The notes under the pieces are model-generated. The model did no database searches. It saw only the letters and a program-made list of their open reading frames with translations, and was not told the DNA's origin. From Deltaproteobacteria bacterium (lineage in GTDB: Bacteria > Desulfobacterota > Desulfobacteria > Desulfobacterales > G020354645): a DNA stretch of 64,000 nucleotides. Of this stretch, positions 1 through 64,000 are shown in pieces. The stretch's first letter is position 1, and every line of letters starts with the position of its first letter. The position numbers and the translations under genes were made by a program. The stretch covers positions 657,786-721,785 of the forward strand of contig CP070652.1 of NCBI GenBank assembly GCA_020354645.1, read 5' to 3'.

Positions 1-73
1 GGGCGACTTGCCCGGGCAAAACACGCATGCCTTTCAGGCAGATAAGCAGATGGCCTCGCGCAGCGACTGCTGG

Positions 74-102
74 TTTTGCCTCCGCAGGTCGCGGAGGCAA
101 AA
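74..102. repeat. Perfect hairpin with 12-bp stem
   Basis: TTTTGCCTCCGC (74-85) is the exact reverse complement of 91-102, separated by a 5-nt loop. It lies in non-coding DNA before the first gene. It may be a terminator for a gene left of the window or a dispersed repeat. The rest of 1-262 shows no gene that I recognise. Confidence 0.6.
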
Positions 103-262
103 GCCTGTGTCCGTCAGCGTCTGTCGAGCGAACGAAGTGAGCCCCGCAGGGCGGGATGCAAGCACGCGCGGTTAATTAAAAAACGCTAAAACTCAGCATG
201 CTATATTCAACAGTTTCTACCAACTAATTCGGAAGAGCCAAGTTTAAATACAGAGGTACCTA

Positions 263-898
263 ATGGGAAATATACCGCATGAAATTGCCGATAACCTTGA
301 AACCTGTAACGGCCAAATACTTTCAAAAGTTTTAGACAGCGTTAAGGGAGCCATTTCACAGGGCATATCACCGAATCAGATCCTGGAAGAAGGTCTGATG
401 GAAGGTTTAAATGGAGTCGGATTGAAATTTAAGGTGGGTGAAGTCTTTATTCCGGAAGTATTGGCGGTGGCAAAAACAGTTCATCTGTCAATGGATTTTC
501 TGCGGCCGCTTATGATAGGGAAAAAGGTGAAACACCGAGAAAAAATCCTGCTCGGCACCGTTCAGGGCGATCTTCATGACATCGGCAAAAACCTTGTGGG
601 CATTATGCTTGAGGCAGCCGGTTTTGAAATAATCGACATTGGCATCAATGTGCCTGCCGGCAAGTTCGTTGAGGCCGCAAAAGAGAACAACATTCCGATA
701 GCGGGTCTGTCGTCACTTTTGACGACGACGATGAATGAGATGAAAACAGTGATCGAAAAATTTAAATCAGCCGATTTGAAGACAAAAATCATTGTCGGCG
801 GTGCACCGGTAACCCAAGAGTTTGCCGATAAAATTGGAGCCGATGCCTATGCCGTCAATGCCGGTGAAGCGGTGGAAAGGGTAAAAAATCTTCTGTGA
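263..898 (+). CDS. Corrinoid (B12-binding) methyltransferase protein
   Basis: 211 aa, the usual size of cognate corrinoid proteins of methyltransferase systems (MtbC/MttC/MtmC-like family). Residues 1-90 match the helical cap domain and 95-210 the Rossmann-type B12 domain. The D103-x-H105-x-x-G108 motif, where His is the lower cobalt ligand, is clear, as is the downstream G-G-A-P segment. The protein would carry a methyl group on cobalamin between a substrate methyltransferase and tetrahydrofolate or CoM. No MttB/MtgB-type methyltransferase is adjacent, so its substrate cannot be assigned. AGAGG precedes the ATG. Confidence 0.88.
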   Translation: MGNIPHEIADNLETCNGQILSKVLDSVKGAISQGISPNQILEEGLMEGLNGVGLKFKVGEVFIPEVLAVAKTVHLSMDFLRPLMIGKKVKHREKILLGTVQGDLHDIGKNLVGIMLEAAGFEIIDIGINVPAGKFVEAAKENNIPIAGLSSLLTTTMNEMKTVIEKFKSADLKTKIIVGGAPVTQEFADKIGADAYAVNAGEAVERVKNLL

Positions 899-1015
899 TC
901 CTGATGAGTTGATGTTTTTTGCCATTTCCTTCGGCCAAACAGTTAGTATCCTGTCCCACATATAAGTTTAAAAAATCTTATAGCGATCTGAAAGCCATTT
1001 GGCATGGAGGATGAA

Positions 1016-1495
1016 ATGTCGGCTAAGCTGAGTACAAGTGCCCATAAAGTTCAAAAAGCCCTGGAGACCCTTGGCCTGGAGTGCCAGGTGGTAGAAATGG
1101 CAAAGACCACGCGCAGTGCCAAAGATGCCGCTCAGGCCGTGGGATGCCGGGTGGAACAAATCGTAAAATCACTGGTATTTAAAGGAAAACACTCCCAGAA
1201 GGCCATCCTGGTGGTTGCCAGCGGTGTCAACCGTGTAAACGAGAAAAAACTCGCCGAGTTCGTTGCCGAACCGGTGGAGATGCCGGATGCCGATTTTGTG
1301 CGGCAAAAAACCGGATTTGCTATCGGCGGTGTCCCGCCGATTGGTCACCCCAATCCTTTGGAGACTTTCATCGATGAAGACCTGTTGAAATATAGCATAA
1401 TTTGGGCAGCAGCCGGCAACCCCCGCGCTGTTTTTAAACTCACCCCCAGCGATCTCCAAAAAATAACCGGCGGCAGGGTAGTAAGCATCAAATGA
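1016..1495 (+). CDS. YbaK/EbsC-type aminoacyl-tRNA deacylase
   Basis: 159 aa from the chosen start. The whole chain matches the YbaK/ProX editing fold: conserved K in VKSLVFK, a central VNEKKLAEF segment, and the C-terminal GGVPPIGH motif with A-G-N-P. Such free-standing domains hydrolyse mischarged tRNA such as Cys- or Ala-tRNA(Pro) in the cytoplasm. An in-frame ATG lies 12 nt upstream at 1004, but GGAGG at 1006-1010 sits 5 nt before the ATG at 1016 and would lie inside the longer version, so 1016 is preferred. Which tRNA it edits cannot be read from sequence. Confidence 0.88.
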   Translation: MSAKLSTSAHKVQKALETLGLECQVVEMAKTTRSAKDAAQAVGCRVEQIVKSLVFKGKHSQKAILVVASGVNRVNEKKLAEFVAEPVEMPDADFVRQKTGFAIGGVPPIGHPNPLETFIDEDLLKYSIIWAAAGNPRAVFKLTPSDLQKITGGRVVSIK

Positions 1496-1500
1496 TAACC

Positions 1501-1622
1501 TAGAGTGATTCTCAAAATAATCTTCCGATTGCACAAGGTTTAGGCAGGGGATAAATTTTTGTCGACAAGCTGATCAACCGGGTGGTTCTAGATGACAAAG
1601 GGCTATTGCTGCCTGCTTTTGG
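1501..1622. repeat. Partial copy of dispersed inverted-repeat element
   Basis: The first 34 nt match the inverted right end of the element at 59995-60299 with a single mismatch. Similarity continues through the GTCGACAAGCTGAT block and the ACAAAGGGCT-TTGCTGCCTG block. Only one half of the element is present, so this looks like a truncated copy. A further 21-nt stretch at about 1641-1661 recurs with one mismatch near 21944. The rest of 1496-1803 has no credible gene. Confidence 0.75.
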
Positions 1623-1803
1623 ATAGCTGCAACAAGCACCCAATGGGTGAAGCGACAAGCGTCACTGAATGCTCAAACCCAGCATGTTGGGATCCAGGGT
1701 TGCACGATAGACCCGTAAAACGCCGGATTCTTCCAAGCGACGGATGCGCAATAATTAATCCAGGGATCGGTGCAATAATCCCGTTGCTTTTTCAAATGCG
1801 CAC

Positions 1804-3066
1804 TCAATGCAAATTTTCCGCCGCCACAACACCGATACCGGCGCAGGTGAGGGCATCAGCAGTTTTGTTAACCGATTTATGTTTTTCGATATAATTCCGC
1901 TCCAGCATCTCCATCAAACCCTTTTGGAGCACTTCAGACTTGGGCAGAAAGTAATCCATAATATCGGATGGGTGCTCAAGGGTCTCTTCAACCTCAGGTT
2001 CCCCGCCTTCATGCTTGGCCGCGATGTTTGGTACCTCTTTGGCCAATTCGACGAGCTCCTCGCGTCGATTATAGGGTTGTATCACGATGGATTTATGTGT
2101 TTCGGTAATGTGATGTTCGAAGCGGACGATGTGCTCCAGACCCAAAGCACGTCGAATCCAGGCTGCTTTTTTTATCGTGTCATTGTTGACCGAGTTTGAG
2201 AGGTTGAAACCAATCAGGGAAGAGGTTCCGTCGGCACGAGCGAACAATCGTGCCGTCATCAGCGTCCACAGAACCGAAAAAGGGTTATCCACTCCCATAT
2301 AGACCGAGATCTTGAATTCATTGTCCACGCCCATCTTGTGGATCAGATAGGCGGCCAAAATGGTTCCGGAATTGATATTGAGCACCTGACGGATGCCGTA
2401 TGTCGTGTAATAGTGAAGATATTCATCCAGCCACTTGATGGGATGATCGTTGGGTTGACCAATGCCGCCAAAATAGCCCGTGATCGTCTCAGGACCTCCC
2501 AGATGAAGGTTAGAGCCGTCTATGCCTTTGGTATCAAGGGTTTCCACGTAGGATGCCCCGATCACCTGCATGGCTGCTGCCACTGCCAGCGTATCCCCCT
2601 GGTCGGTGGTTTGCTCGGCCATATTGCGCACCCGAATGTAACGCCCGGGCATCAGCTCGCGTTTTTCAATGGCCCTTTTGGCCTGGGTAATCAGCCAGGG
2701 AAAGTATTGCATGGCACTGATTTCCAATGTAACCGCATTTTTTTGGTTTATCCGGACGGATGCGGCCTGCCGGCCCAACACCCGCCGGCGGTAATCCTCC
2801 AAGGAGACAAAATTGCCCTTCTCCTTTTGTTCCATGAGCCATTCAATCCCAGACAAATAGGGTGATTGTTCATCCGTGAGACGTTGCAACAAGTTATCCA
2901 AACTGCGGGCCTCCTCTGCTTTGCGGTTGACCTCGTCCGGCCCGCCATAACGTTCGATCAAGGCCGAAATCTGGTTGACGAGTTCATTGCGGGGATCAGT
3001 TAAAAGACCGTTGATCTCTTCTAAACGGTCCGGAGAGATCGTTAACGATTCTCTGAGATTTTTCAT
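1804..3066 (-). CDS. Unrecognised conserved-looking protein, 420 aa
   Basis: I do not recognise this family. The start is the ATG at 3066, preceded at 7 nt by GGAGG; 22 more codons are open upstream but have no ribosome site. The protein looks soluble, with no signal peptide or membrane segment. An N-terminal helical part (1-100) precedes a Gly/Ala/Asn-rich region (about 130-330) with repeated beta-strand-like stretches such as YVETLDTKGIDG, LHLGGPETI and SSLIGFNLSN, reminiscent of a TIM-barrel enzyme. A conserved-looking His pair (FEHHITETH) lies near residue 325. An enzymatic role is a guess from composition. Confidence 0.7.
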   Translation of the reverse strand: MKNLRESLTISPDRLEEINGLLTDPRNELVNQISALIERYGGPDEVNRKAEEARSLDNLLQRLTDEQSPYLSGIEWLMEQKEKGNFVSLEDYRRRVLGRQAASVRINQKNAVTLEISAMQYFPWLITQAKRAIEKRELMPGRYIRVRNMAEQTTDQGDTLAVAAAMQVIGASYVETLDTKGIDGSNLHLGGPETITGYFGGIGQPNDHPIKWLDEYLHYYTTYGIRQVLNINSGTILAAYLIHKMGVDNEFKISVYMGVDNPFSVLWTLMTARLFARADGTSSLIGFNLSNSVNNDTIKKAAWIRRALGLEHIVRFEHHITETHKSIVIQPYNRREELVELAKEVPNIAAKHEGGEPEVEETLEHPSDIMDYFLPKSEVLQKGLMEMLERNYIEKHKSVNKTADALTCAGIGVVAAENLH

Positions 3067-3195
3067 GATGGTTCCTCCTTTACCAGATTCAAAAGAGCCT
3101 TCGTCTGAAGACGATGCATTTTTTTTGAACACTTCAATTGTTTCAGTGATTGGAGAATTCTAATTTAGGATTTGTTTCGGTCCAACCTGGCGCAA

Positions 3196-3213
3196 CGGCA
3201 ATTTAAATTGCCG
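3196..3213. promoter_or_regulatory. Perfect 18-bp palindrome
   Basis: CGGCAATTTAAATTGCCG is a complete self-inverse in the non-coding gap between the 420-aa protein (its upstream side) and the end of the PilZ gene. It could be an operator for the gene reading left from 3066, about 130 nt away, or part of a weak terminator for the PilZ gene. No T-run follows. Confidence 0.4.
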
Positions 3214-3321
3214 AGGTTACAGCCGAACTAAGAAGGTTTCAAACATAGAAATTAACGCCTTGTAATCCAGGTCTGGCCAGGGGATTCCGTGCTTCGGATT
3301 TCGAATTTCCCGTTATCCGTT

Positions 3322-3864
3322 TTAGGAGATTATTTCGTAAACCTCCGCCATTTTCTCCGAGAAGGCCTTGATGATGTCCAGTTGATACCGGGTTAAGTAC
3401 TTGAATTTGACACCGATCCCCTGGGATCCGCACCAGACGATTTTACCGGTGAGTTTGAAGGGTTTTGGATGGGTCGGAACCGTAAAGCGCATTTTTATTT
3501 CTTGACCGGGGGGGAAGAGATTTTTAGTTTCGATGAATATGCCAAAGGCACTGATATCTAAAATGAAGCTTCTGTAATCGCGATTTTGAATCGTGTAATC
3601 GACACTCATTAAACAAGGTTTTCTGGAATACCCCCTTCTATCAATTTTACCGGGTTCCAATGCCATCCCTTCCAGTTTGTCCAGTAGAATATTCCGCTGG
3701 TCTTCGGTCATTTCCAGAATCAATTTAAACATCTGGATTGCAAAATTGTCGCCAAGTAACTGTTTCAAAAGTGTCAACAACTGTTCTTCGGAAATACTGC
3801 CGATTCTTTCGAACAGACGGGCAATGGAACTATATTTATCGGCTTGTTGCTCGACAGCAGCCAT
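3322..3864 (-). CDS. PilZ domain protein (c-di-GMP receptor candidate)
   Basis: 180 aa. The C-terminal half (about 80-175) is a PilZ domain: R-R-x-x-x-R (DRRGYSRK) followed by the D-x-S-x-x-G segment (LDISAFGIFI), the two c-di-GMP-binding elements, both intact. The N-terminal half is helical without a recognised domain. Translation probably starts at the ATG at 3864, with AAGGAG 7 nt upstream; a GTG six codons earlier overlaps that site. It would sense c-di-GMP, perhaps from the diguanylate cyclase at 57.5 kb, but a link is not shown. Confidence 0.85.
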   Translation of the reverse strand: MAAVEQQADKYSSIARLFERIGSISEEQLLTLLKQLLGDNFAIQMFKLILEMTEDQRNILLDKLEGMALEPGKIDRRGYSRKPCLMSVDYTIQNRDYRSFILDISAFGIFIETKNLFPPGQEIKMRFTVPTHPKPFKLTGKIVWCGSQGIGVKFKYLTRYQLDIIKAFSEKMAEVYEIIS

Positions 3865-4085
3865 GTTATTGCTCCTTGACACGATTAACCCTCAAATGGT
3901 CGTGAACAAAATGAAGATAGCGGCAGAGCAGTGAATGTTATTACCTGAATCTTGCATAAAAATTAATGAGAAGTTGGAATAATATTTACTTACAGCAGGT
4001 TGCGCCATTGCGTGAATTAAAATAGGATACTGATCAAGTAAAAAGGATGACTATCATTTAATCTCATTAATTTTCACCCTGCGGG

Positions 4086-4182
4086 CGAGTCGGAGGCTTC
4101 CATCTGCTGCGTTATTAACGGCTCGCAATAGTGCACTATGGCTTCGCCCTTAAATGCCTTGCATATGAAAGCCTCCGACTCG
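4086..4182. repeat. Long hairpin with nested palindrome
   Basis: CGAGTCGGAGGCTT (4086-4099) is inverted exactly at 4169-4182. The loop holds a perfect 12-bp palindrome, ATAGTGCACTAT (4128-4139). The hairpin sits in the 437-bp gap between the RNase gene and the PilZ gene, which otherwise contains no gene that I can see. Confidence 0.7.
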
Positions 4183-4301
4183 TGCAAAATCCAGGTATTC
4201 ATTATACCATTTTTTTGCTATTTGCTAAACCCATGCCGCAAAAAAGGGAAGAATATGATCATAACAGACAGAGGACTCTTATTTAGCGCTGAAATTTTTG
4301 T

Positions 4302-6308
4302 TTAGCCGATATAGACTGCCAGCAGGTCTTTCCTCGCGTTAACATGCTGTATGGTAATCTGGATGATATCTTCGGGAAGTAGATCAAGACCGCTGGAAAA
4401 GGGAAGGTCGCATTCAATCATGTATGCGGGTATAAGGATCCGATAATTTTTTCGACGTGTGAATAGGACAATGGCCTCCTCCTTATGACCGATGCATTTT
4501 TCAAGATATTTCAATATCCAGTACCGAAGGCGGTTTTGCTGTGTCCGCACCACGTTGCCGAGAGGCTGTTCGAGCAAGTTTATGATATTGTCTATCTGCT
4601 CTTGTGAATAAGGTGCTTCCATCCCAAAGATCGCTCTAATCTGACGCTGGGTCACCAAATCGAAATATTTTCGGATGGGAGATGTGGCGGTGATGTAAGC
4701 TTCCAGCCCGAGACCTGAGTGGTGCTCCGGCAGACTGCTTAAAACAAAACGATTCAAAAGTCTTCGTTGCATAATATTCTGAAACAGACTGCCTTCGTTA
4801 CCTTTGAATAAGCGTTCCTTGGGGGCCGGCTGGGAACGGTAAACGGCAGGTATGCCGCTTTCTTTCAGAAATTTTGCCATCAGACAGTTGGCCATGATCA
4901 TCAGTTCAGAGATTAACATCCTGCCCGGACTTTCGCGGTTAATTTTGTTGACGGTGATTTCACCATCAGCACCAATCCAAACATTAATTTCCGGCAGCGA
5001 TATGTGAACAGCCCCGGCATCCAAACGTGTCTGGCGGAATTTTAAGGCAATATCCCGGAGATGCGCGATATCCTCTCTTTCTTCCAGCAGCTGATTAACG
5101 TCATAGTAAGTAAATTGCTGTTTGACTTTTATCAGGCTCGGTACGATTTCATAATCAACAATGTCGTAAGAAGCATCCAAATTGACCATCGTGCTGATTG
5201 CCGGACGGAGTTCACCGGATTTCAAGCTGCATAGATCTTCGGCCAGGCACGGGGGCAACATGGGTATTTTCCCGTCAGGCAAATAAATGGAGCTGCCGCG
5301 AATGAAAGCTTCTTGATCTACTTTTTCATCCTTTTTGACAAAGTTTCCGACGTCGGCAATGTGGATGCCCAGACGATAATTATCCCGCGTACCTTCAAGG
5401 CTGATGGCATCGTCAAAATCAAGGGTGGCTTGACCATCAATCGTAATTAACGGAAAGGCCGTGAGGTCCTTGCGTTTAATATGACCTGAAATTATTTCTG
5501 GAGAACCGGCCGTGCTATCAACCAGGGCCGATGCACTTTCATTGACTTCTGCGGGAAACGTGACGGGTATATCGAATCGAAGGAGATCGACGTTCTCATT
5601 TTGATCCCAAATTCCAAGTTTAACCAGAACCGGGAAAATTTCATCGATCTCCCTGACGCCGGCTTTCACAAGCATTTCTCTTCCGATTGCAAAGTGTTGG
5701 CTTTCCTTTTCGAATAAATATATCGATTTCAAAATATCGACAATTTCAATCTTTTGCGCAGGCAACGGTTCGGACAATCGGTCATTATTCGTTAAGACAA
5801 GCTTTATCCATTCGGCTCCTTCTTCAATGATTTTGCTCCTCCGGGCAGCTTCTTTGGTCTGAGCAATATACCGGTCAACCTGCTCCACAGAATTGGGGAA
5901 AAACCCATCGGGGCTGAATTTAAAATAGAAGCGATCTTTAAAAAATGCTCTGAGGACCGCTGAGGCGTGATCATCGGTTGGACCGTTCGGAAAACAAAAT
6001 TCAGTCATCGTGGCCAGATCGATCCATTCTTGTTCGGTATTCAGCACCTCCCACAATTCTTTGATGTCTATATCACTGATTAATTGTTGGCGGTGATTGG
6101 CAATCTCCTTTAAATACTCAACCATTTTTTGTCTGCTCAGGGATGGATCCAACCGCGTTGCGTACCGATGCAGCAAGCGACTCGCCGAAAGGTTAACTTC
6201 GCGGTTGTTTTCGTTAAGCAGCCGTAGGCGTTGCTTTTTGACCTCCAAAACAACCGCACACATTATTTTCTGACGGTCAATATATTCGACCACACGTCCG
6301 GATTCCAT
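4302..6308 (-). CDS. RNB-domain ribonuclease (RNase II/R family)
   Basis: 668 aa. The RNB catalytic core is evident from about residue 290: ITIDGQATLDFDDAISLE carries the acidic Mg-binding residues, followed by RLGIHIADV and the LPDGKIPMLPPCLAEDLCSL segment. The region TATSPIRKYFDLVTQRQ includes the conserved late RNB motif. The first 250 residues look more like a divergent N-terminal region than a clear cold-shock pair, as in shorter RNase-II-like bacterial proteins. The enzyme would degrade RNA 3' to 5' in the cytoplasm. The gene is alone and divergent from the ABC exporter. No strong ribosome site precedes the ATG. Confidence 0.9.
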   Translation of the reverse strand: MESGRVVEYIDRQKIMCAVVLEVKKQRLRLLNENNREVNLSASRLLHRYATRLDPSLSRQKMVEYLKEIANHRQQLISDIDIKELWEVLNTEQEWIDLATMTEFCFPNGPTDDHASAVLRAFFKDRFYFKFSPDGFFPNSVEQVDRYIAQTKEAARRSKIIEEGAEWIKLVLTNNDRLSEPLPAQKIEIVDILKSIYLFEKESQHFAIGREMLVKAGVREIDEIFPVLVKLGIWDQNENVDLLRFDIPVTFPAEVNESASALVDSTAGSPEIISGHIKRKDLTAFPLITIDGQATLDFDDAISLEGTRDNYRLGIHIADVGNFVKKDEKVDQEAFIRGSSIYLPDGKIPMLPPCLAEDLCSLKSGELRPAISTMVNLDASYDIVDYEIVPSLIKVKQQFTYYDVNQLLEEREDIAHLRDIALKFRQTRLDAGAVHISLPEINVWIGADGEITVNKINRESPGRMLISELMIMANCLMAKFLKESGIPAVYRSQPAPKERLFKGNEGSLFQNIMQRRLLNRFVLSSLPEHHSGLGLEAYITATSPIRKYFDLVTQRQIRAIFGMEAPYSQEQIDNIINLLEQPLGNVVRTQQNRLRYWILKYLEKCIGHKEEAIVLFTRRKNYRILIPAYMIECDLPFSSGLDLLPEDIIQITIQHVNARKDLLAVYIG

Positions 6309-6442
6309 AATCTCGGATCATAACAATCGGTCTTTATAAAGTCAATGTGGGGATAAACACTATATCACTTGCGATTCTTTCATACTGCCATTATATTCAA
6401 GCATCCAGAATCAAGAGCGTCCCGTACCCGGATTGCATAAAT

Positions 6443-8200
6443 ATGACGGCCTCATCCTTAATAAAACCGTATTTTATCGAAAACCGGTTGCTAATTTGCA
6501 TCGGACTTATCAGTTTAATCATCGTTGATGTTCTGCAGCTTTTTATTCCTCGAGTTATTAAACGGGCCGTGGACGATTTAACCACGTTTCAGGTCGATTT
6601 GACGGCCCTGTTTATATACGCCCTCTACATCGCAGGAATTGGTTTAATGATCGGGGGCTTCCGCTATATTTGGCGCCACTGCCTTCTGGGAACTTCGCGA
6701 CGTGTAGAAGAAGGTATGCGCAATGTTCTTTTCGCCCACATCCAGATCCTTTCAGCCTCCTATTTTGATAAGGCCAAGACCGGCGATCTCATGGCCCACG
6801 CTACAAATGATATCCAACAGGTGAGAATGGCAACCGGGATGGGAATGGTGGCCCTGAATGATGCCATTGTGCTGGGTGCTGCGGCAATCGGTTTTATGGC
6901 CTATATCAACATAAAATTAACCTTGTTTGTCCTGTTTCCGATGCCGGTTATTGTTTTGGGCACCAAGTTCTTCAGTAAAAAAATGCACCGGCGCTATCAA
7001 GAGGTCCAGGCGGCTTTTTCGGATTTAACGGAAATCGTAAGGGAAAGATTCACGGGTATCCGCCTGATTAAAGCCTACAACTGGGAAAAGGAGGAAACCG
7101 GCAGGGTAGAAGAAATCTCAAGAAGGTATATCAATAAAAATATCAGACTGGTCAAGATCACCGGGACCTTTTTCCCCATGATGCTTTTGTTTACAAATTT
7201 AAGCCTGGCCATCGTAATCTATCTCGGTGGACGGCAAACCATCGGGCTGGTCATCACACCGGGTGACTTCGTGGCGTTCATAAGTTACCTGGGACTTCTG
7301 ACATGGCCGATGATGGCTTTGGGGTGGGTGACAAATCTGATTCAACGGGGAAGGGCCTCTTTAGACAGGCTGAATAATATTTTGCAGACGCAGCCGGAAA
7401 TTATTGACTCTCCCGGCGCGCATTCCCTCGAACGGGCCAAAGGAGAGATTGTTTTTGACAATATTGCCTTTTCCTACGGCCAATCGAGGGGATCAACCAG
7501 TATGCCGGTACTCTCAGACATTAATCTGCAACTAGCGCCGGGTAATATTATGGGAATCGTAGGCCCGCCGGGCAGTGGCAAGACTACCTTGTTGAGTCTT
7601 ATTCCCAGGCTCTATGATGTAACCGGGGGACGCATTCTGCTGGATGGCACAGACGTTCGCCGGCTTCAACTCAGCAATCTCAGATCGCAGATATCTTTCC
7701 TTTCTCAGGAACCGTTTTTATTCGCAGGAACAATCCGGCAAAACATCACGCTGGGCAATCAGCGTATCACCGAATCGGAATTAATCAGAGCTGCTGCTGA
7801 TGCATCGGTGTACGATACCATTCAAGCTTTTCCCCAGAAGTTCGACACCATTGTCGGAGAAAAAGGCGTTATCCTCTCCGGCGGACAAAAGCAGCGTATT
7901 GCCCTGGCGCGCGCCTTGCTGATGTCAACGCCGATTTTGATTTTGGATGACCCCATCAGCCAAGTGGATCTGGAAACCGGATCTGTGATTATAGACACTA
8001 TCCGTTGCATGGCCGGTTCCAAAACCATCATTATTGTATCCCACCGGTTGTCGGCTGTTCGATTCGCAGATACCATTATCACCCTTAAAGATGGACGTAT
8101 CGTTGAGTTTGGTAACCACGAGGAATTACTGGCGCTGGATGACTACTATGCAAAAACATTTCGCCTGCAAGAAATTGTAGAGGATGTAAATGCGAACTGA
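6443..8200 (+). CDS. ABC exporter half-transporter, degenerate NBD
   Basis: 585 aa from the ATG at 6443; a GTG 96 nt upstream (6347) gives an N-terminal extension with no family resemblance. An N-terminal six-helix exporter domain (about 15-310) is fused to an ATPase domain. Walker A is GPPGSGKTT and the signature is LSGGQKQRIALARA. Walker B is ILILDDP, so Asp replaces the catalytic Glu. This is typical of the non-catalytic partner in heterodimeric exporters such as the TmrAB/BmrCD type. The gene overlaps the next exporter gene by 11 nt, consistent with a heterodimer. The substrate is unknown. Confidence 0.9.
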   Translation: MTASSLIKPYFIENRLLICIGLISLIIVDVLQLFIPRVIKRAVDDLTTFQVDLTALFIYALYIAGIGLMIGGFRYIWRHCLLGTSRRVEEGMRNVLFAHIQILSASYFDKAKTGDLMAHATNDIQQVRMATGMGMVALNDAIVLGAAAIGFMAYINIKLTLFVLFPMPVIVLGTKFFSKKMHRRYQEVQAAFSDLTEIVRERFTGIRLIKAYNWEKEETGRVEEISRRYINKNIRLVKITGTFFPMMLLFTNLSLAIVIYLGGRQTIGLVITPGDFVAFISYLGLLTWPMMALGWVTNLIQRGRASLDRLNNILQTQPEIIDSPGAHSLERAKGEIVFDNIAFSYGQSRGSTSMPVLSDINLQLAPGNIMGIVGPPGSGKTTLLSLIPRLYDVTGGRILLDGTDVRRLQLSNLRSQISFLSQEPFLFAGTIRQNITLGNQRITESELIRAAADASVYDTIQAFPQKFDTIVGEKGVILSGGQKQRIALARALLMSTPILILDDPISQVDLETGSVIIDTIRCMAGSKTIIIVSHRLSAVRFADTIITLKDGRIVEFGNHEELLALDDYYAKTFRLQEIVEDVNAN

Positions 8201-10172
8201 TTTTGGATATTTCGAAGAAAAAAAACTGGGCAAGCCCTACGATATGAAGCTTCTCAAACGGCTCTATCCGTTTATCCGCCCGTATAAGCCCTTGATATTC
8301 TGGTCGATCCTTCTCGTTGTAGCAATCACTTTTCTTGATCTTTCCATCCCTTATGTGACCAAAACAGCGATCGACCGATACATTGTGCCGCAGATTGATC
8401 GGGGCATAAACGACCCCAACAATCGTACTGAAATTGGCGGCAGATACATCCAGGTCGACCTCACTGCACCCGAAATACGGGAAACCGTAAAAAAATATTA
8501 TCAATGGTTTGACATTAACGGCGATGTTGCACGCATCCCATATGATAAGCTCTCTCAGTTGGACAGAGAGGACCTCACCAGACTGCGCCGGCAAGATTTT
8601 GCCGGCCTTACCTTTATTTCCATAATATTTCTGATGATCATTCTGATCAACTTCGGACTCAATTTTGTTCAGCGGGTAATCATGGAATACACCGGTCACG
8701 TCGTCATGCATGATTTGCGGATGAATCTTTTCGAACATATTCAATCTTTACCCATAGAATTCTTTATCCGCAATCCGGTTGGGCGGCTGGTTACACGGGT
8801 CACCAATGATGTCCAAAATATGCATGAGCTGTTCACTTCGATCATTTCATTTATATTCAAAGACCTTTTTCTATTGTTCGGAATCGCCGCTGTGCTTCTA
8901 AGTTTGAATTGGAAGTTGGCCCTGCTTTGCTTTACCGTTTTGCCGTTTGTCTTTTATGCCTCCAGTATATTTGCAAGCCGGGCCAGAGATGTATTCAGAT
9001 TGTTGCGAGTTAAGATTGCGGAAATAAACACCCGGTTTTCGGAAACGATCAGCGGAATAAAAGTTGTTCAGCTCTTCCGGCATGAAAAGCAAAATTTTCT
9101 CGAATTCGAAAAACTAAATCACGAAAATTACCTGGCAGGGATGCAGCAAATCCGGATTCTGGGGATATTTTTACCATTTATAGAGGTTTTGGGGGTGGTC
9201 GTACTTTCGATAGTGATCCTGTACGGCGGGAGCGGAATCCTTGCAGGGGTGTTAAGCCTCGGTGCGTTGGTAGCTTTTATTTCATATATGAAAATGTTTT
9301 TCAGGCCCATCAGGGACTTGGCAGAAAAATATAATATCCTTCAAAACGCTATGGCTTCGGCCGAAAGGCTGTTTCTAATTCTGGACACCGAGGATAAACT
9401 CACACATCCCCTGTTTTCCATGGCTAACAAACCAAATGACCTCCAAATGATAGAAGAAATATCCCTTGAGGACGTTTCCTTCAGTTATATTGCGGGCGAG
9501 ATGGTGCTTGAAAAGATCTCATTGAATGTTCGGGCCGGCGAAACCATCGCCGTGGTGGGCCCGACAGGTGCAGGCAAGACATCCCTTATCAATCTTATCA
9601 TGCGATTTTACGATCCCACCGGGGGCCGTGTGTTAATAAACGGCAGGAATATAAAATATTGCCCACCTTCGGCCTTCAGAGCTAAAATGGCCCTGGTCAT
9701 GCAGGAACCCTTTCTGTTTTCTGAAAGCGTGCGCAACAATATTTTCAGGGATATCGGGGATGTATCTGATCAGGAATTAGCAGCTATCTTAGAAGCCTCA
9801 AACTGCAAAAGCCTTACCGATAGATTGCCGCAAGGACCGGATACCGTCTTGTCTGAGGGGGGCTCTTCTATTTCAAGCGGTGAACGTCAGCTCATATCCA
9901 TTGCCAGGGCATTTGCTCGTAATCCGCAAGTCATTCTTTTTGATGAGGCCACGTCTTATATTGATTCTCAAACCGAAATACAGATCCAAGAAGCTTTGGA
10001 AAAGCTCATGAAACGGCGAACCGCTTTTATCGTTGCCCATCGGCTTTCCACCATACGCAAGGCCGACAGAATTATCGTGCTCAATCGCGGCAGAATCATC
10101 GAAAGCGGCAGCCACGACGAGCTTATGGATAAAGAAGGTTTCTATTATCAATTAAATCAGATTCAAAATTAG
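8190..10172 (+). CDS. ABC exporter half-transporter, catalytic partner
   Basis: 660 aa with the same architecture as the preceding gene. Between the first two helices lies an extra extracytoplasmic loop (about residues 60-135), as in the larger subunit of heterodimeric exporters. Walker A is GPTGAGKTS and Walker B VILFDEATS keeps the catalytic Glu. The signature is ISSGERQLISIARA, with S-S-G-E in place of S-G-G-Q. The pair therefore likely has one competent and one impaired ATP site. GAGG lies 7 nt before the ATG inside the upstream gene. It would export a lipid, drug or peptide across the inner membrane. Confidence 0.92.
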   Translation: MRTDFGYFEEKKLGKPYDMKLLKRLYPFIRPYKPLIFWSILLVVAITFLDLSIPYVTKTAIDRYIVPQIDRGINDPNNRTEIGGRYIQVDLTAPEIRETVKKYYQWFDINGDVARIPYDKLSQLDREDLTRLRRQDFAGLTFISIIFLMIILINFGLNFVQRVIMEYTGHVVMHDLRMNLFEHIQSLPIEFFIRNPVGRLVTRVTNDVQNMHELFTSIISFIFKDLFLLFGIAAVLLSLNWKLALLCFTVLPFVFYASSIFASRARDVFRLLRVKIAEINTRFSETISGIKVVQLFRHEKQNFLEFEKLNHENYLAGMQQIRILGIFLPFIEVLGVVVLSIVILYGGSGILAGVLSLGALVAFISYMKMFFRPIRDLAEKYNILQNAMASAERLFLILDTEDKLTHPLFSMANKPNDLQMIEEISLEDVSFSYIAGEMVLEKISLNVRAGETIAVVGPTGAGKTSLINLIMRFYDPTGGRVLINGRNIKYCPPSAFRAKMALVMQEPFLFSESVRNNIFRDIGDVSDQELAAILEASNCKSLTDRLPQGPDTVLSEGGSSISSGERQLISIARAFARNPQVILFDEATSYIDSQTEIQIQEALEKLMKRRTAFIVAHRLSTIRKADRIIVLNRGRIIESGSHDELMDKEGFYYQLNQIQN

Positions 10173-10357
10173 GGTGATTTTTTATTGGACATATTTACTT
10201 GCCAAAAATTATTCGACGTGATATGAAACCATAATTTTATATGCTGAAACTGGAAGTTATCGAAATCTTTAGAAATATTTAAGTATGAACTTGAGGGGCC
10301 AGGTAGATTGGACTTGGTTTTGTACTGTAAATTTTAAAGTAAAGGAGGATTGTATCA

Positions 10358-12121
10358 ATGGCTTACAACGCAGTAAAAATGGCTGACTGGCAAATTTCGG
10401 AAGCAGCAGAGAAAAACATGCCCACGCCGGAAGAATGGGGAGAAAAAATCGGTTTGGAAAAAGATGAGATTCTACCAGTGGGCAGGCTGGCCAAACTCGA
10501 CTTTCTCAAAATTATTAATCGTCTGAAAGACAAACCCGATGGCAAATACATTGAAGTGACCGCCATCACCCCAACCCCGTTGGGGGAAGGAAAAAGCACG
10601 ACTTCCTGTGGCCTGATGGAAGGTATGGGTAAAATCGGTTTGAATGTAGGCGGCTGCCTAAGGCAACCGTCGGGCGGTCCGACCATGAACATCAAAGGAA
10701 CCGCTGCCGGAGGCGGCAATTCCCTGCTGATCCCCATGACCGAGTTTTCCCTGGGATTGACCGGTGACATTAATGACATCATGAACGCCCACAACCTGGC
10801 CATGGTGGCCCTGACATCCCGCATGCAGCATGAGCGCAATTACAACGACGAGCAACTGCAAAGACTGACCGGAATGCGACGCTTTAACATCGATCCGACC
10901 CGGGTAGAAATGGGCTGGATCCTCGATTTTTGCGCACAATCCCTCAGAAATATTGTTATTGGTTTAGGGGGTCGTATGGATGGTTTCACCATGCAATCAA
11001 AATTCGGGATAGCTGTTTCTTCAGAGTTAATGGCCATTCTTTCCATTGTTAGGGATCTCGCGGATCTGCGCAACAGACTGGATGAGATTACGCTGGCGTT
11101 TGACAAGGCCGGAAACCCTGTGACTACGGGAGATCTAGAGGTCGGCGGGGCCATGACCGCATGGATGCGGAACACCATCAATCCCACGCTCATGTGTACG
11201 GCCGAATACAACCCCTGCATGGTGCATGCGGGACCCTTTGCCAATATCGCTGTGGGACAGTCTTCCATTATTGCTGACCGAATCGGCCTTAAGCTGTTTG
11301 ATTATCATGTCACAGAGAGTGGATTCGGTGCTGATATCGGCTTTGAGAAATTCTGGAATGTCAAATGCCGCTACAGCGGACTGAAACCTCATGTGTCGGT
11401 GCTGACCTCCACCATCCGCGCCCTCAAAATGCACGGCGGAGGACCGAAAGTTGTGGCAGGTATCCCCCTTGATGACGCCTACACCAAAGAAAACCTTGAA
11501 CTTCTGGAAAAGGGCATCCCCAATATGGTCCACCACATCAACACCATCCGCAAGGCGGGAATCAAACCGGTGGTTTGTATCAACTGCTTCCACACAGATA
11601 CGGATGCTGAGATCGAAATGGTCAGAAAGGCTGCGGAAGAAGCCGGCGCACGCTGCGCCAAGTCCACCCACTGGGCCGATGGCGGTGACGGTGCCGTAGA
11701 ATTAGCGGAGGCCGTGAAAGACGCCTGTGAAGACGAAAATAATTTTCAGTTTCTTTACCCCCTTGAAACGAAACTCCGTGACCGCGTTGATAAAATTGCA
11801 AAAGAGGTCTATGGTGCAGATGGTGTCTCCTGGACGCCGGAAGCCGAGGCCAAGGCCAAAATGCTGGAAAATGATTCCAAGTACGACGATTACGCGACCA
11901 TGATGGTGAAAACCCACCTCAGCCTCACCCATGACGTAACAGTCAAGGGGGTTCCCAAGGGATGGTCCCTGCCCATTCGTGATGTATTGATCTATTCAGG
12001 GGCAAAGTTCCTGTGTCCCTGTGCCGGAGCGATCAGCCTGATGCCCGGTACCAGCTCTAATCCAGCCTTTAGACGCGTCGATGTAGACGTCAAAACCGGT
12101 AAAGTAACCGGTCTGTTCTAA
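10358..12121 (+). CDS. fhs: Formate-tetrahydrofolate ligase
   Basis: 587 aa, close to the family norm. It makes 10-formyl-THF from formate, THF and ATP, and feeds the methyl branch of the Wood-Ljungdahl pathway or C1 biosynthesis. The P-loop-like [12 protein letters not shown] near residue 70, [19 protein letters not shown] and the [11 protein letters not shown] region are diagnostic. A strong AAAGGAGG precedes the ATG, and a strong intrinsic terminator follows, so it is probably transcribed alone. In sulfate reducers this enzyme usually works with a methylene-THF pathway for acetate or CO2 metabolism; those genes are not in the window. Confidence 0.97.
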
Positions 12122-12145
12122 TCGGCACCTTTCATAACTTTTAAA

Positions 12146-12183
12146 AAAAATAGGGCCCGAGAACATTTTCGGGCCCTATTTTT
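12146..12183 (+). terminator. Intrinsic terminator after fhs
   Basis: The 15-nt arm 12146-12160 (AAAAATAGGGCCCGA) is the exact reverse complement of 12169-12183, giving a stem rich in G-C at its tip with an 8-nt loop and a T-run on its 3' side. Flanking A and T runs mean it could act in both directions. Confidence 0.92.
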
Positions 12184-12477
12184 TTATGCAGCAATACGTT
12201 TTCGTCCTATGAATATTTTCGAATCAGAAATAAGCAATTTTACGCGAGGTCAAGGGAGTCAACGACCGTCCGCAGAGCAGGTGGCTTGACTTTTCGTCCA
12301 TAGGCCAAAAAGTCAAAAGCAAGTCGGTGCTTTAGACGGTGCACTTGCAACCGGGTGCGAAGCACCGGGTTTGTATGGAAAGAACTCAAGGGATTGCGCG
12401 GAGGCTTACAAATCGTACGCCGCACAAGCAATCCTGAAGATTGACCCTGTTAAATCCTCCGATTTTTATAATGTCGC

Positions 12478-12622
12478 AGAAGTGGTTTCAAAGCCCCAGA
12501 TTAGGCTCAAGAGCAAGGCGTACCGTGGATTGAAAGCGGAGCGTACACGCCAGTACGTGAGCATTTCAATCCGCGGGACAACGTAGCTATTGAGCCTAAG
12601 ATGGGGTTTTGAAATCACTTCT
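12478..12622. repeat. Long imperfect inverted repeat (about 70-bp arms)
   Basis: The arm 12478-12546 pairs with 12553-12622 at roughly four of five positions, leaving a 6-nt loop. The right arm runs 2 nt into the citrate synthase stop codon. A half copy of the same arm lies at 14100-14173 on the other side of the same gene. This makes a small dispersed repeat family. It may work as a terminator for citrate synthase. The rest of 12187-12620 has no gene that I can support. Confidence 0.8.
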
Positions 12623-13901
12623 AGCGGTGGTGAATGGGTACATACCCCCTCTCCAGCGGTCCGGTGTATATCTGCCGGGGACGACCCAGTTTCCAGTGGG
12701 GATCATCCATGCTCTCCTTCCACTGGGCAATCCAACCCGGCAATCTGCCGATGGCAAACATCACCGTAAACATATTGGTGGGGATGCCGATCGCCCGCAA
12801 AACAATACCGCTATAAAAATCCACGTTCGGATACAGGTTGTGTTCGATAAAATAATCCTCCTTTAACGCAACTGCCTCCAGTTCCTGGGCTAGGTCAAGC
12901 AAAGGATCGTGGATATTAAACTTTGATAAAAGCTTATCGCACATCTTTTTCATTATTTTGGCACGGGGGTCATAGGTTTTATAAACCCGATGACCGAAAC
13001 CCATCAACCGAAAAGGATCATTTTTATCTTTAGCTCGCTCGATGAAGGGCTTGATATTACCACCCGTTTCGGCAATTTCGGTCAGCATTTCGATGACCGC
13101 CTGATTGGCCCCGCCATGCAGCGGGCCCCACAGCGCAGCGATGCCGGCTGAAATGGCCGCATACAGATTAACCCGCGCACTGCCCACAAGTCTTACGGCC
13201 GAAGTGGAACAATTCTGCTCATGATCGGCATGCAAAATCCAAAAAACGTTCAAGGCTTTTACAACATCCTCATCAATGATGTAAGGCCTCACCGGCGAAT
13301 CAAACATCATGTTTAAAAAATTTGCACAGTACATCAGATCCGGGCGGGGATAAACCACCTTGTGTCCCCTGGCTATTTTGTACGACATGGCGGCCATGGT
13401 CCGGACTTTTGAAAGCAGGCGTGTCACCGTAATGTTGATCTCCTCTTCCAGGTTTTGCAACTCCGGGTAAAAGCTACGCAAAGCATTTACCATTGAAGAG
13501 AGAATACCCATGGGATGAGAGGCCCGCGGAAAATTCAGATAAAAAAACTGCATGTCTTCGTGTACGAGGGAATGATCATTCAGCAGAACCGAAAATTGGT
13601 TGAGTTGCTTTTGGGTTGGCAACTCGCCGTTAATCAATAGATACGCGGTTTCTTTAAAAGTTGAATGCTCTGCAAGCTGTTCAACCGGGATCCCGCGGTA
13701 GCGCAAAATGCCTTTTTCGCCGTCCATGAAGGTGATGTTGCTTTTACAACTACCTGTGTTTGCGTAACCAGGATCAAGGGTGATAAACCCGGTTTCCTGG
13801 CGCAGCTTTGAAATATCGATGGCCTTTTCCCCTTCCGAGCCGACCACCACCGGCAGCCTGTAGATCTTGTCACCATAGGTTAATTTTACAAAATCGGTCA
13901 T
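12621..13901 (-). CDS. gltA: Citrate synthase
   Basis: 426 aa, normal for bacterial citrate synthase. It condenses acetyl-CoA and oxaloacetate to citrate in the cytoplasm. Diagnostic parts are GILRYRGIPVEQLAE, LHADHEQNCSTSAVR with one active-site His, PLHGGANQAVIEML with the second, and GFGHRVYKTYDPRA, which precedes the catalytic Asp region. It could serve the oxidative TCA route for acetyl-CoA oxidation or biosynthesis. The gene is monocistronic on the minus strand, with a long hairpin directly after its stop codon. Confidence 0.97.
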   Translation of the reverse strand: MTDFVKLTYGDKIYRLPVVVGSEGEKAIDISKLRQETGFITLDPGYANTGSCKSNITFMDGEKGILRYRGIPVEQLAEHSTFKETAYLLINGELPTQKQLNQFSVLLNDHSLVHEDMQFFYLNFPRASHPMGILSSMVNALRSFYPELQNLEEEINITVTRLLSKVRTMAAMSYKIARGHKVVYPRPDLMYCANFLNMMFDSPVRPYIIDEDVVKALNVFWILHADHEQNCSTSAVRLVGSARVNLYAAISAGIAALWGPLHGGANQAVIEMLTEIAETGGNIKPFIERAKDKNDPFRLMGFGHRVYKTYDPRAKIMKKMCDKLLSKFNIHDPLLDLAQELEAVALKEDYFIEHNLYPNVDFYSGIVLRAIGIPTNMFTVMFAIGRLPGWIAQWKESMDDPHWKLGRPRQIYTGPLERGYVPIHHR

Positions 13902-14017
13902 ACGTTATCCTCTCGATTCGAAATTTAGATGGAATTGTTCCTTTGGTTACGATAAATTGAGCCAATATGCCGCACTTTATCCCATTGGTCAAGGGATCAA
14001 CAGCGTTTGACAATCTG

Positions 14018-14093
14018 TTAGCCGGTTTGGCCCGTTCAAAACGGAATGCTATCAGTTTTTGCGTGTCAACCGGCAAACGGGCCAACGGGCTAA
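14018..14093. repeat. Imperfect inverted repeat upstream of gltA
   Basis: TTAGCCGGTTTGGCCCGTT (14018-14036) is inverted, with a 1-nt gap and small mismatches, at 14076-14093. It lies in the 340-bp divergent gap between citrate synthase and the 262-aa protein and may be a regulatory or repeat structure. Confidence 0.5.
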
Positions 14094-14099
14094 ACCTTG

Positions 14100-14173
14100 T
14101 ATCATATGAGCATTTTGAAGCGGTTTGCAACGCAGCTATTGGACCTTAGATGGGGTTTTTAAAACACTTTTAG
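14100..14173. repeat. Half copy of the 12.5-kb hairpin repeat
   Basis: This stretch aligns along its length with the right arm 12553-12622, including a shared CTTAGATGGGGTTTT-like core and the AGCTATTG block. No matching second arm is present here, so it is a solo arm of the repeat. Confidence 0.65.
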
Positions 14174-14242
14174 TGTATTTACAGGCACCGGTCGGTGTGC
14201 TAACGATATAAACGTTATGAATAGTTGAAAAAGGGGCATGGC

Positions 14243-15031
14243 ATGTCATTCAAGGAGAATCTTTTAAAAAAAATCGAAATCGATAAACTCGCAAATGAAG
14301 TATTAGAGTCCATCGGGCCTCCCGGAAGTGAGCGTAAGATCAATAAGGAGTCCATGAAACGGCTCCTTGAAATGAGTCCATATAGATATCAGCGCGAGCG
14401 GGACCTCGATCTTTTTGTTCAAGAAGTCGACAGCGGCCGGGGAAAAATTCTGGTACTCGACAATGAGTTGCCCATTTATGATACGACCATCGATGATGTG
14501 GCCATGCGCAAGAGTCCTTACATCAAAGAAATGGTAAGTATCCGCAATGCAATCAAAATATTAAAGGATTCAGACGTCAAGATCAGCACCAAAGAAGACT
14601 CCATCAAAACAATTCAGAAAGAATGTATCGATATACTGGATCTTAGATTCAACGAATCTGATATTCGAAAAATTGAAGCGGATGGCGTAAAGTCGCTTGA
14701 AAGGGATTATGCCGACGGCGTCATTGAGTGTCTATCCCTTTTTGCCGAATTGCTGGGTTTTGTTCCACCGCCTAAAGTCTTTAGGTTGGGCCATCATAAA
14801 ATCATCGGGGCTTCTGAAACCAAAGAGTCCGGAGAAGTCTTATACGGCCCGATTGTGGTTTACAGCCTGATCGAAAATGAAATCAAGTTAATCGACGAAC
14901 GCAGCGGGAGTTTTGACAAGGGAAAAATAGAACATTTTCAGAGTATTATCTCAGGCAACCAGGAAGCTTTCAAAGAGGGTGCGGAAGTCTTTGAGTACCT
15001 GAGGAAAGCAGTAATAAATCAGAAAGAATGA
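14243..15031 (+). CDS. Hypothetical protein, 262 aa
   Basis: I do not recognise the family. The start is the ATG at 14243 with AAGGGG upstream; a TTG 18 nt earlier is less likely. The protein is soluble and charged, with helical N-terminal (1-60) and middle parts. A tidy alpha/beta segment around 170-235 (FVPPPKVFRLGHHKIIG, then LYGPIVVYSLIENEIKLI) may be a small ligand or regulatory domain. It lies alone between citrate synthase and the SulP permease, 170 nt upstream of the latter and in the same direction. Confidence 0.7.
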   Translation: MSFKENLLKKIEIDKLANEVLESIGPPGSERKINKESMKRLLEMSPYRYQRERDLDLFVQEVDSGRGKILVLDNELPIYDTTIDDVAMRKSPYIKEMVSIRNAIKILKDSDVKISTKEDSIKTIQKECIDILDLRFNESDIRKIEADGVKSLERDYADGVIECLSLFAELLGFVPPPKVFRLGHHKIIGASETKESGEVLYGPIVVYSLIENEIKLIDERSGSFDKGKIEHFQSIISGNQEAFKEGAEVFEYLRKAVINQKE

Positions 15032-15201
15032 TCTGAACGGGTTGAAAAACCACAAACTAGGTTTACCCGTTTGTTAGGCGAAAAGTGGGATAAAGCCTGT
15101 TCAAAGTTGATTTAACATTACATCAATAGTAGGTTATGAATACAACTGTATCCATTAGCTGATCTGATGTTGCTTAAACCATTGCTTTCTGCGGATCTTT
15201 T

Positions 15202-17019
15202 GTGCACGTCCATCTCGAAAATTTTACCCCGTTTGTTTCCTGGATCCGGGGGTACCGGCTTCACCACCTGAAGGCCGATCTGTTTGCAGGGCTGACAGTA
15301 TCGGTTGTGGCGGTGCCCCAGTCCATGGCCTATGCCTTGATTGCAGGGTTACCGGTACAGTATGGACTTTATGCATCCATCGTTCCTACAATAATCGGCT
15401 GTCTGTGGGGCAGCTCGGCCCATTTAATCACCGGCCCTACTACTGCTATCTCACTCGTCGTGTTCAGTTCCTTGCAAGATCTGGCCCAAATGAGCAGTGC
15501 CACATATCTGCATATGGTTTTCTTTCTGGCGATGATGGTGGGGGTGGTTCAAATCATAATGGGCGTCGCCCGGCTCGGCACGCTGCTTAATTTCGTATCC
15601 CATGCGGTGCTACTGGGTTTTACTGCAGGAGCCGCTATGCTGATCGGGTTTAAACAGCTACCGGGACTCCTCGGACTTAATATTGAAAAAAGCAGTATTT
15701 TTTTAGAATCTCTTTTTAGCATTTTCATGCACCTTGGACAGGTCCATTTGACCACTTTCCTCCTAGGAGCAGTAACCATTGCCGTCATTGTGGTAATGAA
15801 AAAAATTAAACCCGCTTGGCCGGGAACACTTATCGCCATGATCCTGGTAGGAATACTGGTTGCCATATTCGACCTGGATGCCCGTGGTGTAGCCGTGGTT
15901 GGCGCGATACCTCGCAGCCTGCCGCCCTTTCACAATCCCGGATATGGGGCCATAATGAAAATCGGCCAACTGGCTCCCGGCGCCCTGGCAATCGCCATTC
16001 TGGGTCTTGTTGAAGCCGTTTCCATTGCCAAAGCTATCGCCGGCCAGACCCATCAGAGGCTGAACGTAAACCAGGAATTCATTGGCCAGGGGCTTTCCAA
16101 TATTGCAGCTTCCTTCTTCAGCGGTTACCCGGTCAGCGGGTCTTTCACTCGATCAGCCGTCAATTTTCAATCCGGTGGTAAAACACCCATCAGTGGCATC
16201 ATTTCCGGTGTTACCGTGGCGTTGACGGTAGTGCTGGCGGCACCGCTTGCGGCCAAGCTTCCGCTTTCCGCTCTGGCGGGTGTTTTGATCGTGGTTGCCT
16301 TTGATATGGTGCGTAAAAATGATATTATTCGTACGATTCGTGCCACCCGCAGTGATACGGCCGTGCTTGTCATCACTTTTTTGTCAACGCTGCTGTTGAA
16401 TATCGAGTTTGCAGTTTATGTTGGCGTGCTCCTATCTATTGGTCTGCACCTGGCCAAAACTTCACACCCCCGGATTTACTCGGTGGTTCCGGATCTTAAG
16501 ACCGGAAAGATGAAAGGATCAGCTTACGGTCAGACATGCTGTCAGATGGATATCGTGCAAATTGAAGGTTCGATTTTCTTCGGATCGGTGGCGTATGTGC
16601 AGGAGGACCTCGAGCGGCGATTGCGACATCACCCTTATACGACCAATCTGCTTATTCGCATGCACCATGTCAACACACTGGATGCCAGCGGGATCCATGT
16701 CCTCGAAATCCTCCTTGAAGAAGTAAGTGGTCGCGGCGGCGGACTTTATTTTTCCGGTATCAATCACCGGGTCTTTGAGGTAATCAAAAATTCAGGCCTT
16801 CTGAAAGAGATCGGAGAAACCCATCTGAGGAGCACCACCGGGTCTGCAATCCGCCAGGCCATGAGGGAATCCTTCTGCCCTATGGTTTGCGCTGCCTGCG
16901 AGTACGCCGTATTTGTCGAGTGTCCTGAACTCAAGAAAGGAAACTGGGAAATTTTCGGCGAAGGTGTTCAGCCCCGGCAGTGTGTGCTGCAACTGCCCGA
17001 CGAAAATGTGGGATCTTAA
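15202..17019 (+). CDS. SulP family anion permease with STAS domain
   Basis: 605 aa. The transmembrane core (about 20-420) has the SulP hallmarks: ADLFAGLTVSVVAVPQSMAY near the start, GPTTAISL, and the NIAASFFSGYPVSGSFTRSA segment. A cytoplasmic STAS domain follows (about 440-550) with the TLDASGIHVLEIL motif. The family moves sulfate, bicarbonate or other anions; sulfate uptake fits the inferred lifestyle but is not proven. After STAS comes an unusual Cys-rich tail (C559, C563, C566, C574, C594). The start is GTG without a strong ribosome site. A tandem Usp gene follows after 38 nt. Confidence 0.92.
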   Translation: MHVHLENFTPFVSWIRGYRLHHLKADLFAGLTVSVVAVPQSMAYALIAGLPVQYGLYASIVPTIIGCLWGSSAHLITGPTTAISLVVFSSLQDLAQMSSATYLHMVFFLAMMVGVVQIIMGVARLGTLLNFVSHAVLLGFTAGAAMLIGFKQLPGLLGLNIEKSSIFLESLFSIFMHLGQVHLTTFLLGAVTIAVIVVMKKIKPAWPGTLIAMILVGILVAIFDLDARGVAVVGAIPRSLPPFHNPGYGAIMKIGQLAPGALAIAILGLVEAVSIAKAIAGQTHQRLNVNQEFIGQGLSNIAASFFSGYPVSGSFTRSAVNFQSGGKTPISGIISGVTVALTVVLAAPLAAKLPLSALAGVLIVVAFDMVRKNDIIRTIRATRSDTAVLVITFLSTLLLNIEFAVYVGVLLSIGLHLAKTSHPRIYSVVPDLKTGKMKGSAYGQTCCQMDIVQIEGSIFFGSVAYVQEDLERRLRHHPYTTNLLIRMHHVNTLDASGIHVLEILLEEVSGRGGGLYFSGINHRVFEVIKNSGLLKEIGETHLRSTTGSAIRQAMRESFCPMVCAACEYAVFVECPELKKGNWEIFGEGVQPRQCVLQLPDENVGS

Positions 17020-17057
17020 ACTTTTGCTCAAAAAACTTACAATTGGGAATCCGCATT

Positions 17058-18020
17058 ATGACGGAAAGTAAAAAAACGCTAAAAATTCTTGTTTACACGG
17101 ACGGCAGGCCTGAAGCCGCAAAGGCTCTGTGCTTTGGCGCAGAATTAAAAAACCGTCTAGCGGCTGAAATGGCTGTCATTACGGTTCGCTCCGGCACCCA
17201 TGCTACTGAAGATCCAACACCGGTAGGTATTGATCTCCCGTTGAATAATCGGCATGCTCTGTCCGTTGGGTTGCAACACCTGATCGGAGCCGTTGACGTG
17301 CTAACCGACGAAGGTTTGTTTGAACCCCAGCTCTCGATAAACATACGTGCGGGAGCGCATGGTCACTTATTTATCTGCACAACACCATCGGGCGAGCGCA
17401 TACCCTTTTATGAGCGTTTCGGCCACTTTATCGAAGCGCTGAATCATGTTGTAGAAGATCACAGATATGATTTGCTGATAGCTGCACCGCCACGCCGCAG
17501 CGTCATGTGGCGGTTTTTGCTGGGGGATACAACCAGAAAACTGGCGCTTGATCTGCACACATCGATTCTGGTGGTTCGCGGCGGTAATCCGAACAGTCGC
17601 TACCTGGTATGTGCGGACGGATCACCATCGGCAAGACGGCAATTTCCCCTCCTTAAAATTCTTTTACCATCGATCAGGGGGCCGCTGGAGCTTATCTGGG
17701 CAAAGCCGCCAGATGCCAGTGAGGTAAAAATCAGGGCCGCTGAAGAATGCCTACAACATGCAACCAACTGGCTGGAAAACTGTGATAAATACAATACCAT
17801 CCGCAAGCTTGAAGGCGACAACCCCGCCGACCTCATCCTTGGGGCGGCCGGCAGCAATGCCGTGATTATGATGGGAGCTAGCCTGCGCCATGATGTCTAC
17901 AAACGGATGATGGGTAGTTTGCCCATCCAGATTCTTTCGAGAACCGAATCCAGCATGATACTGGTCAAACTTCCCCCGGATGCCGATACGGATTTTTTCA
18001 AGGACCCCTTTACCTGTTAA
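17058..18020 (+). CDS. Tandem universal stress protein
   Basis: 320 aa with two UspA-like alpha/beta units (about 5-165 and 180-310). The first begins LKILVYTDG and ends near TSILVVRGG. The second begins RYLVCADGSPSARRQ and ends TESSMILVKLP, with the expected GASLRHDVYKRMMGS-like loop of ATP-binding Usp. The reading frame is open 78 nt further upstream into the SulP gene, but the ATG at 17058 is the sensible start. Adjacent to and co-directional with SulP, it may tie carrier activity to nucleotide or stress state. Confidence 0.85.
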   Translation: MTESKKTLKILVYTDGRPEAAKALCFGAELKNRLAAEMAVITVRSGTHATEDPTPVGIDLPLNNRHALSVGLQHLIGAVDVLTDEGLFEPQLSINIRAGAHGHLFICTTPSGERIPFYERFGHFIEALNHVVEDHRYDLLIAAPPRRSVMWRFLLGDTTRKLALDLHTSILVVRGGNPNSRYLVCADGSPSARRQFPLLKILLPSIRGPLELIWAKPPDASEVKIRAAEECLQHATNWLENCDKYNTIRKLEGDNPADLILGAAGSNAVIMMGASLRHDVYKRMMGSLPIQILSRTESSMILVKLPPDADTDFFKDPFTC

Positions 18021-18083
18021 TTCGCGTCATCCAAGGCAATATTTCCCGGAATCTCTCATTCGCTATATGGCGCAAATGGGCAA

Positions 18084-18809
18084 TCAATTATGATTTTCTG
18101 CCTCTTTGTAATGTCCGAAAATTGTCCCCAGATCTTTTATCCGGTCATAATTTGTGATATCGGCCTGCAGACGAACAAAAAGCATTTTGTCTGCCTTTTT
18201 CCATTCAACATCGGCCTCCAGCGCGTCTGACAGTAATTTAAGCTTTTCAGGTATCACAGGCCTTTCTGTCCTCAATTCTGCTGCATCACGCTGCATTCGG
18301 ATCAAGCCGCCGCCTTTGGCCCTTTTTAGAATTTCCACTGAAATTGTTCCCGGTTTATCAGCAGCACGGATAAGTGTTTCCAAGCAAAGCCATATCAGGT
18401 TCATTAAAAAAAAGGGCGAGGTCGTTACCTTAACCGGAGTTTCAGCGGTACGTAACTTTAAACTTATGCGGTGAAGGTCTGTAAGGTGTTTTGCTAGAGA
18501 AACCGACAGCCTGAGAAGATCATTTAGGTCCGTCGACCGTATTAGATTATCAGCGCTGTGTGTGAATTTGTTCATGTTTTTAAGAATGGTGTCTGCCTTT
18601 GCAACCTGCTTGGTCAAGCCTTGGCCGAGCCGGCCAAGTCTTTCGGTGTTAATTTCCAGCCCTTGTTCAGCCATTGCGCTGTAATCTTTCAACAGTCCGG
18701 CCTGCTCCTTGATGACGGCGATGCGGTTTTTCAACTCATGGGAAATCGAGGCCATAACGGTTCCAAAAAAACCTATTCCCATTTGATTCATGTTTTCAGG
18801 TATCTTCAT
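18084..18809 (-). CDS. Degenerate histidine kinase-like protein (DHp only)
   Basis: 241 aa. An H-box (MASISHELKNRIAVI) near residue 25 starts a dimerisation/phosphoacceptor-like helical hairpin. The following part has no recognisable N, G1 or G2 boxes, so it is unlikely to bind ATP as a kinase. There is no sensor or membrane segment. It is related in layout and sequence to the protein at 36805-37479. It reads in the same direction just after the receiver gene 18916-19302. It may be a phosphotransfer partner, phosphatase or sequestering factor. GGAGA lies before the ATG. Confidence 0.75.
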   Translation of the reverse strand: MKIPENMNQMGIGFFGTVMASISHELKNRIAVIKEQAGLLKDYSAMAEQGLEINTERLGRLGQGLTKQVAKADTILKNMNKFTHSADNLIRSTDLNDLLRLSVSLAKHLTDLHRISLKLRTAETPVKVTTSPFFLMNLIWLCLETLIRAADKPGTISVEILKRAKGGGLIRMQRDAAELRTERPVIPEKLKLLSDALEADVEWKKADKMLFVRLQADITNYDRIKDLGTIFGHYKEAENHN

Positions 18810-18915
18810 TCCGATCTCCGCCTCGTGCGATGGAGGCCCCGTTTTTCCGTTTTTTCATCACGGACTACCTTTTTAGCCCCCTTGAAGTTCTTGGGTTCGA
18901 CGATAGCTGCGGGTC

Positions 18916-19302
18916 TCATGGCTTTCCAAGTTTTTGCTTATATTGGTATGCTTTTTCAATCGTTTTTGTGAGTTTGTCAATTCCAACAGGCTTTTGCAGG
19001 TAGTCAAAAGCGCCCAGATCCCGGGCCTTCTTTTCTAATTCCGGAGTCCCACGGGCTGTAAGCATGATAACCTGAACTTCAGGATACGTTTTTTTGACTT
19101 GCTCGAGAACGGTCAATCCACCGGTGCCTGGCAAATAAAAATCAAGAATCATGACATCGGGCAGATTTTCTCCCAGCTTTGCCAGGGCTTCGTTGCCGTT
19201 GAGCGCAATCTCTGATCCCAATTCTCGCATTCTTACCCGCTCGGCGAGTGACTGCACAAATTCTTCCTCGTCATCCACCAACAACACCTTGATGTTTTTC
19301 AT
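18916..19302 (-). CDS. Single-domain response regulator
   Basis: 128 aa, a bare receiver domain. It has the acidic pair in LLVDDEEEF, the phosphoacceptor Asp in VMILDFYLPG, Thr in IMLTARG and Lys in YLQKPVG. With no output domain it would act by protein contact or phosphotransfer. GGAGAG precedes the ATG. The degenerate kinase-like gene follows 106 nt downstream, suggesting an operon and a working pair. Confidence 0.93.
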   Translation of the reverse strand: MKNIKVLLVDDEEEFVQSLAERVRMRELGSEIALNGNEALAKLGENLPDVMILDFYLPGTGGLTVLEQVKKTYPEVQVIMLTARGTPELEKKARDLGAFDYLQKPVGIDKLTKTIEKAYQYKQKLGKP

Positions 19303-19353
19303 CTCGTCTCTCTCCTTTACCGGTTTTGAGGGGTGTCAAAAAGAAGACAAGCT

Positions 19354-19509
19354 TCACATGACATCGGTTTTCATGATATCTGAACCCGTTGGAGTTCGAT
19401 ACCCTTGTTTTGTTACGCAAGCTTCAGCCTGATAGCCTTTGATTTGTAACCTTTGTGCAAGAATATCGGCGAACTCTTTTTCGTCGTCGACGACCAACAC
19501 ACTTACTTT
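19354..19509 (-). pseudogene. Truncated receiver-domain remnant
   Basis: The minus frame encodes KVSVLVVDDEKEFADILAQR and continues through the first beta-alpha-beta of a receiver, then ends at a stop about 50 codons in, without the phosphoacceptor Asp. No ATG is in frame upstream, where a TGA closes the frame. It lies directly upstream of the intact receiver gene 18916-19302, so it is probably the decayed relic of a duplicated receiver. Confidence 0.75.
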
Positions 19510-19730
19510 TTGGTAATATTTCCTTTCAGTTTGATGGGCTGTTGCTCACGTGAAATTTTATTCATCCCGCACGACGTTTAATCTCAACCACGGTGCAGAT
19601 ATCTATCGACATTGCCTATCACAGTCATCGCTAAAAGTCGAGGTCTCGCTGTTTGCCGATATTTCAACAGGAAAAAAGTGTCAATCCGGGAAAAAATTCG
19701 ATCCAATACCCTGGTTAAAGTCACGAGAGT

Positions 19731-21539
19731 TTATTGTATCCCGTAAAAAAAATATAAGACCGTGAGTTCCACCGTCAGAAAAATTGCCGTCATGAAAATA
19801 CCCGCTTTGGTATAATCAACCGTGCGATATCCGCCGGGTCTCATCACAAGAGCATTTACCTGGTGGGTCGGCAAAACGAATGTGTTGGAAGCCGATAATC
19901 CGACAACGAGTGCCGCCATGCGGGGATCTCCGCCGGCAATAACCGCCATGTTCATACAAAGCGGAACCAGCAATACGGTTGCCCCCACGTTGGAAATAAC
20001 AAGCGTAAAAAAAGATGTCAGAATGCCAACCGCTGCAAGCAGGACGATCGGGGCCGGATTTCCAAGCAAACCTAACGTTTGATGTGCAATAAACGCAGCG
20101 GTGCCGGTTTTTTCAAAAGCGATTCCAAGTGGAATGAGACCTGCCAGAAGAAAAACAGTCATCCAGTCCACCGCCCGATAGGCTTCATCTATGGAAAGCG
20201 CACCGGTTATAATCATTCCCAGAGCCCCTGACATCAACGCTACCGAAAGCTGAATTTTAAAAAATATAATTTGTGCCAGCGCAATCGCCAGCCACGTGAC
20301 GGCAAAAACAGCTTTCTGGGGCCGCATGATTTCCCCCTCCAAAGAAGTTGCAAATGTCAATGGTCGCGGCTGGGGCCGATTCCTTAAAATATGAAAACGC
20401 TCCCATGGTCCTTGAAGTAGAAGCGTATCTCCCATATGCAGGCGAATACGAGTTAATCCACCATAATACAAACGTTCCTCTTTATAGAGTAATACCGGGT
20501 TGACTCCGTAAAGTTCTTTGAAATTTATTTCACTCATGGTTTTTCCGATTAACTCCGAACGCGGCGAGATAATTGTTTCCGCCATTCCCGCATTGGTCCG
20601 TGACAGGCTCTCCGAAAACACAACCAAACCGTCTTTGATCTGCCAGCCGTATTCATCGGCCAGCTTACGAATATTTAATTCTCTTCCGACAACGGCGATG
20701 TCATCGTTGGCATTTATTTCATCGCTGCTTCGGGGTACGAAACTCTTCTCCTTCCGCGCTGAAAAACTAATGGCGACAACAGTTACCAGAAATTTGGCTC
20801 TGATACCCAACTCCTTTAATGAGCGGGGGCCATTAAAATCAGCGGGAATGTGCAGTTCATAAGTACTTTCGTGATATTCTTCCATTAAGGAAGCCGTGAC
20901 GCCTTTATCTGCCTCACCCCTGGCAGCCGGTAAAACAAACCTGCCGAACAGCAGAAAATAAATAATGGCACTCGAAAGCAGACAAATTCCGATCGGCATC
21001 TGTGTAAACAACCCAAAAGGTTTTAGTTTTTCCCCCCCCAGTACCATTAAATCATTTAACAAAATAGTGGGACTGGCGCCCACCAGCGTAATCGTGCCAC
21101 CAATGATTGCGCAGAATCCCATCGGCATCAATATTCTGGAAACCGGAATCCCCAGCCGTTTGCTTAGCCGCTGAGTCGCCGGCAAAAAAAGGGCTGCTGC
21201 TCCGATATTCTGCATCAGGCTGGAAATCAGCCCCACTGTTCCGGATACCAGAGCAATGAATTTTTTTTCGCTTTTGCCGGCAATCTTTATAATTGGGACT
21301 GCCACCTGGTTCATCACCCCGGTTTTATCCAGACCGGCACCAATGATGATAACGGCAATAATTGAACAGACCGCATTACTGCTTAATCCCACAAAGGCTT
21401 CTTTCGGAGAAATGAGACCGATTAATGGAAGCAGGACCATCATTATAATTCCCACAACATCTACCCGTACCCACTCAAAAATAAATAGCGTAATCACAAC
21501 AATGAGCACCATCATGGTCAAGATCATCTCCGGTGTCAT
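19731..21539 (-). CDS. SLC13-type anion carrier with RCK_C domains
   Basis: 602 aa. Two blocks of membrane helices flank a cytoplasmic part (about 210-390) with two RCK_C (TrkA_C)-like domains, for example VALI-type strands and SELIGKTMSEI-FKELYGVNPV. Family signatures are SLMQNIGAAALFLPA in the first half and NVGATVLLVPL and LPTHQVNALV in the second. Such carriers move sulfate or other di-anions with Na+ or H+. The RCK_C parts suggest ligand gating. AAGGA precedes the ATG. A 29-aa membrane ORF lies 49 nt upstream. The gene is paralogous to 25647-27452. Confidence 0.9.
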   Translation of the reverse strand: MTPEMILTMMVLIVVITLFIFEWVRVDVVGIIMMVLLPLIGLISPKEAFVGLSSNAVCSIIAVIIIGAGLDKTGVMNQVAVPIIKIAGKSEKKFIALVSGTVGLISSLMQNIGAAALFLPATQRLSKRLGIPVSRILMPMGFCAIIGGTITLVGASPTILLNDLMVLGGEKLKPFGLFTQMPIGICLLSSAIIYFLLFGRFVLPAARGEADKGVTASLMEEYHESTYELHIPADFNGPRSLKELGIRAKFLVTVVAISFSARKEKSFVPRSSDEINANDDIAVVGRELNIRKLADEYGWQIKDGLVVFSESLSRTNAGMAETIISPRSELIGKTMSEINFKELYGVNPVLLYKEERLYYGGLTRIRLHMGDTLLLQGPWERFHILRNRPQPRPLTFATSLEGEIMRPQKAVFAVTWLAIALAQIIFFKIQLSVALMSGALGMIITGALSIDEAYRAVDWMTVFLLAGLIPLGIAFEKTGTAAFIAHQTLGLLGNPAPIVLLAAVGILTSFFTLVISNVGATVLLVPLCMNMAVIAGGDPRMAALVVGLSASNTFVLPTHQVNALVMRPGGYRTVDYTKAGIFMTAIFLTVELTVLYFFYGIQ

Positions 21540-21587
21540 TTCAAGCCGTCCTTTCCAACCGATAACAATTTCGCTGTTGGCCTTAAT

Positions 21588-21677
21588 TTATTTTCTTCTA
21601 TTTTCCCTTCTGAACCAAAAACATAAAAAAAATACAAACACTATCAGTCCAATCCTAAGGTATAATTGGGCGTCCAT
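21588..21677 (-). CDS. Small single-TM protein, 29 aa
   Basis: An open frame MDAQLYLRIGLIVFVFFLCF followed by a basic tail (WFRRENRRK). AAAGGAGG lies 5 nt before its ATG, a near-ideal site. One hydrophobic helix with a positive C-terminus predicts an N-out/C-in inner-membrane peptide. It ends 49 nt before the SLC13/RCK carrier and reads the same way, so it may be a small subunit or regulator of that carrier. It is short, so coding status rests on the ribosome site and composition. Confidence 0.6.
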   Translation of the reverse strand: MDAQLYLRIGLIVFVFFLCFWFRRENRRK

Positions 21678-21791
21678 GGTGGCCTCCTTTGAGGGTAAAT
21701 AAAAAAACGCCAAAGCTGCAAAAAGAATGAAATTGTTACGGATGAATCGTTTAATTTTGCAGGGCCCTTAACGCCTGCTGTGTTGACGCCA

Positions 21792-21853
21792 TAAAAAAAA
21801 GTAGAAATTTTAACTTACTGCAAATTAATAGCCAAAGTTTCTACTTTTTAAAA
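21792..21853 (-). terminator. Bidirectional terminator-like hairpin
   Basis: AAAAAGTAGAAA (21796-21807) pairs with 21838-21849, and the pairing extends inward by four more pairs with one G-U. A and T runs flank the stem. It lies between the Usp-like gene (ending 22049) and the small ORF/carrier genes, all on the minus strand, and would separate two transcripts. The 21855-22048 stretch holds only imperfect inverted-repeat sequence. Confidence 0.65.
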
Positions 21854-22048
21854 CCTGAATGGAGCGGTTCCGGGTTCCGCGTTCACCGTTCAGGGTTATA
21901 GCTCAAGCTCTTTGTCGTCTGCTTCTGGCCAACCGCCACAATGATGCAATAGGTGAAGCGACAAGCGCCGCTGGCTTTTCTTTAGCTTTTTGTAAATTGC
22001 GAGCTTGGCATTGTTAAACCTTGAACCGTGTACCGCTTAACCCAGTAA

Positions 22049-22606
22049 TTACATAATCGAGTAAACACAGATTTCACCCTTGGCCTTTTCACCATTTTCC
22101 GTCCCAGAGGCATTTTCCTGCTCCTCCATTTCTGAAACAACAAATTCAAACCCCCCAATTTCATTTTTGAGTTCCTTAAGGACCTCATAGGACTCGTTGA
22201 ATTTAACGACATGGGTAAATGGGATGCTTTTTTTTTCGGCCGCTTCCTGAAAAGCCCTGACATTCTTTTTGGATAGATCTTCGAAATCTTCACAAATCTT
22301 ATTCCGAGAGGAGGAAAATAATTTAAAGGTTTCGCAAGACAGTGGCGCCGTGTTTAACGCAATAATCTCATAAGACATCCTTTCAGCCATCTCTAGAGCA
22401 TAATCGATGATTTCTTGGGAAAACACGCTTTCTCTCCCAACGACTACAAGTTTCCTGGCCGCCTCAACTGTCGACTCGTCTGCAATCGCTTCACGGGCAT
22501 ACCCTTGTTGACCTGCTTCGGCATTTTCAATCGCCTCTTGATATTGCGCCGTATTTTCGGATCGCTTTCGGATCATTTCTTTGATTTTTCCTAAAAATCC
22601 GCCCAC
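22049..22606 (-). CDS. Usp-like protein, 185 aa
   Basis: The chain opens with a charged helix (1-50) and continues as an alpha/beta UspA-like fold: ARKLVVVGRESVFSQEIIDYA resembles the first Usp strand and helix, and FEFVVSEMEE and EICVYSIM the late strands. The Gly-rich ATP loop G-x2-G-x9-G is not evident, so ATP binding is doubtful. The start is GTG with AGGAGG 8 nt upstream. It reads in the direction of the SLC13/RCK carrier, but a hairpin lies between them. Confidence 0.65.
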   Translation of the reverse strand: MGGFLGKIKEMIRKRSENTAQYQEAIENAEAGQQGYAREAIADESTVEAARKLVVVGRESVFSQEIIDYALEMAERMSYEIIALNTAPLSCETFKLFSSSRNKICEDFEDLSKKNVRAFQEAAEKKSIPFTHVVKFNESYEVLKELKNEIGGFEFVVSEMEEQENASGTENGEKAKGEICVYSIM

Positions 22607-23573
22607 CTTTATATCCTCCTGATTCAGAGTCTCACTATATTATTATTCGTATTGTCTTCGTGAGTTGGTCATTGATGAGAGCTTGCTTTTTGTAATGGGA
22701 TTAAATCAACGTTTAGAAAACTGTTCTAAAATCACAACCCGTTCTACGTTTGTAAACGTCAAGTGGTTGAATACATAATTAACGGAGCGGGGATTCCTTG
22801 TCAAATCGTTTTTCATACTCATTTGGTTGGATTTGCGGCCGATTCGAGAGCGGCTTTCCAGATTGCTTGCGGCTGGATTTTGTCACGGTTTGGCTTCAAG
22901 GCTAGCCGGAATTATTCGGACCCAATCTGAGACGAATGATGGCGATGGAAATAGCCCATTTTTTTGGGCCAAACCTCAGACTGACTGAACAACCATGGAT
23001 TTATTCTAGGTATCTCACCAGCTGATAACTTACATTATTTTTATTTGAGGGAATTATTTATTGCAGAGTGCAATCATTGACGGCATTTTCGTTTTTGGGA
23101 TTTTATCCGGCAACCATCTGTAATATCAACCAAGAACGCATTTTTCTTGGAAATAGTATGAGAATTGTTTGTTTAGGGAGCAAAGTCCACAAGAAGGGGG
23201 TCTAAAAATTTATCAGAAAATACGGCTGAGCAGATTACTGGCTATGATTATGATTGGCGGGATAGAGTCCTGACCAATATAGCACGTATCGGATCAAAGA
23301 TCAGCAAATCAGAGAGGGTCCTTATAAAAAAACGAGTGTGGAATAGAAAAAATCAACACCTTCCGTGAGCATCAAATGGCCGTGAATCAATGTCAAAAAA
23401 TATCTTGACACGAAGGAGTAATGGCATAAGTGATAGGCTATTTATGGCATTCAATAAGCATATCTGTTTCGGTTTGCCTTGACCCGTTAAAAGGGATTAA
23501 TATTCTATTGAAACTTTTAAGACGGTAATCAGCATTGTTATTCTGATGGAATACGGGATAAGGAGAAAGGATT
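22607..23573. other. 967-bp gap without recognisable gene
   Basis: This divergent intergenic stretch lies between the Usp-like gene and the first cytidylate-kinase-like gene. I see no long open frame with a ribosome site, no RNA gene and no clear repeat. A short open frame near 23190-23366 lacks a start and family resemblance. It may hold promoters for both flanking genes or decayed sequence. Confidence 0.5.
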
Positions 23574-24425
23574 ATGGCTATTATCACCATTTCCCGAGGA
23601 TGCTACAGTCATGGAAAAGAGATCGCCGAGAAAGTTGCCGACATGCTTGGCTACGAATGTGTGTCCAGAGAAATTCTGATTGAGGCGTCTCAATTTTTTC
23701 ATGTTCCTGAAATGAAGCTCCTGAGATCCCTTCATGATGCACCTTCTATTCTGGGGAGGATAACCCACGGTGAGGATATGTATCTGTCTTTTGTGCAGGC
23801 AGCTCTACTTGAACATGCAAAAAATGATAACCTCGTCTACCATGGGCACGCGGGTCATCTTCTTATGCCTGATATTTCCCATGTGCTTAAAGTGCGAGTG
23901 ATGGCTGAGCTCAATCAACGGATCGAATTCTTGCAGCAAAAGCAAAAGGTACCAAGAGACGAAGCCACCGCATTTATCAAAAAAGAAGACCAGGAGAGAG
24001 CCCACTGGACACGATATCTGTATAAAATAGATATAAATGATCCGCAGATTTACGATATCTTTTTGAATATCGGACGGTTGACGATTCCGGATGCATGTGA
24101 ATTGCTTTGCGCTGCGGCTCAGAGCGCCACTTTTAAGGCGACGCCGGAATCAACAAAGGCCATCAATGATCTTGCATTAAGCAGCCATGTAAGGGCCGCG
24201 CTTCAGGCAGTATGTAAGGCCGAAGTGAGCGCTAACGATGGCATCGTTTTTATCAAGGTCCCGGCACAAAAAATCAGAAAAACGGGTTATACAAGCCCCA
24301 TGCTCCAATCCTTCGTAAAAGAAAGAATTCGAGAGGATTTGATAAAGGAAATTGAAGGGATTGTCGAAAAAATTCAGGATATTAAAGATGTGATTTACGA
24401 CGTTGATGTTCCCTATTATTCCTAA
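23574..24425 (+). CDS. Cytidylate-kinase-like protein with BON-like C-terminus
   Basis: 283 aa. Residues 1-185 match the cytidylate kinase-like (AAK) family: IITISRGCYSHGKEIAEKVA, LGYECVSREIL and a YHGHAGH segment where family members have V-G-R-G/A. The P-loop is altered: the usual G-S-G-G-R/K is Y-S-H-G-K. The last 85 residues (ALSSHVRAALQAV to IKDVIYDVDV) look like a BON domain. A role as nucleotide sensor or regulatory kinase is inferred rather than CMP phosphorylation. It is paralogous to 27510-28340. AAGGAGAAAGG-like sequence precedes the ATG. Confidence 0.8.
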   Translation: MAIITISRGCYSHGKEIAEKVADMLGYECVSREILIEASQFFHVPEMKLLRSLHDAPSILGRITHGEDMYLSFVQAALLEHAKNDNLVYHGHAGHLLMPDISHVLKVRVMAELNQRIEFLQQKQKVPRDEATAFIKKEDQERAHWTRYLYKIDINDPQIYDIFLNIGRLTIPDACELLCAAAQSATFKATPESTKAINDLALSSHVRAALQAVCKAEVSANDGIVFIKVPAQKIRKTGYTSPMLQSFVKERIREDLIKEIEGIVEKIQDIKDVIYDVDVPYYS

Positions 24426-24524
24426 TATTTTCTGACGAATATCACGTAAAGAAAATATAAATTGGATGTTTGTCGCCAACCTTTGGCGGACTATCGGATA
24501 TTCGATGGAGCTTTGAAACCAGTT

Positions 24525-24809
24525 CTAGTAAAACTTACGCTCATGTTCATTCAACAAGTAATCGACAGCTTTTGTAAACTTTGCCCTATAACGACTTACA
24601 GCAGACTCATTTAACACGATCCTAACGATCTGGCGGGTGTGGATGAAAAGATAGCTCAATATCTCGATACGCTGCTTCATATATTCCAAATCTACTCCCT
24701 CTCCGCGGGATGCAATATTGACCCCATCACCGTAGATTCGGTTTTCTTCTTCAACCACATCGCCAATGTTGACCCCTATTTTTTTATCTATTAGCGTGAT
24801 TTCCGGGCT
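24525..24809 (-). pseudogene. Chimeric remnant: cyclase domain + PEP-synthase-like tail
   Basis: The open minus frame first reads IGVNIGDVVEEENRIYGDGV, the conserved core of class III adenylate/guanylate cyclases. After about 15 residues it switches to KQRIEILSYLFIHTRQIV and SRYRAKF, which align with the last 60 residues of the PEP-synthase-like protein at 33.6 kb ([18 protein letters not shown]). There is no start: a TGA closes the frame just upstream. The GTG inside it lacks a ribosome site. It is best read as two gene relics joined by deletion. Confidence 0.7.
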
Positions 24810-24829
24810 TCACCGTTTAGTTGGATGCT

Positions 24830-25020
24830 CGCCACTACATTCCGTCTAATCGAGTTCGTTATCCTGCGGACCGACCATTCGCTTCCAGCTGCGTCCCACC
24901 CCTCCTCACGGCGACATAGTCGCCTTCAGCTAAGGAACTGCGGCATACTTCCCACAGGGACTTCCACCCCGCTGATAAAAGGCCATCATGGGCGCACAAC
25001 CGAAATATCCAATGGCTAGA
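24830..25020. other. Non-coding, GC-richer patch
   Basis: The stretch 24870-24990, with CCCCTCCTCACGGCGACATA and a following TTCAGCTAAGGA, differs in composition from the AT-rich DNA around it. It resembles small dispersed non-coding repeats, but no second copy is in this window. No gene is supported. 25021-25253 is AT-rich and probably holds the promoter of the receiver gene that follows. Confidence 0.3.
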
Positions 25021-25253
25021 AATATTTTATGATTCAAGTTGGTTATAAATTATACCGCAATAATTGCTGATGTGGATTTAAAGAAAATCATAATTGACTA
25101 AAAAATAAATACATCATATAAAAATAGATTTACATTGATAGTTCTCAAGCTTAAACAAAGACGTGCACAAAAGATAGTGTCCGGCGATTACAATCAGTGC
25201 TGTAATCTCTTTCTTTTCGCTGATTTTGAGAGCGCTGATAAGGAGTAGGTGAC

Positions 25254-25640
25254 ATGAAATGCAGAATCTTGCTGGTTGACGACGAAGAAACAATGGTGAA
25301 ATACCTTTCAAAGCGTTTGATTAAAAGGGGGTTTGATATCCGTGTTGCTTACAACGGCGTGGATGCTTTGGAAATAGTTAAAGAATCGGAATTTGATGTA
25401 GTGCTTCTGGATGTACTCATGCCCGGTATGGACGGCATTGAAACACTTCGAGAAATTAAAAAATTAAAACCGAAGACGGAGGTGATCATGTTGACAGGTC
25501 ATGCTTCCGTGGAAGCCGGTATCGAAGGGATGAAATCAGGGGCCTTTAACTATATCATGAAGCCCTTTGATCCCAATGAGCTGGTTACGGAGATCAATTT
25601 AGCCTATGAGCATCGGCGTATTATGAAAAAAGGAGTATAA
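25254..25640 (+). CDS. Single-domain response regulator
   Basis: 128 aa, receiver only: LLVDDEETM, phosphoacceptor in VVLLDVLMPG, Thr in IMLTGHAS and Lys in YIMKPFDP are all present. AAGGAG and GTGAC precede the ATG. It lies 6 nt before the SLC13/RCK carrier gene in the same direction, so the two are probably co-transcribed and translationally linked. A likely role is signal-dependent control of that carrier by contact, since there is no DNA-binding domain. Confidence 0.93.
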   Translation: MKCRILLVDDEETMVKYLSKRLIKRGFDIRVAYNGVDALEIVKESEFDVVLLDVLMPGMDGIETLREIKKLKPKTEVIMLTGHASVEAGIEGMKSGAFNYIMKPFDPNELVTEINLAYEHRRIMKKGV

Positions 25641-25646
25641 GGGGAT

Positions 25647-27452
25647 ATGGAAGCGATTGCACTGACAGCGGAAATGATCATGGTCATGATAATGATCGGT
25701 ATAGCGGTTTTTCTTTTCATTGTAGAGTGGATTCGAGTTGATATGGTGGCCATCCTGATGACAGTATCACTCCCCTTACTTCATTTAGTTACACCGAAAG
25801 AGGCTTTTTCAGGGTTTAGCAGTAATGCCGTAATTTCCATCATCGCGGTTATCATCATCGGCGCCGGCCTGGATAAAACCGGCCTCATCAACCAGTTGGT
25901 CACCCCTGTGGTTAAAATCTCCGGAAACAGCGCATCACGGTTGATAATTGCAATGGGCGCAACGGTGGCTGGGATTTCCAGTTTTATGCAAAACATCGGA
26001 GCAGCGGCCTTGTTTCTGCCTGCTATCAAAAGAGTTGGCAAGGCCATGAATATCTCACTTTCCCGCATGCTGATGCCCATCGGTTTTTGTGCGATCCTGG
26101 GGGGAACCATAACCCTGGTGGGCTGCAGCCCGTTGATTCTCCTCAATGATTTGCTCGTTCCTTTTAAATTGAAACCGTTTCATCTTTTTGATGTAACACC
26201 CATCGGGTTGGCACTGGTTGCAAGCGGTATCACGTTTTTCATTTTTTTTGGTCGCTTTGTGTTACCAAAAGGGGATGAAAGTAAGGAGACCGGTAATGAA
26301 CGGGAAGTGGATTCTTCTGAAACACTGGGGGTCCCTTTTGAAATGAAAACACCCCCTGATTTCACTGATTTCAGAGATCCAATAACGGTAAAAAATATCC
26401 GCGACGACTATCAGGTCAATGTCGTCGCGCTTGCCGGCCGGGACTGTATCAAACAACTTTCGCTGGGTCCGGACACTGAAATTCGCTCCGACAGTGACCT
26501 GGTGGTTTACGGGCCGGCGGAAAATGTTAAAAAACTGGCGGAAAAGCAAGGGATTTTAATCAAAGACCAATTAAAGGTTTTTAAAAATGAGATGTCCACT
26601 TCCATCGCCGGAACTGTCGAAGCCGTGGTGGCTCCCCGTTCGGAGTTGATCGGAAAAACATTGAGGCAGGTGCATTTCTGGGAACAGTTTCAGGTGAATC
26701 CGCTGGCAATTTATCGCTCCGACAAAGTGTTTTATACCGGCCTGTCGGATATAGCGTTGCGATCCGGCGACTCTATTTTACTTCACGGCACCTGGGAAAG
26801 ATTTAATATTCTGCAGGAAAGACACAATTTTATTTTTACCACACCTGTCAGCGAAGCTCTCAAGCCGGAGAAAGCTTATATTGCAGGGTTCTGGCTGGCT
26901 GTTGCCCTGACTATGATCATTGTTTTTAAAATTCAGTTGTCGGTCTGCCTTTTGACCGGGGCCTTCGGTATGATCGTTTGCAAAGTACTGACAATTGATG
27001 AAGCTTACCAGTCGGTTGATTGGAGAACGGTTTTTTTGCTGGCGGGCCTGATTCCCCTCGGCATCGCAACCGAAAATACCGGGACGGCCGCATGGGTTGC
27101 GCGAGCCGTTCTAAATTTAATCGGGACGGTTTCCCCGGTGTTTCTGCTGACGGTCATTGCGGTGTTGGCTACCTGTTTTACGCTGGTGATTTCCAATGTT
27201 GGCGCTACGGTATTGCTGGTGCCGCTGGTGGTGAACATGGCAATAGCAGCCGGCACCGACCCGCGGATGGCAGCCCTGGTAGTGGGAATTGCCACTTCCA
27301 ATTCATTTATGCTGCCAACCCATCAAGTGAATGCCCTTTATATGGGACCCGGTCGATATCGAAGTGTGGATTTTATGAAAGCGGGTGGAATGATGAGTCT
27401 TCTTTTTATTATTGTGCTCATCTTAATGCTTTATTTGTTCTATGGTGTTTGA
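25647..27452 (+). CDS. SLC13-type anion carrier with RCK_C domains
   Basis: 601 aa, a full-length paralogue of the carrier at 19731-21539 with the same order: helices 1-200, cytoplasmic RCK_C-like pair about 215-390 (VNVVALAGRDCIKQL, SELIGKTLRQV), and helices 410-600. Signatures SFMQNIGAAALFLPA, NVGATVLLVPL and LPTHQVNALY are conserved. It probably takes up sulfate or a similar di-anion. It sits between a receiver and a cytidylate-kinase-like gene on one strand with gaps of 6 and 57 nt. GGAGTATAAGGGG precedes the ATG. Confidence 0.9.
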   Translation: MEAIALTAEMIMVMIMIGIAVFLFIVEWIRVDMVAILMTVSLPLLHLVTPKEAFSGFSSNAVISIIAVIIIGAGLDKTGLINQLVTPVVKISGNSASRLIIAMGATVAGISSFMQNIGAAALFLPAIKRVGKAMNISLSRMLMPIGFCAILGGTITLVGCSPLILLNDLLVPFKLKPFHLFDVTPIGLALVASGITFFIFFGRFVLPKGDESKETGNEREVDSSETLGVPFEMKTPPDFTDFRDPITVKNIRDDYQVNVVALAGRDCIKQLSLGPDTEIRSDSDLVVYGPAENVKKLAEKQGILIKDQLKVFKNEMSTSIAGTVEAVVAPRSELIGKTLRQVHFWEQFQVNPLAIYRSDKVFYTGLSDIALRSGDSILLHGTWERFNILQERHNFIFTTPVSEALKPEKAYIAGFWLAVALTMIIVFKIQLSVCLLTGAFGMIVCKVLTIDEAYQSVDWRTVFLLAGLIPLGIATENTGTAAWVARAVLNLIGTVSPVFLLTVIAVLATCFTLVISNVGATVLLVPLVVNMAIAAGTDPRMAALVVGIATSNSFMLPTHQVNALYMGPGRYRSVDFMKAGGMMSLLFIIVLILMLYLFYGV

Positions 27453-27509
27453 ATGTTTGGCGGAAGTTCTCGGTAAAACCTTGCAAATAGACCAGGAAAG
27501 GGATTGAGC

Positions 27510-28340
27510 GTGAATATTATTACGATTTCTACGGATCGGTATTCCAAGGGCAAGGAAATCGCCGAGATGGTCGCGCAAAAGTTGGGATACGAGTGCGTCA
27601 GCAGAGAAGTAATCCTGTCGGCTGCCAATGAGTTCGGGGTTCCTGAGACTAAACTGTTGCAGACGATCATGGATACCCCGACGATACTTAACATGTTTTC
27701 CCGCGACCGTCAGCGCTACATGGCGTATATCAAGGCCGTGGTGGCCGATTATATGTTAAGGCACGAAATTGTCTATCACGGGCTTGTGGGTCATCCGATT
27801 GTTCGGGGGGTTTCGCATGTGCTGAAAACACGAATTATCGCAAACATGGAAGACAGGATACGACTCGAAATGGAGCGTGAGAACATCTCTGAGGAAAAAG
27901 CCGGAAAGATTATTACCGCCCTGGATGAACAACAGAAGAAATGGGGAAAGGCAGTTTACGGCATAGACGTCACCAACCCCATATATTATGATTTGATTAT
28001 CAATGTCGGTCACATTGGAGCCGATGACACTGAAGACGCCGTTGAGACAATTATCAGTACTGCGGGTCATAAAAAATTTCAACCGAATACCTATTCCATA
28101 AATTGTATGAAGAATATTGCGCTGTCCTGCCGGGTTAGAGCGGTCTTAATCGATAAAGATCCCCGAATCGAAGTGAAATCCGATAAAGGGAGTGTTTATA
28201 TCTATACAAAGACCCTGAAAAGAAAAAGCCAGAAACAGGGTTTGGCGTTCAAAGAAGAGATAATGAAAATTGACGGCGTTGAGCACGTGGAAGTATATAG
28301 TGACCGCGAGACCTTTTTGAACTTTGCCCAAGGGCAATAA
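27510..28340 (+). CDS. Cytidylate-kinase-like protein with BON-like C-terminus
   Basis: 276 aa from GTG 27510, chosen because AGGAAAGGG lies upstream and because the paralogue at 23574 begins at the same alignment position; a TTG two codons earlier is possible. The N-terminal part (NIITISTDRYSKGKEIAEMV) has a P-loop with R-Y-S-K-G-K in place of the canonical glycines. YHGLVGHPIVRG follows mid-domain. Residues 195-276 (NIALSCRVRAVLIDK, DGVEHVEVYSD) are BON-like. It lies between the SLC13/RCK carrier and a receiver gene. Confidence 0.8.
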   Translation: MNIITISTDRYSKGKEIAEMVAQKLGYECVSREVILSAANEFGVPETKLLQTIMDTPTILNMFSRDRQRYMAYIKAVVADYMLRHEIVYHGLVGHPIVRGVSHVLKTRIIANMEDRIRLEMERENISEEKAGKIITALDEQQKKWGKAVYGIDVTNPIYYDLIINVGHIGADDTEDAVETIISTAGHKKFQPNTYSINCMKNIALSCRVRAVLIDKDPRIEVKSDKGSVYIYTKTLKRKSQKQGLAFKEEIMKIDGVEHVEVYSDRETFLNFAQGQ

Positions 28341-28405
28341 AGATTTTCAATTCGCATTGAAGCATACGGCTTGGTATGCAAAAAATACATATATGGAGAG
28401 GAGCC

Positions 28406-28801
28406 ATGAAAGATAAAATAGAAGTCCTTCTGGTGGATGACGAAGCGATCGTAGGAAACAGGCTAAAACCTGCGCTCACGAAAATTGGATGCAATGTTGA
28501 GGTTTTTGAAGATCCCAAGGAAGCTTTGAAAAGGATTGATGAAAAAGAGTTTGACATCATCGTAACGGATATCATGATGGAAGATGTGAACGGTATCCAA
28601 CTTTTGGAGCATGTGCATAGAGAATCAGAGTGGACCAAAGTTATTATGATTACCGGCTTTGCGACAGAAGCGCTGGCACGAGAAGCAATGGCCAAGGGAG
28701 CATTTGACATCATTGCAAAGCCGTTCAGACCTAGCGACCTCCGAGAGGTGATCGCCAAAGCAGCAGAGGCTCTTGGTTTCGAAAAGAAAACTGTGGCTTA
28801 A
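28406..28801 (+). CDS. Single-domain response regulator
   Basis: 131 aa, receiver only, with LLVDDEAIV, phosphoacceptor in DIIVTDIMMEDV, Thr in IMITGFAT and Lys in IIAKPFRP. The ATG at 28406 is preceded by GAGAGGAG; another in-frame ATG 30 nt upstream has no such site. It follows the cytidylate-kinase-like gene by 65 nt and precedes the membrane histidine kinase by 98 nt, reading the same way, so that kinase is its likely partner. Confidence 0.93.
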   Translation: MKDKIEVLLVDDEAIVGNRLKPALTKIGCNVEVFEDPKEALKRIDEKEFDIIVTDIMMEDVNGIQLLEHVHRESEWTKVIMITGFATEALAREAMAKGAFDIIAKPFRPSDLREVIAKAAEALGFEKKTVA

Positions 28802-28899
28802 AAAACGATCGCTATTTATGAAGAAATGTGAAAAGACGGGCGTTTGTTTATCTTTCAAATTACTCAAACTTGATTTTATAATTAATCAAGGGACTTGTC

Positions 28900-30447
28900 A
28901 TGATTAATCCCTCTACACTTGAGCCGACCTATACCGAGGGCTTCAAAACAGATCTCCAGGATCGGAAGCCATTGTTGGATACCATCGACCGAAGGTTGAT
29001 CGAGCGCCCGAGTTTCAGTTTCCGATTGCAGCTGATTCTCGGGTTCCTCTTGCTTTTTTTCCTATCTGTGACCATTATTATTGGTTCCATGATCGCCATT
29101 AAACGTATCCAGAATAAGTTACACTTTGTTCAAGCCAGCGAAAGGTTTCTTTTTGAAGTCGAGCAGGCCAGGCGCTGGGAAAAAAACTACTTTCTTTACG
29201 GTACCAACCTCATCGATGCTGCTCAAAGTGCCAGTAACGCCAAAATTCTACTGTCTCAAAATCTGAAATCGTATCAAAAAATTTCGCCGGAACAGGCGGC
29301 ACAGATTGTTTACAATTTAGATAAGTACCGGGAGCTCTTGGGGGAACTTGTGGTATTGGAGAAAAGGAAAGGTGACGCCCCGGCCAGAAAACAACCGATT
29401 GAATCCGCCCTCAGAAAACATGGGGCCGAAATGGTGGAGGTTGCAGTTTCCCTGGAGCTGAAAGAGCAGGATTCAATCAATGCCCTGCTCAATTTGTTTC
29501 ATCAGATTCCGATTTATGCGCTGGTAGCTTACCTTTTGATAATTATATATGTCGCTTATTTCCTTGCGCACCGGTTTATGAAACGGCTTAACTTCCTCAT
29601 TGATTCAACGCGGCGAATTGCCAGTGGGGATTTTTCACCCATTGTCCCCATTCGAAAATACCGCGATGAATTCACAACCGTTTCCATGGCTTTCAACCGT
29701 ATGCTGGAAGAGATAGATGCCCGGCATACGGCCATGGTGGAATCGCACAAACTCAAAGCCATCGGAAATCTAACGGCCGGCGTTGCCCATGAGCTTAATA
29801 ATCCGATCAACAATATCATGCTCACCGCCCATTCTTTGCTCGAAGACTATAAGGAGCTTTCCGAAGAAGAGCTGCTTGAAATGATTAACGACCTTATCAA
29901 CGAGGCGGATCGTTCGTGCAGTATTGTGCGAAACTTGCTAGATTTTGCCAGGGAAAGCGAGTCGGTCTCCGAACCCCTTGACCTGGGCGTGCTGGTCCGT
30001 GAAACGATCAAACTGGCGGAGAACCAGATCAAGGTTTCCGGCGCAAAAATTGATATAGCGGTTCAACCGAATCTCCCTAACATTCGGGGCGATAAGCAAA
30101 AACTGAAGCAGGTGTTTCTCAATCTCATTCTCAATGCCGTAGATGCCATCTGTAAAGATGGAAAGATCAAAATCGATGTTGAAAATGCCACATCGCCCGG
30201 ATTTTTGGCTGTTCACGTTTTGGATAACGGATGCGGCATACCGTCTCATATCATGCCATATATTTTTGATCCGTTTTTCACAGGCAAAGAAGTGGGTAAG
30301 GGAACCGGACTGGGCCTTTCCGTTTCTCATGGAATCGTAAACATGCATGGGGGAAAAATCAATGTTACCAGTGAAGAGGGAAAGTATACCAGGTTTACCG
30401 TACTCCTTCCCTCAACGGATATTCCCGCTGATATTAAGCGGCATTGA
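28900..30447 (+). CDS. Membrane sensor histidine kinase
   Basis: 515 aa. TM1 is about 43-68 and TM2 about 206-227, around a mainly helical periplasmic sensor of some 135 residues. HAMP (228-280) is followed by the phosphoacceptor helix with H in AGVAHELNNPINN. The ATPase domain is complete: N box LNLILNAVDAI, G1 DNGCGI, F box FDPFFTG and G2 GTGLGLSVSHGI. The ligand is unknown. It stands between two receiver genes and may serve both. It would autophosphorylate at the inner membrane. Confidence 0.94.
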   Translation: MINPSTLEPTYTEGFKTDLQDRKPLLDTIDRRLIERPSFSFRLQLILGFLLLFFLSVTIIIGSMIAIKRIQNKLHFVQASERFLFEVEQARRWEKNYFLYGTNLIDAAQSASNAKILLSQNLKSYQKISPEQAAQIVYNLDKYRELLGELVVLEKRKGDAPARKQPIESALRKHGAEMVEVAVSLELKEQDSINALLNLFHQIPIYALVAYLLIIIYVAYFLAHRFMKRLNFLIDSTRRIASGDFSPIVPIRKYRDEFTTVSMAFNRMLEEIDARHTAMVESHKLKAIGNLTAGVAHELNNPINNIMLTAHSLLEDYKELSEEELLEMINDLINEADRSCSIVRNLLDFARESESVSEPLDLGVLVRETIKLAENQIKVSGAKIDIAVQPNLPNIRGDKQKLKQVFLNLILNAVDAICKDGKIKIDVENATSPGFLAVHVLDNGCGIPSHIMPYIFDPFFTGKEVGKGTGLGLSVSHGIVNMHGGKINVTSEEGKYTRFTVLLPSTDIPADIKRH

Positions 30448-30574
30448 ACAGCTGCAGTCAAGCAGAAGGGCATTTTCATGTGAGGATCATAACCGGTTGT
30501 TACCATGCATCTTCAGCAGCCAATGCATTTTGGATAGACAAACAATGGAACCCTTGTGAGGATCGGGGGATAAT

Positions 30575-30997
30575 GTGAAAGATTTGAAAGTTCTGCTGGT
30601 GGATGATGAAGTCGAATTTGTATCGACGCTGGCAGAAAGGCTAAAGTTGAGAGAAATTCAGGCACGTACCGCCCCTGACGGGAAAACAGCTTTACAAATG
30701 GTTCAGGAGGAGCAACCCCATGTGGTCGTTTTGGATGTCATGATGCCCGAAATGGACGGTATTGAGACACTCAAGGAGATTAAAAAAATAGCGCCCCTGG
30801 TTGAGGTGATTCTGCTGACGGGGTATGCGAGGCTGGAACTGGCCTTGAAAGGGATGGAGCTGGGTGCTTTTGATTATCTGATTAAATCCATCGGTATCGA
30901 TGAGCTGTTATACAAACTCGAGGATGCTTATAAAAAGATATCGATACAGGAGCAGAAAAGAAAACATATTCAGGAAATGATAAAATCGGAAAAATAG
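30575..30997 (+). CDS. Single-domain response regulator
   Basis: 140 aa, receiver with LLVDDEVEF, phosphoacceptor in VVVLDVMMPE, Thr in ILLTGYA and Lys in YLIKSIG, plus a short charged tail. The start is GTG with GGGGG upstream. It follows the histidine kinase by 127 nt, so it is probably in the same operon, and it precedes the PEP-synthase-like gene. Its C-terminal helix LLYKLEDAYKK resembles the relic sequence at 35983-36171. Confidence 0.92.
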   Translation: MKDLKVLLVDDEVEFVSTLAERLKLREIQARTAPDGKTALQMVQEEQPHVVVLDVMMPEMDGIETLKEIKKIAPLVEVILLTGYARLELALKGMELGAFDYLIKSIGIDELLYKLEDAYKKISIQEQKRKHIQEMIKSEK

Positions 30998-31139
30998 ACT
31001 AGCAGAAGTCAGTGCTGCTTGAAAATTCTTTTGATCACAGTACGACAAGCATAAAGGGGCGGACCGATATTCAATGATTCCAGTGTATTTTTAGTTCCCG
31101 CAGAGGGTCGCGCCTGCTCTTAGCATATGATGTTTTTCT

Positions 31140-33758
31140 ATGGGCCGAATTCATAATTTTTTAAATAAATTTGTTGCCGACAAACAGCAAAAAGCGGCGC
31201 CGAATGTCGAAGAGCTCCGAGCTGATTTCAGGGCCCGCTATCACAATTTCAAACTCCTCTTAAGCGCCAACAATAAAGCGCTTGAAATCATGTCTACCAT
31301 CGAGCAAGCCCTGCAGGGAAGGCGCTCTTTTGGCATGTCCTTTATCAGAACCAGCTGTACGGCCATATCCGTGAACGTTTTCCGGATGATCAGAAATTTA
31401 ACGGAACTCGCTCCCGGGAAGTACGAGAAACTGAATGAAAGATTCAATGAAATCCAGCTGCGGATCAATCGATTGCTTGCCGAAGCAAAACCGGTTCAGG
31501 ATGAGAGGCTGGTCATCCCTCTAAGGTCCATCAATAAAGATATGGCGGATATTGTTGGAAACAAGATGGCCAATCTCGGCGAAATCAAAAACAGAATAGG
31601 GTTGAAAGTTCCGAACGGATTTATCATTACTTCTTATGCCTACCAAAAATTCTTTGACGAAAATAACCTGTTGATGGAAATCAACAGACGCTTTCAGGCT
31701 ACCGATGTAGAAAGCATGGAAAAACTTTTCGAGCTGAGTGCGGATATTCACCGGATGATCGTCAAGGCCGAAATGCCTGAAAAACTGGAGACAGCGATCC
31801 TGGAAGCGTATGACCAACTGCAGCAGGAGGAAGGCAAGGGCATCAGGGTGGCGCTGAGGAGCAGCGCCATTGGGGAGGATTTGACCGGAATATCTTTTGC
31901 CGGCCAATATCGCTCAGAGTTGAATATCAGCCCGGAACACATCATACACGCTTACAAGGAAGTTGTGGCCAGCAAGTATAGCCTCCCTGCCATTACTTAC
32001 CGGTTGAGCCGGGGGTATAAGGGAGAAGAAATCGCCATGTGTGTCGGATGTCTGGCCATGATTGACGCGGATGCCGGTGGTGTGGCGTATTCACGGAATC
32101 CTATTGATCTAAGTGACAACTCAATTTTTATCAACTCCGTTTGGGGGTTGCCAAAGCCTGTGTGCGACGGCAGTGTTGACAGCGATTTGTTTGTGGTTTC
32201 CAGAGAAAAGCCCATGAGGGTTGTTCATGAAGATCTCAGGATGAAAAAACAAAAGTTTGTCTGTTTTCCCCAGGAGGGGATCTGCCGGATGAATCTGACC
32301 GGAGATGCGGGAATACTGCCGTCCCTGAATGCTGAACAGGCATGCGCCTTAGCAGAAATAGCTGTGAAGCTGGAAGCGTATTATCTCTCTCCCCAGGATA
32401 TTGAGTGGGCCATCGCCAAGGATGGGTCTTCTTATGTGCTTCAGAGCCGGACGCTTCAGCAGACGGAGAAGGTTCAACGAGATTATTCAAAAGAATTCGC
32501 GAAGAGCGCTAGTGAAACGATTATTGCCAAAGGGGGGATCACCGCCAGCCCGGGCGCAGCCTCTGGATCTGTTTTTCTGGTGGAAAGAGGGGTCGATTTT
32601 TTACAGTTTCCGGAAGGTGCGATTCTGGTTACTCGGCAGGCACTCCCCCGTTGGGCGTCCCTCTTAAATCGGGCAGTGGCCGTGGTCACGGAACAGGGAG
32701 GATTTGCAGGGCACCTTGCCAATGTGGCGAGGGAATTCGGCGTACCGGCATTATTTGGTGTGTATGGAATCATGGACAAATTGAAAAACGGCGATGCTAT
32801 TACAGTAGACGCAGTTGGTCTGGCCATATACAAAGGCCGGATCGATTCTTTAGTGTTGGATTCAAAGGTATCGCAGAAAAAAAGGCTTAAGGAGGGAAGT
32901 CCTCTGTATGATACTCTTCAAGAAATAAGCCGGTATGTTGTTCCACTGAACCTGCTTGATCCGGACGCACCCGATTTTAATCCCGGAAGATGCCAAACAT
33001 TTCATGATATCACCCGGTTTGTTCATGAAAAATCAGTTCAGGAGATGTTTAACTTCGGAAGGGACCACAATTTTTCAGAAAGATCCAGCAAACAGCTTTT
33101 TTACGATGTACCCATGAACTGGTGGATCCTGAACCTCGACGACGGGTTTAAACAAGAAGTGGATGGAAAGTACGTCCGCTTAGAGAATATCGACTCTATC
33201 CCCATGCTGGCCCTGTGGGAAGGGATCACCGCTGTTCCATGGGAAGGTCCGCCGCCCATAGATGGAAAAGGGTTGATGTCGGTTATGTTCCGGGCGACGA
33301 CCAATAAAGCGCTGACTCCCGGAGTGCGGTCGCAATATGCCGAAAGAAATTATTTTATGATTTCAAAAAATTTTTGCAGCCTTACTTCCCGGCTTGGATT
33401 TCATTTTTCCATGATCGAAACTCTGGTCGGCGACCGGCCAAGGGAAAATTACATTAGCTTTCACTTCAAAGGAGGGGCCGCCGACTATGAAAGGCGCTTG
33501 AAGCGGGTCCTTTTTGTGGGGGACATACTGGAGGAAAACGGTTTCAAAATAGACATCAAAGAAGACAACCTGATTGCTCGCCTGGAGAATCTGGAAAAGA
33601 GCTTGATGGTGAAACAGCTTAAAATGCTCGGCTATTTGACTATTCATACACGGCAGCTGGATATGATTATGGCCAAAGATGAGTCGGTAAACTATTACCG
33701 TTCTAAATTGAAAGAGGACATTCAGAATATCATTAAGTCCGTCGAAGCGATCGATTAG
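31140..33758 (+). CDS. PEP synthase/PPDK-like protein, atypical C-terminus
   Basis: 872 aa. Residues 1-130 are helical and unfamiliar. The PPDK_N ATP-grasp part spans about 135-440 ([35 protein letters not shown]). The swivelling phosphohistidine domain lies at about 460-560, with [20 protein letters not shown] keeping the His. The PEP/pyruvate-binding TIM barrel of true PEP synthase is absent; a different domain of about 230 residues takes its place. It probably phosphorylates an acceptor other than pyruvate. It closes the signalling run from 23.5 kb. A relic of its C-terminal end lies at 24.5 kb. Confidence 0.85.
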
Positions 33759-33944
33759 AACCTGTCCCCAAAATCCGCATTTTCGAAAAGGTTTCTGCCC
33801 GTTATATTATGCCGTCGTATGTAGCCATCACAGTAAGTTTGTATCGTTAAACCTGTCTCTCTTTAACAAAAAAGGCGAAAGGCAAGTGAAGATTCTGTTT
33901 ACCCATAGCCTTTTTAAAATAGCTTAAAGCTATACCATATTAGA

Positions 33945-34631
33945 TTAGTGCTCAAGCTTCATCCCCCAACCTTCAAACATGAACATGATGGCAAAACCAT
34001 ACCACACCGTGTAAACGACATAAAAGATTAAAGAAAAAATCACGGTGCCGTACTTATCCGATATCTTCTGTGGCACGATTTTGTAGTAATTGTAAGAAGA
34101 CTCAACGGCCTTCTTTTTAACGGTGGTCACAATTTTGGCTTCTTTAAACATTTTTTGTTTTTTCAGGTTTTTATCCATTTCTTTCATAGCGGTCCACCAG
34201 TTATAAAGAACCCGTTTTTCTTCGTACCCGTATTTGTCGGCCACCTTTCGTCCCTCGTTGCCGTACATGTGGTCGGCATCGGTGAGGCAATTACCGAGGA
34301 TTTTGGCCAAATCTCCTGCAACTTTTAAAGCCGAACCACTAACGTTTGCCGATGCACCGCTTTTTGTAAAAAGGGTAACCGCAAGTTGCGCCTGTTTGCT
34401 GTCTTTCATTGCCAGGTCTAAATTAACCGAAGTGCCGGAAAAAGTAAGGGCTTCTTTTTTGAGATCAGCAATGTAATGGGCTGAACCTTTGGATATGGAA
34501 TTGTAGAGATCATCCAAGTACTCCAGGCCATTTTGACCGTTGAAGACGGGCGAAAAAAAGATAATCAGCACAATGATGAACATCGCCATTAACCCTGCGC
34601 CGCCGTAAAACTTTTTCTTGTGTGCAATCAT
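33945..34631 (-). CDS. Two-TM envelope protein coupled to TSUP exporter
   Basis: 228 aa; I do not recognise the family. A signal-anchor helix (about 8-28, MAMFIIVLIIFFSP) is followed by a soluble helical, Lys-rich region (30-195) and a second helix near the end (VIFSLIFYVVYTVWYGFAIM). The middle therefore faces the periplasm or outside. The ATG at 34631 overlaps the TSUP gene stop as ATGA, with GGAGG upstream, showing translational coupling. It is probably a subunit or accessory of that exporter. It could be a sensor. Confidence 0.75.
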   Translation of the reverse strand: MIAHKKKFYGGAGLMAMFIIVLIIFFSPVFNGQNGLEYLDDLYNSISKGSAHYIADLKKEALTFSGTSVNLDLAMKDSKQAQLAVTLFTKSGASANVSGSALKVAGDLAKILGNCLTDADHMYGNEGRKVADKYGYEEKRVLYNWWTAMKEMDKNLKKQKMFKEAKIVTTVKKKAVESSYNYYKIVPQKISDKYGTVIFSLIFYVVYTVWYGFAIMFMFEGWGMKLEH

Positions 34632-35935
34632 GAGCTCGCCTCCTCTCCTTTCAGGACCCGGATATTTTTCAGAAATGTACCGACCACCCAAACGCCAAAT
34701 CCGCCGATGGCGATGAAAAAAGCCCAGACACCGATGGTTTCCAGTATGGCCCCGGTTTGTTTGGAGATCGGGATCAGTTCCATTTCTCCCAGCTTGGCAG
34801 GTAAAGCAAAAATACGGTTCATAAAGCCCGCCAGCACGGCCATGGCGTAAAAACCCCGTATGGTAATCCCTTTAACCACCTTGGTAACCATAGCACCGAT
34901 CTGGATCCCCAGCAAAGAGCCCAGCAGCATTCCCATGGCCAGTGTATAAAAAATAAAACCATAGATGGCGTACTGGCTGATGGCAGCGTAGCCGGCAGTA
35001 AAAACAATCTGAAAAATATCAGTTCCTACGGTGGTCATTGACGAAACGCCCAATACATATACGAAAATGGGGAAGGTTAAAAAGCCGCCACCGACACCCA
35101 TAATACCGGCGGCAAGGCCCACCAGCGCACCGCTCAGCACCAAAAACAGCCAAGAAATACTCCGACCGCCAGGTACAAGTTCGTTATCGAATTTAACCAT
35201 TGGGGGCAACTTAAAGGCCTGAAGCTTTTTAGGCAAATTCCCCATTTCCGCACCTTCATCCTTCTTGGGCGCATGTGCATCAGCGCCTTGAGAAGCGCTG
35301 CCCCCGGCAAGCGCCTTGCGGGCCTTGAGAAAATCGGTCATGGCGTATGCGCCGAGAAAGCCGAGCATAAGGGAATAGACGGTTGTAATAAACGCGTCGC
35401 TGAGTACCGGGTTAATTTCATAGAGAACACGGTTGATTAATCCCCCCAGGGTTGCGCCGATAATAGCCCCCAATAAGAAAACCGCTGCCAAGTGTACTGA
35501 CACATTTCCCAGCTTGCGATGGATAACACTGCCCATGATGGCTTTGGCAAAAATGTGAAAAAGATCGGTTCCCACCGCCAAAATACCTTTGATACCGGCA
35601 CTCATCAGCGCCGGCGCGATGATAAATCCCCCGCCGGCTCCAATGCAGCCGGTAATCAGTCCGGCCATCATACCGATAAGAATCGAAACAATGAAAATGC
35701 CTGTACTATAAAATGCCGGACTATATGCTTTTTTTCCCCCCAAAAACTGCGGCATGGTATCGCTGATCTGGTCTGCAAAGGCTATACCACCTAAAATAAT
35801 GGGAAGGAGTAACAAAAAGAGCAAAATAAGCCGTTTGCGGTCTCGCAGTATGGTGTATGAATTTTGGATTTCCCACTGGGCAAAAGCTCTGGCCCCCATC
35901 ATCATAAATCGGCCCCACTGTCTGTATAGGCTCAT
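34628..35935 (-). CDS. TSUP family (TauE/SafE-like) anion exporter
   Basis: 435 aa, longer than the usual 250-300, with an N-terminal helix and a hydrophilic loop near 215-250. Two TSUP repeats are visible: GLITGCIGAGGGFIIAPALM in the first and GLAAGIMGVGGGFLTFPIFV in the second, each followed by VGTD(L/I)F. Members export or import sulfite, sulfoacetate, sulfate or other organosulfur anions. Direction and substrate cannot be told here. AAAGGAG precedes the ATG. The stop overlaps the following 2-TM gene by four bases. Confidence 0.92.
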   Translation of the reverse strand: MSLYRQWGRFMMMGARAFAQWEIQNSYTILRDRKRLILLFLLLLPIILGGIAFADQISDTMPQFLGGKKAYSPAFYSTGIFIVSILIGMMAGLITGCIGAGGGFIIAPALMSAGIKGILAVGTDLFHIFAKAIMGSVIHRKLGNVSVHLAAVFLLGAIIGATLGGLINRVLYEINPVLSDAFITTVYSLMLGFLGAYAMTDFLKARKALAGGSASQGADAHAPKKDEGAEMGNLPKKLQAFKLPPMVKFDNELVPGGRSISWLFLVLSGALVGLAAGIMGVGGGFLTFPIFVYVLGVSSMTTVGTDIFQIVFTAGYAAISQYAIYGFIFYTLAMGMLLGSLLGIQIGAMVTKVVKGITIRGFYAMAVLAGFMNRIFALPAKLGEMELIPISKQTGAILETIGVWAFFIAIGGFGVWVVGTFLKNIRVLKGEEASS

Positions 35936-35982
35936 CTCATCAATCTCCTTTGCGTTTAACCGGTGAACAAAAGCATGAAATG

Positions 35983-36171
35983 TCAGTCAGGGTCAATTCC
36001 TACCTCAGCCTTCCCTATAGATTCGGCTATTTGTATTGTCTTTGAGTCATGGAGGTATTTCTTTTGATATGCATCTTGAATCTTGTAGAGGAGTTGAAGA
36101 TATCCCTCTTTCTGGTGCAGTCTCCTGATCTGCTCGACGGCGGTTCCTTTTGCCAAAAAAACTAGCGATAA
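35983..36171 (-). pseudogene. Receiver C-terminal remnant in frame after a TAG
   Basis: Directly after the amber stop of the receiver gene (36172-36174) the same minus frame stays open for 62 codons. It encodes QLLYKIQDAYQKKYLHDS-like sequence that resembles the last helix and tail of receivers such as the one at 30575 (DELLYKLEDAYKK). The upstream receiver already has its own last helix and tail, so this reads as a relic of a second, deleted receiver. Readthrough of TAG is an alternative with little support. Confidence 0.6.
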
Positions 36172-36603
36172 CTAAGGTCGTCGGGAAGTAATCTCCTTGA
36201 CACGAGCTTCGATAATCTTTTCCTCATGTTTTCGCTTTTTGGCCGCTGCTTCCTTCACCTTTGAAATCAGTTGATCCATTTCACAAGGCTTCAACAGGTA
36301 ATCGAATGCACCCAATTTCATACCCTCAATGGCTGACTCAACGGTGGCTTGTCCGGAGAGCATAATAACTTCGACCAGGGGATGTTTCTTTTTAATTTGC
36401 CTTAAGACTTCAATACCATCCATGCCAGGCATCTTGACATCCAGCAGAACAACTTCGATATCCGGTTTTATTTCAAGCTGCGCGAGTGCCTCCTCTCCGT
36501 TAAGGGCGGATACGGTTTCGAGATTTCTTATGGTTAAACGTTCGGCCATACTTTCAACAAAGCTAACTTCATCGTCAACCAAAAGAACATTTGCGATCGC
36601 CAT
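36172..36603 (-). CDS. Single-domain response regulator
   Basis: 143 aa, receiver with LLVDDEVSF, phosphoacceptor in VVLLDVKMPG, Ser in IMLSGQAT and Lys in YLLKPCEM, then a charged helical tail. AGGAGA precedes the ATG. It is last in a minus-strand series with a histidine kinase, receiver and DHp-only protein, separated from the last of these by about 200 nt. It ends in TAG followed by an in-frame relic. Confidence 0.92.
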   Translation of the reverse strand: MAIANVLLVDDEVSFVESMAERLTIRNLETVSALNGEEALAQLEIKPDIEVVLLDVKMPGMDGIEVLRQIKKKHPLVEVIMLSGQATVESAIEGMKLGAFDYLLKPCEMDQLISKVKEAAAKKRKHEEKIIEARVKEITSRRP

Positions 36604-36804
36604 TGGAAATTCTCCTGCATTTATATATTTTTAAATCCGGTAGACAATACATTACTCACTGCAAAGGGTCAACAGGAAAACAAACACATTATATGGTACT
36701 CATAAAAGCTTAAGCACCATGTATGTGATATACGCCTGGACTCAGATTTTTGAAATTGGGTAAATTCAGAGGGCTGGCAAATTTATTCGCCCCTTAGAGG
36801 TAAG

Positions 36805-37479
36805 CTAGAGAAGAGCAATATCATACGGAAGGTAAATATTAATGCCGCAGTTTAATTCATCAAGTTTTGCTAATCCTCGCAATGCCAAAGTGATCTTTTG
36901 GAGCTCGGTCCATTTCTCAGACGAATAAATATGATCATTGAACACTTTTTGAGAGGGTAAGTGCCCTTGGCAGACCATATGAATGCCATATTCGACACCG
37001 ATTTTTTGAGGGCATAGTTCTATTGTCCCCCCACTTTCAATCACATCCAAACAGCATTGAATGGCGGTGAAGATGGCCATTTGGAGTTGAACCGGCTGGG
37101 TTACGACCATTAGGGGCTGGTCAGACGAGTTGTGCACAAGTGTTACGCATTGAAGTCTGGCAAAGCGCTGGGAAAGCGCGACCACTTGTTCGGTTAATTC
37201 ATGAAGGTCGACCTCTGAGATGGTTTTATCCGGACTGTGGGCGAATTTATTAAGGATGCCGGTTAAATTCGTCCCGCGACTCACCTGATCGTTTATTCGG
37301 GACAGAGATTTTTGGAATTTCTCTCGATAGGGAAAATGCGCCTCTTTAGATAATAACATCAAGTCTTCCATCAGGCCGGTCGATTCTTTGATGATCGCCA
37401 GAACATTATTTATTTCATGGGTAATTCCGGCCGTGATTTTCCCAAAAAATGCGACTTCGTTATTTTCCTTTTTATTCAT
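36805..37479 (-). CDS. Degenerate histidine kinase-like protein (DHp only)
   Basis: 224 aa. The H-box FFGKITAGITHEINNVLAII lies near the start, followed by the helical hairpin with VSRGTNLTGILNKFAHSPDK, which aligns with the equivalent part of 18084-18809 (ILKNMNKFTHSAD). The normal N, G1 and G2 ATP-binding boxes cannot be found. No sensor or membrane helix is present. It sits 31 nt after a receiver, itself 2 nt after a full histidine kinase. It may transfer, remove or buffer phosphoryl groups between that kinase and receivers. Confidence 0.78.
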   Translation of the reverse strand: MNKKENNEVAFFGKITAGITHEINNVLAIIKESTGLMEDLMLLSKEAHFPYREKFQKSLSRINDQVSRGTNLTGILNKFAHSPDKTISEVDLHELTEQVVALSQRFARLQCVTLVHNSSDQPLMVVTQPVQLQMAIFTAIQCCLDVIESGGTIELCPQKIGVEYGIHMVCQGHLPSQKVFNDHIYSSEKWTELQKITLALRGLAKLDELNCGINIYLPYDIALL

Positions 37480-37510
37480 ATGCCTTTAAGCAGTAAACGT
37501 AGCGTGGAAG

Positions 37511-37888
37511 TTATGTACAGCCAAAAACCTGAGCAGCCTGCTTAATTTTCTCAATTAACACAGCAATATCTATCGGCTTAATCAAATGGTCAAAAGCCCC
37601 CAGATCCATCCCCTCCTTTCCTTCCTTCATGGAGCCATGTCCGGTAAGAATTATAACCGGAATTTGCAAGCTCTGGGCTTTTATTCGTTTAAGAACTTCC
37701 AGGCCCCCTATACCCGGCATCTTCAGATCTAAAACCACCACCTGCGGAAGGTCAGTTTCAATGAGGCCCAAAGCCCTTTGACCGTCCAGAGCTACCAGCA
37801 CCTGAAATCCTCTCAATTCAAGACGCTCCGCCAATGCGGTCACAAACTCTTTCTCATCGTCCACCAGCAAGACCTTGCACTTGCTCAT
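37511..37888 (-). CDS. Single-domain response regulator
   Basis: 125 aa, receiver only: LLVDDEKEF, phosphoacceptor in VVVLDLKMPG, Thr in IILTGHGS and Lys in HLIKPIDI. It begins 2 nt after the stop of the histidine kinase gene and is followed by the DHp-only gene after 31 nt, so the three form a tight operon. It is the most likely direct target of that kinase. Confidence 0.94.
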   Translation of the reverse strand: MSKCKVLLVDDEKEFVTALAERLELRGFQVLVALDGQRALGLIETDLPQVVVLDLKMPGIGGLEVLKRIKAQSLQIPVIILTGHGSMKEGKEGMDLGAFDHLIKPIDIAVLIEKIKQAAQVFGCT

Positions 37889-37890
37889 AC

Positions 37891-39618
37891 TTATCTCCCA
37901 TTGTCTTGGGGGGCCTCTAGCGGCAAATAAACCGTAAAAATCGTACCTTTGCCCTCTTCACTAAAGGCTTTGAGGTTTCCGCCCAGCTTTTTGATAATAC
38001 CGTAAGTAATTGAAAGTCCCAAACCGGTACCGTATTCTTTCTTGGTAGTAAAAAAAGGATCAAAAATATGTTTGAGTGTCTCTTTTGACATGCCGATCCC
38101 ATTATCTTCTATGGATGCCGCTACGGTATCAGAATCCTCAACCCAAGAGGTAATAGAAATACGTCCGTAATCTTTCACGGCGGCAAAGGCATTGGTCAGA
38201 ATATTTAAAAACACCTGTTGGAGTTGCCCTTGATCAGAAAAAATGGGCTTCATATCATCCGCAAGTTGAAGCTGAATATCGATATTCCGATTAATTGCTT
38301 CTCTTTCCAAAAAACCCAGCACATCTTTGAGAACCCTATTTAAGTCCAACTTTTCAGACTTAACTTCTAAACGCCGGGCAAACCCCAGAAGTCGATGGGT
38401 AACTTCTCTGCAGCGTTGAACCGATTGAATAATGGAATCGGTAAGCTCAAGGAATTTTGTCCGTTTCTGAAATTCCCCAGAATGGCCAATCAAGTCTTGC
38501 AACAAGCCTGCGCTCTCATTGATGATGGCCAGAGGATTATTGACTTCATGGGCCACTCCGGCGGCCAATCTTCCGATGGAAGATAATTTGTGTGAATGTT
38601 GCAACTCACGAAACGCCGTTTCCCTGTGTTCATCAGCTTCCCGAATACGTTTCACCAGGATTCCCGTAAGTGTGAAAATAATTAAAACGATGACCCCCAC
38701 ACTCACGAAAAAAATATAAAATATTTCGCTTTTTAAAGTGTACCACGACTTTAAGACCTCGGATCGCGGTTTGATCAATACCAATGCGTGGTCCGGTTGT
38801 CCAAAATGTGCAGTGGCCACAAGTATATCACGGCCCTGCGGATCGGATGTCTCGAACACATGGGTTCCGAAACCTGACCAATGCACCGAAATAGGAAGCG
38901 GATCCAGTACCTCGCCGTAAAATTTGGATTGGGTCTGTAGGATTCCCTGGCTGTTTACCAAAAAGGCATCGCTCTCCGGGTCCAATCCCATTGAAGCTAT
39001 AATTTCATTAAATTTATTGGTATCAATTGTGGCCCTTATAATCCATCCGTCAAGAGCGCCGGCCTGGTGCATTACTGCGAGTGAAATATGCGGATACTTC
39101 CTGTAGCCCATGAATACATCACTGATATAAACCCCCCGGATCTTGGTCTCTTGGAACCAGCTCTGCTGGGAATAATTTTTTCCTAATAGATCATAAGGGC
39201 CTGCATAGCTCACCTGGATACCGTTTGTATCTATTACGCCTAAATCCACAAAGCCCCCAATTTCCCTTTTCAATACGAAAAAAATACGTTTCAGGGTCTG
39301 TTCGTGGGATAACTCCTCACCTGAATAGGCTGAAATAATGAATTGCATCGCAGCCAGGAGTTGCTCCAAAAAGATTTCGATGGTATGTTTTGTACTATCA
39401 GCCTGTAAATACAGAGGATTTTTTATTTCGCTATTGAGGCTGGTCCGATATTGATGATAGTTAATAATGGCCATAAAAGAGAGGGGGGAAACCGTCACTA
39501 TAATCATCAGGATAACTATTTTTCTACGCAGGAGTGGATAACGCTCCGGGGCTGGAATCTCATCAGAGAAACTCAGGAATCCACCGGTAATTGATCTCCA
39601 CCGTTCCTTAAGTTTCAT
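37891..39618 (-). CDS. Membrane sensor histidine kinase, Cache-like sensor
   Basis: 575 aa. TM1 (about 32-52) and TM2 (about 298-320) bracket a periplasmic sensor of about 240 residues resembling a double-Cache fold, with a DLLGKNYSQQSWFQET segment typical of Cache ligand pockets. The kinase core follows: H in AAGVAHEVNNPLAI, N box NILTNAFAAV, G1 DNGIGM and G2 GTGLGLSITYGI. It heads the minus-strand operon with a receiver and a DHp-only protein. The ligand is unknown; small organic acids are common for Cache sensors. Confidence 0.94.
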   Translation of the reverse strand: MKLKERWRSITGGFLSFSDEIPAPERYPLLRRKIVILMIIVTVSPLSFMAIINYHQYRTSLNSEIKNPLYLQADSTKHTIEIFLEQLLAAMQFIISAYSGEELSHEQTLKRIFFVLKREIGGFVDLGVIDTNGIQVSYAGPYDLLGKNYSQQSWFQETKIRGVYISDVFMGYRKYPHISLAVMHQAGALDGWIIRATIDTNKFNEIIASMGLDPESDAFLVNSQGILQTQSKFYGEVLDPLPISVHWSGFGTHVFETSDPQGRDILVATAHFGQPDHALVLIKPRSEVLKSWYTLKSEIFYIFFVSVGVIVLIIFTLTGILVKRIREADEHRETAFRELQHSHKLSSIGRLAAGVAHEVNNPLAIINESAGLLQDLIGHSGEFQKRTKFLELTDSIIQSVQRCREVTHRLLGFARRLEVKSEKLDLNRVLKDVLGFLEREAINRNIDIQLQLADDMKPIFSDQGQLQQVFLNILTNAFAAVKDYGRISITSWVEDSDTVAASIEDNGIGMSKETLKHIFDPFFTTKKEYGTGLGLSITYGIIKKLGGNLKAFSEEGKGTIFTVYLPLEAPQDNGR

Positions 39619-39961
39619 TCTTTAACCTTCTACTCAAAAGATATCCTTGGATCCGAAATAGTTTTTATCGATTTTGAATGCATTATTGCCTTTTTCAGGC
39701 GGAGAGTCAATCAGATCTTTTGTGCAGGCTTACGGGATCAATAGATTCAATATGCCGTTATTCAAAGATAGATTTTATTTACAAACACGCCACTCTATCT
39801 CTTGATCTATTCATAGGCCCATGGTAAAAAACCCAATTTTATCAATAAGAATTCACGGGTGGGCAGAATAAGATAATCCTTCTGTCAATGATTCAAAAAT
39901 GTAAAAGTAAGGATCTACTGAATAGAAGTAGCTGTTAATAATGTAACGTTGGGGGGATTTT

Positions 39962-40516
39962 ATGAAATCAAAATTTGTTAAAGATCTGATGGTTCCGCTG
40001 TCGGAATATGTAACCATATCTCAAGAGGCCACGTTATATGAGGCCATCATCGCACTGGAAAAAGCGCAACAGGAGTCCGGCCAAACCCGCTACCCGCATC
40101 GGGCAATTCTCATTTTGGATAAAAACAACCAGGTGGTGGGAAAAGTTAGCCTGATTGATGTTTTAAGAGCGTTGGAACCCAAATATTCCCAGATGGGTAA
40201 CGGCAGGAGCGTCTCTCGTTTTGGTTTCAGCGCTCAATTTTTAAAATCCTTACAGGAACAGTACAAACTGTTTAGCAGGCCAATAGAAGATATCTGCCAA
40301 AAGGCGTCCCAGCGAAAAGTGAAAGATTTTATGTCAACCCCGACCGAGGGCGAATACATAGAAGAAGATGAATCCCTTGATGCGGCCATACATACACTCG
40401 TCATGGGAAACCATCAATCATTGCTTGTGACAAAAAATAAAGAAATTGTGGGGATCCTAAAAACAACGGATGTGTATCAAGAAATTTGTGATACCATAAA
40501 AATCTGTAACTTGTAA
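39962..40516 (+). CDS. CBS-domain pair protein
   Basis: 184 aa, two CBS motifs (about 1-70 and 115-180) separated by a helical insert. The pattern D-L-M-V-P-L...AIL-LDKNNQVVGKVSLIDVLRAL and VKDFMSTPTEGEY...IVGILKTTDVY is typical. CBS pairs bind adenine nucleotides such as AMP, ATP or SAM. It is related to the C-terminal half of the receiver-CBS fusion at 60622. It is followed 71 nt later by a DASS carrier, suggesting energy-state control of that carrier. The gap 39619-39961 is AT-rich without another gene. Confidence 0.9.
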   Translation: MKSKFVKDLMVPLSEYVTISQEATLYEAIIALEKAQQESGQTRYPHRAILILDKNNQVVGKVSLIDVLRALEPKYSQMGNGRSVSRFGFSAQFLKSLQEQYKLFSRPIEDICQKASQRKVKDFMSTPTEGEYIEEDESLDAAIHTLVMGNHQSLLVTKNKEIVGILKTTDVYQEICDTIKICNL

Positions 40517-40587
40517 TCACCCGAGAAAAAAGGTGTTGCCCGAATTTAAATATGGCGGCCACCATTTGCAGCAGAGGAGAGTGAAAA

Positions 40588-42078
40588 ATGGCAGACGATA
40601 TGCAAGCCCCGGCTGGAAACCGCAATGTTAACTGGAAACGGTTGTTATTTCTTTTGGTTGGCTTAGTGCTATTCACAGTCGTTTATTATACACCTTCATG
40701 GCCCGATGCCGTGGATCCCATGGGAAAGCAATTTCCACTGAGCAGGGAAGGCAAGGGTGCCATAGCGGTATTTCTGTTAGCCGGCACTTGGTGGGTCTTT
40801 GAGGTTGTTCCCATTGGTGTCACCAGCCTGATGATCGGTATACTCCAGGCTCTTTTTTATATTCGTCCGGCCAGTAAGGCTTTCAATGATTTCATGGACC
40901 CTTCGGTGATGTTTATTTTTGGCTCGATTGTTATCGGCCTGGTTTTTACCAAAACCGGCCTAACCCGGCGCCTGGCTTATAAGATGCTTGTCATTATCGG
41001 GGAAAAAACAAGTATGATCTATCTGGGTTGCTTTGTAGTCACCGCCGCCCTGACCCATATTATGGCTCACACGGCGGTTGCCGCGACCATTTACCCCCTG
41101 CTGATTTCCATCTATGCCCTTTACGGTGAAGGTGATAAACAGACGAGATTCGGCAAAGGTCTTTTTATAGGGATGGCCTATGTAGCCGGCGCCGGCAGCA
41201 TCGTAACCCTCTTGGGTGCCGCACGGGGTGCTGTGGCCATCGGCTTTTTTAAAGATATTATGAATAAGGACATCGGTTTTTTTGAATTGACTTACTACAT
41301 GTTCCCCATCGGCTGGCTAATGACCTTTGTCCTGTGGGGGTTTTTTATGGTGGTCCTAAGACCTGAAAAAAAGATAATCCCAGGAATAAAAGACAGAGCT
41401 AATAATTTATACCGGGAGCTGGGACCCATAACTAGCAGGGAGTGGATTGCCTCCGGAATTGTGCTGGTGGTCATTCTGACCCTGGGCTCTAATGCTGTGA
41501 TGAAGAATATGATAGCCGATTTTACGCCGCTGCACAAAACCGCCGTTATTTTACTTTCCACGGTCCTATTTTATATTACCGATATCCTCGATATCGAAGA
41601 CCTGGAGGCCATCCCCTGGAACATTATTTTGCTTTTTGGCGGTGCCATGAGCATCGGTCTCTGCCTGTGGGAGACCGGCGCCGCTGAGTGGCTGGCTGTT
41701 AACTGGCTGGTGATGTTCAAGGAATCCAACTGGTTTGTTTTTGTTTTGAGTATTGCCTTTTTTGTGATGATCATGACCAACTTTATCATGAACGTTGCGG
41801 CCATTGCTATTTCACTGCCGGTTGCGCTGGTTATTGCCCCCTATCTTGGTGTGGCCGGAGAAGTCATTTTATTTTCTTCACTGACTGTGGCCGGTATGCC
41901 TTTTCTGCTCCTTGTGGGTGCCGCACCCAATGCCATCGCTTACGATTCCGGGCAATTTTCTCCGGGAGAATTTTTTCTTTACGGTATTCCGGCAAGCATT
42001 ATATTGATGTTGGTGACCGGATTCACGGTCTATGTTATCTGGCCGATCATGGGCATGCCGATAACCGTAGGGGGGTAA
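40588..42078 (+). CDS. DASS (SLC13) family anion:cation symporter
   Basis: 496 aa with about 12-13 helices. Family marks are AGTWWVFEVVPIGVTSL, the SNT-like ALTHIMAHTAVAATIYPLL segment, and IMTNFIMNVAAIAISLPVAL with GAAPNAIAYDSGQF near the end. No RCK or large cytoplasmic insert is present, unlike the two carriers at 19.7 and 25.6 kb. It probably imports dicarboxylates or sulfate with Na+. GAGGAGAG precedes the ATG. It is part of a plus-strand set with the CBS protein and the interrupted carbonic anhydrase. Confidence 0.92.
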   Translation: MADDMQAPAGNRNVNWKRLLFLLVGLVLFTVVYYTPSWPDAVDPMGKQFPLSREGKGAIAVFLLAGTWWVFEVVPIGVTSLMIGILQALFYIRPASKAFNDFMDPSVMFIFGSIVIGLVFTKTGLTRRLAYKMLVIIGEKTSMIYLGCFVVTAALTHIMAHTAVAATIYPLLISIYALYGEGDKQTRFGKGLFIGMAYVAGAGSIVTLLGAARGAVAIGFFKDIMNKDIGFFELTYYMFPIGWLMTFVLWGFFMVVLRPEKKIIPGIKDRANNLYRELGPITSREWIASGIVLVVILTLGSNAVMKNMIADFTPLHKTAVILLSTVLFYITDILDIEDLEAIPWNIILLFGGAMSIGLCLWETGAAEWLAVNWLVMFKESNWFVFVLSIAFFVMIMTNFIMNVAAIAISLPVALVIAPYLGVAGEVILFSSLTVAGMPFLLLVGAAPNAIAYDSGQFSPGEFFLYGIPASIILMLVTGFTVYVIWPIMGMPITVGG

Positions 42079-42134
42079 TTTGGCAGGGCAGTAAAAACGA
42101 TGGAGCTCTGTGGGTGGTGTAAAGAGAGGAAAAA

Positions 42135-42752
42135 ATGATTCATAAAAATGTCAAAACTGATTTTTGCAGCCAGGAATATCTGCCGACAGTTGACCCAACT
42201 GCCTTTATCCATCCGTTGGCGGCCGCCATCGGTCATGTTAATATTGGCAAAAAAGTCATGGTGGCCCCCTTTGCCTCGGTGTGAGGGGATGAAGGCCATC
42301 CGATAGTTGTGGGTGACGAGTCCAATGTACAAGATAGCGTCATTATTCATGCCCTTGAAACCGAGCAAAACGGCCTGCCGATCGAAAACAATTTGATTGA
42401 GGTTGAAGGTAAAAAATATGCCGTATATATCGGCCGACGGGTTTCACTGGCGCATCAGGTGCAAATCCACGGCCCGGCCTTTGTGGGTGATGACAGCTTT
42501 GTCGGCATGAAGTCCCTGGTATTCAGGGCTGCGGTTGGGAGCAATTGTGTGATCGAACCCGGTTGCATTCTGATGGGGGTCACCGTCGCTAATGGACGCC
42601 ATGTGCCTGTCGGAACGGTGATCGAGAACCAAAAGGATGCAGACAAACTGCCTGTCATAACGGAAGACTATCCTTTTAAAGCGTTGAATAAAAAGGTAGT
42701 GCATGTAAATACCCGCTTGGCCGAAGGCTACATTAAGAAAGCATGGAAATAA
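42135..42752 (+). pseudogene. Gamma-type carbonic anhydrase interrupted by TGA
   Basis: A frame of 206 codons begins at ATG 42135 with GAGAGGA upstream and is broken by one TGA at 42282-42284 (codon 50). Either side matches left-handed beta-helix gamma carbonic anhydrases: VMVAPFASV before, GDEGHPIVVGDESNVQDSVI after. The family has Arg at the broken position, so CGA to TGA is the simplest explanation. The zinc His residues (IIHAL, and H-x4-H in AHQVQIH) are intact. It would make or use bicarbonate beside the DASS carrier. Sec insertion or restart downstream is possible but unproven. Confidence 0.8.
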
Positions 42753-42818
42753 AAAACCAATTATAATCACATGCCTGCACCATTATATAATCCTGCTTGA
42801 TTTGGGAAATTTTTTAAA

Positions 42819-44315
42819 ATGTGGAAAAAAACGAGTTTGCGAGGGCGCATATTTGGTGTTTTGGCCGTCATTGTCCTGATCACCATTGGGGGCGGTCTGG
42901 TCATGGTCTGGTATACGTACCAGATAGAAGGGCTTTTATCTTCTATCATTTACAGGAATATTGCCGCTTATCAGGCGGCCGAAGCTCTCGAAACGGCGCT
43001 TATCAATCAGAAAGGTTTTGTCTCTTACTACTTTATAGACGGCGATCCAACTTGGCTCCGGCAGTTGGGAGAATACCGCCAAATTTTCCGGGAGCGGCTT
43101 CGAACAGCCCGCGCACTTGCAGTAAATGATACCCAAAAAGAAGCCATTAATCGAATTGATCGGGAATACACCCTCTACATTACCGCCAAAGACCGCCTCA
43201 TCTCACTTTATGAAATCGGTGAGAGGGAAGCCGGCTCCGAACTTCACCCGGAAGTTCGCCAAAGCTTTTTCAAAATCCTCCGGCTCTGCGAAAATTACAA
43301 AGACATGAATAGGGAACAAATAATCCAGGCCAGAAAAACAAGTCAAACCCAGGCCAAAGAACTCAGGATCATCGCCGCATCGGCAATCTTTATCGATCTC
43401 ATTCTGGGTGCCCTTTTGGCAACTGTTATGGCAAAATCTATCTTAGGACCAATTCGCAGATTAACCCGGGAAGCCGATCGAACCGCGGGTAAATCTCATC
43501 CAGAGGATGAGATTCAGGCACTCAGCAACAGTGTTCGAAGTCTGATGGATGACGTTGATCAGACCAAGTCTGAACTCGAAAAAAGCAGGGAACACCTTTT
43601 GCAGTCGGAAAAAATGGCCATGATTGGAAAGCTGGCCGCCGGCATGGCCCACAGCATTCGCAATCCTTTCACTTCGGTGAAGATGCGACTCTTCTCCTTG
43701 AACCGTTCCTTGGAGCTCTCCGATACCCAGAAAGATGATTTCGACGTTATTTCCAAGGAGATTCGTCAAATTGACACCATCGTGCAAAATTTTCTGGAAT
43801 TCTCCCGTCCCCCGAAACTTGAGATGCAGCGCATCAGCCTATCTGCAGTCGTTGATTCAGTCATGGAATTGCTGGAGCATCGCCTGAAATCATATGATGT
43901 CGACATCCAAATCCATCGCCGGCAACCACTTCCGGAAATGATGGTGGATCCCGAACAAATGAAAGAAGTATTCGTCAATCTCGTGATAAACTCATGTGAG
44001 GCGTTAAAAAGGGGGGGGCGGATAGTCATTCATGAGGAGGTAAGCGTTACGCCACCTCTGGGCGAAGTAGCTGTGATTCGGGTAAGCGACAACGGTCCGG
44101 GTATTCACGATTCAATCAAAGATAAAATTTTGCAGCCTTTTTTTACCACTAAAGAAGAAGGTACCGGTCTCGGTCTGAGTATTGTTGCACGGATCGTTGA
44201 AGAACACCAAGGCCGTCTGGAAATTACATCGAAAAAAGGTGAGGAGACAACGTTCATTATTACACTTCCTTTAAAGGAGCCAGAGTTTGAGCACCATAAT
44301 GATCATAGACGATGA
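42819..44315 (+). CDS. Membrane sensor histidine kinase (4HB-like sensor)
   Basis: 498 aa. TM1 (about 12-34) and TM2 (about 186-206) enclose a helical periplasmic domain of about 150 residues resembling four-helix-bundle sensors. HAMP and a coiled coil follow, then H in AAGMAHSIRNPFTS, N box NLVINSCEAL, G1 DNGPGI and G2 GTGLGLSIVARI. Its 3' end overlaps the NtrC-type regulator gene by 29 nt, so they form a cognate pair. The stimulus is unknown; the putative target genes suggest redox, H2 or phosphate-like signals. Confidence 0.94.
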   Translation: MWKKTSLRGRIFGVLAVIVLITIGGGLVMVWYTYQIEGLLSSIIYRNIAAYQAAEALETALINQKGFVSYYFIDGDPTWLRQLGEYRQIFRERLRTARALAVNDTQKEAINRIDREYTLYITAKDRLISLYEIGEREAGSELHPEVRQSFFKILRLCENYKDMNREQIIQARKTSQTQAKELRIIAASAIFIDLILGALLATVMAKSILGPIRRLTREADRTAGKSHPEDEIQALSNSVRSLMDDVDQTKSELEKSREHLLQSEKMAMIGKLAAGMAHSIRNPFTSVKMRLFSLNRSLELSDTQKDDFDVISKEIRQIDTIVQNFLEFSRPPKLEMQRISLSAVVDSVMELLEHRLKSYDVDIQIHRRQPLPEMMVDPEQMKEVFVNLVINSCEALKRGGRIVIHEEVSVTPPLGEVAVIRVSDNGPGIHDSIKDKILQPFFTTKEEGTGLGLSIVARIVEEHQGRLEITSKKGEETTFIITLPLKEPEFEHHNDHRR

Positions 44316-45714
44316 CGATCAACTGCGCAAAAGCTTCCATAAACTTTTAGCTGAAGAAGGCTACCGCGTTTCAAGCGCAGCTTCCGGGGAAGCCGGCCTT
44401 GATTTAATTAAGAATCAAATGCCGGATCTGGTTATCCTGGACATGCGCCTGCCGGGAATGAGTGGACTGGAAACTTTTCAGAAAATTCAACAGATTGAGC
44501 CCAAGCTTCCGGTGATTATAATGACCGCCTACGGTACTACCGAATCGGCCATCGAAGCCACTAAAATGGGAGCTTTCGATTACATACTCAAACCGTTTGA
44601 AATTCCGGATATGCTTGCGGTCATCAATCAGGGCCTGGAGGCCGGTCGCTTCATGCGCTCTCCGGTTGACATGGATGTGACCCCGAGCACGGCTTCCCGT
44701 GAAGCGATTATCGGCCGCAGCAAGCCGATGCAGGATGTCTACAAGGCAATCGGAAAGGTTTCATCAACAGATGCTACCGTGCTCATCCGGGGAGGATCAG
44801 GCACCGGCAAGGAGTTGGTGGCCCGCGCCATTTATCAACACAGTCACCGAGCGGATAAACCGTTTCTGGTGATAAACTGCGTGGCGATTCCGGAAAATCT
44901 ATTGGAAAGCGAACTCTTTGGCTATGAAAAAGGTGCATTTACCGGTGCCACCTATCGGAAAATAGGGAAAATCGAACAAGCACATAAAGGAACTGTATTC
45001 CTTGACGAAATCGGCGATATGCCTTTTTCGATTCAGGCCAAGATACTAAGGTTGCTCCAGGAAAAAAGCATTGAGCGCCTCGGCGGTCGTGAATCGATTC
45101 CGGTGGATGTTCGCATTCTTGCCGCCACTAATCGAGATTTAGAATCAGCCCTTGAGCAGGGTCGATTTCGCGAAGACCTATATTACCGACTCAAGGTAGT
45201 TACCATCGCCTTGCCGCCACTACGTGAGCGTCAAAGCGATATACAGCTTCTGACCGAATATTTCCTTGCCCGTTATGTCGTCGAACTGGGTATGGAAAAT
45301 CCCGGTATCACACCGGAGGCGCTGGAAACTCTAAATAGCTACCACTGGCCCGGAAATATTCGCGAGCTGTCCAACACGATCCAAAAAGCGCTGATATTTA
45401 ACCGCGGTGCCCCGATTCGCCCTGAAGATATTACCCTGGCGATCAGTGCCCAGAGACCGGCCGAGGATATCGGAAAGGACACCGAAAAGGTCATCCGCGA
45501 ATGGGCCCGTGAAACACTGAGTTCCTGCGAAGAGAAGAATTTGTTTGATTCATGCATGGATTACATCGCCAGTGTGCTTATCAGTGAAGCGCTCGACCTG
45601 ACCGGCGGCAATCGTACCCGTGCGGCCGGACTTTTGGGTCTTTCTCGGCCCACCCTGCACGCTAAGATCGAAAAGTACGGCCTTCGGCTTGAGACTTCAG
45701 TTAAAAAAGACTAG
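44287..45714 (+). CDS. NtrC-family sigma-54 response regulator
   Basis: 475 aa. The receiver (1-120) has IIDDDDQL and phosphoacceptor Asp in VILDMRLPG. The AAA+ part (about 140-370) has Walker A GGSGTGKELVAR, the sigma-54 contact loop GAFTGA and Walker B GTVFLDEIGDM. The C-terminal Fis-type helix-turn-helix includes NRTRAAGLLGLSRPTLHAK. The start is TTG, 7 nt after AAGGAG, inside the kinase gene. Two sigma-54 promoters with matching upstream dyads lie at 46.1 and 51.8 kb. It is their best candidate activator. Confidence 0.95.
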   Translation: MSTIMIIDDDDQLRKSFHKLLAEEGYRVSSAASGEAGLDLIKNQMPDLVILDMRLPGMSGLETFQKIQQIEPKLPVIIMTAYGTTESAIEATKMGAFDYILKPFEIPDMLAVINQGLEAGRFMRSPVDMDVTPSTASREAIIGRSKPMQDVYKAIGKVSSTDATVLIRGGSGTGKELVARAIYQHSHRADKPFLVINCVAIPENLLESELFGYEKGAFTGATYRKIGKIEQAHKGTVFLDEIGDMPFSIQAKILRLLQEKSIERLGGRESIPVDVRILAATNRDLESALEQGRFREDLYYRLKVVTIALPPLRERQSDIQLLTEYFLARYVVELGMENPGITPEALETLNSYHWPGNIRELSNTIQKALIFNRGAPIRPEDITLAISAQRPAEDIGKDTEKVIREWARETLSSCEEKNLFDSCMDYIASVLISEALDLTGGNRTRAAGLLGLSRPTLHAKIEKYGLRLETSVKKD

Positions 45715-45836
45715 AGCTGAAATTTACGCATAAACAATGTTATTGCTTTGTCGCCTAGCCTAATTTTATTCCATTGCTAAATTCAGGCATCATAAAAACG
45801 TTTAAAAGGCCGAATTCAACGACCATCCCGTGCCCT

Positions 45837-45869
45837 GCAAGGGGTGGTTTGAATTTATCCACCCCTTGC
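45837..45869 (+). terminator. Hairpin after the NtrC-type gene
   Basis: GCAAGGGGTGG (45837-45847) pairs exactly with 45859-45869 across an 11-nt loop. It lies about 120 nt after the regulator gene. No T-run follows, so it is a terminator candidate only. Confidence 0.5.
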
Positions 45870-45976
45870 GGAGAAAGACAAAAGTACAGCTGTGTTTTGA
45901 ACAGCACACCTGCAGGTAGCATCCGGTTTATAGGGCAAGAAATAAAAACCCCGCTCGACTTTATATCGCCATGGTG

Positions 45977-46006
45977 TTTTACATTTTGTAAAAAAAGCTG
46001 ACATAT
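45977..46006 (+). promoter_or_regulatory. Putative enhancer site for sigma-54 activator
   Basis: TTTTACA-TTT-TGTAAAA is a dyad at 45977-45993. The 20 nt from 45987 match those from 51648 at 18 positions. The inner TGT begins exactly 114 nt before the -24 element of the sigma-54 promoter at 46101. The distance is identical at the second site. This arrangement fits binding of an NtrC-type dimer such as the product of the adjacent 44287 gene. Confidence 0.65.
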
Positions 46007-46100
46007 TTTCAGTCATTCCCTTTTGAATGATCACCCTTTAAACTTATTTATATCTCATATTTTCAGTTGATTAAGTCCTTCATTCGATGGTATTTTATCT

Positions 46101-46116
46101 TGGCACGGGGGTTGCT
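46101..46116 (+). promoter_or_regulatory. Sigma-54 promoter
   Basis: TGGCACGGGGGTTGCT matches the -24/-12 consensus TGGCAC-N5-TTGC completely. It lies 70 nt before the CBS-ACT gene at 46186 and would drive the CBS-ACT, Usp and hydrogenase genes if they are one transcript. The NtrC-type regulator is directly upstream. Confidence 0.85.
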
Positions 46117-46185
46117 CTGTTGGTTGTTATACTTTTTTATTCATACCGCCTTTGACTTTGACAATTAGTTGCGGGAGGTAGCCAC

Positions 46186-46863
46186 ATGTTAGTTAAAAAT
46201 TGGATGAGTAAAGACGTTATTACCGCAGACGTCACAGATTCCATGCAAGATGCCATGGGCCTTTTGAAACAGCACAACATTAAAATGCTTCCAGTGATGA
46301 AAAAAGGTAACCTTGTCGGTATTGTCACGGACCGGGACCTTAAGCGGGCGTCTGCCTCTGACGCTACTACCTTAGAGATACATGAACTGCTTTATCTGCT
46401 TTCCAAGATCAAGGTAGAAGAAATCATGACGAAAAATCCCATCACGGTCTTTGACGATTTCACAATCGAGGAAGCTGCAGAAATTCTGTTGAAAAACAAA
46501 ATATCCGGATTACCTGTAATTGACTCTGAAAAGCAGCTTGTAGGGGTTATCACCCAAACGGATATTTTCAGGGTTTTAATTTCACTCACCGGCGTTGGCA
46601 AAAAAGGCGTACAGTTCGCCTTTTTGCTCGAAGACCAATCCGGGTCAATCAAAACCGCCGCCGATATTATACGAAAACACGGCGGCCGCATGGTGAGTAT
46701 CCTGACATCCTATGAACGGGCACCGCAGGGATATCGCAACGTATATATCCGCATGACCGATATTGACCGCACCGCCCTTGAAAAACTCAAAGCAGAACTC
46801 AACCAAAGCGCCAAGCTACTGTATATGGTGGATCACCATCAAAACAAACGGGAAATCTATTAA
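46186..46863 (+). CDS. CBS-CBS-ACT protein
   Basis: 225 aa. Two CBS motifs (about 1-60 and 75-135: LVKNWMSKDVITA, GIVTDRDLKRAS, VEEIMTKNPITV, GVITQTDIFRVL) are followed by an ACT-like domain (about 143-215) beginning GVQFAFLLEDQSGSIKTAAD. It would sense adenine nucleotides and perhaps an amino acid. It is closely similar to 55238-55933 and related to 55958-56671. GGGAGG precedes the ATG. It is the first gene after a sigma-54 promoter and is followed by a Usp gene and hydBGDA. Confidence 0.9.
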   Translation: MLVKNWMSKDVITADVTDSMQDAMGLLKQHNIKMLPVMKKGNLVGIVTDRDLKRASASDATTLEIHELLYLLSKIKVEEIMTKNPITVFDDFTIEEAAEILLKNKISGLPVIDSEKQLVGVITQTDIFRVLISLTGVGKKGVQFAFLLEDQSGSIKTAADIIRKHGGRMVSILTSYERAPQGYRNVYIRMTDIDRTALEKLKAELNQSAKLLYMVDHHQNKREIY

Positions 46864-46988
46864 GGGAATCAACTCACAAAGATAAAGCTGCAAAGTCCTA
46901 TACGGTTGGTCAACTCAAAATCATAAGAAAGATCGAATGAAACAGACCCACACCATTATAAATCCCTTTAGAACGAAGGAGATTTGCT

Positions 46989-47441
46989 ATGAAAGAGTTT
47001 AAAAAAATATTGTTTCCGGTCGATCTTTCCGAATCTTCCGAAAAACTGGTTCCCTATGTGACAACAGTGGCGGAAAAATTTCAGGCTGAAATACACATCC
47101 TTTACGTGGGCAGGATATTTCAATATTTCACGAGCATTTATGTCCCTCACACTTCCATCAACAAATTTGAAGAAGAATTATTACAAGGAGCCGAAAAGCG
47201 CATGCAGGAATTCAAAGATTATTATTTTAAAGCATTTCCTGATACTAAAACCGCCGTGGTCCTGGGCGATGCATCTGAAGAAATTAAGCATTACAGTGAG
47301 GCTGAAAAGATAGATTTAATTATTGTGGGGACCCATGGCCGCAAAGGCTTGGATAAAGTGATTTTCGGTTCGGTAGCAGAGCAGGTGGTCAAAACAGCGC
47401 CAGTCCCTGTAATGGTGATAAATCCCTATAAAGTGTTGTAA
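46989..47441 (+). CDS. Universal stress protein
   Basis: 150 aa, a single UspA domain. It begins KKILFPVDLSESSEKLVPYV and ends with the ATP-binding loop GTHGRKGLDKVIFGSVAEQV (G-x2-G-x9-G-S), then PVPVMVINP. It is probably a dimeric nucleotide-binding cytoplasmic protein. AAGGAGA precedes the ATG. It stands between CBS-ACT (125 nt) and hydB (45 nt) in the putative sigma-54 operon. Confidence 0.93.
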   Translation: MKEFKKILFPVDLSESSEKLVPYVTTVAEKFQAEIHILYVGRIFQYFTSIYVPHTSINKFEEELLQGAEKRMQEFKDYYFKAFPDTKTAVVLGDASEEIKHYSEAEKIDLIIVGTHGRKGLDKVIFGSVAEQVVKTAPVPVMVINPYKVL

Positions 47442-47486
47442 TCGATAAATTCATAGCTTTTTAGCCTAAATTTAAGGAGCTTTCAA

Positions 47487-48530
47487 ATGCTGTATAAGAC
47501 TATTTCTAAAGCTAATTTTAAGGTGTTTATAAACGAGGTCATAGCAGGAAATGTTACCATCGCTCCTAAAATGACGGACAAAGATTCAGAAGGAAATCCT
47601 GTTTATCAATTCCAGCAGGTATACGCATTCGATGAAATCGCTCTGAATTATACCAAGACCTATTCATCGCTTAAAAACTTCTTTCTGCCTTTTAAAGAGA
47701 GCCTATCAACATTTCAGTTCGATAAAAATGAGTGGAAGCAAAAGATAGAATATTCCATCCATCCACGCGTGATCGTGGGAGTACGTGCCTGTGATATCAA
47801 TGGTCTTCTTAAACTCGACAATGTCCTGATGAAGGGCAAATATCCAAGCCCCTACTATGTCGCCCGCAGAACAAACACGTTTTTAATCGGACTTGACCAT
47901 GAGCCAATGGCGGACTGTTTTTGCCAGTCTTTAAATTCTGATGAAGCTTTGCATGGATTTGATTTATTTCTAACGGATATTGGAGATAAATACTTTATGC
48001 AAATAAACTCTTCAAAGGCGTTCAATCTGTTTAAAAACGTCCAAATTAATGACATCGAAACAGAGGATGAGGAAAAATACATCGCGGAAAAAAAGAGAAT
48101 AGCGAGCCTGTTTAAAACCAGAGTTGCCATAACGGGTCTTTCAAATCTTATGGATATTGAATTCGAATCCGATGTCTGGAAAAAGTGGGGAGATAAGTGT
48201 TTAAGCTGCGGCACCTGCGCCATGGTTTGTCCCACGTGCTATTGTTTTACGGTTACCGAAAGCATTGATGTTTCCCTGAAGTTCGCTCTCAAAGAAAAAG
48301 TACTGTATTCCTGCAACTTGGTTGACTTTGCCGAAGTTGCCGGCGGTCATAACTTCAGACCGGAGCCAGCAACCCGATTGAAGTACAGATTCTACCACCA
48401 GCACAGGGGGTTTGTTGAAAGTTACGATGAACCCAAGTGTGTCGGATGCAACCGATGCGGCATAGCTTGTCCGGCTGGAATCAATCCAATAGATGTCATT
48501 CACGATCTTAGAATGGAGGATGTAAAATGA
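47487..48530 (+). CDS. hydB: Group 3b-type hydrogenase beta subunit (4Fe-4S)
   Basis: 347 aa. It resembles the HydB subunit of cytoplasmic sulfhydrogenases: a long N-terminal part with [17 protein letters not shown], then two ferredoxin clusters, [16 protein letters not shown] (about 235) and [14 protein letters not shown] (about 315). It would carry electrons between the flavin subunit and the small subunit. AAGGAG lies before the ATG, and the stop overlaps hydG as ATGA. Gene order beta-gamma-delta-alpha is that of archaeal and bacterial group 3b enzymes. Confidence 0.9.
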
Positions 48531-49435
48531 GTTATGAAATCCCAAGGGAAAACATTGCTGCAGAGCCGTTTATGGCAGGGCCTCCGGATTTTAATCGGAA
48601 AAGCCGCTTGATGCAAACCGATAAAGTCTATGAATGCATGATCACCAATATCGTTGAACTTACCGATATGGAAAAACTTTTCCACCTCAAAATCATGGAT
48701 CCTGGTGAAAGCAGGCTTTTCACCTTTCGACCGGGGCAGTTCCTTATGCTTGAATTGCCGGGCTTCGGAGAAATCCCGATTTCCATATCCGGCTCCTCAG
48801 CAATCAGAGAGCGAATAGGTCTGTGTATCAGAAAAGCCGGAAAGGTAACCAACATGCTTCACAAGGCCCGTATTGGAACCAAGGTGGGTGTGAGGGGGCC
48901 ATTCGGAACCCATTTTCCTCTGGAGCGAATGGTGGGCCACAATATCCTCCTGATTGCCGGAGGCTTGGGGCTGGCACCCTTGAGAGCGCCGATTTACTGG
49001 GTAAACGAACACAGGTCAGAGTATGCTGATGTTGCTATTATGTATGGTACCAAAAGACCAAAAGACATCCTGTTTGACTATCAGTTTGATATGTGGGGCA
49101 AGATTTATAATTATGACATCCATCTTATCGTAGAAGAACCTGATGAAAACTGGAAAGGCAGGGTCGGCTTGATTACCGAACTTTTTAATGAAGTTGATAT
49201 CGACCCCCATAGAACTTATGCCATCGTTTGCGGACCACCGGTCATGTTCAAATTTGTCTGTAATCATTTAAATCAAGTCGGAATTCCTATGGATCGCATG
49301 TTTGTCACACTTGAAAGAAGAATGCACTGCGGTATGGGCAAGTGCTGCCGGTGTATGGTGGGCTCCACTTTTACCTGTGTGGATGGTCCGGTTATGGATT
49401 ACTGGACAGTGATGAATTTGAAAGAGGCCATATAA
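48527..49435 (+). CDS. hydG: Group 3b-type hydrogenase gamma subunit (FAD/NAD(P))
   Basis: 302 aa of the ferredoxin-NADP reductase fold. The FAD part includes [12 protein letters not shown] and [10 protein letters not shown]; the nucleotide part has [19 protein letters not shown] and the later IVCGPP motif. A C-terminal Cys group ([11 protein letters not shown], then C) binds a 2Fe-2S cluster. It would exchange hydride with NAD(P)H and feed the hydrogenase module. It overlaps hydB by 4 nt and is 16 nt before hydD. Confidence 0.92.
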
Positions 49436-49451
49436 TGAAAGGAGGCTCACA

Positions 49452-50216
49452 TTGGAGTACCTGGGAATAGAATTAAAAAAGCCAAAAGTCTCTTTTTTCG
49501 ATTTCACCTGCTGTGAAGGATGCCAATTACAGATTGCCAATAAAGAGGATACCCTGGTTGATTTTCTCTCCCTGGTTGAAGTGGTAAATTTTCGTGAAAT
49601 TTCTTCGGAAAAAAAAGACCACTATGAAATTGCTTTCATTGAGGGGGCAATTTCAAGACAGGATGAGATCGAGCGTCTGGAAAAAATTAGAAAACAGGCA
49701 AAGCTGGTGGTGGCCCTGGGGACCTGTGCCTGCTACGGAGGTGTAAATTCATTAAAAAAAAGATTTTCAGTTGAGGATGTGGTTAACGAGGTTTACGGCC
49801 ATAATCCCGTCGAGACATTGCCTGTCAAAAGTGTCAAAGAAGTGGTTGCCGTCGATTTTGAAATTCCCGGTTGCCCCATATCTAAAGCTGAATTCGAAAG
49901 CATCATACTGCACCTTGTTTTAGGGACTGAGTTTCGTTTCAAAAAATATCCCGTCTGTGTCGAATGCAAACAGAATCTCAACCACTGCCTGCTCGATGAA
50001 GGCAAGATATGTTTGGGCCCCATTACTCGCGCCGGTTGCAACGCAGTCTGCATCAACGGCAAGCTGCCCTGCTATGGATGCAGGGGCCCGGCAGAAGAAA
50101 ACAACTGGCCTTCACTAAAACAGATATTAACCGAGAAGGGTTTTTCCCCGGAACAGATTGACGAGAAAACCTCATTTTTTAATTCACTGACGGAGGTCAC
50201 GAAAAATGAAAGTTGA
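49452..50216 (+). CDS. hydD: Group 3b-type NiFe hydrogenase small subunit
   Basis: 254 aa. The proximal-cluster motif is clear in FFDFTCCEGCQLQI and ALGTCACYGG, with PGCPI further on. C-terminal cysteines in VCVECKQN, KICLGPITRAGC and LPCYGCRGP bind further Fe-S clusters. There is no Tat signal, so the enzyme is cytoplasmic. The start is TTG, with GGAGG 6 nt upstream; no ATG fits. It overlaps hydA by 11 nt. Confidence 0.93.
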   Translation: MEYLGIELKKPKVSFFDFTCCEGCQLQIANKEDTLVDFLSLVEVVNFREISSEKKDHYEIAFIEGAISRQDEIERLEKIRKQAKLVVALGTCACYGGVNSLKKRFSVEDVVNEVYGHNPVETLPVKSVKEVVAVDFEIPGCPISKAEFESIILHLVLGTEFRFKKYPVCVECKQNLNHCLLDEGKICLGPITRAGCNAVCINGKLPCYGCRGPAEENNWPSLKQILTEKGFSPEQIDEKTSFFNSLTEVTKNES

Positions 50217-51474
50217 CATGAATATTGATGTTCATCATCTTACACGGGTGGAGGGACACGGAAATATTCATATTAATGTTAAAAAGGGCAAACTGGTGGA
50301 TGCCAGGTGGGCTGTCGTCGAAACGCCCCGGTTTTTTGAGGCCATGCTCAGAGGCATGTCCTGTGAAATGGCGCCCATTTTAACGGCGCGCATCTGCGGT
50401 ATCTGTTCAATCGGCCACGCCCTTGCGTCTCTGAGAGCAATAGAGAATGCGCTGGGAATCGATATACCGGTGATTGCCAAAAAGATACGGCTGCTTGCCA
50501 AACACGGTGAGACCTTGCAGAGCCATTTTCTTCATCTTTTTTTCCTGGCCGCACCGGACTACTTAAACGTGGGAAGCGTAATTCCGCTTGTTCAATCAAA
50601 CCGTGCGGTGGTGGAAATTGCACTTCGCCTAAAAAGGCTGGCAAACGATATGTGCGATATTCTGGCCGGAAGAACGACTCACCCGGTGAGCTTGTGCGTA
50701 GGCGGCGTTAGCAGACCTCCCAATAAAGAGGATCTTCATAAATTAAGAGAACAAATATCTGAAAGAATTCCTGATGCAGAAAGGACTGTGGAACTCTTTA
50801 AAACAATTCAGGTCCCGGATTTTATCAGGGAAACAGAGTATGTTTCCCTGAAAGGCGAAGAGAATTACCCCTGGATCGGGGGAAAGCTGGTTTCAACGGA
50901 CGGGGTGTTGAAAAATGAAAATGATTATCTCGCTATGACCAACGAGTATAAAGAGGATTTTTCAACCAGCAAATTTACACGGTTAAGCCGTAAGTCAGTT
51001 GCCGTTGGGGCGTTGGCAAGACTGAACAATAATTATAATTTCCTGAAGGCCAAAGATATTGCAGAAGAATTTGGGATAAAACCCTTAAACCACAATCCCT
51101 TTATGAATAACATCGCACAGTTAGTAGAATGCGTGCACGTAATGATCGAATCGCTTGAACTATTAGACGAACTTTTAGATGAGCCTATGGACGAGATATC
51201 TTCGGAATACGATATAAAAGAAGGAGAAGGAGTTGGCGCAGTAGAAGTTCCGAGAGGAATTCTGTACCATCACTATTTGATAAATAAAAAGGGATTGGTT
51301 GAAAAAGCCAACTGCATCATACCCACCACCCAGAATAATGCCAATATTCATTACGACTTGGCGGAGCTGGTGGAACAGGCAGTTAATAACGGTAAACAGG
51401 ACACCGAGGTTAAAAAGCTTTGTGAAATGCTGGTGCGGGCCTATGACCCGTGTATATCATGTTCGGTCCATTAA
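50206..51474 (+). CDS. hydA: Group 3b-type NiFe hydrogenase large subunit
   Basis: 422 aa. The N-terminal nickel motif is RICGICSIGHA and the C-terminal one DPCISCSVH, so all four Cys ligands are present. The reading frame ends exactly at the His of the C-terminal motif. The peptide that a maturation protease normally removes is therefore missing. The catalysed reaction is reversible H2 oxidation with NAD(P) or sulfur reduction. No hyp or protease genes are in the window. GGAGG lies before the ATG within hydD. Confidence 0.94.
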   Translation: MKVDMNIDVHHLTRVEGHGNIHINVKKGKLVDARWAVVETPRFFEAMLRGMSCEMAPILTARICGICSIGHALASLRAIENALGIDIPVIAKKIRLLAKHGETLQSHFLHLFFLAAPDYLNVGSVIPLVQSNRAVVEIALRLKRLANDMCDILAGRTTHPVSLCVGGVSRPPNKEDLHKLREQISERIPDAERTVELFKTIQVPDFIRETEYVSLKGEENYPWIGGKLVSTDGVLKNENDYLAMTNEYKEDFSTSKFTRLSRKSVAVGALARLNNNYNFLKAKDIAEEFGIKPLNHNPFMNNIAQLVECVHVMIESLELLDELLDEPMDEISSEYDIKEGEGVGAVEVPRGILYHHYLINKKGLVEKANCIIPTTQNNANIHYDLAELVEQAVNNGKQDTEVKKLCEMLVRAYDPCISCSVH

Positions 51475-51637
51475 AATATGCACAGCGGATATATGAATCA
51501 CCGAAGCGATTTTTAATCAATTTCAATTTCTCACTTCGCCAATGTCATTCCGATCAAAACCGAAAACAGGATGGTTAAGCGTACAGATTTTAACCGTTCG
51601 CTTGAGAGCCTCTCAATCTTTCTTTCAAACAGCCGCT

Positions 51638-51667
51638 TTTTACAACCTGTAAAAAAAACAGACATAT
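51638..51667 (+). promoter_or_regulatory. Second putative enhancer site
   Basis: TTTTACA-ACC-TGTAAAA (51638-51654) repeats the dyad at 45977 with the same 3-nt spacer. The right half plus flank matches that site at 18 of 20 positions. The inner TGT is 114 nt before the -24 element at 51762, as at the first site. Confidence 0.65.
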
Positions 51668-51761
51668 ACCCCTTCTGAACATCCTGGATTTCAATGTTTC
51701 ATTTTATAATATTGGTCGTTATTTCTAATAGTTAAGTTACAACTTTTTGGGTACGGCCTGC

Positions 51762-51777
51762 TGGCACACTGGTTGCT
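51762..51777 (+). promoter_or_regulatory. Sigma-54 promoter
   Basis: TGGCACACTGGTTGCT has the exact -24 TGGCAC and -12 TTGC elements at the correct 5-nt spacing. It lies 142 nt before the ATG of the PstS-like gene in the 430-bp gap after hydA, which otherwise holds no gene. Confidence 0.85.
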
Positions 51778-51903
51778 TTATTAATTGGTAACCCTGCATT
51801 TTAAGCCAAGATCTGAAACTATAAGATATTGGAATTAATTATCCGGAAACCCAAAATAGAAAATGGGATTGATCCATACAGCCTTTATAAAGGAGGTAAA
51901 ATT

Positions 51904-52716
51904 ATGAAGAAAATATCTATTTTCCGATTGGCAATAGTTGGCGCTTACCTGTTGAGCGGGATCGTTTTAACCGTTAACGGGGTAACCGCCCAAGAATTAT
52001 TAAAATATGCCTGCTCCAATCAGGTATTTAACGCATTTGAAATGGATAACTTAAAGGAGTTTACAAAGACGACTGGAATTGAAATGGATGTGCACACTGC
52101 TTCATCCGGCTCTTGTGTGTACCGGCTTATGAACGGCTATTGTGATATTGCCAGCACTGCCAGAGAACTCTATCGCCGCCACCAGGAATACGGCTACACT
52201 CAAATACCGTTTGCCAAGGACCCCTTAGCTATTATCGCCCACAAAAGATGCGGGGTAGAGAATCTTGCTTCAGAGCAGCTTCAAGATATTTTCAGCGGCG
52301 ATATTACCAACTGGAAAGAACTGGGAGGGGCCGACCTGCCGATCACGATTATTGTTCCGGCAGAAGATACGGCAGCCAATAAGAACTTCCGGCGCCAGGT
52401 TATGAAGCATAAGGAAATTAAACATGACTTCATGGCCTATGATTCCACCATGGTCATCGAAGCGGTTAAGCATTTCCCGTGCAGTACCATATCCTTCATC
52501 TCCCAAGGGGCTGCCCTGCATCACGAGGAAATAATAACAATCAAAATCGACGGATATTATCCAACCGATAAAGATTATCCTTATTATCAGATATTCTATT
52601 ACATTATCCGAGGAGAACCCGCTGGAGATGTGAAGAAATTCATCGATTTTACTTTTTCCGAGCAAGGTGCGGAAATACTGAAAAGAAACGGCACCTTACC
52701 TATTGCCAGAAAATGA
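51904..52716 (+). CDS. PstS-like periplasmic binding protein
   Basis: 270 aa from ATG 51904, which has AAAGGAGG upstream and is followed by a signal peptide (KKISIFRLAIVG then a hydrophobic core, cleavage near VTAQE). The rest matches PstS-type solute binders: SGSCVYRLMNGYCDIASTAR, LASEQLQDIFSGDITNWKEL and the late GAEILKRNGTLPI. The ligand may be phosphate or another oxyanion. No Pst permease genes are adjacent, so it could work with a distant transporter or as a sensor. A sigma-54 promoter precedes it. Confidence 0.85.
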   Translation: MKKISIFRLAIVGAYLLSGIVLTVNGVTAQELLKYACSNQVFNAFEMDNLKEFTKTTGIEMDVHTASSGSCVYRLMNGYCDIASTARELYRRHQEYGYTQIPFAKDPLAIIAHKRCGVENLASEQLQDIFSGDITNWKELGGADLPITIIVPAEDTAANKNFRRQVMKHKEIKHDFMAYDSTMVIEAVKHFPCSTISFISQGAALHHEEIITIKIDGYYPTDKDYPYYQIFYYIIRGEPAGDVKKFIDFTFSEQGAEILKRNGTLPIARK

Positions 52717-52734
52717 CTAGGTGGGGCAAACCCT

Positions 52735-52759
52735 GGGCCACCAGGATATGTGGTGGCCC
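52735..52759 (+). terminator. Hairpin after the PstS-like gene
   Basis: GGGCCACCA (52735-52743) pairs exactly with 52751-52759 around a 7-nt loop, and AAACC/GGTTT flanks extend it. There is no T-run, so it may be a partial terminator or an mRNA-stabilising stem. Confidence 0.6.
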
Positions 52760-52822
52760 CTGCGGTTTAGCGGCCCAGTATAATTACCTATGCATCAATA
52801 ATAGCCGTGTGGAGGAAATAAA

Positions 52823-53065
52823 ATGAGAAAACGAGCCATTATTGCTGGAAACGAAATGTTGCCTGCCAAGAAGAAATCCACTATATGGTGAAAATATTGA
52901 ATCAGAAAAAATTCGGTCAGGATATTTGTTAGCACGATAGGAAAGCATGGTCGCGCTATAATTGGCGGTCGGGGTGCCAATTTCATCCTGCCCTCTGAAA
53001 GCAGGTTCAGCGTGAGAGTGGTGGCACCATTTGAAGTCAGAGTGGAGAATGTAGCCAATATGTAA
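52823..53065 (+). pseudogene. Decayed cytidylate-kinase-like gene
   Basis: GGAGG precedes an ATG at 52823, but the frame stops after 22 codons. A second frame, open from 52901 to the stop at 53063, encodes GKHGRAIIGGRGANFILPSE and VRVVAPFEVRVENVANM. These match the V-G-R-G-A-N and R-V-(V/I)-A-P segments of cytidylate-kinase-like proteins. It has no start, P-loop or C-terminus. It is a fourth trace of this family in the window. The ribosome site of the next Usp gene overlaps its end. Confidence 0.7.
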
Positions 53066-53076
53066 GGAGAAAACCA

Positions 53077-53595
53077 ATGATTCCCAAAATTCAAAAGATT
53101 CTTTACGCGACGGACCTCTCACCCAATTCTGCCTATGTTTTTCGATATGCAGTTAATTCTGCCAATAAACATAATGCCAAACTTATTATTCTATACGTTC
53201 TCGAAGAACTGTCGGTTACAGCCCACGCAATGTTGTCTCACTATTTGAATGCGGAGCAAATGAAAAGGCTCACGCAGGAGGTGAGAAGCAGTGTATTAGA
53301 ACGGATCGAAAAACGACTGAAGGTTTTTTGCGAGAAAGAACTCAAGGATCAGCCCGAACCTGCGGAAAGAGTTGAGTCTATAGTAGTTGCTGAGGGTTTT
53401 CCTCCAGAAGTTATATTGAGTAAGGCGGATGAGTTGAACTGTGAAATTATCATCATGGGAAGCCATGGAAAAGGCATTATCCAGAATACATTCTTAGGAA
53501 GCACCTCGAGAAGGGTGCTGCGCAGGACAAGAAAACCGGTGTTTATCATTCCGCTTCCGAAAGGCGAGATGGATATAACGTTCCATGATATTTAA
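53077..53595 (+). CDS. Universal stress protein
   Basis: 172 aa, one UspA domain: IQKILYATDLSPNSAYVFRY at the start and the ATP loop GSHGKGIIQNTFLGSTSRRV near the end, then RKPVFIIPLP. A helical insert lies at 55-95. It is about two-thirds identical to the next Usp, so a recent tandem duplication is likely. AAGGAG precedes the ATG. It follows the decayed kinase-like gene in the PstS-like set. Confidence 0.93.
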   Translation: MIPKIQKILYATDLSPNSAYVFRYAVNSANKHNAKLIILYVLEELSVTAHAMLSHYLNAEQMKRLTQEVRSSVLERIEKRLKVFCEKELKDQPEPAERVESIVVAEGFPPEVILSKADELNCEIIIMGSHGKGIIQNTFLGSTSRRVLRRTRKPVFIIPLPKGEMDITFHDI

Positions 53596-53728
53596 ATCGA
53601 ATTAGCTGGGCAGAAATAAAAAAGGCTAAATTCAATTTTACACCGGAAACTGCAAAGGGAAAAACTTACGGCTGCCCTATGATTGCCCTAACATCATATA
53701 ACCTAATAAAGTTGAAAGGAGGTTGCCG

Positions 53729-54235
53729 ATGATTCCTAAAATTCAAAAGATTCTTTACCCGACGGATCTTTCCCTCAACTCCGACTATGCATTTCGTTAT
53801 GCCATAAATTCGGCAAAACAGCACGATGCGAACATTATCATTCTGTACGTTTTGGAGGGATTATCCGATTCGATGCTGGCAATGTTGTCTTCCGATCTGG
53901 TTGGAGTGCAACGAAAGAAGACCTCTGAAGAAGCAATGGCTCAGATCAAGGATCGACTGAAGCTATTTTGCGAAAAAGAACTCATAAATGATCCTGATTG
54001 CTTAAAAAGAGTAGAGTCTATAGAGGTGCTGGAGGGTTACCCTGCAGAGGTAATTCTTAGGGAAGCAGAGAAATTGAACTGTGATGTGATCGTCATGGGA
54101 TCTCACGGGAAGGGCATCATTAGCCAAACCTTTTTAGGCAGTGTGACCAAACGGGTTTTACGGCGAACTCGAAAACCTGTTTTTATCATCCCATTGCCAA
54201 AAAAGGAGACCGACATACCGGGCCACAATATCTAA
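53729..54235 (+). CDS. Universal stress protein (tandem paralogue)
   Basis: 168 aa, close copy of the preceding Usp along its whole length: IQKILYPTDLSLNSDYAFRY at the start, then GSHGKGIISQTFLGSVTKRV and RKPVFIIPLPKKE at the end. The ATG at 53729 has AAAGGAGG upstream; a TTG two codons earlier overlaps that region and is less likely. It may form a heterodimer with its neighbour. Confidence 0.93.
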   Translation: MIPKIQKILYPTDLSLNSDYAFRYAINSAKQHDANIIILYVLEGLSDSMLAMLSSDLVGVQRKKTSEEAMAQIKDRLKLFCEKELINDPDCLKRVESIEVLEGYPAEVILREAEKLNCDVIVMGSHGKGIISQTFLGSVTKRVLRRTRKPVFIIPLPKKETDIPGHNI

Positions 54236-54341
54236 ACGATTTACGAGGAAAATTTTTTGGTATATCTCATGCTTTAAACGAGAGCGGAAAAAATAATTTG
54301 CAGCGATTACGCAATACCGATTGAAAGGGGGGGGTGGCACC

Positions 54342-54527
54342 ATGTTTCGACCCACGGTGGAACAAGAAAAATGCACGGGCTGTGGCGAGTGTGTTGATAT
54401 TTGCCCAACCGAAGTCTTTGAGCTGATTGATGAAAAGTCAGTACCGGTAAATGAAGAAGAATGTCTCGGGTGTGATAGTTGCATCGAGGTTTGTGAGCAA
54501 GAGGCGATTACGGTAGAAGAAGTATAG
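54342..54527 (+). CDS. 2[4Fe-4S] ferredoxin
   Basis: 61 aa with two complete cluster motifs, CTGCGECVDICP and CLGCDSCIEVCE, acidic overall. It is a cytoplasmic low-potential electron carrier. The ATG at 54342 follows a G-rich ribosome site (AAAGGGGGGGG); a TTG 21 nt earlier is not needed. It lies last in the plus-strand set after the PstS-like and Usp genes and could serve the hydrogenase encoded upstream, but no direct link is shown. Confidence 0.93.
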   Translation: MFRPTVEQEKCTGCGECVDICPTEVFELIDEKSVPVNEEECLGCDSCIEVCEQEAITVEEV

Positions 54528-54568
54528 ACCACATTGTAAAAAAAAAGTTGCAGAGGTGCACCAAAAGT

Positions 54569-54584
54569 CCACCCTTTAGGGTGG
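54569..54584 (+). terminator. Short hairpin after the ferredoxin gene
   Basis: CCACCCT pairs with AGGGTGG around a TT loop, about 40 nt after the ferredoxin stop. T-rich sequence follows a little later. It is a modest terminator candidate. Confidence 0.45.
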
Positions 54585-54798
54585 GCAGCCTCACTTTATT
54601 TGAGCTTTTTAGAAAGCCGCGTTCGAAAATTTTCTACACTTATCGAAAAAATTAAACATATCAGGCTGGGCCATTGCGTAAAAATCTCTGTAACCCTATA
54701 GGTTAACTGCATTAATACTTTATGGCATATTTTATGCTTAATAACTGTAAATAAGGCCTTACAACAAATAACTTATTTATTTTAAGGTTCAAGCAGTG

Positions 54799-55206
54799 AT
54801 GGATTTATTTCAGAAATTACAAGATATGAAAATCTTGCTGATTGATGATGATGAGTGGGTAAGAGATTCCCTGTGCCTGTTTTTCGAAAGTGAGGGGTGT
54901 CATATACTTGCATTGGAGACCGCTGAGGAGGGACTAGAAGTTCTTGATAAACAAGATTTCGACATCATTATAATCGATTATCGTTTACCGGGTTTGGATG
55001 GTCTTGAATTTTTAAGACGGATTCAAAAGAGATATCCTGTTGCCATGAAAATTCTCATTACCGCTTACGGAAATGAAGAACTTGTTGCGGAAGCACGGAA
55101 GCTTGGCGTCCATGAATATATCTCGAAACCATTTACATCCGAAGCAATTGAAGCGTCCTTAAATCGCTTGATTGAAAATCGAGAGAGCGGTCAAGTTTCA
55201 ACATGA
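54799..55206 (+). CDS. Single-domain response regulator
   Basis: 135 aa, receiver only: LLIDDDEWV, phosphoacceptor in IIIIDYRLPG, Thr in ILITAYGN and Lys in YISKPFTS. A GTG directly before the ATG is an alternative start. No strong ribosome site is seen. It is 31 nt before a CBS-ACT gene in the same direction, so it may act with it. No histidine kinase is adjacent. Confidence 0.92.
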   Translation: MDLFQKLQDMKILLIDDDEWVRDSLCLFFESEGCHILALETAEEGLEVLDKQDFDIIIIDYRLPGLDGLEFLRRIQKRYPVAMKILITAYGNEELVAEARKLGVHEYISKPFTSEAIEASLNRLIENRESGQVST

Positions 55207-55237
55207 TATTAAAACATAAGTGGGGAGGTGGTTTACG

Positions 55238-55933
55238 ATGTTGGTCAAAAATTGGATGAGTACAAATGTTATCACGGTGAACCAGATTAATTCCATGGAA
55301 GATGCCATGGGTCTCATAAAAAAGCATAAAATTAAAATGCTGCCGGTTCTGAACAAAAACAAACTGGTAGGAATTGTTACAGATAGAGATCTGAAAAGGG
55401 CTTCTGCATCAGACGCCACTTCTCTAGAAATTCATGAACTGCTCTATCTTATTACAAAAATAAAGGTGCAAGATATCATGTCCATCCCCCCCATCACGAT
55501 TCCTGACGGTTACACTGTAGAGGAAGCTGCCGAAGTGTTATTGAAAAATAATATTTCCGGAGCTCCGGTAGTCGATAACAATGGACAGATTATGGGGGTC
55601 ATCACCCAAAATGATATTTTTCGAGTATTAATTTCGCTGACCGGGGTCGGAAAAAAAGGCGTGCAATTTGCGTTTCAGCTCGATGATCGACCGGGGTCGA
55701 TAAAAGAAGTTGCTGATATCATCCGGGCATATGGCGGGCGTATGGTGAGCATATTAAGCTCTTATGAAGGCCTGGCTAAAGGGTATCACAAAGTTTACAT
55801 ACGCATGGATGGTATCGACGGTCCAAAACTGGATGAACTTGAAGAAGAGCTCAGGCAAAAGGCTAGCGTGATGTATGTTGTGAATAACAGCGGAGATAAA
55901 AGAGCATTTCGTCAAAATCAGCATTCGACTTAA
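55238..55933 (+). CDS. CBS-CBS-ACT protein
   Basis: 231 aa, very similar to 46186-46863: LVKNWMSTNVITV, GIVTDRDLKRASASDA and GVITQNDIFRVLISLTGVG, then the ACT-like GVQFAFQLDDRPGSIKEVAD. GGGGAGGTGG lies before the ATG; a GTG upstream overlaps it. It is 24 nt before a second CBS-ACT gene. It probably senses adenine nucleotides and acts through protein contact, as no output domain is attached. Confidence 0.92.
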   Translation: MLVKNWMSTNVITVNQINSMEDAMGLIKKHKIKMLPVLNKNKLVGIVTDRDLKRASASDATSLEIHELLYLITKIKVQDIMSIPPITIPDGYTVEEAAEVLLKNNISGAPVVDNNGQIMGVITQNDIFRVLISLTGVGKKGVQFAFQLDDRPGSIKEVADIIRAYGGRMVSILSSYEGLAKGYHKVYIRMDGIDGPKLDELEEELRQKASVMYVVNNSGDKRAFRQNQHST

Positions 55934-55957
55934 TAGAAAAATCCGGAGGAACGCTTT

Positions 55958-56671
55958 ATGTTGGTCGCAAACTGGATGACAAGAAATGTTATCGCGGTAG
56001 ACAAGTGCGATTCCGTTGAAGTCGCCGAGGATCTGCTAAAACAGCATAGTATCAGCTTATTGCCGGTAATGGCACAAGAAAAGCTTTGCGGAGTTGTTTC
56101 CAGTGGTGATTTATATCGGACAATAAATTCTTTAGCCGCAGCGCAGGAGGATCTTGATCTTAAAGATAAGGTCTCGCATATGACGGTCGGTCAGGTAATG
56201 ACACCAAACGTTATTACCGTGCCCGCAGACTTTACGGTGGAAGAAACGATTGAACTTCTAATTAAAAATAAGATCCATGGAGTTCCTGTAACTAATGATA
56301 AAAAAGAGGTCTTAGGAGTTATCACCCAAACGGATTTATTAAAAGCCGTTGTTGACTTGACGGGTGCCAGCCGCAGAGGTATACAATATGGCTTTGTGGT
56401 GGAAGATCGCCCAGGCTCGATCAAGGAACTTATTGATACAATTCACAATTTCGGCGGTCGCATGGCCAGTATTATGACGTCCTATGAGGGCGTACCAGGC
56501 GGATACCGCCGAGCCTATATTCGGATGTACGGTATCGATCGATTCCGGCTGAACAGCCTCAATGAAGCGCTCGAAGAAAAAGCGAATCTTGTTTATGTCG
56601 TCGATCATCTTGAGATCCGAAAAGAGATATCTACGAACGCAAATTCAATCGCTCTTTGTCCATCCAAATAA
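55958..56671 (+). CDS. CBS-CBS-ACT protein (diverged paralogue)
   Basis: 237 aa, same order as its neighbour but less similar: LVANWMTRNVIAVD, GVVSSGDLYRTI and GVITQTDLLKAVVDLTG, then the ACT-like GIQYGFVVEDRPGSIKELID. The second CBS is well conserved, the first less so (GVVSSGDL in place of GIVTDRDL). GGAGGA precedes the ATG. The cytidylate-kinase-like gene follows after 47 nt. Confidence 0.91.
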   Translation: MLVANWMTRNVIAVDKCDSVEVAEDLLKQHSISLLPVMAQEKLCGVVSSGDLYRTINSLAAAQEDLDLKDKVSHMTVGQVMTPNVITVPADFTVEETIELLIKNKIHGVPVTNDKKEVLGVITQTDLLKAVVDLTGASRRGIQYGFVVEDRPGSIKELIDTIHNFGGRMASIMTSYEGVPGGYRRAYIRMYGIDRFRLNSLNEALEEKANLVYVVDHLEIRKEISTNANSIALCPSK

Positions 56672-56718
56672 ACCAAGAAGAGATAATCAAAAAAATCGAA
56701 ATAAATACGAGGTGTTAT

Positions 56719-57462
56719 ATGGTCTCCCCTAATACTTATTTTGAAAATTATCTTAGACAAAATAAAAACAGCAAATTTAATGAATTCAACCAAGTGGATA
56801 AACACGCGACAGAAATAGAAAAAAGGTTGCAGAAGCTTGAAAAGATAAAAGCAACGCTTGAGTTGCCCAATACGATTTGCTTATCACGACAAATCGGGAT
56901 CGGCGCCCTGGGTAGTGCCGAAATGTTAGGACAAAAATTGGGATATTTTGTTGCCGATCGAGAGATAGTAACCCAAATTGCCAGAAATGGCTATTATAGC
57001 CAGAGAGCTGTTAAATTATTTGACGAACGTTATCCTGGAAAAATGAATGAGTTGATGTCAAAATATTTTTCAGTTAAGTCATTCGACTTTAAAGATTACA
57101 TGCAGCATCTGATCGCGGCCATTTACACCCTTGCTGAGACCGGACCTACCATTTTTGTCGGCAGGGGAGCATACAGAATTATCCCGTGTGAATATGTATT
57201 AGGGATTCGACTCATCGCATCAATGCAATACCGGGTAAAGCGTGTGGCGCATCTATACTCGTTGGGAGAAGATGTTGCAGAAGAAAAATTAAAGCAAATG
57301 GACAGTGAACAGAAAGATTTTTTCAGAAAAGCATTCGGAAAAACAGGACCATCTCCATCCGAATTTGATCTTGTTATCAATCTTGACTACTTTCATGATC
57401 ACCAGTGGATTGCGTCCGTAATAGAACATGCTTTCAGACAGAAGTTTGGAGCTGCTGAATAA
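56719..57462 (+). CDS. Cytidylate-kinase-like protein
   Basis: 247 aa from ATG 56719, with GAGG upstream; a TTG start 63 nt earlier would overlap the preceding gene. Residues about 55-245 match the cytidylate kinase-like family: ICLSRQIGIGALGSAEMLGQ, LGYFVADREIV, FVGRGAYRIIP and a late FDLVINLDYF. The P-loop is closer to canonical than in the two BON-bearing paralogues but has G-I-G-A-L where G-S-G-G is usual. No BON-like tail is present. Confidence 0.82.
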   Translation: MVSPNTYFENYLRQNKNSKFNEFNQVDKHATEIEKRLQKLEKIKATLELPNTICLSRQIGIGALGSAEMLGQKLGYFVADREIVTQIARNGYYSQRAVKLFDERYPGKMNELMSKYFSVKSFDFKDYMQHLIAAIYTLAETGPTIFVGRGAYRIIPCEYVLGIRLIASMQYRVKRVAHLYSLGEDVAEEKLKQMDSEQKDFFRKAFGKTGPSPSEFDLVINLDYFHDHQWIASVIEHAFRQKFGAAE

Positions 57463-57548
57463 CCTCAGAAGATATTAGGTTGTCACACTTGAGTTGAAGA
57501 AGGAATTTTTACGATAAACGCAAAAAAATTCACCTTGGGGAGTATTTG

Positions 57549-58451
57549 GTGAACACGTCCGAATCCGTTCCAGTTATTTTTTCGATTTTTTTCGAAGAAT
57601 TTAAAAAATGGATTGTGGCCGCAGGTGATTCGAAAAAATACTCAAGATGGATCTGGGTCACAGCCGGTTTTGTTTTTGCCTTGATTGTCGGCGTTATAAG
57701 ATATCTTACCGGGCCGGAACTGTCTTTTTCGATCTTTTATATTTTTCCTGTCATTCTGGTAACCTGGAAGGTGGGGAAGTGGGCGGGTCTTTTCATCGCG
57801 TCAATCAGCGCCGCATCTTGGTTGGTCGCGGATTTGATGATGCTGAATGCTTTTTCAAACAGTATTATACCTTTTGTCAATGAAACGTTACGTTTAATAG
57901 TATTTTTAGCCATTTCATGGGTAACCTATAAATTAAAGATTTCTCTGGAAAACCAAAAGATACTTGCTCGCACAGATCCCTTGACAGGTATAGTCAACCG
58001 AAGGGCCTTTCTGGAATTAGCCAACTTAGAACTGCGCAAAGCTCTCAGATTTGAGTACTCTATATCTTTGATATATATCGATCTCGATAATTTTAAGAAA
58101 ATAAATGACCGGTTTGGTCATTCTGCCGGGGATATTCTTTTGAGATCGGTCGCGAACCTCATAAATCAAAATATACGCGAGATAGATATTTTCGGGCGTA
58201 TGGGTGGCGACGAATTTTGCATTTTATTATCAAAGACGGAACAAAAGTCCGTTCATACCGTAGCAACCAAGCTTCAGAACGAGCTGTTGGATCTGGTTCG
58301 CAAAAATTGTTGGCCGGTGACGTTCAGTATGGGGATGGTTACTTACGATAAGCCGCCATTTAGCGTCGAAACAATGATAAAAGAGGCGGATAGGCAGATG
58401 TATTCAGCCAAAAAGAAGGGAAAAAGCACCATAATATTTTGCAGCATTTAA
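57549..58451 (+). CDS. Diguanylate cyclase (GGDEF) with membrane domain
   Basis: 300 aa. Four to five membrane helices (about 30-135) precede a GGDEF domain (about 145-300) with DPLTGIVNRRAFL, IYIDLDNFKKIND and GRMGGDEFCILLS. The active-site GGDEF is intact, so it should make c-di-GMP. A typical RxxD inhibitory site is not evident. GTG 57549 is preferred since GGGGAG lies 6 nt upstream. The PilZ protein at 3.3 kb is a possible effector. Confidence 0.92.
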   Translation: MNTSESVPVIFSIFFEEFKKWIVAAGDSKKYSRWIWVTAGFVFALIVGVIRYLTGPELSFSIFYIFPVILVTWKVGKWAGLFIASISAASWLVADLMMLNAFSNSIIPFVNETLRLIVFLAISWVTYKLKISLENQKILARTDPLTGIVNRRAFLELANLELRKALRFEYSISLIYIDLDNFKKINDRFGHSAGDILLRSVANLINQNIREIDIFGRMGGDEFCILLSKTEQKSVHTVATKLQNELLDLVRKNCWPVTFSMGMVTYDKPPFSVETMIKEADRQMYSAKKKGKSTIIFCSI

Positions 58452-58501
58452 GTCCCCCAGGGGATTAACTCTCAACGTGATTGCACAAAATGAGGCGGGA
58501 C

Positions 58502-59071
58502 ATGAAGATCTATACCGGTAAGGGTGATAATGGGACAGCGGGACTTCTCAGTGGTGAACGGGGTCCCAAAAGCCATGAACGCATCGATGCCATTGGGGAT
58601 ATAGATGAGCTGACTTCCTCGCTCGGTCTGTTGCGGGTCAACCTGCCGAAAGAAAATGAGGAGATCGGCAAAGAGATTAAGCGGATCCAATCAGATCTAT
58701 TGTGTGTAGGTGCTTTGATTTCAACTTGGCGGGATGCACCGGTTATCAAGAAACTGAAGCAAATCAATAAAGAGCACATTGATTTTTTGGAAGCAGCCAT
58801 CGATCGAGTGGATCAAAAAATGCCCCCGCTTGAACATTTCATTCTTCCCGATGGCCATCCGGCGGCTGCTTGGGCTCATTTTGCGAGAACCATCTGTCGT
58901 CGAACAGAGAGGCATGTCGTTCGCCTGTCTGTTGAAATCAAGGTGGGCATACATCCTAAGCTACTTCGCTGGGTAATTATTTACCTTAATCGTTTGTCAG
59001 ACTACTTGTACGTCGTTGGCCGTTATTGCAATTACCTGGCAGGCATAGCGGATGATGTGTGGAAAATGTGA
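58502..59071 (+). CDS. Cob(I)alamin adenosyltransferase, PduO type
   Basis: 189 aa. It moves the adenosyl group of ATP to cob(I)alamin to make adenosylcobalamin. The N-terminal IYTGKGDNGTAGLLSGER is the ATP-binding signature; further on are DELTSSLGLLR and the RRTERHVVRL motif, then LNRLSDYLYVVGRY. The ATG at 58502 has GAGGCGGG upstream; the longer TTG start is unlikely. It fits the corrinoid enzyme use suggested at the start of the window. Confidence 0.94.
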   Translation: MKIYTGKGDNGTAGLLSGERGPKSHERIDAIGDIDELTSSLGLLRVNLPKENEEIGKEIKRIQSDLLCVGALISTWRDAPVIKKLKQINKEHIDFLEAAIDRVDQKMPPLEHFILPDGHPAAAWAHFARTICRRTERHVVRLSVEIKVGIHPKLLRWVIIYLNRLSDYLYVVGRYCNYLAGIADDVWKM

Positions 59072-59110
59072 AACAGAAAAACCGACAAGGTTATTATAAG
59101 GGCCTGGATC

Positions 59111-59127
59111 TTTTACAGCCTGTAAGA
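59111..59127. promoter_or_regulatory. Third copy of the TTTTACA dyad
   Basis: TTTTACA-GCC-TGTAAGA has the same half-sites and 3-nt spacer as the two putative enhancer sites, with one change. It lies between convergent genes and no sigma-54 promoter is at the expected distance, so a terminator-like stem is as likely. Confidence 0.35.
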
Positions 59128-59173
59128 ATAAACATAAAAAAAGTTTCAGGCATTCTTTTGGTTCTGTGACAGT

Positions 59174-59443
59174 TTAAAATTGTGAAGCTATTTGTTGAAG
59201 ATAATACTTAAAGTCTTCTAGCGCTTCTTCCTCGAATAAAGAAATTAAATCTTTATACAGCGCCATATCCATGATGTGTACTCCCCAGCCCAGATTTTCT
59301 AGTTCCAAATTTGCAGAATTTAAGGGAGCGATAACCCTACGTTGTTTGAGGTCCCTGAAATCCGTAAGAAATCCTGCAACTTCAATATTACTCAAGCCCT
59401 TTTTTTTTAGCTTCAATAATAACATGATGAATTTGCCTTTCAT
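59174..59443 (-). CDS. Hypothetical protein, 89 aa
   Basis: I do not recognise it. The ATG at 59443 follows GAGGAAG, and an upstream ATG is less likely. It is a charged, helical, soluble protein with KGKFIMLLLKLKKKGLSNIE at the start, a central strand-like VIAPLNSANLELENLGWGVH, and an acidic helix at the end. It lies 68 nt after the Usp gene on the minus strand and is probably co-transcribed. Confidence 0.65.
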   Translation of the reverse strand: MKGKFIMLLLKLKKKGLSNIEVAGFLTDFRDLKQRRVIAPLNSANLELENLGWGVHIMDMALYKDLISLFEEEALEDFKYYLQQIASQF

Positions 59444-59511
59444 TGACACTTCCTCTCTGGCAAATATAGGTCGCATGAGTTGTCTGATCCGGTTAGACCG
59501 CCTGCGTTTAC

Positions 59512-59961
59512 TTATTCAACACGCCGTGAACGAACAATTAGCAAAGATCGGTCAATGCGCTGAAGTACCCCGGCGGCTACACTCCCGTAAAAAGTGCGTG
59601 CCGAGCCACCGAGTCCATGACTGGCCATTGCGATGAGATCTGCATTTTCTTTTTCGGCAGTATTGATAATTGTGGAAACGACAGATCCCTGTCCGATAAG
59701 GATTTTGGTTTTTATGTCTTTTTTTTGCAAGTCCTGCTGAACAGATGCTAAGTATGATTCGACTTCTTTCCGTTGGTTTTGACTCTCCTTCCGATAATTC
59801 GTTACGTCCACCACCTCGTCAATCCCCAGAATAAGTTCCGGTTCTTCAACTCTAAATAAAATTACTTCGGCATTGTAACAGGCTGCAAGATTCACCGCCT
59901 GGGGCAATATGGTCTCGGCTCGTTTGGATCCGTCCAAGGGAACAGGTATGGTTTTATACAT
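59512..59961 (-). CDS. Universal stress protein
   Basis: 149 aa, one UspA domain: YKTIPVPLDGSKRAETILPQ at the start and ASHGLGGSARTFYGSVAAGV as the ATP loop, then DRSLLIVRSR. The ATG at 59961 has AAGGAGG upstream and is preferred to one 27 nt earlier. It has the G-x2-G-x9-G(S) form of ATP-binding Usp. The repeat element begins about 34 nt upstream, so its promoter probably lies in or beside the repeat. Confidence 0.92.
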   Translation of the reverse strand: MYKTIPVPLDGSKRAETILPQAVNLAACYNAEVILFRVEEPELILGIDEVVDVTNYRKESQNQRKEVESYLASVQQDLQKKDIKTKILIGQGSVVSTIINTAEKENADLIAMASHGLGGSARTFYGSVAAGVLQRIDRSLLIVRSRRVE

Positions 59962-59994
59962 AAAAACCTCCTTATACATCTTATACACCTACTA

Positions 59995-60299
59995 TAGTGA
60001 TTCTCAAAATAACGTTCCGAAATAAAGCAGAATGAAGAGGTCCGGTCAGGGGGTAAATTTTTGTCGTCAAGATGCAGAATCGCAGCCCCCTTGGCTTGGA
60101 AATGGCCACTTCCTATCAATTGACCCCTCTGCCAGTTATACCGTATTGTGGTTAACACAAAGACTCACCGTCGTTTGCTCATCCAGGCAGCAACAGCCCT
60201 TTGTCGCTTAGAATCATCGAGGTAATCAGCTTGTCGACAAAAAATTTACCCCCTGTCCGGGCCTCGTGCAATCGGAATATTATTTTGAGAATCACTCTA
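59995..60299. mobile_element. 305-bp element with long terminal inverted repeats
   Basis: The ends are inverted copies of one another over about 75 nt: TAGTGATTCTCAAAATAA at the left, and the inverse of TAGAGTGATTCTCAAAATAA at the right, followed inside by GGGGGTAAATTTTTGTCG on both sides. No transposase is encoded. A half copy lies at 1501-1622. This fits a MITE or REP-like non-autonomous element. Confidence 0.75.
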
Positions 60300-60313
60300 A
60301 TATTTACCAGTCG

Positions 60314-60544
60314 TTAGCACTCGGTCGATTGATTTTCTGAGAAACACCACCAACACTTCTCTTCAGTGGACCCGTGTGTATCCTCTGTCCAACAGCTTTC
60401 CAATACATTTACTAACAATTTGGCTATTGTCTCTTTATCACTATTATACAATGCATGAAATGTGCCAGTAGCCTTAAGCTCTATCTGGTGCCGAAAAATA
60501 TTCATAATCGAGGCATTTCGGTCGGCAAAAGCGATATTTTTCAC
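60314..60544 (-). CDS. Possible small protein, 76 aa
   Basis: An open frame starting at GTG without a ribosome site. The sequence (IMNIFRHQIELKATGTFHAL, later CWWCFSENQSTEC) matches nothing that I know. The Cys- and Trp-rich end is unusual. It lies between the repeat element and the receiver-CBS gene. It may be chance. Confidence 0.3.
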   Translation of the reverse strand: MKNIAFADRNASIMNIFRHQIELKATGTFHALYNSDKETIAKLLVNVLESCWTEDTHGSTEEKCWWCFSENQSTEC

Positions 60545-60621
60545 TAAGGTTTAGAAAAAATTAGAGGTCAAGTTTCGAAAAAGTTCGAAATTAGAAAATC
60601 ATATACCGAATTCGATAAGCA

Positions 60622-61527
60622 TTATTCTCTAAGAATTCTCTCCATTTCAAAAAACAGGTCCTGCTCCCGAATGACACCGACAACTTCCCCGGAAACTACG
60701 ACCGCCAGTCTCCGAACTTTATTTTCAAGCATCATGTATGCGGCTTCCATTAGGCTTGCTTTTCCATCTATAGTTATCGGTGCAGGGGACATGACATCCT
60801 TAATTTTTGTGTCAGCGTTCCTCTTTATTTCCTTGCTGAACATTCCGGCCCAAAACATAGGAGAGTATTGAATGGTGTCTGCGGTGGAGGGTTTAGGGGC
60901 CGACAGGTAGGCCGGCATTATCATTTCAAGCAGATCCGTTATCGCAAGACTCCCAATAACATTTTTATTATTATTATCCATCACGAGGATGGAGCGGTGA
61001 CCCGTTTCCATGATCCGGCTGGTGGATGCTATGGAGGTAAATGACGTTTTCAATTTTAAAATGGCATCTTTTACGCTGGCATCCTCACTAATTGTGGAAT
61101 ATTCCTCAAAGGTAACCATGACGCCCAAAACCCTTTTTTCTTCGATGATGCCCGGCTCTCTATTGTATTGGAAGGCATCATTGATTTTAGCCGAAAGCAG
61201 GTCTATATCACAAGGTTTTGTCAAATAATCGACGGCTCCGTCAGCGAGGGCTTTCTCGGCGGACGGCAGCGCCCCGTGTCCGGTAAGCATGATTACCGGT
61301 ATGCCCGGGACACGTTTTTTTATCTCTTTCAAGACCTGGTGGCCGTCCATACCGTGCATTTTGACATCAAGGATCACCACATCCGGATTTTCATTAAGTT
61401 TATCGATGGCTTCTTCGCCACTGGCTGCCAGGATAGTTTCGAATCCTCGTCTGTTCAGAATCTTTTTGGTGGTCGCCCGAAACTGTTTTTCATCATCGAC
61501 CATTAACACCTTTATTTTTTCATTCAT
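60622..61527 (-). CDS. Response regulator with CBS output domain
   Basis: 301 aa. The receiver (1-120) has LMVDDEKQF, phosphoacceptor in VVILDVKMHG, Thr in IMLTGHGA and Lys in YLTKPCDI. A CBS pair (about 140-300) follows, with VTFEEYSTISEDA, VIGSLAITDLLEM, IKDVMSPAPITI and VVGVIREQDLFFE. The insert between the CBS motifs resembles that in 39962-40516. It joins phosphorylation and adenine-nucleotide sensing in one protein. CGGAGA lies before the ATG at 61527. It reads the same way as the DASS carrier upstream. Confidence 0.92.
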   Translation of the reverse strand: MNEKIKVLMVDDEKQFRATTKKILNRRGFETILAASGEEAIDKLNENPDVVILDVKMHGMDGHQVLKEIKKRVPGIPVIMLTGHGALPSAEKALADGAVDYLTKPCDIDLLSAKINDAFQYNREPGIIEEKRVLGVMVTFEEYSTISEDASVKDAILKLKTSFTSIASTSRIMETGHRSILVMDNNNKNVIGSLAITDLLEMIMPAYLSAPKPSTADTIQYSPMFWAGMFSKEIKRNADTKIKDVMSPAPITIDGKASLMEAAYMMLENKVRRLAVVVSGEVVGVIREQDLFFEMERILRE

Positions 61528-61573
61528 AACATAAATCTCCGTGCGCTTATGCGGCAAATTTTGACACGCTTCT

Positions 61574-61735
61574 TCAAAGCAAGCCTAACTTTAGTAAAAC
61601 ACCCAGTAGAAGCATAATAAGCGTGACGACGAAAAAAAACTTACGTTCCGTGTTTCTGCCGAAGTAGATTTTACCATTTTGATGCAATCGAATTTTTGCT
61701 TGCTGACAGGCGCTTTTTTGATAGCTCTTTGCCAT
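61574..61735 (-). CDS. Small single-TM protein, 53 aa
   Basis: ATG at 61735, TGA at 61574-61576. A polar N-terminal part (MAKSYQKSACQQAKIRLHQN, then GKIYFGRNTERK) leads into one membrane helix, FFFVVTLIMLLLGVLLKLGL. AGGG lies about 8 nt before the ATG. It lies between the receiver-CBS gene and the DASS carrier on the same strand. It is parallel in position to the 29-aa ORF by the SLC13/RCK carrier, though not similar in sequence. Confidence 0.55.
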   Translation of the reverse strand: MAKSYQKSACQQAKIRLHQNGKIYFGRNTERKFFFVVTLIMLLLGVLLKLGLL

Positions 61736-61779
61736 GGTGCATCCCTTTTTTTAATCGACAATTTTAAATCTGAATTTTT

Positions 61780-61978
61780 TAATTACTTGAGAGGTCGGGG
61801 AGTTTTATTGATCCATTGTCGTAAGTCTTTTGTTTTTCTGCAATTTGGCAGCGGGGGAGACCGCAGCCACCGAAGGTGGAATGCGCAGGGGGCAAGTATC
61901 CCCCGCTGCCGAATTGCTTAGAAAAACAAAGACCGGAGGCACAGAGTCAAAAAAACTCCCCGACCCCTCAATTACTTA
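61780..61978. repeat. Long imperfect inverted repeat abutting a stop codon
   Basis: Arms of about 78 nt (61780-61858 and 61899-61978) pair imperfectly, for example GGTCGGGGAGTTTT with AAAACTCCCCGACC and GGCAGCGGGGGA with TCCCCCGCTGCC. The loop has its own stem, CCACC-GAA-GGTGG. The outer end reaches the stop codon of the DASS carrier, so it probably serves as its terminator. Confidence 0.8.
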
Positions 61979-63829
61979 AAATCCCGGAAGGTCACCGAAC
62001 CCTCTGAACATCCAATAACCCGCCGTTAGTAAGATGAGAAAGATGTTGGCAACGACCCACATGATAATTCCGACTCTGATATAATCTTTTGGCTCGAGGT
62101 AGCCACTGGCATAGACAATTGCGTTTGGCGGCGTACCGATGATCAGGCAATAAGCAAAGGAAGAGGCGCACGCTGTGCCCATTGCCATAAACGGCAGAAA
62201 AATGGTTCCCGGGTGAACCAAAGCTGCCATATTCAAGGATATGGGACCGACCGCTGCCGCAGCCGGACCGTCGGCCATCAGATTGGTAATAGCGGCCGTA
62301 AGGCCGTTGTTGACCAGCATCAGAGGAATTCCAGAATCGACACCCAGTGGGGCGAGCATCTCAATACAGGTTTTTGCCAGCCAATAGGCAGCTCCCGTAC
62401 CGTCAAGGGTTCTTCCGAAAATAATGGCTCCGGCATAAAGCCAGACCACTCCCCAGTCTACTTTTTCCTGGTAGTCTCTCCAGTTAACAACACCCGCCAT
62501 AATATAGGCCGCTGCTCCTGCAATTGCGATCACACCGATCCCAAGCCGCACCGGATAAATGCCCATATCGAAGAAGATCTTCTCCGTAAACCAGCCCCCC
62601 AGCATGATCAGGAAGATGATCAATGCCCAGATTTGTTTTTTGTTCCAGCCGCCCATCTTTCCTATTTCATTTTTTAATTGATCCATGGCCGGGGCCAAGG
62701 AGCTGACCCGCGGTTTAAACCGCCAATTCACAATGAACCAGGTAACCGGAATCATGACCAAAACAAAAGGCATGGCATAGCTCACCCACTGAAAATAACC
62801 GATGTCGAAACCGAACATATCATCCAGGTAAGTCATCATGATTACATTTCTGGCACCGCCGGATGGCGCACCGAAACCGCCGACGTTACAGGCCATGGCT
62901 ATTGTAATCATCAGCATCTTAGCCAACTCCGGATCTTCCGGCACTTCTTTTGTCAAGCTGTTTTGATAAAGTAGTATGCCAATAGGAAGAAACATGGCAG
63001 CCAGAGCGTGGTCGGAGATAAATGATGCCAGTGGAGAAATGATGATAAAAAAGATGAGAGAGATCCATCTGGTGTTTGGGACGGCCAGCTTTCTGAAAAT
63101 TAACAGGCAGACCCGCTTATCCACCCCCGTTTTTACAAAAGCAACGGCAAACATGAGGCTGCCCATAATAAACCAGCAGGCATCACTCCAGTAGAGCATG
63201 GCCACCTCATTTCTTGTTACAACGCCTGTAAAAACCAGGATCAACCCAATACAAAACGCTACCCCCGGGAGGGGGATACACTCCGTCAAAAAGCAAAAGA
63301 CAACAAACACCGCCATGGCAATGGCCACCTTGATATGCCAGGCGCCCTTATCCGCCGCTTTCTTATCTTGGCCGACCAAATTTTCATATTTGAGCCTATC
63401 CTTTCTTAGCTCCAGTGATTTTGCCATCAGGCTTGCAAAAGCCTTACGGGTAACATTTTCCTTAATATGCCGTTGGGCCCTCTCGAGGTTTTTTGGATCC
63501 GCCTGAATCTTGTATTTTTTGCACCAATTTAGATCGCGTTTTAAAAACCGTTGCTGGGTGAGAGCTCCCATGCGCATATTGCGCTCCATCATCTGAGCGG
63601 CCAGAAGCTGCCATTGGGATACATCTGAGCTCTTTAAACCGAAAAGTTCTTTAGTGATATAATTCACAACAGCTTCAGGCCCCACCCTGTATTCCGTGCC
63701 CACATCCTTCATGCCATAAGGGGTCGGCAACATCAAAATTAGAAAAAACAGCCCCACCGGAAAAATGAAAAGTTTCCAATTTACATACTTGTCGTATCCG
63801 GTTTCCTTGCGGGTCCTCTTATCAGTCAT
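61976..63829 (-). CDS. DASS (SLC13) family anion symporter, long N-terminus
   Basis: 617 aa. TM1 (about 20-40) is followed by a soluble, charged region of about 125 residues, then the carrier core from about 165. Signatures are CFLTECIPLPGVAFCIGLIL, the SFISDHALAAMFLPIGILLY segment, GAPSGGARNVIMMTYL and, near the end, LIIGTPPNAIVYASGYLEP. The long N-terminal insert is unlike the other DASS carriers here. The substrate is probably a dicarboxylate or sulfate. GGAAGGA precedes the ATG. No promoter is obvious in 63830-64000, which has no other gene. Confidence 0.9.
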   Translation of the reverse strand: MTDKRTRKETGYDKYVNWKLFIFPVGLFFLILMLPTPYGMKDVGTEYRVGPEAVVNYITKELFGLKSSDVSQWQLLAAQMMERNMRMGALTQQRFLKRDLNWCKKYKIQADPKNLERAQRHIKENVTRKAFASLMAKSLELRKDRLKYENLVGQDKKAADKGAWHIKVAIAMAVFVVFCFLTECIPLPGVAFCIGLILVFTGVVTRNEVAMLYWSDACWFIMGSLMFAVAFVKTGVDKRVCLLIFRKLAVPNTRWISLIFFIIISPLASFISDHALAAMFLPIGILLYQNSLTKEVPEDPELAKMLMITIAMACNVGGFGAPSGGARNVIMMTYLDDMFGFDIGYFQWVSYAMPFVLVMIPVTWFIVNWRFKPRVSSLAPAMDQLKNEIGKMGGWNKKQIWALIIFLIMLGGWFTEKIFFDMGIYPVRLGIGVIAIAGAAAYIMAGVVNWRDYQEKVDWGVVWLYAGAIIFGRTLDGTGAAYWLAKTCIEMLAPLGVDSGIPLMLVNNGLTAAITNLMADGPAAAAVGPISLNMAALVHPGTIFLPFMAMGTACASSFAYCLIIGTPPNAIVYASGYLEPKDYIRVGIIMWVVANIFLILLTAGYWMFRGFGDLPGF

Positions 63830-64000
63830 TGCATATTCCTTCCACTACTTTTGGCTGTTTAAACAATGCCTTCTGATTGATTACCGGCTCAGATTTTTCA
63901 GAAATTTCCCTTCAATACAATCAATGGCATACTGTTGATGTTCCCTTCAGGTTCGACGTTACCCGAAGGTGTCACTGCCATCCGACTCACCCGTCAAGAT

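Follow-up and report, generated by a model that had tools for sequence, protein, structure and literature searches.

The 64,000 nt of DNA from a relative of sulfate-reducing bacteria analysed here (the window; C1:657786-721785 of a complete 5.57-Mb contig) contain two predicted sigma-54 promoters which are preceded by the same dyad at the same distance, and the gene of an NtrC-type response regulator is located close by. The locus raises the question whether this dyad is the site at which the regulator encoded at 44287 acts, and which operons such a site would place under common control.

A shared element upstream of two predicted sigma-54 promoters

The following regulatory features were assigned in the window:

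42819..44315, + strand: sensor histidine kinase (4HB_MCP-like input, HisKA, HATPase; Pfam), overlapping the regulator gene
44287..45714, + strand: NtrC-type response regulator (REC, AAA+ with GAFTGA, Fis-type HTH; Pfam, GAFTGA motif, orthologs), proposed binder of the element
45837..45869, + strand: hairpin GCAAGGGGTGG...CCACCCCTTGC 3' of the regulator gene (sequence reading, unscored)
45977..46003, + strand: enhancer A, TTTTACA-N3-TGTAAAA with a GACA third half-site (pattern search and cross-genome alignment)
46101..46115, + strand: predicted sigma-54 promoter A, TGGCACGGGGGTTGC (sequence pattern)
51638..51664, + strand: enhancer B, TTTTACA-N3-TGTAAAA with GACA (pattern search and cross-genome alignment)
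51762..51776, + strand: predicted sigma-54 promoter B, TGGCACACTGGTTGC (sequence pattern)

In the window sequence dyad A reads TTTTACATTTTGTAAAA (45977-45993) and dyad B TTTTACAACCTGTAAAA (51638-51654). Their inner TGT starts at 45987 and 51648, respectively, and the distance to the TGG of the promoter is 114 nt at both. This confirms the positions and the spacing given by the sequence-only reading, which had placed TGGCAC-N5-TTGC at 46101 and 51762 with the dyads exactly 114 nt upstream. The match of the right half and its flank at 18 of 20 positions, reported there as well, is accounted for by the conservation of a third half-site missed by that reading, namely GACA at 46000-46003 (enhancer A) and 51661-51664 (enhancer B). 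Judged from the sequence, the dyad makes up two of the three parts of the element. The complete site reads TTTACA-N3-TGTAAA-N7-GACA, with three half-sites arranged as ACA-N3-TGT-N11-ACA. At the level of sequence the -24/-12 pattern TGGCAC-N5-TTGC is present at the target genes. The hairpin at 45837..45869 may separate the regulator gene from the next operon.

Occurrence in the host genome and across the phylum

The exact 17-bp dyad was detected at two places in the 5.57-Mb genome, both in the window, and at nine further places at one mismatch. The exact promoter pattern TGGCACN5TTGC occurs at 23 sites genome-wide, of which two (promoters A and B) have the dyad upstream. The genome search for dyad and promoter, which the sequence-only reading had proposed, thus found the exact dyad only at the two window promoters, but the full site at two further promoters, at C1:724174 (minus strand, spacing 111) and at C1:3523685 (plus strand, spacing 91). 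The four elements are located at C1:703763, 709424, 724269 and 3523585. Ranked by mismatches to the dyad with GACA, the top four matches (0, 0, 0 and 1) coincide with the four places where a sigma-54 promoter follows. When up to three mismatches were allowed, 65 matches were obtained genome-wide versus 74 for the reversed-pattern control; this search yields background only and no further members. The one-mismatch dyad TTTTACAGCCTGTAAGA at 59111-59127, which has neither GACA nor a -24/-12 site, was not counted, and a half-dyad alone at 115 (L032, C1:5183542) was excluded as weak. A promoter was sought at the other one-mismatch dyads in the genome and none was found.

The phylum (Desulfobacterota) was searched in 395 genomes for TTTACANNNTGTAAA followed by TGGCA-N6-TTGC at 85-115 nt. 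Dyad and promoter were found together at 81 sites in 47 of the 395 genomes, the reversed pattern at none; the enrichment of the dyad before sigma-54 promoters, on which the sequence-only reading had made its proposal depend, is therefore seen both in the host genome and in the phylum. Its conservation in relatives is likewise evident, since 46 further genomes have this element at a conserved, helically phased spacing. The distance from the inner TGT to the TGG is 110-117 nt in 65 and 100-106 nt in 13 of the 81 sites, with a maximum at 112 nt and a second maximum about one helical turn shorter, and two such phased peaks are expected if a protein bound to the site must face the polymerase. Although GACA was absent from the search pattern, its bases are conserved in 87% (G), 87% (A), 97% (C) and 96% (A) of the 81 aligned sites. 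Also outside the search pattern, a C or T preceding the first T and A-rich positions following TGTAAA are conserved in the dyad-aligned sites.

When the 81 promoters were aligned, two A/T-rich stretches approximately 10 bp apart were seen some 27-45 bp upstream of the TGG. Lying between enhancer and promoter, they possibly represent a curvature or a factor site.

In an independent scan, loci around relatives of the regulator were gathered by protein similarity and searched for a partial motif together with a sigma-54 site. The right part alone gave 21 sites, nearly all of which also have a recognisable left half, and the left dyad alone gave 23 sites, most of them with GACA. The control loci, about 1.02 Mb around distant genes of the NtrC family (mostly from other phyla), gave no site with either partial motif. 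A literature search for the motif string returned no match.

The regulator encoded at 44287 and its pairing with the element

The AAA+ domain of the 44287 regulator matches Pfam Sigma54_activat (1.2e-72) and contains the GAFTGA loop, and no second GAFTGA protein is encoded in the window. Against the NCBIfam ntrC equivalog TIGR01818 it scores 496 bits and thereby stays below the cut-off of 558.6 for NtrC (NR-I) proper. The widely conserved DVU2394 was rejected as its identity because DVU2394 has GSFTGA, whereas the examined orthologs have GAFTGA.

Regulator relatives were defined by approximately 57% identity over the full length or, for a partial gene, by at least 64%. Close relatives are encoded by 74 of the 395 genomes, and 43 of the 47 site genomes are among these (Fisher p = 1.2e-32 for co-occurrence, a test that ignores shared ancestry). 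With these thresholds the ortholog is almost always present as one copy per genome. The four site genomes in which no ortholog was detected are 62-85% complete. In 20 genomes, a total of 28 sites are found no more than 15 kb from the regulator gene, and for nine of these the distance is 15-267 nt, as in the window. Across 44 orthologs the HTH residues SRPTL never change, whereas more distant relatives vary at these positions. An exact site match is absent from 31 of the 74 ortholog genomes, including the Desulfovibrionaceae of the first sample; some sites in Desulfovibrionaceae carry substitutions (L250, L252, L255, L256), and none was found when Nitratidesulfovibrio-like loci were scanned for the element.

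The pairing of regulator and element is strongly supported by these data, and from it we infer binding. That the response regulator encoded at 44287-45714 uses this element as its upstream activating site has, in our estimate, a probability of about 0.86. The claim that this regulator controls both operons is supported in so far as the site tracks the regulator orthologs in presence and position; it was too narrow, as the predicted regulon comprises at least four operons and its operator appears tripartite.

It seems unlikely that a different activator of the NtrC family, or two paralogs sharing one site, binds the element, with the 44287 regulator as one of them or as a mere neighbour. Enhancer-binding paralogs with an identical site have been documented in D. 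vulgaris (DVU0539/DVU0946; PMC3333781), and the missing ortholog in four site genomes would agree with another activator. However, these genomes are incomplete, proximity and co-occurrence point to the 44287 regulator, nearly all genomes have a single copy of the ortholog, and the window encodes no other GAFTGA protein. The dyad might also serve a repressor or a global factor, or act through DNA curvature, and merely co-occur with the promoters, considering that AT-rich palindromes of such form fit several HTH dimers and that AT-rich stretches lie between element and promoters. We regard this as very improbable in view of the fixed, helically phased distance to the -24/-12 promoter, the link to one activator and the reversed pattern count of zero. 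Hardly any weight can be given to chance, or to promoter B being a recent duplicate of promoter A: the two sites are indeed only 5.7 kb apart, but they resemble each other only in the element and the promoter core, and the element recurs between unrelated flanks in 46 other genomes.

Provided that the element is the activating site of the 44287 regulator, the histidine kinase encoded at 42819 would phosphorylate the regulator, whose Fis-type HTH dimer would bind TGT-N11-ACA, the usual 17-bp geometry known for NtrC-type proteins. About two turns away, a second dimer would dock on the TTTACA half-site, which faces outward, and the assembled AAA+ ring would loop to the sigma-54 RNA polymerase and open the promoter. 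The host regulon would thereby be turned on as an energy- or stress-state response, a label we infer only from the annotation of its targets.

Predicted targets and relation to known systems

At least four operons (A to D) carry the predicted site in the host genome. Their genes in the window, including probable and possible members, are:

46186..46863, + strand: CBS-ACT protein, first gene of operon A (Pfam CBS pair)
46989..47441, + strand: universal stress protein (Pfam)
47487..48530, + strand: HydB-like 4Fe-4S subunit (Pfam)
48527..49435, + strand: HydG-like FAD/NAD-binding subunit (Pfam)
49452..50216, + strand: HydD-like hydrogenase small subunit, sulfhydrogenase delta type (Pfam; NCBIfam match below cut-off)
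50206..51474, + strand: HydA-like NiFe hydrogenase large subunit (Pfam)
51904..52716, + strand: PstS-like substrate-binding protein (Pfam, ORF list)
60622..61557, - strand: receiver and CBS protein, possible distal operon C gene (Pfam)
61976..63829, - strand: DASS-type anion transporter, probable operon C member (Pfam, recurrence of the gene set)

Operon A (promoter 46101) comprises the CBS-ACT, Usp and NiFe hydrogenase subunit genes. The ACT part of the 46186 protein was called by the sequence-only reading, and a weak ACT match was obtained only in a 69% relative (L159). Operon B (promoter 51762) comprises the PstS-like gene and possibly also the following Usp genes; the PstS-like gene starts with ATG at 51904 after AAGGAGG, while the longest ORF begins with TTG at 51829. 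A second PstS-like gene near C1:735 kb, 86% identical to the window copy, has the identical core promoter and a similar leader, and no tripartite element was found in its upstream region (promoter C1:735323, minus strand, L037). The same core promoter combined with a difference in the enhancer suggests that the two copies are under different control. Another NtrC-type gene (36%) is located near the second copy.

The first genes of operon C (promoter C1:724174, minus strand) encode a Cache histidine kinase and a receiver. Its promoter and enhancer are located about 2.5 kb beyond the window, and the operon probably extends into the window's right end (63829-60622) with the DASS anion transporter gene and possibly also the receiver-CBS gene. 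Operon D (C1:3523685) encodes two CoA-transferase subunits and an acyl-CoA synthetase/GNAT protein.

Two other regions of the window were noted. The intergenic sequence at about 61760-61970 (TTTGTTTTTCT...CAATTTGGCAG..., AAAAACACCCCGACC) recurs in similar form at other places of the genome, also upstream of the promoters in L023 and L025, and is apparently a dispersed repeat. Furthermore, a gene group at 54796-57462, 3' of two Usp genes, encodes a protein consisting of a receiver alone and two additional CBS paralogs (CBS-ACT type) and includes a cytidylate-kinase-like gene; no tripartite element was found there.

In other genomes the sites are followed by genes for Usp, CBS-ACT proteins, receivers with Cache kinases, a DVU0150-family protein with TauE/SafE and DUF4881, and furthermore acyl-CoA synthetase/GNAT, PPDK-like protein, ATP sulfurylase, PhoU, acetyl-CoA hydrolase and DASS transporter. 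In L152, L160, L197 and L198, too, the site is followed by an operon that combines kinase, receiver and DASS genes. A search of the host genome for the DUF4881 family gave no match, nor did the control. An operon of receiver, Cache kinase, receiver(s), TauE, a protein of about 240 aa and a PPDK-like protein is conserved next to the regulator ortholog (L240/L258, L239/L257, L250, L252, L253), including in Desulfovibrionaceae.

Neither hydrogenase nor PstS-like genes were found near the sites examined in other genomes. The suggested regulon linking H2 use and oxyanion binding is consequently only partly supported, such targets being seen only in the host; the link would at most be something that this lineage has added locally to a regulon otherwise made up of Usp, CBS-ACT, Cache kinase/receiver, anion-transporter and acyl-CoA genes.

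NtrC/glnA-type enhancers are 17-bp TGC-N11-GCA-like sites about 100-150 nt upstream of the promoter and are bound by an AAA+ activator. The element described here shares the 17-bp N11 geometry, the upstream position and the AAA+ activator, but differs in its sequence, its extra outward half-site and a much stricter spacing. With a GAFTGA-containing AAA+ activator, -24/-12 promoters and a linked conserved upstream site, the predicted system belongs to the sigma-54 bacterial enhancer-binding-protein regulons.

For D. vulgaris, motifs have been reported in which TGT and ACA half-sites are 9, 11 or 12 bp apart (Kazakov 2015, PMC4641369). DVU0539 and DVU0946 are two-component sigma-54 regulators and paralogs sharing one site (Rajeev 2011, PMC3333781), their orthologs and motif have been reported in Desulfatibacillum alkenivorans (PMC3333781; PMC4641369), and a cluster linked to DVU0539 is responsive to molybdate (PMC10102598). 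Both this system and that of the 44287 regulator combine a two-component NtrC-type regulator and sigma-54 promoters with Usp and transporter targets. In Nitratidesulfovibrio-like genomes (a label based on flavodoxin similarity), however, the 44287 regulator has single-copy relatives (64%), with the next match at 49% or less. The 44287 regulator thus probably lies outside the DVU0539/DVU0946 orthogroup. The DVU2956 site has likewise been described as three conserved half-sites and was tested by EMSA; DVU2956 is a one-component regulator without N-terminal domain and has a different target operon (PMC4641369). As regards the DVU0151/DVU0150-DVU0146 operon, genes of the DVU0150 family are, along with TauE and DUF4881 genes, frequent targets of the present element too, but DVU0151 is a one-component protein whose loop reads GAFSEA and whose DNA-binding region is winged-helix-like (PMC4641369), unlike the two-component 44287 regulator with its Fis-type HTH.

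Very probably this is a genuine regulon of stress and energy functions, phylum-wide in extent and familiar in kind. With some reservation we favour the view that it is an unreported, phylum-wide Desulfobacterota regulon in which one two-component activator acts through one tripartite, fixed-spacing enhancer on recurring targets (Usp, CBS-ACT, Cache kinase/receiver, TauE or DASS, PPDK-like, acyl-CoA synthetase/GNAT) and to which individual lineages add respiratory genes such as NiFe hydrogenase.

Few sigma-54 two-component regulators in sulfate reducers and their relatives have known targets. For one such regulator, which is conserved and apparently uncharacterised, the present analysis proposes a binding site and a list of targets. 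With a defined 27-bp site and a fixed spacing its regulon would become predictable from genome sequence, its kinase input can be sought in culturable species, and orphan Usp, CBS-ACT, TauE/DVU0150 and Cache-kinase operons would be tied to one signal.
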